Assembly: GCA_001443485.1 (NCBI GenBank)
Contig: LDXQ01000014.1
Coordinates: 1-42,018 of the forward strand
Source: Candidatus Sysuimicrobiota bacterium CSP1-3
GTDB taxonomy: Bacteria > Sysuimicrobiota > Sysuimicrobiia > Sysuimicrobiales > Humicultoraceae
Direction of reading: 5' to 3'
DNA: 42,018 nucleotides
Part shown: positions 1 to 42,018 of the stretch, piece after piece
Position numbering within the stretch: the stretch's first letter is position 1
Layout: each line of letters opens with the position of its first letter
The notes under the pieces: generated by a model
The model's input: the letters and a program-made list of their open reading frames with translations, nothing else
The model's database searches: none
What the model was told of the DNA's origin: nothing
Translations under genes and position numbers: made by a program

Positions 1-2
1 CG

Positions 3-740
3 GACCACTTCGGCCTGGCGGCGACCCTGGTCGCGGAGACGGGGGCGACCGTCTACGCCCACCCGGACGACACACCCAAGTTCACAGGGGAACGAGCGTT
101 CGTCGATCACCTCCTGATCTTCTTCCGGCAGCACGGGGCACCGGCGTCGCTCGGCCCGTTGGTCTATGAGGCGCTGCGCTCGATGCGCCGGCTCCTCGAC
201 CCGCTGCTTTCCTTCGAACCCCTGACGGACGGCATGCGCCTCACGTCCGGCAAGGTCGAATTGACTGTACTGCACACCCCGGGACACTCCGCTGGCCACA
301 TCTGCCTCAGCGCGGAGAGCCGGGTGATCGCCGGGGACGTGCTCCTGGAGGAGATCAGCCCCAACCCACTGCTCGAGTTCACGCCGGACGGTAAGCGCAT
401 CCGCACCCTGCCGCTGTTGCTGGGGTCGCTGCGCCGCCTGCTCGACCTCAACCCGGCGCAGATCTTCCCCGGACACGGCGAGCCGTTTGGCCCGGCCGCC
501 CCCCGGATTCTCCGGATGCTGGAGCATCACGTCGAGCGCCGCGAGCAGATCGCCGCCCTGCTCACCGACACGCCGCAGCAGGCCTTCGACCTGGCGCGCC
601 TACTTTTCCCCAACGTAGACCCCCTGAACCGTCTCCTCACGCTCTCGGAGGTGATCGGCCACCTGGACCTGCTGGTCGCCGACGGACGGGCGCTGGAGAT
701 CACCGAGGGAGGGCGCGCCGCCTACCGGCGCAGCGACTGA
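3..740 (+). CDS. MBL-fold metallo-hydrolase (5' end truncated by window edge)
   Basis: Open frame continues upstream of the listed ORF (159) to the window start; motifs LTVLHTPGHSAGHICL, VIAGDVLLEE and IFPGHGEPFG are typical of metallo-beta-lactamase-fold hydrolases. Confidence 0.85.
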   Translation, partial: DHFGLAATLVAETGATVYAHPDDTPKFTGERAFVDHLLIFFRQHGAPASLGPLVYEALRSMRRLLDPLLSFEPLTDGMRLTSGKVELTVLHTPGHSAGHICLSAESRVIAGDVLLEEISPNPLLEFTPDGKRIRTLPLLLGSLRRLLDLNPAQIFPGHGEPFGPAAPRILRMLEHHVERREQIAALLTDTPQQAFDLARLLFPNVDPLNRLLTLSEVIGHLDLLVADGRALEITEGGRAAYRRSD

Positions 741-766
741 ACCATCACTCTTCCGGGCATGAGAAA

Positions 767-928
767 ATGGTGGCTACTGGCCTGCTCCGTCGCACATCCT
801 TCGGGCTGCCGCGGGCGCGCACGCACCGCTCTCGGGTGGTCACGCTGGCCTGGGCCGTGGTGGTGCTCGTGCTGGCCGGCGTGACGCTGATCCTGCGGGC
901 GATCCGCTGGGCCGACCGCAACCTGTAA
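767..928 (+). CDS. Small single-TM protein (53 aa), hypothetical
   Basis: ATG at 767 to TAA at 928: MVATGLLRRTSFGLPRARTHRSRVVTLAWAVVVLVLAGVTLILRAIRWADRNL; basic N-terminus then one hydrophobic helix. Fills the gap between two + strand genes. Confidence 0.4.
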   Translation: MVATGLLRRTSFGLPRARTHRSRVVTLAWAVVVLVLAGVTLILRAIRWADRNL

Positions 929-986
929 TCCCGCAGCCTCCGCCCGCCAGGAGGCCCTCTCGGCCTCGTCGAAACAACCCCGCGCC

Positions 987-1415
987 ATGGAATTGACGAA
1001 GAAGGAAAAGATCGCCTGGCTGCGCACGGTGCCGCTCTTTAAAGAGGTGTCGCCGCGCTCGCTGGCGCTAATCGCGGACAAGGTCACGGTGATCGAGTAT
1101 CCCGCCGGCCGCTACATCGTGCGGCAGGGTCAGGTGGGCACCGGGTGCTACCTGATCATCAGGGGGAGGGTACGGGTCGAACGCAGCGGTGAGGCGTTGT
1201 CCCGGCTAGGGCCGGGCGACTTCTTCGGCGAACTCTCGGTGCTGGATCAGCTGCCCCGGATTGCCCACGTGGTCACCGAAGAGCCGACGGTCTGCCTGGG
1301 TCTGGCCTCGTGGGACTTCACGAAGCTGCTGGAGCAAAATCCCAAGATCACGCTGAGTATCCTCCGCGAGGTCGCCCGCCGCCTGCGCGCCGTCAGCACC
1401 CTCCCGCACCACTAG
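987..1415 (+). CDS. Standalone cyclic nucleotide-binding (CNB) domain protein
   Basis: 142 aa; GRYIVRQGQVGTGCYLIIRGRVRVE...LGPGDFFGELSVLDQLPRIAHV, a CNB fold with phosphate-binding cassette Glu and Arg retained; no HTH domain seen. Confidence 0.85.
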   Translation: MELTKKEKIAWLRTVPLFKEVSPRSLALIADKVTVIEYPAGRYIVRQGQVGTGCYLIIRGRVRVERSGEALSRLGPGDFFGELSVLDQLPRIAHVVTEEPTVCLGLASWDFTKLLEQNPKITLSILREVARRLRAVSTLPHH

Positions 1416-1424
1416 GCCACGACT

Positions 1425-1973
1425 CTACTCCACCGGGGACTGCTCGCTGACCTCCAGCAGCCGCGGCGCGATGCGGACGATCTCTGCGGCGAGACGGCGC
1501 AACCGCTCTCTGTTGTCGTCGCTCAGTCCCTGCTTGCACTCCGCCGAGGTCAGCGACAATTGCGACGGCAGGACCCACGCACCCATGGAGCGGGCGACCA
1601 GCCGCAGCGCGTTCAGCGTGTTGACCGCGCCCATGGCCCCGCCGACGACGCCGATCAGGGCCACAAGTTTCCCCTGCAGGTGATCCGACCAGAGGTAGTC
1701 CAGCGCGTTCTTCATCGCGCCGGAGAAGGAGGAGTGGAACTCCGGCGAGACCCAGACGTGCGCCTCCGCCCGCTGCGCCCGCGTCACCCACGCCAACACC
1801 TCGGCATGGTGCAGTTGCTCCACCCGGCCGTCGTGCAGCGGCAGGCCGAGTTCGCCGAGGTCTACCAGGTCCACCTCCGCGCCCGCCTCGCGGAGCGCCT
1901 CCGCGGCGTACTCGGCGGCCTTGCGCACGCTGGACGTGGGGTGCACGCTGCCGCTGAGGACGAGCCCGCGCAT
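1425..1973 (-). CDS. NADPH-dependent FMN reductase family protein
   Basis: MRGLVLSGSVHPTSSVRKAAEYAAEAL...VDLVDLGELGLPLHDG...VSPEFHSSFSGAMKNALDYLW; flavodoxin-like FMN reductase signature (SPE[YF]..S.PG.LKNALD-like). Start taken at internal ATG 1973. Confidence 0.85.
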   Translation of the reverse strand: MRGLVLSGSVHPTSSVRKAAEYAAEALREAGAEVDLVDLGELGLPLHDGRVEQLHHAEVLAWVTRAQRAEAHVWVSPEFHSSFSGAMKNALDYLWSDHLQGKLVALIGVVGGAMGAVNTLNALRLVARSMGAWVLPSQLSLTSAECKQGLSDDNRERLRRLAAEIVRIAPRLLEVSEQSPVE

Positions 1974-1978
1974 GGCCG

Positions 1979-3481
1979 TCACGCCTGCGGCGCCGGCGCG
2001 AGCACCAGTCCGGCCTCCGTCACCCGCCGCTGCAGCTCCTTGCGGATGTCCTCGCCGGCCGCCACCGACTGCGCCACGGCCGCTTTGAACGTCTCCGCGT
2101 CCAGCGCGATTAACGTGCACTCAGTCACGGCGCGCACGGTGGCGGTGCGCGCGGTGTCCTCCAGAATGGCGATCTCCCCGAAGTAGTTGCCAGGTGCCAG
2201 GCTCGCGACCTTGCGCTCCTGGCCGCCCTCTTCGGCCACCACAACCTCCGCCTCGCCCTTCGTCAGGATGTAGAAGCGCGTGGCGGCGTCGCCCTGGTGC
2301 ACGATCACCTGCCCGGCGGGGACCGCCTCCCGCGCGAACTTCGCCGCCAGGACCCGCGCCTGCTGCTCGCTGAACCCTTTGAAGGTCTCCTGGATGAACC
2401 CACCGCTGTCGCCCCAGATCAACTCGACCGGGTCCATCGGGCGCCGCGCCGGCCACCGCGCGTCCATCCAGCGGCGCAGGAACAACTGGATGAAGAGCAG
2501 GTTCCCGATAAAGATCGTCTCGATGATGTACTGGTCCCGCAGCGAGAGGTTCAAGGCCCCGAACTGCGCGTACCCGGCCTCGCCCGGCGTGAAGAGGACG
2601 AAGAGCATCGCCAGCGCCCAGAGGACGCCGTTCAGCCCGCCGTACACCATCCGTCCTCGCTCGCTGCGCGGCGCTACCTTCGGATCGGTGATGAAGGCGA
2701 AGGAAAAGAGCATGAACTCCGGCGAGAACAGCACGGCCAGCCAGTACAGGAGCCCCTCCCTGGCGCCCGCGCCTAGTGCGCCGGTCGCGATCTGCGACGT
2801 CACGAACGCGGCGGGGGCGAACGCCGCCAGGAAGGTGAAGGGAATCAGGGTCAGGCGAAAGGACCGCAGCACGTAGTACACGCCGATGGCCAGGTAGAGG
2901 ACCAGGAAGAGCTGCCCGCCCCAGGAGACGCCCCACGTCAGCGGCGTGGGATGGACGTGCCGCGGGAAGAGCACCAGCAGCGTGAAGATGGCCAGGGCGG
3001 AGGGGTTGAAGACCTGCTCGCCGCGCAATTTGATGATGTACTTCTGGCCGATGGCGATGAACGCCCCCAGCCAGAGAAAGCCGAACCCGTTCATGGAGAA
3101 CCAGTCGCCCCAGCGCGTGCCGTTGGTCTTGACGAACCAGGTCAGGGAGTTGGCCGCCTGCATGGCGCTGCTGGGAAACTGGATGACCTTTTGCGTCTCT
3201 GCAAAGAGGTAGATCTCGAAGATGGCCGCTACGAAGATCGTGGAGATGATCAGCGCCGGCGTCGTCTCGAAGCGCAGCCAGACCTGCCCCATGATCTGCA
3301 GCCCCCAGATGATCGCGGCGAAGTGCAGGCGGGGGTCCCGGATCGAGGGGAGGATCACCGGATAGGGCTCTCCCTTCCAGTAGAAGACCGGCACCAGGCG
3401 CGTGGCCCCGTCCGGCATCTTGAACGGAGCCCGGGCGCCGAAGCCGAAGCGCGTTCCGGCCGCCGCCATCTCAGCTGCCAC
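1979..3481 (-). CDS. RnfD/NqrB (NQR2_RnfD_RnfE)-like membrane protein fused to C-terminal cyclic nucleotide-binding domain
   Basis: Multiple TM helices with RnfD-like FNPSAL and FSFAFITDPKVAPRSERGRMVYGGLNGVL (cf. ATDP..TP..RGR), then a CNB domain AGQVIVHQGDAATRFYILTKGEAEVV...GNYFGEIAILEDTARTATVRA. Confidence 0.75.
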   Translation of the reverse strand: MAAEMAAAGTRFGFGARAPFKMPDGATRLVPVFYWKGEPYPVILPSIRDPRLHFAAIIWGLQIMGQVWLRFETTPALIISTIFVAAIFEIYLFAETQKVIQFPSSAMQAANSLTWFVKTNGTRWGDWFSMNGFGFLWLGAFIAIGQKYIIKLRGEQVFNPSALAIFTLLVLFPRHVHPTPLTWGVSWGGQLFLVLYLAIGVYYVLRSFRLTLIPFTFLAAFAPAAFVTSQIATGALGAGAREGLLYWLAVLFSPEFMLFSFAFITDPKVAPRSERGRMVYGGLNGVLWALAMLFVLFTPGEAGYAQFGALNLSLRDQYIIETIFIGNLLFIQLFLRRWMDARWPARRPMDPVELIWGDSGGFIQETFKGFSEQQARVLAAKFAREAVPAGQVIVHQGDAATRFYILTKGEAEVVVAEEGGQERKVASLAPGNYFGEIAILEDTARTATVRAVTECTLIALDAETFKAAVAQSVAAGEDIRKELQRRVTEAGLVLAPAPQA

Positions 3482-4298
3482 GGCTGACCTCCTCCATGCG
3501 CACCTTCATCACGCGCTCGAAATCCGCCCGGATCATCGGGTAGCGGTCCATGATCGTGCGGAAGTCCTCGCTGTCCAGGGCTACCAGCCGGCAGTTCGTC
3601 CGCGCCCGCACGGAGGCGATGCGGGACTGGCCGGTGAGGAGGGCCATCTCGCCGACAAACGCCCCCGGGCCCAGGATGGCGATGTGTCGTTCCCGGCCCT
3701 CTTCTTCCTGGTACACCTCCACCTCGCCGCTGACGACGATGAAGAAGGTCTCGCCGCGCGAGCCCTGGCGGAACAGCACCTCGCCCTCCTTCAACTCCCG
3801 GGGCGTCAATTGTGTGGCGATCTCCTGCGCCTGGCCCGGGGTCACGCCGCGGAACACCTGGTGTACCAGGTCCTCACGGAAGTTGACGGCGAAGAAGGTC
3901 CCCTGCTGCTTCCCCCCGCTCTCCACCGCGCGCAGGTCGTAGACGACGACGCGGTACCAGCGCACCGAGGGGACGTCCGGCATCGTCGTCTCCGGGAACT
4001 TCCGGCCGAAGACCTCGATGGCCCGCGTCCGCTCCCCCGGTGTGGTCAGCAGCACGGCGCGTCCCTGGAAGTGCAGGCTGCTGGCCTGCCGCCAGTCGGC
4101 GGTGTCGGCGTAGATCGCCCCCGCCACGTACGGATTCTCACTCAGGTTGTGCGCCGTCGTGCTGCGCTCATCCACGGCCAGATAGAGGTCCAGCCCCTCG
4201 CTCGCATACCAGAAGGCCGACGCGTGCGGCGTCCCCGCCTTGGTGGCCGTGGCCAGCGTACAGATGTGGTGGCGTTGCAGGTACTCATCGGGATTCAT
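3471..4298 (-). CDS. Pyridoxamine 5'-phosphate oxidase-like flavin domain fused to cyclic nucleotide-binding domain
   Basis: N-terminal YLQRHHICTLATATKAGTPHASAFWYASEGLDLYLAVDERSTTAHNLSENPYVAGAIY (PNPOx-like split-barrel), C-terminal EGEVLFRQGSRGETFFIVVSGEVEVYQEE...GPGAFVGEMALLTGQSRIASVRA (CNB). Confidence 0.8.
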   Translation of the reverse strand: MNPDEYLQRHHICTLATATKAGTPHASAFWYASEGLDLYLAVDERSTTAHNLSENPYVAGAIYADTADWRQASSLHFQGRAVLLTTPGERTRAIEVFGRKFPETTMPDVPSVRWYRVVVYDLRAVESGGKQQGTFFAVNFREDLVHQVFRGVTPGQAQEIATQLTPRELKEGEVLFRQGSRGETFFIVVSGEVEVYQEEEGRERHIAILGPGAFVGEMALLTGQSRIASVRARTNCRLVALDSEDFRTIMDRYPMIRADFERVMKVRMEEVSRGS

Positions 4299-4325
4299 CC
4301 CAGTGACCTCCGTCCGCCATGATCG

Positions 4326-5267
4326 TCACGCCTGAGTCGCCCCTGCACGGCCCAACGCCTCTTCCGTCTGGCGGAGATGCCAGGCGGCCCCCAGGTGGCT
4401 GAAGATCTCCCGCGCCCGCCGCCAGGATTCGACGGCCTGCGTCCGATTGCCCCCCGCCTGATGCGCCTCTCCGAACAGCAGGAGGGTCTGCCCCTGCTCG
4501 AAGGGCTGGTGCAGGGCGAGCGCCTCACCCAGCGCCAGCGCCTGGCGCGCGGCCTCCACCGCCTCATTCGCCCTGCCGCGCTGCAGAGCCAGCCGCGCCC
4601 GGGCGCGGCGCGCCCGGATGCGCGTGGTGACGTGGCCGATTTCAGCCGCGGTCGCCTCCGCCTCCTCCAACAGGGGCTCGGCCGCCGGGTCCTCCAGCGT
4701 CGCGTAGAACTCGGCCGCGATGCCGTTGGCCTGACAGCCGCAGATGATGCAGCGGAAGCGGTCGCGCGCCGCCAGCGCCCGGGCCATCGCGGCGCGGGCC
4801 GCAGTTTGCTCGCCGAGCATCAGCAGGCAGCGCCCCAGGTCGTGATTCAGCCAGATCGGGGCGTGGAAGGGCGGTCGCTCCAGGGCCTGTTCGAAGATGC
4901 GCTTCCCTTCCTCCAGAGCCCCGCGCCCCATGGCCGCGTTCCCTCGGAAGTAGGGAAGGGCGATGTGAAAGTATCCCTGAGTATATCCGCCCAGGGTCTC
5001 CAGCAGGCCGTGCGCGCGCTCCAAAAGGGCGCTCGCTTCCGCCCAGCGCCCTGTCAGGAAATACCCCCAGCCCAGCATCATACGGAGTCCGATCTCGTCA
5101 CGCGTCCACCCGAATTCGGCGGCCCGCGCCACCCCGTCTTCGATGAACCGGAACAGCTCCTCATCCACCATCCCGCGGGTCCAGATGTCGCTGGCGACGA
5201 TGTGCCGGGCGTCGGTGAGCAGCCGCTCTTCCCCCTTCGTGGCCACCTCGGCCACCCAGGACCGCAT
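4326..5267 (-). CDS. TPR-repeat protein, translationally coupled partner of the upstream cyclase-AAA protein
   Basis: Starts MRSWVAEVATKGEERLLTDARHIV at 5267; the start ATG overlaps the upstream TGA (TGATG). Repeating helical TPR pattern and a C-I-I-C-G-C motif. Confidence 0.75.
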   Translation of the reverse strand: MRSWVAEVATKGEERLLTDARHIVASDIWTRGMVDEELFRFIEDGVARAAEFGWTRDEIGLRMMLGWGYFLTGRWAEASALLERAHGLLETLGGYTQGYFHIALPYFRGNAAMGRGALEEGKRIFEQALERPPFHAPIWLNHDLGRCLLMLGEQTAARAAMARALAARDRFRCIICGCQANGIAAEFYATLEDPAAEPLLEEAEATAAEIGHVTTRIRARRARARLALQRGRANEAVEAARQALALGEALALHQPFEQGQTLLLFGEAHQAGGNRTQAVESWRRAREIFSHLGAAWHLRQTEEALGRAGATQA

Positions 5268-7633
5268 CAGGCGCCGACCTCCTCTCCCATCAGTGGAAGG
5301 ATGGCCGGATGGGCCAGGGTGCTGAGGGCGTGGGACCGATCGACCAGGGTCCCCCGGCGGTCCGCCACCTCCACCGCCTCCCGGGCGATCCGCAGCGCTT
5401 CCCGGTACTGCGACTCGCGAATCAACAGTTGTGCACGCTCGCTGAGGAGGTGACTCCACAGCGGGTGATCGCCGGTCAGCCACGACTCCGCCTGGGCGAG
5501 GAGCGGTCGAGCTTCGTCAATCCTGCTCTCCTTGATCCGGGCGCTGGCGGCACGGATCGCCGCCCGCGCGGCCCGCGCCGGATCCGCCGAGGGGTCCAGA
5601 TGGTTCAGCACCGCCTGCCAGACGTCGAACTCATCCGTCCAGCCGCGCTCTTGCATCCGCGGGTACAGGTCTCCCAGAAGCTCACAGGCCTCGACGAGGA
5701 TCTCGCTCCGCCCCAACTCCCGCGCCAGGACGCGTGTGCGTTCGAGGAGTTCCACGGCCTCCCGCGTGGCATACTGCTGTGCCGCTCTCCGCCCCGCCTG
5801 CAGGAGGTACGGAAGCGCGCGCGCCGGATCCCCGGCCCGGTCGAGATGGGTGCCGATGGTCTTGGCCAGTTCATCGGGGCGCTCCGGATGCTGCCGCTCC
5901 AACGCCTCGGCTACCTGCCAATGGAGCGCCGCCTGGTGCTTGTGGAGGAGGCTGGCGTAGGCCACCTCGCGCAGCAGCGGATGGACGAAGACATACTCGG
6001 GATCGAGGGCGAAGGGGTCCCGGCGGCGGAGCAAGTCGGCATCCTCCAGTTGATGGAGCACGCGCAGCACGTCGATGTCTGGACTGACCGCACCGAGTAA
6101 CGACTGCGAAAATGACACGCCGACGACCGCGGCTCGTTGCACGAGAGTCCGCTGGTCGGGCGCGAGCCGGTCCAGACGGGCCAGCAGCGCTCCCTGCACC
6201 GTGTCCGGCAGCACCTGGTCCACCGGCCCCGTGGTGCGCCAGCGTCCGCGGTCGTCGCGGATCAGGACACCCATGCTGCGCAGCGTGGCCACGATCTCGC
6301 TAAGGTAGAATGGATTGCCCCCGGCCTTACCGATCAGCGCCCGTTCCACGTCTGCCGGCAGACGCTCCTCCAGCATGGCCGCCAGGAGGACCCGCGCGTC
6401 CTCTTCGCCCAGCGGCTCCAACTGCATCGTCGTGACCGCGGTGCGCTTCCCCCAGGCCAGCGGCTCCTCCCCCGCGCGCAGGTTGCCGACTAACAGGAGC
6501 GGCGCATCGGTGAGGCGTTCCATCATGAAGGGCAGCAGTTCGCGCGTCCCGGCGTCGGCCCACTGCAGATCCTCGATCCACACGACGGTCGGCCGGGTGA
6601 TCAGGCGGCGCACCGTCTCCGCCGCGACCAGCAGCGCCGTCTCGTGCGTCACCTCGTCGCCGGGTGGGACCTCGGCGAGGTTGAAGAGACGGCTCACCAC
6701 CATCGCCGCCCGCGCGGCGCGCTCGCCCAGCGGGATGCGGGCCTCCACCTCCGCGACCGTGGTCGGACCGGCCAGCCCCGCCAACTGCCGGAAGAGATCG
6801 GCCAGCGGTCCGAGGCTCTCCCCACCGTACGGCGGACAGGCCGTCTGCAGGAAAAGGACATCCTCCGGGAGGCCTCTCGTGAACTCCTCCACCAGGCGCG
6901 TCTTCCCGACTCCCGGGTCCCCGCTGAGGACCACCACCTGCGCCCGGCCGCGGCCGCGGGCGAGGAGATCTCGCAGTTGCTCGAGATCCTGCTCGCGGTC
7001 GACGAACGGTGGCCGATACATCGGCTCGGCCCGCTCCCGCTCGCCGATCACCTCGTAGACCGCAATCGGCTCGGCCTTACCTTTGACGACGATAGGCCCC
7101 CACGCCTTGCTGAGATACGTCCCCCGAATCTGGCGGGCCACCGCCTCCGACACCAAAATCCCGCCTTCCGGCGCGGCGTGCTGCAGCCGGGACGCCAGGT
7201 TGACGACATCGCCCATCACCGTGGGCCGGGCCTGCCCCGGCGGACCGACCACGCCCCAGACGACCTGGCCGCTGTGGATGCCGATGCGCAGCCGCGGGGC
7301 CTGGCCGAAGGCGCGGTGCAGCATCTCCTGCCGCGCCTGCATCGCCCGCTGCATGCCGACGGCGGCACGCACCGCCCGCAGGGCGTCGTCCTCATGGGCC
7401 ACGGGCGCGCCGAAGAGGGCCATCAGTTCGTCGCCCACGACCTTGTCCACGTGGCCCCCCACCGCTTCGACCTCGGCACCGAGGGCGGCGAAGACCTCGT
7501 TCATCACGTCGGTGACCACTTCCGGGTCGATCTTCTCGGTCAGCGCGGTGAAACCGGCCATGTCGGCAAAGAGCACGGCGACGACCCGCCGCTCGCTCGT
7601 CACGCCGTGCTCCCCGACGCCCACCGCCGCCAC
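5267..7633 (-). CDS. Class III adenylate/guanylate cyclase - AAA ATPase - TPR protein
   Basis: RRVVAVLFADMAGFTALTEKIDPE (metal Asp), HVDKVVGDELMALFG (second Asp; Lys at the adenine-specifying position), PTVMGDVVNLASRL (Asn/Arg); then VVLSGDPGVGKTRLVEEF Walker A and TVVWIEDLQWAD Walker B. GTG start. Confidence 0.9.
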   Translation of the reverse strand: MAAVGVGEHGVTSERRVVAVLFADMAGFTALTEKIDPEVVTDVMNEVFAALGAEVEAVGGHVDKVVGDELMALFGAPVAHEDDALRAVRAAVGMQRAMQARQEMLHRAFGQAPRLRIGIHSGQVVWGVVGPPGQARPTVMGDVVNLASRLQHAAPEGGILVSEAVARQIRGTYLSKAWGPIVVKGKAEPIAVYEVIGERERAEPMYRPPFVDREQDLEQLRDLLARGRGRAQVVVLSGDPGVGKTRLVEEFTRGLPEDVLFLQTACPPYGGESLGPLADLFRQLAGLAGPTTVAEVEARIPLGERAARAAMVVSRLFNLAEVPPGDEVTHETALLVAAETVRRLITRPTVVWIEDLQWADAGTRELLPFMMERLTDAPLLLVGNLRAGEEPLAWGKRTAVTTMQLEPLGEEDARVLLAAMLEERLPADVERALIGKAGGNPFYLSEIVATLRSMGVLIRDDRGRWRTTGPVDQVLPDTVQGALLARLDRLAPDQRTLVQRAAVVGVSFSQSLLGAVSPDIDVLRVLHQLEDADLLRRRDPFALDPEYVFVHPLLREVAYASLLHKHQAALHWQVAEALERQHPERPDELAKTIGTHLDRAGDPARALPYLLQAGRRAAQQYATREAVELLERTRVLARELGRSEILVEACELLGDLYPRMQERGWTDEFDVWQAVLNHLDPSADPARAARAAIRAASARIKESRIDEARPLLAQAESWLTGDHPLWSHLLSERAQLLIRESQYREALRIAREAVEVADRRGTLVDRSHALSTLAHPAILPLMGEEVGA

Positions 7634-8311
7634 CTACCGGAAGAGCAGCCCAAGGACCGCGGAGAAGGTCAGGCCGGACACGGTCTCCACCCACCGCCGC
7701 GGCTGCCGGTGGTTGACGCCCAACTGCACGACCGAGGAGACCGCACCCAGCCACCACCACCAGGGGACCGCAAAGAGCACGACGGTCAGCGTGAGCATGC
7801 GCTCGGCCATACCGGCCACCCGCAGGCGGGTCAGCAGCAGTTCCGCCGGGTTGAGCCGGGTCTCAAAGGCCAGGGCGATCTGATAGAGGAGGATCGCCCC
7901 GGCAAACGCCACCGCGATGTAGGGCACAGCGTAACGGAGGATCGCCGTCAGCGTCACCGATCTGTAGAAGACTTCGCCGTCCAGCCGCAGTCCCGACAGC
8001 AGCACCGCCCCGGCCAGGATCGCCATGTGCACCGCCTGGTCGAAGAGGAAGGCGACGAGCGACCAGGGGCCGCGCTCCGGCCCGTGCCCTACTTTCATCG
8101 CGTCCACCCAGTAGTGGACCACGGTGACCACCGGGATGATCATCCACCAGCGCGGTAGAATCGCCGCGGCGAGCACGGCCGTCACCAGGGCGTGGATGCC
8201 CGCATGGATGGCCAGGCCGACGCGCCGGCGCTTCAACTGCACCAGTTCGTACGGCTGCAGGATGAAGTCCGCGATAAGGTGTGCCAGCAACAGGTAGAGC
8301 CAGGGAGACAG
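7634..8311 (-). CDS. DUF3307 family integral membrane protein
   Basis: LLLAHLIADFILQPYELVQLKRRRVGLAIHAGIHALVTAV and VVHYWVDAMKV typical of DUF3307. Start uncertain: TTG at 8290 in the track; a GAGGTGAG ribosome-binding site upstream better suits a CTG at 8311. Confidence 0.7.
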   Translation of the reverse strand: MSPWLYLLLAHLIADFILQPYELVQLKRRRVGLAIHAGIHALVTAVLAAAILPRWWMIIPVVTVVHYWVDAMKVGHGPERGPWSLVAFLFDQAVHMAILAGAVLLSGLRLDGEVFYRSVTLTAILRYAVPYIAVAFAGAILLYQIALAFETRLNPAELLLTRLRVAGMAERMLTLTVVLFAVPWWWWLGAVSSVVQLGVNHRQPRRWVETVSGLTFSAVLGLLFR

Positions 8312-8402
8312 TCTCGCCTCACCTCGATCTCAGGCCTTCCCATCTGCAACGCGCCTGGGTGGCAGGAAATTTCTCCCCGGAATGGGCGGTGCCTGCAGAC
8401 CG

Positions 8403-8759
8403 TCACCGCCGCAGGTAGGCGTCGGTCTTGTCGATCCAGTCCTGCCGGGGCGGGCTGAAGAAGTCCATCTCCACGGTGTCCTCGAGAAACTCTGCGCCGT
8501 GCGGCACGTTTCCGGGAATGAGTAGCACCTCGCCCGGCCGCAGCAGCAGTTCGCCGTCCGGCAGCGTGAAGCGCATCAGCCCGGAGATGCAGTGGGTCAG
8601 TTGCTCGTGCTCGTGCTGGTGGACGGGGACCACGGCCCCCCGTTTGAACTCCAGGTAGGCGGCCATGAGGCGCTGCCCCCACAGCAGGCGCCGGGTGATC
8701 TGCGGGGTCACCTGCTCAGACTCAAGGTCGAGCAGACGTCGGTGAACGACGGATCCCAT
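8403..8759 (-). CDS. Cupin-domain protein
   Basis: VVPVHQHEHEQLTHCISGLMRFTLPDGELLLRPGEVLLIPGNVPHGAEFLEDT: both cupin motifs. ATG at 8759. Confidence 0.85.
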   Translation of the reverse strand: MGSVVHRRLLDLESEQVTPQITRRLLWGQRLMAAYLEFKRGAVVPVHQHEHEQLTHCISGLMRFTLPDGELLLRPGEVLLIPGNVPHGAEFLEDTVEMDFFSPPRQDWIDKTDAYLRR

Positions 8760-8886
8760 GCCTGACCTCCTTGGCGATCTGGTTCTGGGAAGTCCCCGCT
8801 CAATTTCGCGCCCGCCGGGTCCGGCCCTGCCGTCGCCGCTACCACTTCCGGCCGGACTGGACCGATAATCTTCTCGGGAGATCCAG

Positions 8887-9960
8887 ATGCGCAGAGTGGA
8901 ACCGCGCCCCGCACCGTCGCTGGCCAACATCATCGACCGGCTCACCGTCCCCGGCGAGCTCTACCGTCCGCTGCGGGACGGCAAGCTGGAGTGCTACGCC
9001 TGCGGCCACAGGTGCGTGATCTTCCCGGAGAAGCGGGGGATCTGCAAGGTCCGCGTCAATGAGCGGGGCGCGCTGCGCGTGCCCTGGGGGTACGTGGCCG
9101 CGCTACAGTGCGACCCCACAGAGAAGAAGCCATTCACCCACGTGCTCCCGGGCTCGCACACGCTGACGTTCGGCATGCTCGGATGCGACTATGCCTGTGT
9201 TTTTTGCCACAATTGGCTGACCTCGCAGGCCCTGCGTGACCCGGCCGCGGGCGTTCAACCCACCGAGGTCACACCGCGAACGCTCATCGACCTGGCTCGA
9301 CGCCACGGCGCGGCGCTGGTCGGCTCTTCCTACAATGAGCCCCTCATCACCAGCGAGTGGGCCGTCGCGGTCTTCCAAGAGGCGAAGGCCGCGGGTCTGC
9401 GCACCTGCTATGTGAGCAACGGCAACGCTACTCCCGAAGTCCTGGATTATCTGCGGCCGTGGACGGACTGCTACAAAGTCGATTTGAAGGCGATGACCCA
9501 GAGGAACTACCGCGCGCTCGGCGGGGTCCTGCAGCAGGTGCTCGAGACGATCCGCATGGTGTACAAGCGCGGCTTCTGGCTGGAGGTGGTCACCCTCGTC
9601 ATCCCCGGCTGGAACGACTCCGCCGACGAACTGCGGGCCGCGGCCGAGTTCATCGCCTCGGTCTCACCCTTCATCCCCTGGCACGTGTCCGCGTTCCACA
9701 AGGACTACCACATGACCGATCCGGACGACACGGGGCCGGAGACATTGCGGCGCGCGGCCCGCATCGGCGAGGCCGCGGGGCTCAAGTACGTCTACGCGGG
9801 GAACCTGCCCGGACGCGTGGGGCGGTACGAGCACACCTGGTGCCACCACTGTGGGGCCCTGCTGGTCGAACGGTCCGGCTACTTCATCCTGCAGAACCGC
9901 CTCGCGCCGGGCGGCCGCTGCCCCGAGTGCGGCACGGCGATCCCGGGGATCTGGCAGTGA
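8887..9960 (+). CDS. amrS: AmmeMemoRadiSam-type radical SAM enzyme (AmrS family)
   Basis: KLECYACGHRCVIFPEKRGICKVR, TFGMLGCDYACVFCHNW (CxxxCxxC), SYNEPLIT, VSNGNATPEVLDYL, C-terminal CHHCGALLVERSGYFILQN. Confidence 0.85.
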   Translation: MRRVEPRPAPSLANIIDRLTVPGELYRPLRDGKLECYACGHRCVIFPEKRGICKVRVNERGALRVPWGYVAALQCDPTEKKPFTHVLPGSHTLTFGMLGCDYACVFCHNWLTSQALRDPAAGVQPTEVTPRTLIDLARRHGAALVGSSYNEPLITSEWAVAVFQEAKAAGLRTCYVSNGNATPEVLDYLRPWTDCYKVDLKAMTQRNYRALGGVLQQVLETIRMVYKRGFWLEVVTLVIPGWNDSADELRAAAEFIASVSPFIPWHVSAFHKDYHMTDPDDTGPETLRRAARIGEAAGLKYVYAGNLPGRVGRYEHTWCHHCGALLVERSGYFILQNRLAPGGRCPECGTAIPGIWQ

Positions 9961-9961
9961 G

Positions 9962-11311
9962 CTAGAGCCCGGCGAAACGCCGCAGGAGCCCCCCGACCGC
10001 GCTCCCCAGCACGACGGGGACAATCCCCAGACGGAATCTCCACAGCGCCACGAACGCGGCAACGGCCAGCGCGAGGGCGGGGAGATCAAGTGTGGCGAGG
10101 CGCGGCACGGGCACGGTCATCGCCAGCACGCTCGTCTCCGTGACGGTGCGGAACAGCGTGTGCAGTCCAAACCACACCGCCAGATTGAGGATGACGCCGA
10201 CCACGGCTGCGGTGATCGCCGCGAGCGCGACGGTGAGCACGACGTGGCCGCGCACGTGCTCGATGTAGGGAGCGCCCAGGAAGATAAAGAGGAAGGACGG
10301 CGCAAACGTGGCCCACACCGTGACCAGCGCGCCCAGCGTCCCGGCCGCGACGGGATCCAGACCGCCGGGGTGGCGAAACGCTCCCAAGAAGCCGACGAAC
10401 TGAGTCACCATAATCAGCGGCCCCGGCGTCGTCTCCGCAAGGCCGAGGCCGTCGAGCATCTCCCCCGGGGCGAGCCACCCATACTGCTGCACCGCCGCCT
10501 GGGCGATGTAGACGAGCACCGCGTACGCGCCACCGAACGTGACCAGGGCCGCCTTGCTGAAGAAGATGGCCTCCCGCGTTAAGACGTCGGTTGTGCCCCG
10601 CCATGCGGCCACCACGGCCAGCGGTCCCCACCACGCGGCCAGGCCCACGACCAGGGCCAGCAGCGCCCGGCGGAGCGTAGGGCGGGTGTGCTCCGGGGCC
10701 GGCAGATCATCCCGGATCACCGGAGTGTCCCTCACGGAGAACACGGCTTCCAGCGGCGCCGGGGCGAACAGCGTCGGCGCCCAGCGCGCGCCGACCAGAC
10801 CTGTCAGTCCCGCGCCGATCACGATCGCGGGGAAGGGGACCTTGAAGGCAAAGAGGGCCCCGAAGGCCGCGGCGGCAATCGCGACCATCGCCGGCGTGCG
10901 CAGTGCCCGCACGCCGATGCGGATGACCGCGGCGGCGACGATGGCGATGACGCCCGCGCGCAGCCCGGAGAAGATCGCGGCCACCCAGAAGAGCTTCCCG
11001 TGCACGGCGTAGAGCCACGACAGTCCCAGCATGAAGAAGAAGGCCGGCAGGACGAACAGCACGCCCGCGGCCAGCCCGCCCGCCGTGCGGTGCAGCAGCC
11101 AGCCGATGTACGTGGCGAGTTGCGTCGCCTCGGGCCCGGGGAGGAGCATACAGTAGCTCAGCGCGTGGAGGAAGCGCTCGTTGCTGATCCAGCGGCGCCG
11201 CTCCACCAGCTCGTGGTGCATGATGGCGATCTGTCCGGTGGGCCCGCCGAAATTGATGAAGCCGAGCCGCAGCCAGAAGCGAAAGGCCTCCCAGAATCCC
11301 ACCGGCGGCAT
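9962..11311 (-). CDS. chrA: Chromate efflux transporter, ChrA (CHR) family
   Basis: FRFWLRLGFINFGGPTGQIAIMHHELVERRRWISNERFLHALSYCMLLPGPEATQLATYIGW, second half FSKAALVTFGGAYAVLVYIAQAAV...GLAETTPGPLIMVTQFVGF: two CHR repeats. Start ATG 11311. Confidence 0.9.
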   Translation of the reverse strand: MPPVGFWEAFRFWLRLGFINFGGPTGQIAIMHHELVERRRWISNERFLHALSYCMLLPGPEATQLATYIGWLLHRTAGGLAAGVLFVLPAFFFMLGLSWLYAVHGKLFWVAAIFSGLRAGVIAIVAAAVIRIGVRALRTPAMVAIAAAAFGALFAFKVPFPAIVIGAGLTGLVGARWAPTLFAPAPLEAVFSVRDTPVIRDDLPAPEHTRPTLRRALLALVVGLAAWWGPLAVVAAWRGTTDVLTREAIFFSKAALVTFGGAYAVLVYIAQAAVQQYGWLAPGEMLDGLGLAETTPGPLIMVTQFVGFLGAFRHPGGLDPVAAGTLGALVTVWATFAPSFLFIFLGAPYIEHVRGHVVLTVALAAITAAVVGVILNLAVWFGLHTLFRTVTETSVLAMTVPVPRLATLDLPALALAVAAFVALWRFRLGIVPVVLGSAVGGLLRRFAGL

Positions 11312-11435
11312 GGGGTGGATAGTTCTCCCCGGCAGGCGTGCAGCCCCCCGTACGGCGGCCCGCGGAGGATATCGCCGTGCAAGCGCGAACTTATGATAAG
11401 TAACGCACCGCATCCTAGAAGGGGGATGATCGCAG

Positions 11436-11795
11436 ATGTCAGCTAAGACCTATGCGATGTGGGGCGGCATCATCCTTCTCGTCCTGGGGGTGCTCGGCCT
11501 GTTCGTCCAGGGCGACAAGTTCGTCGGCCTCAACTCGGACCCCGTTGAGGACATCATCCACGTCGTGGCCGGCCTCATCCTGGTCTACTTCGGCTTCCGC
11601 GGCACGGACGCGCAGGCTGCCACGTGGGCGATGGTCTTCGGCGTCGTCTTCCTCGTCGTCGGCGTCGTCGGGTTCTTCATTCCGAAGCTCTTCGGCTTGC
11701 TGCCGACGGGGTTGGGCGCCATCGACAACATCGTCCACCTGATCTACGGGGCGGTCGGCCTCTGGGCCGGGCGGGCGTACAAACCCGCAATGTAA
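11436..11795 (+). CDS. DUF4383-like small membrane protein
   Basis: 119 aa, four hydrophobic segments; DPVEDIIHVVAGLILVYFG and AIDNIVHLIYGAVGL repeats. Confidence 0.7.
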   Translation: MSAKTYAMWGGIILLVLGVLGLFVQGDKFVGLNSDPVEDIIHVVAGLILVYFGFRGTDAQAATWAMVFGVVFLVVGVVGFFIPKLFGLLPTGLGAIDNIVHLIYGAVGLWAGRAYKPAM

Positions 11796-11840
11796 GAGCA
11801 GGCGGTTCGCCGGCTCCCCAATCGGCTGAATCGGTAGGAA

Positions 11841-11876
11841 GCCCTCGGGGCCCACGCTCCGGGGGCTTTCGCTTTG
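11841..11876 (+). terminator. Putative intrinsic terminator downstream of the DUF4383-like gene
   Basis: Hairpin gccctcgg...ccgggggc followed by tttcgcttt. Confidence 0.45.
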
Positions 11877-11942
11877 CCACGCACCCCGCATGAAGGAAGA
11901 AGGGACACGGCACGACCACCGTGTCCCTCAACGTGTCTGTCC

Positions 11943-12017
11943 TGGAGCCGGCGCGGGGATTCGAACCCCGGACCTGCGCATTACGAGTGCGCTGCTCTAC
12001 CACTGAGCTACGCCGGC
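11943..12017 (-). tRNA. tRNA-Thr (CGT anticodon), CCA encoded
   Basis: Reverse complement GCCGGCG TA GCTC AGTGGTA GAGC A GCGCA CTCGTAA TGCGC AGGTC CGGGG TTCGAAT CCCCG CGCCGGC T CCA folds as a cloverleaf. Confidence 0.95.
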
Positions 12018-12178
12018 CCGCGAGCGGCGACGTCGCACCACCCGCACATTCGCATTCTAGCAAAGCCCGGGGGGAAGAGGAATCTTGGCTGGGTGCGCGA
12101 ACATGCGCTCAGGACATGACGTGGACCGACGGGACCTCGCGACGTCCGTAGCCGCGGGCGGGGGATCGGAGGGAGCGC

Positions 12179-12451
12179 ATGAACGAACGGCTCTGGGAGA
12201 TCTACGAGCAGATCTGCCTGGTGGAGATGCGCGGCCTCGACGAATTCCTCCGCCGGGTGAAGGGCGGCGAGTTCGGAGATTTCTCGCGAGACGATGTCAT
12301 CGCCTTCCTCCGAGAGATCGAAGCCAACATGCTCGACAACATCCAGACGAAGGCGATGGAGCACCACGTCTACGCGGAGATGGCCGAAGAGGTCTCCGAG
12401 CAGACGCAGCGGATGTTTGACGAGCTAATTGAGGAGTTCGAGCGGGCTTAG
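12179..12451 (+). CDS. Hypothetical acidic helical protein (90 aa)
   Basis: ATG-initiated MNERLWEIYEQICLVEMRGLDEFLRRVKGGEFGDFSRDDVIAFLREIEANMLDN...; preceded by GGAGGGAG. Confidence 0.65.
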   Translation: MNERLWEIYEQICLVEMRGLDEFLRRVKGGEFGDFSRDDVIAFLREIEANMLDNIQTKAMEHHVYAEMAEEVSEQTQRMFDELIEEFERA

Positions 12452-12656
12452 TCGGGTTACCGCAGGTAATCGGGTCGCGAACGCGGCCGAACTCCTCCGG
12501 TTGCGTGCCCTCAAAGGCAGCAGCCCCCCAGCGGTAGAATCGAAAAGATCAGACGGGCCGACGGTGTGGGGGGGCGCAGCCCTTAATCCTGCGACCCAAA
12601 GCAGTTGCACTCAATCGGAGTTCGCGGATCTCGTACAGGTGACAAGGCGGTCTAGC

Positions 12657-13655
12657 GTGCAGACGAGCGACTTCATTCAAGCGCTACCTAAAGCCGAGAT
12701 GCATCTGCACATAGAGGGGGCCGTGCCGTGGGATATGGTTCAAGCCCAGGCTAGGTTGTTGCCATCCCCACCGCCCTGGTGGGCCACCGATTACCGGTTC
12801 GACAGTTTCAGGCATTTTGCCGACACCATTCGCCAATGCTACGAAAGTACCTTAACCAGCATAGACAGCTACTATTCGGCAGCACGGGGTGTCTTCAAGA
12901 GCTTGGCGGATCAAAACGTTCGCTACGTCGAACTCTCCTTCAGCCTTGGCCACGCTCTGTCCAGGAACCTTCCGTTGACTGAGATTGTCGACGCAATTAG
13001 ACAAGCAGCGCCCGCTGATTTGACCGCGCGAGTCTTCTGCGGGGTCTCCCGCAGCCGACCGCACGTGCTGCGGAACAAGGTGATTGAAGCTATCCTCAAC
13101 CCGCCGGAGTTAGATGGTGTGGATTTGCACGGTGATGAGAATTCACAGGGACCTGCTCCGTTCGTCGATCTTTTTGCTCAAGCCAGGCAGCGCGGATTGG
13201 CGACAAAGGCCCACGCGGGAGAACTGGCTGGTCCCCAATCAATGCAAGACACCATCGACATCCTTCAATTGACTCGCGTCGAACACGGCGTAAGGGCGAT
13301 TGAGGACGAAGGGTTGATGTCGCGATTGATCACTCAAGCCATCACACTGGACATGTGTCCCACTTCGAATATCAAGTTGCGGGTGGTGGAAAACATTGCG
13401 GCTCACCCGATCCGTCAATTCCACCAGCGAGGGGTTCGCATCACGGTCAGTACGGACAATCCGACGATCCTAGGGTGCAGTCTAACCGATGAACTCCACT
13501 TGTTGGTTGAGCGGTTTGGCTTTTCCCTGCGTGATCTCGCTCAGTTGCAGAGCAACGCCTTTCGCGTGGCGCTGATGCCCGCGGCAAAGCGCGCCGGGAT
13601 TTTGGCTGAACTTGATGGTGTCCTCGCTCGTCCTGTTGACTTGTGGAGAAACTAG
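12657..13655 (+). CDS. Adenosine deaminase family protein
   Basis: PKAEMHLHIEGAVP (HxH), KAHAGELAGP, VEHGVRA, DMCPTSNIKL, ITVSTDNPTI: metal and catalytic motifs of the ADA superfamily. GTG start at 12657 chosen over the longer track ORF. Visibly lower GC than its neighbours. Confidence 0.85.
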   Translation: MQTSDFIQALPKAEMHLHIEGAVPWDMVQAQARLLPSPPPWWATDYRFDSFRHFADTIRQCYESTLTSIDSYYSAARGVFKSLADQNVRYVELSFSLGHALSRNLPLTEIVDAIRQAAPADLTARVFCGVSRSRPHVLRNKVIEAILNPPELDGVDLHGDENSQGPAPFVDLFAQARQRGLATKAHAGELAGPQSMQDTIDILQLTRVEHGVRAIEDEGLMSRLITQAITLDMCPTSNIKLRVVENIAAHPIRQFHQRGVRITVSTDNPTILGCSLTDELHLLVERFGFSLRDLAQLQSNAFRVALMPAAKRAGILAELDGVLARPVDLWRN

Positions 13656-13656
13656 A

Positions 13657-13731
13657 TGGTGGGCGGTGCAGGGCTCGAACCTGCGACCTCATGCGTGTGA
13701 AGCATGCGCTCTTCCACTGAGCTAACCGCCC
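13657..13731 (-). tRNA. tRNA-Val (CAC anticodon), CCA encoded
   Basis: Reverse complement GGGCGGT TA GCTC AGTGGAA GAGC G CATGC TTCACAC GCATG AGGTC GCAGG TTCGAGC CCTGC ACCGCCC A CCA. Confidence 0.95.
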
Positions 13732-13745
13732 GGCAGGCAAAGAGT

Positions 13746-13775
13746 AGTATACGGTGACCCCGCAAAGAGCGTCAA
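13746..13775 (-). promoter_or_regulatory. Sigma70-type promoter for tRNA-Val
   Basis: Minus strand TTGACG-N18-TATACT (-35 at 13770-13775, -10 at 13746-13751), 14 bp upstream of the mature tRNA 5' end. Confidence 0.65.
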
Positions 13776-14470
13776 CGGAGAGCCTGCGCGCCCTCGCCCG
13801 CACCGTCGTGGCCTGCCGGCGGTGCCCCCGGTTGATCGCGCACTGCCGCAGCGTGGCGCGCGTGAAGCGGCGCGCCTACCGGGAGTGGACCTACTGGGGC
13901 CGTCCCGTCCCCGGCTTCGGCGATCCCCGGGCGCGCGTGCTGGTCGTCGGCCTGGCGCCCGGCGCGCACGGCGCCAACCGCACCGGCCGCATGTTCACGG
14001 GGGACGGCGCCGGGGCGACGCTCGTGGCCGCGCTCCACCGCGCCGGATTCGCCTCGCAGCCGACCTCGACCTCGCGGGACGACGGCCTGAGCCTCCGCGA
14101 CCTCTACCTCACGGCGGCGGTCCGCTGCGCCCCGCCGCACAACAAACCGATGCCGCACGAGATTGCTAACTGCCGCTCGTATCTCGTGGCGGAACTGCGG
14201 CTGCTGCGGCGCGTGCGGGTGGTCGTGGCGCTGGGGCGCCTGGCCCATGCGGCCTTCCTGCGGGCGGCGGAGGAAGCCGGTATGCGCCTGCCTCGGCCTC
14301 AGCCGCGGTTCGCCCACGGCGCGGAGACGCGGCTGACCTGGGGGCGCCGTGCCATCGTCCTCCTGGACACCTATCATCCCAGCCGCCAGAACACGCAGAC
14401 CGGGCGCCTGACCCCGGCGATGCTGGACGCGATCTTCCGCCGGGCGCGGGCGATCGCCGACGCGCGATGA
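13754..14470 (+). CDS. udgB: Type 5 uracil-DNA glycosylase (UdgB-like)
   Basis: [67 protein letters not shown]: Fe-S family 5 UDG motifs. GTG start at 13754 (overlaps the divergent tRNA promoter). Confidence 0.88.
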
Positions 14471-15921
14471 ACCAGAAGAGCGGCGCGGCCGCGGCGCGCC
14501 CCGCAAACCGCGCGATGACCCTACTTCTTGCCGCCACCGTCGGCGCCACGCTCCTGCGGATCGCGCTGGCCGCGCGGATTCCCCTGGGAGACGACGAAGT
14601 CTACTACCTGCTGTGGGCCCGTCACCTCGCCTGGGGGTATCCGGACCACCCACCCATGATCGCGGCCGTCATCGCCCTGGGCGCGCGTTTCTTCGGCGAC
14701 AGTCCACTGGCGATCCGGATCCTCCCACTGCTGATGGCGTCGGCCACGCCCCTGTTGCTCTACGCCGCCGGCCGGGACATCTTCGATGGCGCCGCCGGCC
14801 GGCGCGCGGCGCTGCTGCTGCTGGGGCTTCCTGCCTACACCCTGGGCGCGACCTTCGCCTTCCCGGACGCGCCGCTCAGCCTCTACGCCGCGCTGGGGCT
14901 GTGGACCGGATGGCGGGCACTGCGCGAGGGAGGATGGTGGTGGGTGGCCACAGCCGCCACCGCCGCACTGGCCCTCTTCAGTAAGGTGCTCGCGGTCTTC
15001 CTACTGCTGGGACTGCTGGGCATGCTCATCGGCGGTCCGTGGCGGCGCGCGCTGCGGGATCCAGGATTCTACGCGGGCCTCCTCGTCGGGGCGGTCCTCA
15101 TCGCGCCGATGGTCTTCTGGTATGCGCGCAACGATTGGATTCTCTTTCGCATGCCGCGCCCGCCGTGGATCGAGGATGTGCGCGGGGTGCCCCTGCGCCT
15201 GCTCTACTTCGCCACCGTGCAGTTCGTCTACCACGGGCTGCTGACTCTGCCGCTGCTGGCGAGCCTTGTCGTCGCCCTGCGCCGGGCGCGCGAACCCGCG
15301 TGGCGGTACCTGCTCTGGATGAGCGTCCCCATCTTGACGTTCACGGTCGTGCTGGCCGTCCCGGGGCAGGCGAAACCGCACTGGCCTACGCCTGCGTACA
15401 CCGTGCTGGCCATCGCGCTGAGTGTGCTCTGGCCGGCGTGGTGGCAGCGCCGCCGCGTCCTGCTGGCGGTGGCCGCGGGGTTGAACGCCCTGCTGATCGT
15501 GGGAGTGGCCGCGGTGGCGCTCGCCCCCGGGAGGATCCAGATCGAGGGCACCACCCAGGGATGGGATCGCGCGGCGCGGATCATCTACCAGGAAGCCGCG
15601 GCCCGAGAGGCGTTCATCATGGTCGGCGCCTACCAGTCCGCCAGCCAGATCGCCTATCAGTTGGAGCGCGTCCGTCCCGCCATCCCGGTGACCTCACCGA
15701 TCGGTGCCTTCCCCTTCTGGCAGCCCCCCGACGCACTGGCCGGCCGCAATGTTGTCTTCGTCGACGATCTGGGAGCGGACGCTGCGCGAGTGCTCGGGCC
15801 GTTCTGCCGCAACATCCAGGCGGTGCGCGGCCTGGATCTGCCCGGGCGGAGATTGATCCTGTACGGCTGCGAGGATTTCAGCGGGACGTTTGCGGGATTC
15901 TCGCCGCGAGGTTCTCCCTGA
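14467..15921 (+). CDS. Glycosyltransferase family 39 (PMT/ArnT-like) membrane protein
   Basis: [51 protein letters not shown], the GT39-type N-terminal acidic motif with many TM helices. Confidence 0.85.
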
Positions 15922-16390
15922 GGACAACCTGCGTGGCCAGTTCGCGGGCCAGCACCTCGGCGCGCTCCGCGACCCAGGTGGCCTGCGCCCCGGGATGCGG
16001 CCGCCGCGGGGCGCCCAGACCGTACGGCGCGTCCAGCGGCGCACGCTCCGGCTGAGCCAGCACCCGTTCCAGCACGTCGAGGGCTGCGCGCAGGAGATCG
16101 GCCAGCACGCGCAGGCGCTGCGGTCCCTCGCGGACCTCCTGCGGTAATGCGCCGGAGGTGCGTTCCAGCGCGGCGGTCTCCTGCGCGAACGCATCCAGCC
16201 ATGCCGGCACCCTGGTCAGGCTCTCGCGCAGCCGGCCGAGCGTGCCGCGCACCTCCGGACTCGGCGGCGTGGCCACGCCGGTCACCGGATGATAGCGCAG
16301 CATGCCGGCGTAGCGGCGCACGACGGCCGCCGCCTCCTGCAGGCGCGCCGCCTCTCGATTGGCCTCAACATGGACCTGACGCCACGTCAT
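15878..16390 (-). CDS. Hypothetical helical protein (170 aa)
   Basis: MTWRQVHVEANREAARLQEAAAVVRRYAGMLRYHPVTG...; start ATG 16390 overlaps the aminotransferase stop (TGATG). No family recognised. Confidence 0.6.
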   Translation of the reverse strand: MTWRQVHVEANREAARLQEAAAVVRRYAGMLRYHPVTGVATPPSPEVRGTLGRLRESLTRVPAWLDAFAQETAALERTSGALPQEVREGPQRLRVLADLLRAALDVLERVLAQPERAPLDAPYGLGAPRRPHPGAQATWVAERAEVLARELATQVVLRENLAARIPQTSR

Positions 16391-17589
16391 CACGACTTTT
16401 GTGCGCCTTCGCCGGCGGTCACACGCATCGAGCGAAGAAACCAGGAGGCGCAGGCGGACACTCCGCTGCCGGGCGGGACCTGAAGCCCGGCCACGTTCAG
16501 GGCGATCTCGACCCCGCCGAGCACCCCCAGCACCTCCACCTCGTTCAGCCAGCCCAGGTGCCCGATGCGGAAGACCCGCCCGCGCAGTTTGCCCAACCCG
16601 GCGCCAAGCGAAAGATGCAGGTGCGCGGCGGCCCACGCGATCAGGCGGCCGCTGTCCATCCCCTCCGGCAGCACCACCGCGGTCAGCGTCGGCGAATGGG
16701 ACTGCGCATCGCCGCAGAGGATCGGGAGTTCCCACGCCCGCACCGCGCGGCGCACTCCTTCCGCGAGACGGGTGTGCCGGGCGAAGACCCGCGCCAGCCC
16801 TTCCTCAAAGAGCAGGTGCAGCGCCTCGCGCATCCCCAGGAGCAGGGACGTCGCCGGCGTGTAGGGGAAGAAGCCGTCCCGATTCTGCGCGATGACCGGC
16901 CGCCAGTCCAGGAAGTACCGGGGACTGCCGCCGCGTTCACCCGCCGCCAGCGCGCCCGGGCCCACGCAGAGGATCGCCGTGCCGGGCGGCAGCATCAACC
17001 CTTTCTGCGATCCGCACACCGCCACGTCCACGCCCCATTCGTCGAAACGGAAATCGATGCTGCCCAGCGAACTCACCGCGTCCACCAGCAACAGTGCGGG
17101 GTGGCGCGCCGCGTCCATCGCCGCGCGCACGGCCGCGACGTCGGAGGTCACCCCGGTGGAGGTCTCGTTGTGCACCACCAGGACCGCCTTGATCGTGTGG
17201 GCGCGGTCGGCGGCGAGCCGCTCGTGAATCGCCGCAGGGGAGACGGCCGCCCCCCAGGGGATGGCGATCTCCTCCACTTCCATCCCCAGCGCCTGCGCGC
17301 ACTGCGCGAACAGCGTGCCGAACTGACCGTTGACCGCGGCCAGGACCCGATCGCCGGACGAAAGCGTATTGACGATTGCCGCCTCCCATCCCGCCGTCCC
17401 CGAACCGGGGAAGAGGACGACCGTGCCCGCGGTCGTCTGAAAGACCCGCTTCAATCCGTCCAGCAGTTCCCGCGTGAGCGCGGCGAACTCGGCGCCGCGG
17501 TGGTCGAGCACCGGCTGCGCCATGGCGCGGAGGATTCGCTCCGGCACGTTGGTCGGTCCTGGCACTTGGAGAAAGGGACGGCCCGGCAT
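16390..17589 (-). CDS. Class V aminotransferase (alanine-glyoxylate / serine-pyruvate type)
   Basis: FLQVPGPTNVPERILRAMAQPVLDHRGAEFAALTRELLDGLKRVFQT...VLVVHNETSTGV...LLLVDAVSSLGSIDFRFDEWGVDVAVCGSQKGLMLPPG (PLP Lys). Confidence 0.92.
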   Translation of the reverse strand: MPGRPFLQVPGPTNVPERILRAMAQPVLDHRGAEFAALTRELLDGLKRVFQTTAGTVVLFPGSGTAGWEAAIVNTLSSGDRVLAAVNGQFGTLFAQCAQALGMEVEEIAIPWGAAVSPAAIHERLAADRAHTIKAVLVVHNETSTGVTSDVAAVRAAMDAARHPALLLVDAVSSLGSIDFRFDEWGVDVAVCGSQKGLMLPPGTAILCVGPGALAAGERGGSPRYFLDWRPVIAQNRDGFFPYTPATSLLLGMREALHLLFEEGLARVFARHTRLAEGVRRAVRAWELPILCGDAQSHSPTLTAVVLPEGMDSGRLIAWAAAHLHLSLGAGLGKLRGRVFRIGHLGWLNEVEVLGVLGGVEIALNVAGLQVPPGSGVSACASWFLRSMRVTAGEGAQKS

Positions 17590-17630
17590 GGTTCACTCCA
17601 CCTCGGCGCTCCATAGATTCCGCGCCTCTT

Positions 17631-18986
17631 GTGCCCTTCCTCTCCCGGCGCGGCGCAGACCTCGCCCGCACCGGCGGCGAATCACCATGGGATCACCCGC
17701 AAATACGACGAAAGAAGGAAAAGCGCCGCGGGCGCCGGAATCTTCGTGGTCAAATACGCGACGGACTCCCATCGGCCTTGCGTCGTCCTGCGATTCTCAC
17801 CCTGATCATTGCGCTGACGTCCATCTTTTCGCCCGCCGCGGCTCAAGACCCACCCGTTCGCCTCGGCATCGATACGTTCCTCAGCGAGCCCGCCCCGCTG
17901 CAGGGACGGCGCGTCGGCCTGGTGACCCATCAGGCCGGCGTCACCCGGGAGGGGCACCCCACGGCCGTGGCGCTGACGCGCATCGCCGGCGTCAAGCTCA
18001 CGGCGCTCTTCGCCCCGGAGCACGGACTGGACGGCTCCTACGGCGCCGGCCAGCCGGTGCCGACCATTCCCGGACGCACGCCGGTCTACAGCCTCTACGG
18101 CGGCACGTTCCGGCCGACGCGCGGCATGCTGGCCCGCGTAGACGTGCTGGTGGTCGACCTGCAGGACGTGGGATCGCGCCCGTATACCTACGCCTCCACG
18201 ATGGCCATGGTCATGCAGGCGGCACGCGAGGCCGGCAAGCCGGTGGTCGTCTTCGACCGCCCCAATCCACTGGGCGGGGTGATCATCGACGGGCCGATCC
18301 TGGAGCCGCAGTTCCGTTCTTTCATCGGCCTCTATCCCATCCCAATGGTGCATGGGATGACCATCGGAGAACTGGCCCGGCTCTACAACGACGCCTTCGG
18401 CATCGGCGCCAACCTTACCGTGGTCCCGATGGAAGGGTGGACGCGCGCGATGACGTGGGCGGACACCCAGTTGGGCTGGATCAACCCTTCGCCCGGGATC
18501 ACGACGGAGGACGCGCCCTTCTTCTACGCGGCGACCGGGCCGCTGGACGGGGCCAACCTCTGGAACGGGGTGGGCACGGCCTCGCGCTTCCAGGTGGTCC
18601 TGGCCACCTGGCTCGACGGCACCCGCCTGGCCGAGCGGCTCAACCAGAAGAATCTCCCCGGCGTGCGCTTCTCACCCTCGGCCATCCCGCACCCGCGGAC
18701 GGGACGCATCTTCCGCGGCGTGCGGCTGCACATCACCGACCGCCTGCAGTTTCGCCCGGCCACGACCACGGTCACCATCCTGGCGGAGATCCGCCAGATG
18801 TACGGGGACAAGTTCACCTTCCACCGCCCGCGGCGGGGACGGTACCTCTTCGACATCGTCTGGGGTACGAAGGAGGTCCGGCTGGCGCTCAGCCGCGGGG
18901 ATCCGGCGGAGACGATCGTGGCCCGCTGGCAGCCGGCGCTGGCGAAGTTCCAGCGGCGGCGCGAGGCCTACCTGCTCTACCGCTAG
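17631..18986 (+). CDS. namZ: DUF1343 / NamZ-type exo-beta-N-acetylmuramidase
   Basis: RVGLVTHQAGVTREGHPTAVAL, LFAPEHGLDGSYGAG, VYSLYGGTFRPT, VDVLVVDLQDVGSRPYTYASTM, VFDRPNPLGG, LARLYN, ATGPLDGANLWNGVGT. N-terminal hydrophobic stretch resembles a signal peptide; exact start uncertain. Confidence 0.88.
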   Translation: MPFLSRRGADLARTGGESPWDHPQIRRKKEKRRGRRNLRGQIRDGLPSALRRPAILTLIIALTSIFSPAAAQDPPVRLGIDTFLSEPAPLQGRRVGLVTHQAGVTREGHPTAVALTRIAGVKLTALFAPEHGLDGSYGAGQPVPTIPGRTPVYSLYGGTFRPTRGMLARVDVLVVDLQDVGSRPYTYASTMAMVMQAAREAGKPVVVFDRPNPLGGVIIDGPILEPQFRSFIGLYPIPMVHGMTIGELARLYNDAFGIGANLTVVPMEGWTRAMTWADTQLGWINPSPGITTEDAPFFYAATGPLDGANLWNGVGTASRFQVVLATWLDGTRLAERLNQKNLPGVRFSPSAIPHPRTGRIFRGVRLHITDRLQFRPATTTVTILAEIRQMYGDKFTFHRPRRGRYLFDIVWGTKEVRLALSRGDPAETIVARWQPALAKFQRRREAYLLYR

Positions 18987-19031
18987 CGCGCCGTATCGCG
19001 GTCGATGATAGCACGCAGGTCGGTGGCGGGC

Positions 19032-19937
19032 TCATCGCGTCCGCCGGGCGCGCTGCACCGCCCCGCGGATGAACCCATCGGAGGCGACCAGGAGCCGCCG
19101 CGCTTCCGGCGCATCCACGCCCGCCAGGCCCATCACCAGCGCCACCTTCGCCTCTTCGCCGGCCGCGTGCACCAGCCGCGCGGCCTCGGCGGAGGACACC
19201 CCGGCCCCGGCGGCCACAATGTCCTGCACCCGGCGCCGTAGTTTGGCGTTGAGCGGCCGCACGTCGACCATGAGGTCGCGGTAGACGTGACCCAGGCCGA
19301 CCATTGTCGCCGTGCTCAACATCTGCAGCACCAGTTTCTGCGCGGTGCCGGCCTTCATCCGGGTCGAGCCCCGCAGGATCTCCTCGCCTACCTGTGGGAC
19401 GATGGCGGTGTCTGTCCGCACCGCCAGGGGACTTCTCGGAGTGGTCGTCAGCCCGACCGTGTACGCGCCGCGGCGCCGGGCTTCGGCGATCGCCCCCAGG
19501 GTGAACGGGGTCGTGCCGCTGGCGGCGATCCCCACGACGACGTCGCGCGGCCCGACGCGCAGCCGCTCCATTTCCTCCCGCCCCAATTTCCGGTTGTCTT
19601 CGACCGGCGAAGCTTCGCTCACGGTCTCCGTGATCCTACCGGCGACCACGGCCCGCACCATCCCGGGGTCCACGCCAAACGTCGGCGGCACCTCCATGGC
19701 GTCGAGCCATCCCAACCGTCCGCTCGTCCCCGCGCCCACGTAGATCACGCGCCCGCCCCGGCGAAGCACCGCCACAATCCTCTTGACGGCGGCGGCGATT
19801 TGCGGAATGACACGCCCCACGGCGGGCGCCACGCGGCGGTCCTCCCGGTTGATGCGGCGCAGCAGCGCCTGCAGCGGCAGGGTCTCCAGGTGCGGACCGG
19901 GTCGCCAGCGCCGCGCACTCGGCGCGCGGGGGCTCAT
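19032..19937 (-). CDS. murQ: N-acetylmuramic acid 6-phosphate etherase
   Basis: SIS domain VIYVGAGTSGRLGWLDAMEVPPTFGVDP, GIAASGTTPF, ILRGSTRMKAGTAQKLVLQMLSTATMVGLGHVYRDLMVDVRPLNAKLRRR. Confidence 0.93.
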   Translation of the reverse strand: MSPRAPSARRWRPGPHLETLPLQALLRRINREDRRVAPAVGRVIPQIAAAVKRIVAVLRRGGRVIYVGAGTSGRLGWLDAMEVPPTFGVDPGMVRAVVAGRITETVSEASPVEDNRKLGREEMERLRVGPRDVVVGIAASGTTPFTLGAIAEARRRGAYTVGLTTTPRSPLAVRTDTAIVPQVGEEILRGSTRMKAGTAQKLVLQMLSTATMVGLGHVYRDLMVDVRPLNAKLRRRVQDIVAAGAGVSSAEAARLVHAAGEEAKVALVMGLAGVDAPEARRLLVASDGFIRGAVQRARRTR

Positions 19938-21109
19938 GCCTCCATCCGCCCCGGCACGATCGCTCCCAGGATCACCGGATGGCGGGCGCCGGTGGCGCCC
20001 GGGACGTTCGTGGCCAGACCCATCGCCGCGTCGTGGGCCAAGATGGCAAACGCGACCGCCTCTTTGGCATCGCTGTCGATGCCCAGTTCAGACGTAGTCC
20101 GCACCGGCCGGGGCGTCAGCCGTGCGCGTAGCCGGTTCATCATCACGGCGTTTCGGGCGCCGCCGCCCGAGACGACCACTTCGTGAACGTCGTGCCGGGG
20201 GAATATGAACCGGCGGTAGTTCTCCACGATCGCCTCCGCGGTCAGAGCCGTCACTGTGGCGATCAGGTCTTCCGCCGCGAGACCCCGCCGAGTGGCGCGG
20301 GCCAGCACATCCTGCGCATACGCCGCCCCGTACCGTTCCCGTCCGGTGGCCTTCGGCGGAGGCGCGATAATAAACTCGTCGGCGCGCAATTCAGAGAGCA
20401 GCCGCTCGTCGACGCGTCCCTGTGCGGCCACGTCGCCGCCGCGGTCATAGGCGCGACCGAAGAACGCCTGCATCAGCGCGTCTACCACCATATTCCCGGG
20501 ACCGGTGTCAAAAGCGTACACGTCTTCCAGATCGCCCCCGGCCGGCAGGACGGTCGCGTTGGCGATCCCTCCGATATTCTGGATGACGCGGGTGCGCGTG
20601 GGATGCTGGAAGAGGACGAAGTCGGCGTAGGGAACCAGCGGCGCTCCCGTCCCGCCGGCGGCCATGTCCCGCGCCCGAAAGTGTCCAACGGTGAGGACGC
20701 CCGTACGCTCGGCGATCACTGCGGGCTCGCCGATCTGGAGCGTTGCTCCCTGATGTCCGGCTGCCGGCGGAATATGATATATCGTCTGGCCGTGCGATCC
20801 GATTAGATCCACCACGACCCCTCTGGACACAGCCAGCGCCGCCGCGGCGAAGAGTTCGCCGACCGTGACGTTGAGTTCGCAGACGTCGCGCACCGAGCCG
20901 GACTCGGTCAGGGCGTGCAGGCGCTCCTGCAGACCGGGCGGGTAGGGGTGGGCGTGGGTCGCCTGTACCTCGACGCGGGCCTCCGGGCCCTGGCCGGTGA
21001 TCCGGACGAGCGCCGCGTCGATGCTGTCGGCGGAGGTGCCGGAGATCAGCCCGACGACCGAACGCGCCGGCTTCGCCGCGATCGCCTCGAGAACGCGCGC
21101 CAACTGCAT
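19934..21109 (-). CDS. anmK: Anhydro-N-acetylmuramic acid kinase
   Basis: VVGLISGTSADSIDAALVRI, DLIGSHGQTIYHIP, VGHFRARDMAAGGTGAPLVPYADFVLF, NIGGIAN, FDTGPGNMVVDALM, VVSGGGARNAVMM. Confidence 0.93.
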   Translation of the reverse strand: MQLARVLEAIAAKPARSVVGLISGTSADSIDAALVRITGQGPEARVEVQATHAHPYPPGLQERLHALTESGSVRDVCELNVTVGELFAAAALAVSRGVVVDLIGSHGQTIYHIPPAAGHQGATLQIGEPAVIAERTGVLTVGHFRARDMAAGGTGAPLVPYADFVLFQHPTRTRVIQNIGGIANATVLPAGGDLEDVYAFDTGPGNMVVDALMQAFFGRAYDRGGDVAAQGRVDERLLSELRADEFIIAPPPKATGRERYGAAYAQDVLARATRRGLAAEDLIATVTALTAEAIVENYRRFIFPRHDVHEVVVSGGGARNAVMMNRLRARLTPRPVRTTSELGIDSDAKEAVAFAILAHDAAMGLATNVPGATGARHPVILGAIVPGRMEA

Positions 21110-22260
21110 CAGTCCAGCGCCTCCAGTACCGCGTCGTGGAATATGGGGCGGAACTCATCGATCCTAGTGTCCACGCGTGGATGCACCCGGTTCGTCAGTA
21201 GCACCACAACGAGATCGCGGGGCGGATCAATCAGCAGCGCGGTCCCCGTGAATCCGGTGTGCCCGAAGGCGCGCTCCGACGCGCGCGTGCCCATCGACCC
21301 GCTGCCCCGCCGACCGCGCCAGCCCAGTCCGACGCCCTGGCCCAGGCGGGCGCCGATCTGGTCACGTGTCGCTTCTACAACGGTGGCCTCGTTCAACAGG
21401 CGGCCGCGCTCCGTGCGCCCCCCGTCGAGCATGGCCTGCCCGAAGCGCCCGACCTCCTCTGCGGTGCCGAAGAGTCCGGCGTGCCCGGCCACCCCGCCGA
21501 ACAGATAGTGGCAGTTGCCGTCGTGTACCTCACCCACAAGTACGTCAGTGCGCCACGGATAGCCTGCGCCTTCCTCCCCGGCGGCAGCGCGCTCGTAAGC
21601 GTTGCCTTCCTCTGTGGCCACGCACTGATCGTGCCATTCAGGCGGAGGCCGGAAGCGGGTCCGCTCCCAGCCGAGGTACGGTGCCAAGCGCGCCGCCACG
21701 TGGGCGTCCAGCGCCTTCCCGCTGCAGCGGGCGACCAGTTCTCCCAGCAGAATGAACCCGAGGTCGCTGTATTCGAGCGCCTCGCCTGGAGGCGCCGCGG
21801 GAGTGAGGCGACAGATGTATTCGATCGCCTCTCCAGTCGAACTGGTGTGGAGGTACAGACGAATCCACGCCGGGAGCCCGGCGGTGTGCGTCAGCAGGTG
21901 CCGGAGCGTGACACGCCCCTTCCCGGCGGCGCCGAACGCCGGCAGGTAGTCCGCTACCGGACGATCGATATCGAGCGCCCCCTCCTCCCAGAGCTGCAGC
22001 ACCGCCGTGGCCGTGGCGATGGGTTTGGTCAGAGACGCCAGGTCAAAGATGAAATCCGCCTGCATGGGCCGGCGGCGCGGCGTCACCTCGGCCCACCCGT
22101 AGGCCCGGTGCCAGATGACGCGCCCGCCCTGCCGGATGTGCACCACGGCCCCGCGAAAGACGCCCTCATCGAGGGCCCGTGCCACCAGCGCGTCGATCAC
22201 CGCTAGGCGGGGTTTGTCCGCGTCCACGGGAACTCCCGAAATGGCCGCAAGGCCGATCAC
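21109..22260 (-). CDS. Beta-lactamase-fold serine hydrolase, AmiE/YbbE-like (candidate MurNAc-peptide amidase)
   Basis: FIFDLASLTKPIATATAVLQL (SxxK), LLTHTAGLPAWI, LEYSDLGFILLGELV (YS-x), LFGGVAGHAGLFGTAEEVGRF; overlaps anmK and sits in a MurNAc salvage operon. Confidence 0.8.
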   Translation of the reverse strand: MIGLAAISGVPVDADKPRLAVIDALVARALDEGVFRGAVVHIRQGGRVIWHRAYGWAEVTPRRRPMQADFIFDLASLTKPIATATAVLQLWEEGALDIDRPVADYLPAFGAAGKGRVTLRHLLTHTAGLPAWIRLYLHTSSTGEAIEYICRLTPAAPPGEALEYSDLGFILLGELVARCSGKALDAHVAARLAPYLGWERTRFRPPPEWHDQCVATEEGNAYERAAAGEEGAGYPWRTDVLVGEVHDGNCHYLFGGVAGHAGLFGTAEEVGRFGQAMLDGGRTERGRLLNEATVVEATRDQIGARLGQGVGLGWRGRRGSGSMGTRASERAFGHTGFTGTALLIDPPRDLVVVLLTNRVHPRVDTRIDEFRPIFHDAVLEALD

Positions 22261-23138
22261 GTCGAGGTCCAGGCGGGGCGCATCCGCGGGTCCAGCAACT
22301 CCTGCAGCGCGTCTCCCACCAGGTTAAACCCCAGCACCGCCAGCATGATGGCCATCCCCGGGAAGACGGTGGGCCACGGACTCTGCTCCAGATAATTCCG
22401 CCCCTCGCTGACCATCAAGCCGAGCGAAGGGTAGGGCGGCTGTGTGCCCAGCCCGAGAAAGCTCAGCGCCGACTCGAAGAGGATGGCGGTGGCCAGGTTG
22501 ATCGTGGCTTGGACCAACACCGGCGTGGAGACATTCGGCATCACGTGCGTGAGGACGATCCGCCAGGAGCGCTGCCCCAGAGCCTTCGCCGCCTCGACGT
22601 AGGCCTGCTCTTTCACCACCAGAGTGGGCCCCCGGCCGATCCGGGCGAAGATAGGCACGTAGACGATTCCAATCGCCAGCAGGGTGGTCACCGTCCCCGG
22701 ACCGAGGATCACGACGATCGTGATGGCCAGCAGCAGCACAGGGAAGGCGAAGAGGATGTCCATCAAACGCATGATCACGGTGTCCCAGCTTCCGCCCAGG
22801 TACCCGGCGAGCACCCCCAGCGTCCCGCCGACGCTCAGCGCGAAGGCCACGGACAGTCCCGCGACCAGCAGCGAGGTGCGGTAGCCGAAGAGGATGCGAC
22901 TGAAGAGGTCGCGGCCGAAGAAGTCGCTGCCCAGCATATAGGAGCGGCCGGGAGCCGCAAAGCGATCCGCGGCATGCATTTCCGTCGCCGGGTAGGGCGC
23001 GATCCATGGCGCCAGCAGGGCCAGTCCGATCACGACCACCAGGACGCCCAGTCCGACCAGGCTCTTGGGTGAGCGCAGAACCAGGGTGGGCAGCCCGGGG
23101 CGGCGGGGGGCGGCAGGCAGGGCCAGAGCATCAGGCAT
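22257..23138 (-). CDS. Oligopeptide/dipeptide-type ABC transporter permease (DppC/OppC-like)
   Basis: SYMLGSDFFGRDLFSRILFGYRTSLLVAGLSVAFALSVGGTLGVLAGYLGG; EAAKALGQRSWRIVLTHVMPN; FLGLGTQPPYPSLGLMVSEGR. Confidence 0.9.
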   Translation of the reverse strand: MPDALALPAAPRRPGLPTLVLRSPKSLVGLGVLVVVIGLALLAPWIAPYPATEMHAADRFAAPGRSYMLGSDFFGRDLFSRILFGYRTSLLVAGLSVAFALSVGGTLGVLAGYLGGSWDTVIMRLMDILFAFPVLLLAITIVVILGPGTVTTLLAIGIVYVPIFARIGRGPTLVVKEQAYVEAAKALGQRSWRIVLTHVMPNVSTPVLVQATINLATAILFESALSFLGLGTQPPYPSLGLMVSEGRNYLEQSPWPTVFPGMAIMLAVLGFNLVGDALQELLDPRMRPAWTST

Positions 23139-24078
23139 AGCGGATCCGGGGGTCGAGGAACACGTAGAGGAGATCGACGAGCAGATTGATCAGGACGAAG
23201 ATGAAGGTCACGAGCAGCACCACCGCCTGCAGCACCGGATAGTCCCGCTGAACGATGGCCTGCAGACCCATCCGGCCGACGCCGGGGATGGCAAAGACTT
23301 GTTCCACCACGATGGACCCGCCGAGGAGATACCCCGCGATGATCCCGATCAGTGTGACGACGGGGATGAGTGCATTCTTCAACATGTGGCGCCGGACGAC
23401 CAGGAATTCGGTCAACCCTTTGGCCCGGGCCACCTTAACGTACTCCTCCCGCCGGACCGCGATCATGGACGCGCGGACCATCCGGGCAATCGCCGCCGCG
23501 TTGGGAATGGCCAGCGTCAGCGCGGGCAGGAAGAATCCCCAGAGGTTAGCCGCGGGTGCCCGCCAGAGCGCGGGGAAAGAGAGGACCGGAAACCAGCGCA
23601 GATGGACGCTGAAGAGCAGAATGAACAGCGACCCCACCCAGAACGCCGGCAGCGAGAGGCCGAGCAGGGTGAGAGTCTGCATCCCGGCGTCGGCGAGGCG
23701 GGAGGTCGTCGTCCCCGCGAGTGTGCCCATGGGAATAGCGATGAGGACGGCCAGGACCAAGCCGTAGACGGCCAGTTCCAGCGTGAAGGGTAAGGCCTCT
23801 GCGAGCAAGGCGACGATGGGCCGGCCGGTACGGGCGGAGGTGCCGAGATCGCCCCGCACCAGCCGGCCCAGCCAGCGCACGAACTGTACAGTAATGGGCC
23901 GGTCCAACCCCAGGTCCCGCCGCACCGCGGCCAACTGCTCGGGATCGGTATTCTCGAAGCCCAACAGGACCTGCGCCGGGTCCCCCGGGATGAGGCGCAT
24001 CAGCGCGAAGACCAGCGCCGAGACGACAAACAGGACCGGCGCCAGCAGGACCAGGCGCTTCGCGATGTACCGCTGCAC
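23131..24078 (-). CDS. Oligopeptide/dipeptide-type ABC transporter permease (DppB/OppB-like)
   Basis: ALMRLIPGDPAQVLLG...DRPITVQFVRWLGRLVRGDLGTSARTGRPI...EEYVKVARAKGLTEFLVVRRHMLKNALIPVVTLIG. Confidence 0.92.
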   Translation of the reverse strand: MQRYIAKRLVLLAPVLFVVSALVFALMRLIPGDPAQVLLGFENTDPEQLAAVRRDLGLDRPITVQFVRWLGRLVRGDLGTSARTGRPIVALLAEALPFTLELAVYGLVLAVLIAIPMGTLAGTTTSRLADAGMQTLTLLGLSLPAFWVGSLFILLFSVHLRWFPVLSFPALWRAPAANLWGFFLPALTLAIPNAAAIARMVRASMIAVRREEYVKVARAKGLTEFLVVRRHMLKNALIPVVTLIGIIAGYLLGGSIVVEQVFAIPGVGRMGLQAIVQRDYPVLQAVVLLVTFIFVLINLLVDLLYVFLDPRIRYA

Positions 24079-24081
24079 GCG

Positions 24082-25641
24082 CTACCGGCTAAGCCATGTC
24101 TCCGCCAGCGGCGCCATCGACCGGGTCGAGGAGAGCACGAACCCCTGGACCGCAGTGCGCGACACCGCAAACAGGTCGGCGTACGCCAGGAATAGGAAGG
24201 GCACGCGCTCGGCGATCGCCTGCTGCACCTGCGCGTACATCTGCCGCCGCCGCGCCGGGTCCGGGGTGACGCGGGCCTGGTCCAGCAGCTGATCGAGCGC
24301 CGGATCCTTGAACTTGAAGACGTTGGTGCTGCCCGTGGAATGGATGTGCCGGTACAGGTGGACGTCCGGATCGATATCCCCGGCGTTCAACGAGACGAAG
24401 GTGTCGAACTGGCTCCCGCGCCAGCGTGCCAGGAACGTGGCGAAGTCCACCTGTTCGATCTCTACGGTGAACCCGCCGGCGGCCAGCTGTTCTTTCAGCA
24501 CCTGGGCGATCTGCACCGCCTCCGGGACGGTGGCGATCGGCATCATCTTGATGGACACGCCGCGCGGGTGACCGGCCTGCGCCAGCAGCTCGCGGCTGCG
24601 TGCCGGGTTGGGACGATAGTTGGGCAGCCGGGTGGCGGGAATCGGCCCCCAGGCCGCTACCGTCGGCGGAATGGGCCCGCCTGCTGTGGCGCGGCCGGAG
24701 TAGACCACCTGGATCAACTGCGCCCGGTCGACCGCCAGGCTGAGCGCCTGCCGCACCCGCAGGTCGCTGAACGGCGGGCGTTCGGTCTGGATCCCGAGCA
24801 GACTATAGGCGAGGTCGGACACGGTCATCACCCGCAGCTCGGCGACGCCGCTCAGCGCCCGGGCCGCGGTGATGTCCACGCCGAACCCGATGATCAGGTC
24901 CAGCTCGCCCGCCCGCAGGGCCGCCCGCAGCGTGGCGGGATCGGGAATGACCCGGTAGACGGCGGCGTCCGCGTACGGCAGGCGGTTCCCCTGGTCGTCC
25001 TTGCGCCAGTACCGCTCGTGCCGCACCAGCCGCACCGATCCGGCGCTGAACTCGGCGAGCTGGAAGGACCCCGTGCCCAGCGTCTTCACGCGGGGGTCGC
25101 CGACCTTGTCCTCAAACTCCAGGGGCACGATCCAGCGGCCGCGGCCCGCCAGCACCGAGAGGAAGGAGGCGGACGGCTGCCGCAGCGTGATCTTCACCAC
25201 GAACGGATTGACGATCGTGACCTCCTTCACCGGGGCCAGGAAGCTGGCCTGGGGAGAGCGGGTGGCCGGATTGAGGATGCGGTCGATCGTGTACTTCACA
25301 TCGGTCGCATCCAGGGCGCTCCCGTCGTGAAAGGTCACGTCGCGCCGCAGCGTGATCGTGTACTCGAGGCCGTCGGGCGAGACGGACCACGATTGCGCCA
25401 GCCAGGGTTCAATATCGAGCGTCCGCGGGTTGAGTCGCAGCAGGGTTTCGTAGACGAGATCCAGTACCTGATACGAGGAGAACGCCGTCGCGACGTGCGG
25501 GTCGAGGTTGAGGATTTCCTGCGTGATCCCGACGCGCAGCGTCCCTCCCCGCTGCGGCGTCTGGCCCTGCGCCTGCACTCCCCCCCAGGCGAACATTAGA
25601 GCGACCGTCAGACAAACCAACACCACTACAACGCGCCTCAT
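24082..25641 (-). CDS. ABC transporter substrate-binding protein, family 5 (peptide/nickel type)
   Basis: Signal peptide MRRVVVVLVCLTVALMFAWGGVQAQ; GGTLRVGITQEILNLDPHVATAFSSYQVLDLVYETLLRLN; TITLRRDVTFHDGSALDATDVKYTIDRI. Confidence 0.92.
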   Translation of the reverse strand: MRRVVVVLVCLTVALMFAWGGVQAQGQTPQRGGTLRVGITQEILNLDPHVATAFSSYQVLDLVYETLLRLNPRTLDIEPWLAQSWSVSPDGLEYTITLRRDVTFHDGSALDATDVKYTIDRILNPATRSPQASFLAPVKEVTIVNPFVVKITLRQPSASFLSVLAGRGRWIVPLEFEDKVGDPRVKTLGTGSFQLAEFSAGSVRLVRHERYWRKDDQGNRLPYADAAVYRVIPDPATLRAALRAGELDLIIGFGVDITAARALSGVAELRVMTVSDLAYSLLGIQTERPPFSDLRVRQALSLAVDRAQLIQVVYSGRATAGGPIPPTVAAWGPIPATRLPNYRPNPARSRELLAQAGHPRGVSIKMMPIATVPEAVQIAQVLKEQLAAGGFTVEIEQVDFATFLARWRGSQFDTFVSLNAGDIDPDVHLYRHIHSTGSTNVFKFKDPALDQLLDQARVTPDPARRRQMYAQVQQAIAERVPFLFLAYADLFAVSRTAVQGFVLSSTRSMAPLAETWLSR

Positions 25642-25673
25642 GCATTCCACCCCCTGCACAGAATTGCGCTGAT

Positions 25674-26534
25674 CTATCCTTTCACGGCTCCCGCCGTCAG
25701 CCCGGCGATGAAGCGGTCGATGAAGAGATTGTAGACGATGGCGATGGGGATGCTGGTGATCAGCGCGGCGGCCATCATGGCGCCCCAGTTGAACACGTCT
25801 CGGAAAAGCGCCACCGGAATGCCCTGGCTCACCGTCATCTTGCCCACAGAACTGATGAACGTAAGGGCATAGACGAAGTCCTGCATCACCAGCGTGAAGG
25901 CAAAGATCGCGGCGGTGAAGATGCCCGAGACGGCCAGCGGCAGCACGACCTTCCGCATCGCCGCGAGGCGGCTGTAACCGTCGATCATCGCCTGCTCCTC
26001 AATATCCCGCGGGATGGAGCGGAAGAAACCCATCATCAACCAGGTACAGAATGGGATGGTGAAGGTGGGATAGACCAGCACCAGCGCCCACAGCGAGTTC
26101 GACAGGCCGAGGACGGCGATCACGCGCGCGAAGGGGATAAAGAGCAGGGTCGGCGGGATCAGATAGGTTAAGAAGATGCCAATCCCCAGCCGCTCCCCCC
26201 ACCGTCCGGTCAATCGGGCCAGAGCGTACCCGGCGGGTACGGCAAGCACCATGGTGATCACCACCACCGCGGCGCCGACCAGCACCGTGTTGCGCACCCA
26301 CGCCAGGTAGGCCGTCTCCTGGAGGAGGTACTGCATGTGCTCCAGCGTCGGGGGCTCGTTAAAGATCCAGGGGATATGCGTGGCCACCGTCCCCCCTACG
26401 TACAGATCGTTGTCCTCCTTAAATGCCGTCACGAACATCCAATAGAACGGGAATACGGCGAAGAGCGTGAAGGCGAGCGCGGCGGCGTAGAGGGCGATCC
26501 GCTTCACTAGCCGGACGACGCGCCGCGCGGTCAT
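25674..26534 (-). CDS. CUT1-type carbohydrate ABC transporter permease (MalG-like)
   Basis: FPFYWMFVTAFKEDNDLY; VPAGYALARLTGRWG; DIEEQAMIDGYSRLAAMRKVVLPLAVSGI EAA-type loop. Confidence 0.9.
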   Translation of the reverse strand: MTARRVVRLVKRIALYAAALAFTLFAVFPFYWMFVTAFKEDNDLYVGGTVATHIPWIFNEPPTLEHMQYLLQETAYLAWVRNTVLVGAAVVVITMVLAVPAGYALARLTGRWGERLGIGIFLTYLIPPTLLFIPFARVIAVLGLSNSLWALVLVYPTFTIPFCTWLMMGFFRSIPRDIEEQAMIDGYSRLAAMRKVVLPLAVSGIFTAAIFAFTLVMQDFVYALTFISSVGKMTVSQGIPVALFRDVFNWGAMMAAALITSIPIAIVYNLFIDRFIAGLTAGAVKG

Positions 26535-27475
26535 CCGCCCACCTCCGCACGCCGCGCCACGCGGAGCATCAGGATGGCCACGACCACCAGCACCGGCAAG
26601 AGGAAGAGGGCGATCGCCGCGCCCTGCCCCAGATCGCCCCCGAGGATGCCCCGCTGGAACGCCAGGCTGGCCAGGACGTGCGTGCTGTTGTACGGGCCGC
26701 CGCGCGTGATCAGGTAGACGATGCTCAGGTCGGTCGAGGTGAAGACCACGCCGAACAGGACCGCCACCGTCGCCACCGGCAGGAGCAGCGGCAGGTTCAC
26801 CTGGAAGAGTCGGCGCCAGAAGGAGGCGCCGTCGATCACGGCCGCCTCCCGGATCTCGATGGGGATGGCGCTCAGGCCGGCGAGCACGATCACGGTCGCG
26901 AAGGGGAACATCCGCCAGACGTGCACGGTGATGATCGCGATTATAGCGAGCGTCGGGTCGCCGAGCCAGTAGAGCCAGCCTTTATACAACCCCCCCGCCC
27001 TGAGGGTCCAGTTGACCACGCTGAAGGTCGAGTCGAAGATCCAGGTCCAGGCCATCGCGGCCAGCGAGACCGGCACCGCCCACGGGAGGAGGAGGAGCAT
27101 CCGCACGGCGCGCTTGCCGAAAAAGGCCGCCTCCAGGACGTTGGCGGCGGTTGTCGCCAGAACCATCACCAGCACCTGCGAGACGACCGTGAAGACAATC
27201 GTGTTCCGCAGGGTCAGCCGGAACTGGGAGTCGGCGATGATCGTGGCAAAGTTGTGCAGCCCGACCCAGGGGAAGGACAGCGTGCCGGATCTCGCCGCGC
27301 TGAAGCTGAGCAGGATGGCCAGGACGAAAGGGACACCCACCAGCACGATGACGTACAGGAAGGCGGGAGCGAGGAGGACGCGGCCGAGCGCGTGTTCCCG
27401 ATCAGCAAGGGTGGACCGCCGTAAGCGCGTCGCCGCCGGCTGGATGAACGGCTGCGCTTCCTTACGCAGCGCCAT
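26531..27475 (-). CDS. CUT1-type carbohydrate ABC transporter permease (MalF-like)
   Basis: FVLAILLSFSAARSGTLSFPWVGLHNFATI; EIREAAVIDGASFWRRLFQVNLPLLLPV; YNSTHVLASLAFQRG. Start ATG 27475. Confidence 0.9.
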   Translation of the reverse strand: MALRKEAQPFIQPAATRLRRSTLADREHALGRVLLAPAFLYVIVLVGVPFVLAILLSFSAARSGTLSFPWVGLHNFATIIADSQFRLTLRNTIVFTVVSQVLVMVLATTAANVLEAAFFGKRAVRMLLLLPWAVPVSLAAMAWTWIFDSTFSVVNWTLRAGGLYKGWLYWLGDPTLAIIAIITVHVWRMFPFATVIVLAGLSAIPIEIREAAVIDGASFWRRLFQVNLPLLLPVATVAVLFGVVFTSTDLSIVYLITRGGPYNSTHVLASLAFQRGILGGDLGQGAAIALFLLPVLVVVAILMLRVARRAEVGG

Positions 27476-28502
27476 TCTGCCGCGCCAGCCCCGTGCCGCG
27501 GTCGAAATACCGCATCGCCCGCCGCGGGACGGCAAACTCGTAGACCTGCTTTTCCGCGATCGGCGTCGGGATGGTCACGGGCAGGGCGGCGATCACAGGT
27601 TGGTCCGATCGCAACTCCTCCTCCAGCTGCCCGTAGACCAGACGGTCTGCCCCCAGGTGCTCGACCTGTCGCACGCGGAGGTGGTAGGTGAAGACACCTT
27701 CTTGGGCGGCGAAGGTCGAGCGCGGCAGAAAGTGCTCCGGCCGGAATCCGAAGACCGTCGTCTCATCGTGTTCGACCAGGTTCATCGGTGGAGAGCCGAG
27801 AAAGGTGGCGACGAAGGTGTCCGCGGGATTCTCGTACACCTCCTGCGGGTTGCCGATCTGCCGCACCTTGCCCTTGTTCATCACGACGATGCGGTCGCCC
27901 AGGCCCATCGCCTCCACCTGATCGTGCGTCACATAGATGGTTGTCGTGCCGAGCTGCCGCTGGAACTCCTTGAGTTCGTAGCGGGCGACGGCCCGCAGCT
28001 GCGCATCCAGGTTGGAGAGGGGCTCGTCGAAGAGAAAGACCTTCGGGTCCCGCACCACCGCCCGGGCCAGGGCGACGCGCTGCCGCTCACCGCCGGAGAG
28101 CTGGCGCGGAAAGCGGGCGAGCAGCCGCTCGATGCCGAACATGCGCGCGCCGCCGTGCACCCGCTCCTTCAGGGTCGGCGGGGGCATCCCCATCGCCTCC
28201 AGAGGGAAGGCGATGTTGCGGTAGGCGGTCTTGTGCGGATAGAGGGCGTAGCTCTGGAAGACCATGGCGATGCCGCGGGCACGTGGCGGGACGTCCTCGT
28301 CCACGCGCTCTCCCGCGATGTAGATCTCACCGGCGGTGGGCATCTCCAGACCGGCGATCATGCGCATCAGGGTGGTCTTGCCGCAGCCGGACGGGCCGAG
28401 GAGGACGAGAAGCTCGCCCTCCTTGACCTCCAGGTCGACGCCGTCAACCGCCCGCACGTCGCCGAAGTGTTTGTGCAGATTGCGTGTTTCCACGTACACC
28501 AT
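27462..28502 (-). CDS. CUT1-type ABC transporter ATP-binding protein (UgpC/MsmX-like)
   Basis: [20 protein letters not shown] Walker [34 protein letters not shown]-terminal TOBE-like region FGFRPEHF. Confidence 0.93.
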
Positions 28503-28585
28503 CGGTGTCCCCGCGGCCTGACGTGTAGAGGTGCGCCCTGAGTTTCCCGGGCGCACCCCGTTTTACCTTTCCCGTTGCCGGTCGC

Positions 28586-30061
28586 TTACTTGTCTTTGCC
28601 GCCGCCCACCAGACCCGCCCGGCGCCATTTGTTGTAGATGTCCTTGACCCGGCGGTTGGCCTCATCGACGGCCTGCTTTGGCGTCAGCTGCCCGGTCGCG
28701 GCCTTGGCGAACATGTCGGCCGTCACGCTGGTGTCAAAGATCTCGCCCTCGGCCGGGTTGGCGACCCCCGGCCAGCCAATGTTGGCGGACCACTTCAGCG
28801 AGTCGGCCAGGACCTTCAGCTTGTCCGGCGGGAGCGAGGCGAACTTATCGTTGCGCACCTGCGCCTGGGTCCACTTCAGGCCCTCGGCCGGCTTCTGCGC
28901 CACCGGGGTGTTCTTCTCCGCCGCAGCGCCCATGTACGAGGGGAAGTTGTACAACTCGCTGCCCAGCGTCGACTCGCGGGCATTGTCCAGCAGGTGGAGC
29001 AGAAACTCCTTGGCCAGGTCCGGGGCGCGGCCGAACCTCCAGATGACCCACACCCCCATGACGTGCGTGGCCGCCAGGGCGCGGGCGGGGCCTTTCAGCG
29101 CGGGGACGAAAGATATGTCGGATGCGATCGGCAACCGCCTGAACTGCGCGGAGCGGTACGCGGAGATGGAGTTGAGGATGTAGGCGGTCTGCCCGGCCTC
29201 CAGCGCCTGGTTGTTGGAGGCGGCATTCCAGCTCAATACGGCGGGCGTCATCACCTCGCGGAAGAGCCGGGCGCCCCATTCGACCGCCTTTACCGTCTCC
29301 TCGGAGTTGAGGACGACGTTCGCATCCTTGTCCTGAACGGATGCCCCGAACGACCAGAGGATCGCCCGCGTGGCCATGTTGGAGTCGATGTCCTGGGAGT
29401 ACCCGACGCCGATGGGGATCTGAATGTTCGGGAACTTCTGCTTGATCTGCCGGCCGGCGGTGAGCAGGTCCTCCCAGGTTCGCGGCCCCTGCGTGAACCC
29501 GATGCTTGACCAGACGCTCTTGAGGTAGTCTCCCGGGTCCGGGACCCAGTTGTCGGAGAACCCGAACCACTTCCTGGTGTGCGGGTTGTAGGTGCTGTCC
29601 TTCACCCACGGGAGGATCGGACCGTAACGCCGCTCGGCTTCCCGGTTGATATCGGCCAGATCCAGCACTTGAGGCTCAAACTGCGAGGGGGGCGAGATGA
29701 AGAAGTAAACGTCGTGCCCCTGCTGTGCCGCCACCTCGGCCGTGGCCCGCGGCACGATGTCCGCGAAGCTGACCCGGTCAATGGTCACGTCGATGCCCTT
29801 GCTGGTGCCCCACTGCTTGACGAAGTTGTCGAACCAGGGATGGTAGGCCCAGGGCACAAAATGCGCCCACGTCATGATGCGCAGCGCCCGCGGCTGCGCG
29901 TGGACGATGAAGGGTCCGCGCAGGAGCGACCCGAGTCCGGTCGCCACCATGCCCGCGCCGGCGGCGCCCGCGGCGGTCCACTTCAGAAACTCCCTCCGGG
30001 AGACCCGCCGCCACCGGTTTTCAGAGAGCCGCACCCACTTCTCTGCCTTCTCGTCACTCAC
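28586..30061 (-). CDS. Extracellular solute-binding protein (carbohydrate ABC), Tat-type signal
   Basis: N-terminal RRVSRREFLKWTAAGAAGAGMVATGLG twin-arginine motif; PRTWEDLLTAGRQIKQKFPNIQIPIG; operonic with CUT1 permeases. Confidence 0.85.
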   Translation of the reverse strand: MSDEKAEKWVRLSENRWRRVSRREFLKWTAAGAAGAGMVATGLGSLLRGPFIVHAQPRALRIMTWAHFVPWAYHPWFDNFVKQWGTSKGIDVTIDRVSFADIVPRATAEVAAQQGHDVYFFISPPSQFEPQVLDLADINREAERRYGPILPWVKDSTYNPHTRKWFGFSDNWVPDPGDYLKSVWSSIGFTQGPRTWEDLLTAGRQIKQKFPNIQIPIGVGYSQDIDSNMATRAILWSFGASVQDKDANVVLNSEETVKAVEWGARLFREVMTPAVLSWNAASNNQALEAGQTAYILNSISAYRSAQFRRLPIASDISFVPALKGPARALAATHVMGVWVIWRFGRAPDLAKEFLLHLLDNARESTLGSELYNFPSYMGAAAEKNTPVAQKPAEGLKWTQAQVRNDKFASLPPDKLKVLADSLKWSANIGWPGVANPAEGEIFDTSVTADMFAKAATGQLTPKQAVDEANRRVKDIYNKWRRAGLVGGGKDK

Positions 30062-30143
30062 TCGCTCCCACCTCCTCGCACAAGATGCGGTGCCTTTCGG
30101 CGTCGAAGCGACACAGACACAGATCGAGGGGTCTTTGGCTGCA

Positions 30144-30173
30144 AGTATAGGGTTGGGCGGGCGGGGAATGCAA
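30144..30173 (-). promoter_or_regulatory. Putative sigma70 promoter of the solute-binding-protein / MurNAc salvage operon
   Basis: Minus strand TTGCAT-N18-TATACT (-35 at 30168-30173, -10 at 30144-30149), about 80 bp upstream of the 30061 start. Confidence 0.5.
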
Positions 30174-30185
30174 TGCGGGCGAAAG

Positions 30186-30263
30186 TGGTGCCCCCAGCGG
30201 GATTCGAACCCGCGTTACCGGCTTGAAAGACCGGTGTCCTAGACCTGGCTGGACGATGGGGGC
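30186..30263 (-). tRNA. tRNA-Glu (TTC anticodon), CCA encoded
   Basis: Reverse complement GCCCCCATCGTCCAGCCAGGTCTAGGACACCGGTCTTTCAAGCCGGTAACGCGGGTTCGAATCCCGCTGGGGGCACCA; anticodon loop CTTTCAA. Confidence 0.93.
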
Positions 30264-30330
30264 CGGACCCGCATCAATATAGCATCATAGCACCAGCGGC
30301 GGGCAGCCCGCGACGCCGCGACGCGGTGCC

Positions 30331-31065
30331 CTACTCCGCGTACTTGCGGACAAACGCCAGGATCTCCGCCCGGATCGCCGGCCCGTGGCGAGTGTCGAAC
30401 AGGTAGGTCCCGTGGGCGGCGGTCGGGTAGAGGCGCAGCATCTTGGGCGGCGGCGTCTGCGCGTGCATGGTCCGCACGCTGTCAGCGAAGGGCTGATCCC
30501 CCGTCCCCGCGACGAAAAGCTTGGGTGTGCGCAGCGTCGGGAGGTACGGCCGGACGTCCAGTCCCTGGAAACGCATGCCGCTGGCGATGACGACCACGCC
30601 GTGCACCGGGCGCAGCGCTGCCGCCTTCAGGGAGACGGTGCCGCCCATGCTCGCGCCGATGAGGATGACGGGCCGCCGGCCGCTGCGCGTCGCATGGGCG
30701 ATCGCGGCCAGCGCATCCCGGTAGGTCGCGGCGATGACGAACTTCCCGCCGGACTGCCCGATGCCCCGGTAGTCATAGGTGATGGCGGTGTAACCGCGCC
30801 GCGCCAGTTCCTCCGCCAGCGAGAACCAGATCCGCTGGTCGGTCCCGTACATGTGGGAGAAGATGACCACCGCGCGGCCGCTCCCGAACTGGTAGCCGCG
30901 GATGGTGACCCCGTCGCCGGTGCGGAAACTGATCGCGGTGTGCGCGCGGGCCGGCGGCACGGGGGCCGTGAGCAGCGCGGCCGCCAGTAGCAGCAGGGCG
31001 GCGACTCCCACCGCCCGTGATCGCCTCGCCCGCCTAGAGGACGGCTTTGATCTTCCCGCCATCAA
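30331..31065 (-). CDS. Alpha/beta hydrolase with N-terminal signal/TM segment
   Basis: VGVAALLLLAAALLTAPVPPARA leader; VIFSHMYGTDQRIWF, YDYRGIGQSGG, LIGASMGGTVSL (GxSxG). Start overlaps the SDR gene end. Confidence 0.85.
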   Translation of the reverse strand: MMAGRSKPSSRRARRSRAVGVAALLLLAAALLTAPVPPARAHTAISFRTGDGVTIRGYQFGSGRAVVIFSHMYGTDQRIWFSLAEELARRGYTAITYDYRGIGQSGGKFVIAATYRDALAAIAHATRSGRRPVILIGASMGGTVSLKAAALRPVHGVVVIASGMRFQGLDVRPYLPTLRTPKLFVAGTGDQPFADSVRTMHAQTPPPKMLRLYPTAAHGTYLFDTRHGPAIRAEILAFVRKYAE

Positions 31066-31825
31066 CCTGGATCACGGTGCCGGTGACGAAACTGGCCCGC
31101 TCGGAGGCGAGGAACGCCACCACCGCCGCCAGTTCCTCCGGGCGGCCTACGCGGCGCAGCGGCATGTCGCCCGTCCAGAGGCGCCGCTCCGCTTCTTCCT
31201 CGGAAATGCCCTCGCGCGCCGCGAACGCCTCCGTGAGTTCGTCCAGCCGGTCCGTGGCGATGGGACCGGGACACACGGTGTTGACCAGGATGCCCTCCGG
31301 CCCCAGTTCGTTGGCCAGCGACTTCATCAGCCCGGCCACCGCGGCGCGGACGGAATTCGATAGCGTCAATCCCTCCAGCGGCTGCTTCAGCACATAGGAC
31401 GTAATGGCGATGATCCGGCCCCAGCGGCGCTGCCGCATCGAGGGGATGACCGCCCGGCAGAGGCGCACCGTGCTCATGAGGATGAGCGCCACCGCCTCCT
31501 GCCACGCCGGTTCGTCCACCTCCAGGAACCGGCCGGGGCGCGGCCCGGCGGCGTTGCTGACGAGGATGTCGATCGCGCCGAAGCGCTGCAGCGTCGCGTC
31601 CACGATGCGCCGCACGTCCTCTTCACGCGTGACGTCGCCCGCCACGGGCATGACGCTCGCACCCGCACGCGCCATCTCCCCGGCCGCCGCCTCCAGCACC
31701 GCGGCGTCACGGGCGCAGATGGCCACCTGCGCGCCCTCGGCCGCCAGCGCGGCCGCCACGGCCTTGCCCAGCCCGCGACTGGCGCCGGTAACCAGAGCCA
31801 CACGTCCCCGCAGTCCCAGGTCCAT
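31034..31825 (-). CDS. SDR family oxidoreductase
   Basis: GRVALVTGASRGLGKAVAAAL, ILVSNAAGPRPG; ends FVTGTVIQVDGGKIKAVL. Start ATG 31825. The usual YxxxK is not obvious (ITSYVLKQPLEGLTLSNSVRAAVAGLMKSL). Confidence 0.88.
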   Translation of the reverse strand: MDLGLRGRVALVTGASRGLGKAVAAALAAEGAQVAICARDAAVLEAAAGEMARAGASVMPVAGDVTREEDVRRIVDATLQRFGAIDILVSNAAGPRPGRFLEVDEPAWQEAVALILMSTVRLCRAVIPSMRQRRWGRIIAITSYVLKQPLEGLTLSNSVRAAVAGLMKSLANELGPEGILVNTVCPGPIATDRLDELTEAFAAREGISEEEAERRLWTGDMPLRRVGRPEELAAVVAFLASERASFVTGTVIQVDGGKIKAVL

Positions 31826-31899
31826 CCGCCCGAGTCCTTTATCGAGGTGGAATCCTGATGTCGCCGGAGCCCGCCACCTAAGATTTGGGCCACGCCGGG

Positions 31900-32601
31900 C
31901 TACGGCCAGAGCAGAAGCTGCCGCAACTCCTGTATTCGGGATTTGGCCAGGGGGATGAGCGTTTCCTTCGGATCGTCGAGGAGCAGACTCTGCGCGTCCC
32001 GCGACCAGGGCACGATCCGGCGCACCCGCCGCAGGTTCACCAAATAGGCGCGGTGGCAGCGGAAGAACCCGTGCGGCGCCAGCACCAACTCCAACTGGCG
32101 CAGTGCCTCGCGCACCCGGAGGGTGTTCTGGTCCAGCGCCACGGTGGTGACATCGTCGTCGCGCCGCAGGTAGAGCACGCCGGGCAGCGGCAGCAGCAAG
32201 CGGTCCTGGCCCTCGCGCACGCACAGCCGATCGATGCCGGGCGTCATGGCCGGGCGCGGCGCGATTCGCGCCAGGGTTCGCCCCAATCGGTCGCGGCTCA
32301 CCGGCTTCAGCAGATAGTCGACGGCGCCCAGATCAAAGGCGGGCAGCGCGAAGTCGGCGAACCCGGTTACGAAGACGACGGGTACGCCCTGCCGGCGGAG
32401 CTGGTCGCCGAGCACCAAGCCGTCCACCTCCGGCAGGCGGACATCCAGAAAGGCCGCATCCACCGGTACGTGGTCCAGCAACCGCAGCGCCTCCGCAGCC
32501 GTCCCCGCCGTGCCCGCGACGGTGGCCCCGAGTTCGACCAGGAGTCCGGCCAGACGGCGGCACGCCGGCGGTTCATCGTCGACGATCAGCGCGCGCAGCA
32601 T
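31900..32601 (-). CDS. Response regulator, REC plus LytTR DNA-binding domain
   Basis: MLRALIVDDEPPACRRLAGLL, AAFLDVRLPEVDG (phospho-Asp), DYLLKPVSRDRL; LytTR HGFFRCHRAYLVNLRRVRRI. Confidence 0.92.
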   Translation of the reverse strand: MLRALIVDDEPPACRRLAGLLVELGATVAGTAGTAAEALRLLDHVPVDAAFLDVRLPEVDGLVLGDQLRRQGVPVVFVTGFADFALPAFDLGAVDYLLKPVSRDRLGRTLARIAPRPAMTPGIDRLCVREGQDRLLLPLPGVLYLRRDDDVTTVALDQNTLRVREALRQLELVLAPHGFFRCHRAYLVNLRRVRRIVPWSRDAQSLLLDDPKETLIPLAKSRIQELRQLLLWP

Positions 32602-33208
32602 CCTGCGGCACCACGTACATCTGCCGCGGCGCCGCTCCCGTCGGAAGCGCCACCGCCGCAATCGTCCCCCCGCCCGGCCGGCGAAGCAGCCGCAGCCTGG
32701 CGTTCCGTCCATACAACGCGGCCAGGCGCCGGCGCAGCGTGCTGAGGCCGAGGTGGAGCCCGGCGCCCCCCATCGCTACCTGCGGGCGGGGGACCCCTGG
32801 ACCGTCGTCTGCGACCATGATGAGCAGTTGCTTTCGCTCATGCCGGTAGCGCACCGCCAATCGCAGCGTCGCCCCGTCCACCCGGCAGGCGGCCGCGTGC
32901 ACCACCGCGTTCTCCACCAACGGCTGCATGACCAGCGCCGGGATGCGGACGCCGAGGGTCCCGGGATCGACGTCCAGGACCGTGCGCAGTCGGTGGCCCA
33001 GGCGGGCTCGTTCCAGGCCGAGGTACATCTGGACGAGCGCCAGTTCCTCGGCGACGAGAACCGGACCCTCGCCCCGACTGAGTGTCGCCCGCACGAGCTG
33101 CGCCAGAGCCCCGATCATCTCCTCGGCCAAGCCCGGGCGCGAGCGCACATACGCCTGGATCGCCGTCAGCGTATTGAATAGGAAGTGCAGCGCGGCGGGC
33201 GACCACAC
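32573..33208 (-). CDS. LytS-family (PF06580-type) sensor histidine kinase lacking an N-terminal sensor domain
   Basis: HFLFNTLTAIQAYVRSRPG, LVRATLSR, EELALVQMYLGLERARLG, IPALVMQPLVENAVVHA, VADDGPGVP, GLHLGLSTLRRRLAALYG. GTG start overlaps sigma stop (TAGTG). Confidence 0.85.
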   Translation of the reverse strand: MWSPAALHFLFNTLTAIQAYVRSRPGLAEEMIGALAQLVRATLSRGEGPVLVAEELALVQMYLGLERARLGHRLRTVLDVDPGTLGVRIPALVMQPLVENAVVHAAACRVDGATLRLAVRYRHERKQLLIMVADDGPGVPRPQVAMGGAGLHLGLSTLRRRLAALYGRNARLRLLRRPGGGTIAAVALPTGAAPRQMYVVPQDAARADRRR

Positions 33209-33963
33209 TAGCCGCCACGGCGCCGGCGTCGCCGTCCGTTCGGTGAGAGGTCCGCCGGCCGCGGCACATCCAGCGCCACGCGCAGCCGGCGGATCGCCCG
33301 CTCCTGCAGCTCGGCCACCCGGGTAATGGAGATCCCGTAGTGCGCGGCCACCTCCCGCAGGCGCATCCCGCGGGCGAATCGCAGGTGGAGGATCTCACGG
33401 TCACGTCCGGGCAAGGCCGCCACCGCCCGGCGCACGGCCTCGCGGAGCTCCTCCGCCAGCAACTCCTCTTCCGGCTCGGTCGCGTCCTCCGGCAGCGGAC
33501 CGGCGTCATCGAGGCTGAGCAACTGGGTCACGAACGGGATGGGCCGCGGACGCGCGCCGTTTCCGGAGCCCGCCCCACTCGGGGAACCCACGCTGTGGTC
33601 GGCTGCCTTCAACGCCCGGCGCACGCTCCGCGGCAGCGGATCTCGCGCCCGCAGCCCGTCGAGAATCGCGCCGCGGATACGGTAGCCGGCGTAGGTACGG
33701 AAGTCCACGCCGCGCGAGGGATCGAACCGCCGCGCGCACTCGAGCAGGCCGACGACTCCGTCGTGCACCAGGTCTTCCAGTTCGACAACCGCGGGCAGGC
33801 CGTGGCTCACCGCCCGGGCGATGGTGCGGACCAGTGGAAGGAGCGCGTCGACCGGAGGAGGAGCGGCGGGAGCCGAGGGCTCCGCTCCGGGCGGCGTCAT
33901 CCCGTTGTGGGACGGCGCCAACACTGCGGTGGTTTCCTGAACCACGGAACGAACCACGACCAT
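33208..33963 (-). CDS. Sigma-70 family RNA polymerase sigma factor (FliA/WhiG-like)
   Basis: VELEDLVHDGVVGLLECARRFDPSRGVDFRTYAGYRIRGAILDGLRARDPLPRSVRR; region 4 PGRDREILHLRFARGMRLREVAAHYGISITRVAELQERAIRRLR. Confidence 0.9.
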   Translation of the reverse strand: MVVVRSVVQETTAVLAPSHNGMTPPGAEPSAPAAPPPVDALLPLVRTIARAVSHGLPAVVELEDLVHDGVVGLLECARRFDPSRGVDFRTYAGYRIRGAILDGLRARDPLPRSVRRALKAADHSVGSPSGAGSGNGARPRPIPFVTQLLSLDDAGPLPEDATEPEEELLAEELREAVRRAVAALPGRDREILHLRFARGMRLREVAAHYGISITRVAELQERAIRRLRVALDVPRPADLSPNGRRRRRRGG

Positions 33964-34148
33964 GACCTCGCGGGGGTGATAGCGGCCATGATCACACGGA
34001 GGGGTCTCCCCGGGCTCACGGTGACACGTAACAGGCCGGAAGGGGGCGCCGAACGGCGGAAGTCGGGCAGCGAGCGGCCGTAGCGATTACAGTCGCGGTG
34101 ACCGCCGCAAGACGCAGCCGATACGGCGATTCGGTTTGTGCGCGGACT

Positions 34149-34709
34149 TTATAGGAGGCGGGCTGTCACCGTCGCGGGGGTGATCTCGATCAATGCGCCG
34201 CCGGTCTTGCCGTCACCCATCGTACAGTTGACGACCAGCGTGTCGCCCACACGCTCGATTCCCGGGGACTCGTGCACGTGGCCGCAGGTCAGCAGGCGCG
34301 GCCGCAGGCGCAGGACCTTCTCCCGCACGCTCTCCGAACCGATGTGCTTGCCGGTGGGGACGGCGTCGAGGATGCCGTGGGGCGGCTCGTGCACCACCAG
34401 CACGTCGCAGGGGACGTCCGCGTCGGGCCCGCCGAAGGCGACGCCGTCAATCACGCGCGGCGATCCCTCCAGCAGCGCGCCGTGCCGGCGCATCGTCAGC
34501 GGGACATTGGGTGCGTCCATGTTGCCGGGGACCGAGAGGACCGGAATCGAGAAGGCGTGCAGCAGGGTAAGCGCCTCTTCGCCGTGCCCGGCATGCGTGA
34601 GGTCCCCGGGCAGCAGCAGCACCGCCGGCTGGTGTTCCAGGACGAGCGCCCGCACCCGCGCAATGCGCTCGGGGCGGCCGTGCAGGTCGGCGCAGGCCAG
34701 GATACGCAC
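34149..34709 (-). CDS. Metallophosphoesterase (YfcE-like / calcineurin-like)
   Basis: VRILACADLHGRPERI, LLLPGDLTHAG, VPGNMDAP, VLVVHEPPHG, LLTCGHVHESPG. GTG start at 34709; the track ORF is N-terminally overextended. Confidence 0.88.
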   Translation of the reverse strand: MRILACADLHGRPERIARVRALVLEHQPAVLLLPGDLTHAGHGEEALTLLHAFSIPVLSVPGNMDAPNVPLTMRRHGALLEGSPRVIDGVAFGGPDADVPCDVLVVHEPPHGILDAVPTGKHIGSESVREKVLRLRPRLLTCGHVHESPGIERVGDTLVVNCTMGDGKTGGALIEITPATVTARLL

Positions 34710-34757
34710 CGGTGAATCCCCCGCTATGATAACAGGAGTGTCAGAGGAGGTGCCGAG

Positions 34758-35546
34758 ATGCGCCTGGCCACGAATGGGATCACACTGGGATACGACCTCG
34801 CGGGAAATGGCACAGCGGTCCTCTTCCTGCACGCGTTCCCCCTGAACCGGCGGATGTGGGCGGCGCAGGTGGAGGCGCTGCGCGCGCAGGCGCGCCCGCT
34901 GACCGTAGACCTCCGCGGGTTCGGTGAATCCGATCCGTCGCCCGCGCCCTATGGACTGGAGACGCTGGGTGACGACGTGCGGGCGCTGGCGGGCAAAGTG
35001 GGAATCACGCGCGCGATCGTCGTGGGGCTCTCGATGGGCGGGTACGTGGCCTTCCGCCTGATCGAACGCGCCCCGGAGTTCGTGCAGGCGCTGGTGCTGG
35101 CCGACACGCGCGCCGAACCGGACACAGCGGAAGGCCGGGCCGGGCGGCTGATGCTGGCGGACCGCGTCGAGCGCGAAGGCCTGGCGGCGCTGCAGCAGTT
35201 CATGCAGGGTCTCCTCGGGCCCACCACGCGCGCCTCCCGCCCGGAGGTCGTCACGCGGCTGCAGCAGACTGTCGGCGCGCCTTCGCCGGACGCCGTGGCC
35301 GCCACCCTGCGCGCCATCGCCGACCGGCCGGACAGCCGTCCGCTGCTGCCGGCCATCACCGTACCCACGCTGGTGCTGGTGGGAGAGGAGGACGCGCTCA
35401 CGACGCCCGACAGCGCGCGCGTCATCGCCGGCGGCATCCGCGGCGCGCGCCTGGTCGTCATCCCGCAGGCGGGACACCTCTCCAACCTGGAGGCGCCGGA
35501 CGCCTTCAACCGCGAACTGGTGACGTTTGTGCGGGAGGTCGCTTAG
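34758..35546 (+). CDS. Alpha/beta hydrolase fold protein
   Basis: VLFLHAFPLNRRMW, DLRGFGESDPSP, VVGLSMGGYVAFRL, LVLVGEEDALTTP, IPQAGHLSNLEAPDAFN; RBS gaggagg upstream. Confidence 0.92.
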   Translation: MRLATNGITLGYDLAGNGTAVLFLHAFPLNRRMWAAQVEALRAQARPLTVDLRGFGESDPSPAPYGLETLGDDVRALAGKVGITRAIVVGLSMGGYVAFRLIERAPEFVQALVLADTRAEPDTAEGRAGRLMLADRVEREGLAALQQFMQGLLGPTTRASRPEVVTRLQQTVGAPSPDAVAATLRAIADRPDSRPLLPAITVPTLVLVGEEDALTTPDSARVIAGGIRGARLVVIPQAGHLSNLEAPDAFNRELVTFVREVA

Positions 35547-35569
35547 GCGGACCCCGGACCGCCCGGGGA

Positions 35570-36721
35570 TCAGCGCAGGTCGACGGGGACGAAATCGCGC
35601 CGCAGCGGGCCGATGTATTCGGCGCGGGGACGGATTAAGCGGTTGTCGGCATACTGTTCCAGAATGTGGGCGGTCCACCCGCTGATGCGGCTGACAGCGA
35701 AGATCGGCGTAAAGAGGTCCAGCGGAAGTCCCATCGCCGCGTAGACCGACGGTGAGTAGAGGTCCACGTTGGGATAGAGTTGTCTCTCCCGTGTGACGAT
35801 CTCCTCGACCTTCCGCGTCATCTCGAACCAGCGCAGGTCCCCGGCTTTGGTGCCCAGCTGCTGCGCCAGCGCCCGGAGGTGGCGCGCTCGTGGATCTTCG
35901 GTCCGGTACACGCGGTGCCCGAACCCGGGGATCTTCTCCTTCCGCGCGAGTTTCTCACGAATGACCGGCTCCACCCGATCAATTGATCCAATCTCCAGCA
36001 GCAGTTTCATCACGGCCTCGCTGGCGCCGCCGTGCAGCGGCCCTTTGAGGGTGCCGATCGCCGAGGTCGTGGCGGCGTAGATGTCGGCAAGCGTCGCCGC
36101 CGTGACGCGCGCCGCGAAGGTGCTGGCGTTCAGTTCGTGATCCGCCTGCAGGATCAGAGCGATGTCCATCGCCCGCACGTGCTCGGGGTCGGGGGCGCTG
36201 CCGAAGAGCATGGCCAGGAAGTCCGCAGCGTGCGACGCCTCCGGCCGCGGCGGAACGGGCGCCTTGCCCTGGCGCACACGGTGATAGACGGCGACGATCG
36301 TGGGAAACTGCGCCACCAGGCGGGCCGCCCTCCGCAGGTTGGACGCGGGGCTCAGGTCCTGCAGGTCGGGATCGTAGAGCCCCAGCGCGGAGACGACCGT
36401 CCGCAGGACGTCCATCGGATCCGCGGCGCGCGGGAGACCGGTCAGCAGGCCCTGGACGGCGGCCGGCAGCGCCCGCACGGCACCGAGTTCGTGGCGGAGC
36501 GCGTCGAGTTGGGCGCGCGCGGGGAGGTCGCCATGCCAGAGGAGGTAGACGACCTCCTCGAAGGTGCTGTGCTCCGCCAGGGCGTGGATGTCGTAGCCCC
36601 GATAGAGCAGCCGCCCCTCCTGCCCGTCGACGAAGCAGATGGCGGAGGACGAGGCGACGACGCCTTCGAGCCCGGACTGGAACTCAGGAGGATGCGTTCC
36701 CCGGGCCGACATGCCGTCCAT
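35570..36721 (-). CDS. Citrate synthase / 2-methylcitrate synthase family
   Basis: GLEGVVASSSAICFVDGQEGRLLYRGYDIHALAEHSTFEEVVYLLWHG, LQADHELNASTFAARV, GPLHGGASEAVM, IPGFGHRVYRTEDPRA. Confidence 0.93.
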   Translation of the reverse strand: MDGMSARGTHPPEFQSGLEGVVASSSAICFVDGQEGRLLYRGYDIHALAEHSTFEEVVYLLWHGDLPARAQLDALRHELGAVRALPAAVQGLLTGLPRAADPMDVLRTVVSALGLYDPDLQDLSPASNLRRAARLVAQFPTIVAVYHRVRQGKAPVPPRPEASHAADFLAMLFGSAPDPEHVRAMDIALILQADHELNASTFAARVTAATLADIYAATTSAIGTLKGPLHGGASEAVMKLLLEIGSIDRVEPVIREKLARKEKIPGFGHRVYRTEDPRARHLRALAQQLGTKAGDLRWFEMTRKVEEIVTRERQLYPNVDLYSPSVYAAMGLPLDLFTPIFAVSRISGWTAHILEQYADNRLIRPRAEYIGPLRRDFVPVDLR

Positions 36722-36766
36722 GGGCCTAGCCTAGAAAGGCCCCCGGGGGCTGTCAACGGCGACAGG

Positions 36767-37780
36767 TCAGAGCAGACGGAGTTGGGTGGGCCGGGCGAAT
36801 TCGGCGCGGGTCAGCGGCGAAGACGGCGGCGCGGCCCGACGCGGCGGGCCGGCGAAGCCCGCGTGCCCCTTCAGGGCGGCCACGACCTGCTGGATCCGCT
36901 GCTGAGTGGCGCGCGGCGCGTACTTGCCGCGGTAGAGGCGCTCGTACTCCGGGACGAGTTCCGGCCGCTTGTGCTCCAGGTACTCGAAGAAGGCCTGCTT
37001 CGTAACCTCGCCCAGGTGGAGGGTGTTGGTGAAGAGGGCCGACGCCCCGTACTCTTTCGCCGCCGCCACGACTGCGGCCAGCTGCTCCTCCCCGTCGGTG
37101 ATGCCCGGGAGGACAGGCGCCAGCAACACGCCCGTGGGGATCCCCGCCTCCGCGAGGGCGCGCATCGCCTCCAGGCGGCGCTGCGGCGGGGGGACGTCGG
37201 GCTCAATCTCACGGGCGATCGCCGGATCGACCGTTGTGATACTGAACATCACCAGGGCTCCCGGACCGCCGGCCAGTTGGCGCAGGATGTCGCGGTCGCG
37301 CACGATCATCGTGGACTTGGTCACCAGCGCCGCCGGGGTGTCGTGGTCGCGCAGGGCCTCCAGGATCTGCCGGGTGATCCGGTACGCGCCTTCCGCCGGC
37401 TGGTAGGGATCGGTAGCCGTGCCGATGTGCACCTGCTCCCGCCGCCAGGTGGGCCGGGCCAGTTCCTGGCGCAGGATATCGGGGGCGTTCACCTTGACAA
37501 AGATGCGCGATGACCAGTCGTTGACCCCGTCCTGGTCCAGGTACCAGTGGGTCACCCGGGCGAAGCAGTAAGGGCACGCAAACGCGCATCCTCGATAGGG
37601 GTTGATCGACCACTTGAACGGCATCCCTTGGACGCGGTTGAGGACCGACTTGACCTGGATCTCCACCCACTCAACCTGAGGAGTGATCCTCCGGCCGGTG
37701 GCGCGGAACAGCCTGACGGGATTGGGGCCCGCGACCTTCCGCGGAGCTGTAGTAGGGGAGGGTCGGACTGTCACCGCCAT
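36767..37780 (-). CDS. SPL-family (spore photoproduct lyase-like) radical SAM protein
   Basis: SINPYRGCAFACPYCFARVTHWYLDQD (CxxxCxxC), HIGTATDPYQPAEGAYRITRQILEAL, LVTKSTMIVRDRDIL, MFSITTVDP, EPDVPPPQRRLEAMRALAEAGIPTGVLLAPVLPGITD. Confidence 0.9.
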   Translation of the reverse strand: MAVTVRPSPTTAPRKVAGPNPVRLFRATGRRITPQVEWVEIQVKSVLNRVQGMPFKWSINPYRGCAFACPYCFARVTHWYLDQDGVNDWSSRIFVKVNAPDILRQELARPTWRREQVHIGTATDPYQPAEGAYRITRQILEALRDHDTPAALVTKSTMIVRDRDILRQLAGGPGALVMFSITTVDPAIAREIEPDVPPPQRRLEAMRALAEAGIPTGVLLAPVLPGITDGEEQLAAVVAAAKEYGASALFTNTLHLGEVTKQAFFEYLEHKRPELVPEYERLYRGKYAPRATQQRIQQVVAALKGHAGFAGPPRRAAPPSSPLTRAEFARPTQLRLL

Positions 37781-37798
37781 CGTGAGGCCATATTAATA

Positions 37799-37812
37799 CG
37801 AACATATGTTCG
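37799..37812. promoter_or_regulatory. LexA/SOS box (Gram-positive type, CGAACATATGTTCG)
   Basis: Perfect 14-bp palindrome matching CGAAC-N4-GTTCG, 18 bp upstream of the radical SAM ATG. Confidence 0.75.
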
Positions 37813-37959
37813 CGTCAAGCCTGTTGCCCTCGCTGGGTGAAATCGGGGCATGGGCTACACCAGGGGAGCCAATTCGGCTGTCTAACGGATGCCGGGGCCT
37901 GTTGGGGACGGCCAGCCAGCCCGCGCAGCGTGCAGAACCACGAGGGACTAAAGGAGCGT

Positions 37960-39513
37960 ATGATGCCTCTATCGCTCAGGATCAGCACAACCACCCTCGT
38001 TTGGGCCAACAGGCTTTTTGTCCTGTTCGTCGGCCTGGCCCTGGGGGCCGCCGTGCTGGGACTCCCCGGCGCCTCTGCCGCCCCGGCCAGACCCGACCGC
38101 CCCAACATCATCTTCATTCTCACCGATGACCTGGATGCGAAGTCGATCTCTGTCATGCCGCAACTGAAGACTCTGATCGCGGATCAGGGGACGACGTTCA
38201 CCAACTTCTTCGTGACCTACGCCCTGTGCTGCCCGTCGCGCAGTTCCATCCTCCGCGGTCAGTACGTGCGCAACCACCAGGTCCTGACCAATACGCCGCC
38301 GAGCGGCGGCTTCGAGAAGTTCCAGGCGGTCGGCAACGACCAGTCCACGATCGCCACCTGGCTCAAGGCCGCGGGATACCGGACCACGCTGATGGGGAAG
38401 TACCTGAACGGCTATCCGGACCGGAACAATCCGACCTACGTGCCGCCCGGGTGGGACGAGTGGTACAGCCCGGTCACGGGCAGCGCGTACGGCAACTACA
38501 ACTACCGGATGAACGAAAACGGCAGGTTGGTCGAGTATGGGAACACGCCGCAGGACTACCTGACCGACGTCCTGGCGCGAAAGGCGTCGGACGTCATCAG
38601 GCGCGCCACGCGGGACGGGACGCCGTTCTTCATTTATCTGGCCACCTACGCGCCGCACGCCCCGGCCACGCCGGCGCGGCGGCACGCCAACGCCTTCCCC
38701 AACACGACCGCCCCGCGACCGCCCTCCTTTAATGAAGCCGACGTCAGCGACAAACCGGCCTGGGTGCAGGACCTGCCGCTGCTCAGCCCCGAGCAGATCA
38801 CCCGCATCAATGAGCAGTACCGCGTGCGGCTGCGCTCCCTGCTGGCTGTCGACGACCTGCTGGCGACGCTCGTGGATGTCCTGCAGAATACGGGGCAGCT
38901 CGGCCGGACCTACATTCTCTTCACCTCCGACAACGGGTTCCACCTGGGCGAGCACCGGATGCTCATGGGCAAGAACACCGCCTACGACGAAGACATCCGC
39001 GTCCCGCTCATTGTGCGCGGACCGGCCGTCCCCGCGCGCCGCACCCTGGAACACCTGACGCTGAACATCGATCTGGCGCCGACGTTTGCGGAACTGGCGG
39101 GGGCCGCCGTGCCCGCCTTCGTGGACGGCCGGTCACTCGTCCCGCTGCTCGGAGCGACGCCACCACCGCTGGCGCAGTGGCGGCAGGCATTCTTAGTGGA
39201 ACACTACGTCGAGCCGAGACGCGCCGAACCTCCGGGGGCCGGCGAGCGCCGCGCTCCGGTGCGACGCGGCGGGGGCGTCCCGGACCTCAACGGGATCCGG
39301 ACGCAGAATGCGATCTACGTCGAATACGGCACCGCCGACCGCGAACTGTACAACCTGATGACTGATCCCTACGAACTGCAGAATCTGTTGCGCACAGTCC
39401 CCGCGGATCTCGTGGCGCAGTTCGCCGCCCGCCTGGCCGACCTGCGGCGCTGCGCCGCGGCGCCCTGCCGAACCGCGGAGAACGCGCCGGTCCCGGTGAT
39501 CGGAAACCGCTAA
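37960..39513 (+). CDS. Type I (formylglycine) sulfatase
   Basis: AAGGAG RBS; signal-like segment LFVLFVGLALGAAVLGLPGASAAPA; RPNIIFILTDDLDAKS; CCPSRSSILRGQ (CxPSR); GKYLNGYP; FTSDNGFHLGEHRMLMGKNTAYDEDIRVPLIVRGP. Confidence 0.9.
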   Translation: MMPLSLRISTTTLVWANRLFVLFVGLALGAAVLGLPGASAAPARPDRPNIIFILTDDLDAKSISVMPQLKTLIADQGTTFTNFFVTYALCCPSRSSILRGQYVRNHQVLTNTPPSGGFEKFQAVGNDQSTIATWLKAAGYRTTLMGKYLNGYPDRNNPTYVPPGWDEWYSPVTGSAYGNYNYRMNENGRLVEYGNTPQDYLTDVLARKASDVIRRATRDGTPFFIYLATYAPHAPATPARRHANAFPNTTAPRPPSFNEADVSDKPAWVQDLPLLSPEQITRINEQYRVRLRSLLAVDDLLATLVDVLQNTGQLGRTYILFTSDNGFHLGEHRMLMGKNTAYDEDIRVPLIVRGPAVPARRTLEHLTLNIDLAPTFAELAGAAVPAFVDGRSLVPLLGATPPPLAQWRQAFLVEHYVEPRRAEPPGAGERRAPVRRGGGVPDLNGIRTQNAIYVEYGTADRELYNLMTDPYELQNLLRTVPADLVAQFAARLADLRRCAAAPCRTAENAPVPVIGNR

Positions 39514-41097
39514 ACGCTGACGGTTGCCGGCCCGAACGTTACGGCCGCGCCGCGCTGGGGCGCTCGTAGCCTCCGGGGCGGAAACGCCGTAGATCTCGCC
39601 AAACTTCTGCCACAGGTAGTGCAGGTACGGCCCCGGAGTGAGCCGGTTGCCGGTGGCCCGCTGCAGCAGGTCCTGCGGGAAGAACTTGCGCCCGTGCCGG
39701 TGCACGTGCTCCCGCAGCCATCCCAAGAGCGTGCCGAACTCCCCCCGGCCGAACTCCTCCGTCAGCCCGGGGTGCGCCCGCTGCGCCGCTTCGAGAAGCT
39801 GCGCCGCCATCACGTTACCCAGGGTGTAGGTGGGGAAGTAGCCGATCGAGCCGCTGGCCCAGTGGATGTCCTGCATCACGCCGTCGGCGTCGTTCGGCGG
39901 CGTGACCCCCAGGTACTCGCGCATCTTGGCCTTCCAGGCCTCCGGTGCGTCCTCTACGTTCAGTGATCCTTCCAGCAGCGCCTTCTCCAGTTCGAAGCGC
40001 AGGATGATGTGCAGGTTGTAGGTCACCTCGTCGGCTTCGACCCGGATGAGGCTCGGTTCCACTTTGTTGACCGCCCGGTAGAACATCTCCGCGTCCACGT
40101 CGGCCAGTTGCTCCGGGAACACCTCCCGGAGCTTCGGGAAGTTGTGCCGCCAGAAGGGGCGGCTCCGGCCGACCAGGTTCTCCCACATCCGCGACTGCGA
40201 CTCGTGCACACCCAGGCTGGCCCCGCCCGCCAGCGGCGTGCGCTCCAGGGAGGGGGCGATGCCCTGCTGGTACATGGCGTGTCCGGCTTCGTGGAAGATC
40301 GCAAAGACGGCCGGGTTGAAGAAGTGGCGGTCAAACCGCGTGGTGATGCGCACATCGTCGCGGCTGAAGCTGGTGGCGAAGGGATGGGGCGCGCGGTCGA
40401 GGCGGCCGCGCGCGAGGTCGTAGCCGAACGCCTGGGTGACGGCCAGCGCAAACGCCTCCTGCTTCGCCTCGTCGTATTCACGGTGCACGACGCCGTCGTC
40501 GACCACCTGCCCCCGTTCGGCGATCGCCCGGACGAGCGGCACGGTCCCCTCCCGCAGCCGCACGAACAGGTCGGCCACCTCGGGCGAGGTCATCAGCGGT
40601 TCGTATAGATCCAGCAGCGCGTCGTAGGGATGATCCGTGTAGCCCAGATAATCGGCGGTGCGGCGGGCGTAGTCCACCATCTGCTGCAGGTGCGGGCGGA
40701 ACGCCGCAAAGTCGTTGGCCGGGCGGGCCTTCCGCCACACCTCCACGCTGAGGCTGGAGGCGCGGCGCCGCTCCGCGACAAACTCGGACGGCAACTTCGT
40801 CGCCTGATCGAAGTCGCGCCGCGTCATCCGGACCAACGCCGCCTCGTCGGCATCCGGGTTGAGGCGGTCGAGCACGGCTTCGGCCGCCTCCAGCAGTTCG
40901 CGCGTCCGCGGCGCGGTGAACATCTCGTGAATAGTGCGGCTGAGGGTGGCCAACTGCTCGGCCCGCGCCTGGCCCCCGCCCGGCGGCATGTGCGTCTGCT
41001 GGTCCCAGCCGAGGACGGCGGCCGCGTGGCGCAGGTCGACGATGGGTGCGAGGTGCGCCTTGAGTCGCTGCACGGCGTCAAAGAAAGTGTCGGGCAT
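39193..41097 (-). CDS. Carboxypeptidase Taq (M32) family metallopeptidase; C-terminal ~110 aa is probably read-through
   Basis: LGWDQQTHMPPGGGQARAEQLATL, FHEAGHAMYQQG (HExxH), GVHESQSRMWEN, SGSIGYFPTYTLGNVMAAQL; family C-terminus near YLHYLWQKFGEIYG at about 39590. Confidence 0.88.
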   Translation of the reverse strand: MPDTFFDAVQRLKAHLAPIVDLRHAAAVLGWDQQTHMPPGGGQARAEQLATLSRTIHEMFTAPRTRELLEAAEAVLDRLNPDADEAALVRMTRRDFDQATKLPSEFVAERRRASSLSVEVWRKARPANDFAAFRPHLQQMVDYARRTADYLGYTDHPYDALLDLYEPLMTSPEVADLFVRLREGTVPLVRAIAERGQVVDDGVVHREYDEAKQEAFALAVTQAFGYDLARGRLDRAPHPFATSFSRDDVRITTRFDRHFFNPAVFAIFHEAGHAMYQQGIAPSLERTPLAGGASLGVHESQSRMWENLVGRSRPFWRHNFPKLREVFPEQLADVDAEMFYRAVNKVEPSLIRVEADEVTYNLHIILRFELEKALLEGSLNVEDAPEAWKAKMREYLGVTPPNDADGVMQDIHWASGSIGYFPTYTLGNVMAAQLLEAAQRAHPGLTEEFGRGEFGTLLGWLREHVHRHGRKFFPQDLLQRATGNRLTPGPYLHYLWQKFGEIYGVSAPEATSAPARRGRNVRAGNRQRLAVSDHRDRRVLRGSAGRRGAAPQVGQAGGELRHEIRGDCAQQILQFVGISHQVVQFAVGGAVFDVDRILRPDPVEVRDAPAASHRSAALAGPRRFGASRLDVVFH

Positions 41098-41117
41098 GTC
41101 CGATCTCGTGCCTCCTC

Positions 41118-42018
41118 TCAAGGCTGCGGTACTGCCTCCCACCAGTCCCCCTGCACGACGTCGGAGAGGTCAAACACCATCAACCCGTCGGTGAGTTCGG
41201 CGGCGGCATGCAGGGCTCCCCTGCCCCGGTCGCGGTCCCCTGCATACACCTGCAGCCAGATGCCGCCGACGACCGGCGTGCCTCGCGTCACCTCGCGCGC
41301 CAGCAGCGCGCCGCCGGCGACGCTGCGCCAGGAAGGCGCGCCCTGCCGGAGGGCCTCCCCGCGGGAGACCGCACGATAGTACAGACCGACCAACACATAG
41401 TCGAGGTGCGGGAGCAGCGTCGCGTCACTCCACGCCGGGCTCCACGCCGCAAAGAGCGGCGGCGCATCGGCGCGCCCCCAGTTCTGCCCGACTTCAAACA
41501 CAGTCGGGTACCAGGCCCCGACATACATGGCCAACGGGATCTCCGGCCGGACCTGGTGCACCACTCGCTCGGCGGCCCGCACGAATCCCCGGATCACCGA
41601 GGCGCGCCACGCCACCCACGAGGTGAAGAGGGGACCCGGTTGCATGGTCCCGTCCGACGAGACCTGCACGATTTCTTCCGGCCAATTCGCCATCGGCCGC
41701 CCCAGCACTGCCTCGAAGCGCGCCCGGCTAAGGTCGGAGAAGTCCGCCGTCAGATCAGCGTAGCGCGCTCGGTCGAGGACAATCCCATCCACCGCGTACT
41801 GCGAGACAATCTCCCATAGCACCGCCAGTTCATAGAGCTGGACCTCCGGGTGCGCGGGATTGGCGTAGACGATCGTACCCGGCGCCCCCGACGCGGGCAC
41901 GAAGCGGACCCCCGTTCCTTCGCCCGCCCGCATCACATGCACGCTCTGCCACTCCGGCCGGTCGAAGGCCTTGCCCACTCCCTCGCGCACCAGACCTTCC
42001 CCGAAGACGTTCACCGCG
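41118..42018 (-). CDS. Glycosyl-hydrolase-like (GHL10 / family 10-like TIM barrel) protein, 5' truncated at window edge
   Basis: YANPAHPEVQLYELAVLWEIVSQYAVDGIVLDRARYADLTADFSDLSRARFE, a motif of putative glycosyl-hydrolase family 10-like proteins; frame open to the window end. Confidence 0.7.
   Translation of the reverse strand, partial: AVNVFGEGLVREGVGKAFDRPEWQSVHVMRAGEGTGVRFVPASGAPGTIVYANPAHPEVQLYELAVLWEIVSQYAVDGIVLDRARYADLTADFSDLSRARFEAVLGRPMANWPEEIVQVSSDGTMQPGPLFTSWVAWRASVIRGFVRAAERVVHQVRPEIPLAMYVGAWYPTVFEVGQNWGRADAPPLFAAWSPAWSDATLLPHLDYVLVGLYYRAVSRGEALRQGAPSWRSVAGGALLAREVTRGTPVVGGIWLQVYAGDRDRGRGALHAAAELTDGLMVFDLSDVVQGDWWEAVPQP

Follow-up and report, generated by a model that had tools for sequence, protein, structure and literature searches.

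Can a bacterial adenylate cyclase act directly, through receptor domains fused to flavin-type and membrane proteins, on enzymes encoded beside it? The question is raised by a cluster of genes on one strand of a 42-kb contig (C14), which as a whole is the window analyzed here and belongs to the genome bin G000 (2.54 Mb, 154 contigs, 89% complete; hereafter the window genome). A sequence-only reading had described the cluster as an operon that makes its own second messenger and may control redox chemistry rather than transcription. We compared the window with 61 relatives falling within one order, the next kin used sharing only the same domain, and the wider profile and homologue searches covered 384 genomes. 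G001 denotes a genus mate of the window genome, and G006 a genome of a different genus in the same family.

The gene cluster in the window

The open reading frames described earlier were all found again at the same coordinates and on the same strand. The earlier observation was confirmed, with corrections, and its interpretation was partly supported. The features are the following:

987..1415, + strand: solo CNB protein of 142 aa at the convergent end of the island (Pfam cNMP_binding, E 9e-20)
1425..1973, − strand (ATG at 1973): NADPH-dependent FMN reductase of 182 aa, flavodoxin-like (Pfam FMN_red, 9e-36)
1979..3481, − strand: mini-RnfD-like membrane domain (about residues 50-350) with a C-terminal CNB domain (367-480; cNMP_binding, 2e-24)
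3471..4298, − strand: PNPOx split-barrel domain (5-119; PNPOx_N, 2e-14) with a C-terminal CNB domain (167-253; cNMP_binding, 3e-28)
4326..5267, − strand: C-terminal TPR half of the cyclase gene, a separate open reading frame here but joined to the cyclase in a single frame in G003, G005, G006, and G015
5267..5289, − strand: frame break splitting the cyclase gene, containing AGGAGGT and TGATG (DNA alignment with G006)
5267..7633, − strand: class III (IIIb-like) adenylate cyclase domain (17-189; Guanylate_cyc, 1e-24) and STAND/AAA_16 ATPase (210-382; AAA_16, 1e-23)
7634..8311, − strand (TTG at 8311): DUF3307 membrane protein (Pfam DUF3307, 3e-16)
8403..8864, − strand: cupin with an uncertain true start, which probably belongs to the island as an upstream gene (Cupin_2, 2.5e-10)

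The junctions were confirmed as read earlier, with an 11-bp overlap at 3471-3481, gaps of 27 bp at 4299-4325 and 5 bp at 1974-1978, and a TGATG at 5265-5269. The DUF3307 and cyclase genes were also seen to adjoin at 7633/7634, but whether they do so depends on which start codon is assigned to the cyclase. The solo CNB gene indeed converges on the end of the cluster from the + strand, and Pfam confirmed a CNB domain in both the PNPOx and the RnfD-like open reading frame, in agreement with the proposed fusion of receptors to flavin-type domains.

Conserved co-occurrence, which had been proposed as a gene-neighbourhood check, was found in a second genus: on contig C198 of G006, the genes for FMN reductase, RnfD-CNB, PNPOx-CNB, cyclase-TPR, DUF3307, cupin, and chromate transporter follow each other in the order of the window. 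Identity between the two genomes was 88% for the FMN reductase (over 138 aa), 85% for RnfD-CNB, 79% for PNPOx-CNB, 67% for the cyclase part, 62% for the TPR part, 63% for DUF3307, 62% for the cupin, and 76% for the chromate transporter. The dN/dS values across the cluster genes, from which the CNB part of RnfD-CNB was left out as it had been read out of frame, ranged from 0.13 to 0.36 and indicate purifying selection. As the same order recurs in another genus and the genes are under purifying selection, the cluster is not a chance arrangement; with a common strand, short gaps, and conserved order it has the sequence characteristics of an operon. In the window, an AmmeMemoRadiSam radical SAM gene on the + strand lies between the cupin and the chromate transporter (8887-9960, 9962-11413), while in G006 the cupin and the transporter directly adjoin each other and the radical SAM gene is missing between them.

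The RnfD-like domain was detected in two of the 61 relatives, the window genome and G006, and the profile search of 384 genomes yielded weak relatives only elsewhere. Among the matches listed from the 384 genomes, the full-length PNPOx-CNB fusion occurred in the same two. A contig scan with two narrow peptide patterns, which may miss distant members, returned the G006 contig alone. The queried cluster proteins had no relatives in the viral collection and no full-length relatives on plasmids, and one query (A4), run without a positive control against 399 genomes of another phylum, gave nothing at 1e-25. Between the window and G006, dS was about 0.6 for the three effectors, against 0.9-1.3 for the other cluster genes; because of this lower value, the two genera could have exchanged the effector genes at a later time.

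The cyclase gene and its likely messenger

The sequence-only reading had listed a TPR protein coupled to the cyclase as a separate product. The two open reading frames are instead halves of one gene, which is a single open reading frame in all four orthologues (G003, G005, G006, and G015). In the DNA alignment with G006, the window lacks one base at about position 5288 (indel placement uncertain by ~10 bases), followed by TGATG, and AGGAGGT stands about 9 bases before the second ATG at the junction. The split may be real, a recent mutation, or an assembly error. Set against the intact frame of the four orthologues, it could also mean that the locus is decaying, the cyclase being a frameshifted pseudogene in a cluster that has lost its role in this strain. 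We regard this as very improbable: both halves are otherwise open and constrained between the genera (dN/dS 0.24 and 0.36), the good Shine-Dalgarno sequence together with TGATG makes coupled translation of both halves conceivable, and draft bins can contain assembly errors.

The catalytic residues noted earlier are intact in the cyclase domain, namely the metal-binding Asp residues D24 and D68, K64, and the transition-state residues N145 and R149; T138 occupies the second base-specifying site. The closest solved chain is CyaB of P. aeruginosa (3r5g), a class IIIb enzyme with which the window cyclase has the catalytic Asp/Lys/Asp/Thr/Asn/Arg in common. Thr138 stands where class IIIa enzymes have Asp, which we take to place the domain in class IIIb. 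Judged by its sequence, the likely product of the enzyme is cAMP. The layout of cyclase, ATPase, and TPR also occurs in the soluble adenylyl cyclase ADCY10; compared with CyaB and ADCY10-type enzymes, the window protein differs by its one cyclase domain, its DUF3307 and flavoenzyme neighbours, and its split frame.

The idea of an operon with a private messenger could not be upheld. With 16 cyclase-family matches, several of which have lost residues, and 10 CNB domains in the bin, the messenger is not private and the circuit not closed, and the number of cyclase matches makes the signal specificity of the locus less certain. Four class III cyclase domain matches lie on one strand within 10 kb elsewhere in the bin (G000:C31:1260-11247, L094). 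At another locus (L027, G000:C118), a CNB gene comes after a cyclase-AAA-TPR gene of 1141 aa in which His replaces the catalytic Asn.

The island in other genomes and its CNB domains

Orthologues of the DUF3307 protein (50-63%) were found in G003, G005, G006, and G007; in the first three the gene lies upstream of the cyclase, while G007 has DUF3307 without cyclase. Downstream in G003, G005, and G007, a CNB gene overlaps or abuts an FAD/NAD(P)H oxidoreductase gene (Pyr_redox_3 in G003 and G005), and a convergent solo CNB gene follows. This oxidoreductase occurred in 13 of the 384 genomes, all within this phylum (E 1e-70 or better). The CNB gene precedes it in every case, and the convergent solo CNB gene follows it in 11, the exceptions being G015 and the window genome. 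In the latter, the CNB-oxidoreductase pair is located on contig C16 without a solo CNB gene, and the solo CNB gene ends the window cluster; orthologues of this gene (61-67%) hold the same position in 11 other genomes. G004 carries a cupin orthologue (65%) upstream of its CNB-oxidoreductase pair. In G003, a 396-aa beta-propeller-like gene with a weak PQQ_ABC_repeats match lies between cyclase and CNB-oxidoreductase (L122:3810-5000), and contig C7 of the window genome carries a further solo CNB gene with a second DUF3307 gene about 30 bp downstream in the same orientation (L126:3880-5055).

CNB and flavoenzyme genes are therefore repeatedly found side by side, and this supports the idea that a cyclic nucleotide controls the flavoenzymes directly. 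As the island neighbours are shared and, in the window genome and one other genus, the cassette takes the place of the CNB-oxidoreductase pair, the window cluster is best read as a form of the island in which the flavoenzyme unit would have been exchanged for PNPOx-CNB, RnfD-CNB, and FMN reductase. Such a swap of effectors inside one conserved neighbourhood would provide a separate line of evidence for a connection between receptor and flavoenzyme.

All three CNB domains of the window scored above the Pfam cut-off and keep the Glu and Arg of the phosphate-binding cassette, as the sequence-only reading had pointed out, in the spacing GE-x8-R-x-A; of the three, the RnfD CNB alone fits the PROSITE patterns PS00888/PS00889 in full. 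The cassette region of PNPOx-CNB is 96% identical between the window and G006. Both fused CNBs match PKA regulatory subunits, PKG, and SthK; the one of PNPOx-CNB has HCN channels among its matches as well and aligns with SthK and HCN through the C-terminal helix. In a CNB tree, from which row G000C118 was omitted as read out of frame, the fused CNBs clustered together and apart from the solo and the oxidoreductase-side CNBs, and this grouping suggests that they probably arrived together with their cassette. Judged by eye, CNB domains are also joined in frame to an M50-protease-like membrane domain (G000:C152, L003) and to an SLC13-like transporter (G000:C92, L098); such fusions of CNB domains and membrane proteins may be common in this genome.

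In all 13 genomes, the oxidoreductase-side CNB (L127-L139) has Pro for the cassette Arg (GEPP or similar) and may therefore not bind a cyclic nucleotide, while the solo CNBs retain this Arg (GE-x8-R) among the orthologues listed. The CNB domains of the island might then be structural or dimerisation modules or bind other ligands, the cyclase acting globally via Crp-type regulators and the neighbourhood reflecting nothing but shared expression. The many cyclases of the bin, and a CNB protein encoded elsewhere in it whose C-terminal extension resembles Crp, point the same way as the lost Arg. We nevertheless consider this account unlikely, as both the window fusions and the solo CNBs keep Glu and Arg, and the PNPOx-CNB cassette region has hardly changed between the genera.

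The flavin-type domains and a possible mechanism

The PNPOx domain scored 54.3 bits against a Pfam cut-off of 28.1; its nearest solved relative, Rv2991, was a weak match, and the F420 subfamilies stayed below cut-off. The FMN reductase reached 123 bits against 24 for FMN_red and is closest, among solved structures, to the azoreductase YhdA (PDB 3gfq, E 2e-25). AlphaFold2 models of PNPOx-CNB (pLDDT 60) and RnfD-CNB (pLDDT 40), each built on a two-row alignment, were too poor for use.

The description of the membrane domain as RnfD/NqrB-like held in part. Profile homology to a stand-alone mini-RnfD from outside the phylum was clear (hhalign probability 99, E 2e-18, 213 columns) and weaker to E. 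coli RsxD (E 2e-5), but the domain remained below the cut-offs of PF03116 (NQR2_RnfD_RnfE; 23.4 vs 27.7 bits) and TIGR01946 (22 vs 207). Family members have ten transmembrane helices and bound riboflavin; the hydropathy profile of the window domain shows six strong peaks. E. coli RsxD carries the flavinylated Thr and SQATPL in a loop of some 60 residues that had no counterpart in the alignment, and a search for ApbE (PF02424), whose control was positive in 7/14, found no match in the 89% complete bin. Because of the missing loop, the sub-cut-off Pfam score, and the lack of an ApbE match, the electron transfer proposed earlier for this protein is not supported. Compared with RnfD/NqrB subunits and NQR/RNF-like flavinylated systems (PMC8238504, PMC12174285), the window protein shows distant homology of the membrane domain, with conserved NP, TDP, and GR motifs, but has neither the covalent-FMN loop nor ApbE nor adjoining Rnf partners, and its CNB domain stands where those systems have an NAD-binding domain. 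In G240, an RnfD-like domain is fused to a ferredoxin-reductase-like domain with an ApbE-like gene alongside (L025:61-2318, judged by eye).

The missing loop and ApbE would also agree with RnfD-CNB being a cyclic-nucleotide-gated channel or permease for solutes or ions instead of an electron carrier, flavin chemistry being limited to PNPOx and the FMN reductase. RnfD/NqrB are structurally related to ammonium/urea transporters (PMC12174285), and the same bin joins a CNB to a transporter-like protein by the fusion mentioned above. Like CNG, HCN, and SthK channels, RnfD-CNB consists of a membrane domain followed by a C-terminal CNB, but its membrane domain is a mini-RnfD rather than a pore domain like theirs. 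Close to the cytoplasmic side, RnfD further contains a riboflavin that is not covalently bound (PMC12174285), and the enzymes encoded together with RnfD-CNB are of flavin type; we regard a gated channel or permease as rather unlikely.

We give an about even chance to the locus being a cyclic-nucleotide signalling island built around flavoenzymes, in which cAMP would switch the fused enzymes allosterically. The AAA/TPR part of a cytosolic class IIIb cyclase would sense an input, and the cAMP produced would bind the CNB domains at the C-termini of the PNPOx-type flavoprotein and of the mini-RnfD protein and thereby change the activity of both. The FMN reductase could feed reduced flavin or electrons into the same reaction, and the convergent solo CNB protein may be a further receptor or partner. 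It counts against this explanation that the genus mate G001 lacks the cassette of PNPOx-CNB, RnfD-CNB, and FMN reductase, which is known in two genomes. More tentatively, and with the balance somewhat against it, the phylum might possess a dedicated circuit with a fixed DUF3307-cyclase chassis and solo receptor and an exchanged flavoenzyme effector, including the first cyclic-nucleotide-gated mini-RnfD module.

A precedent for direct control of an enzyme by a CNB domain is mycobacterial Pat (Rv0998 / MSMEG_5458), in which the CNB is likewise fused to the enzyme and cAMP acts allosterically, not via transcription (PMC8556138); its effector, however, is a GNAT acetyltransferase without an island of cyclase and flavoenzymes. 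A CNB-bearing bacterial shell protein shares with the window fusions a CNB on a non-transcriptional protein, and differs in being a shell protein and in its gene neighbours. In line with the earlier statement that no named system has this composition, a search of open-licence papers turned up neither a CNB-RnfD nor a CNB-PNPOx fusion, nor the whole gene combination or the effector exchange. The parts belong to known families, and direct cyclic-nucleotide control of bacterial enzymes is already known as a kind. As work on bacterial cAMP has mostly dealt with transcription, the island offers, in an uncultured phylum, an example open to experiment in which a second messenger may act directly on redox or membrane enzymes, and DUF3307, a family without known function, gains a recurring genomic context.
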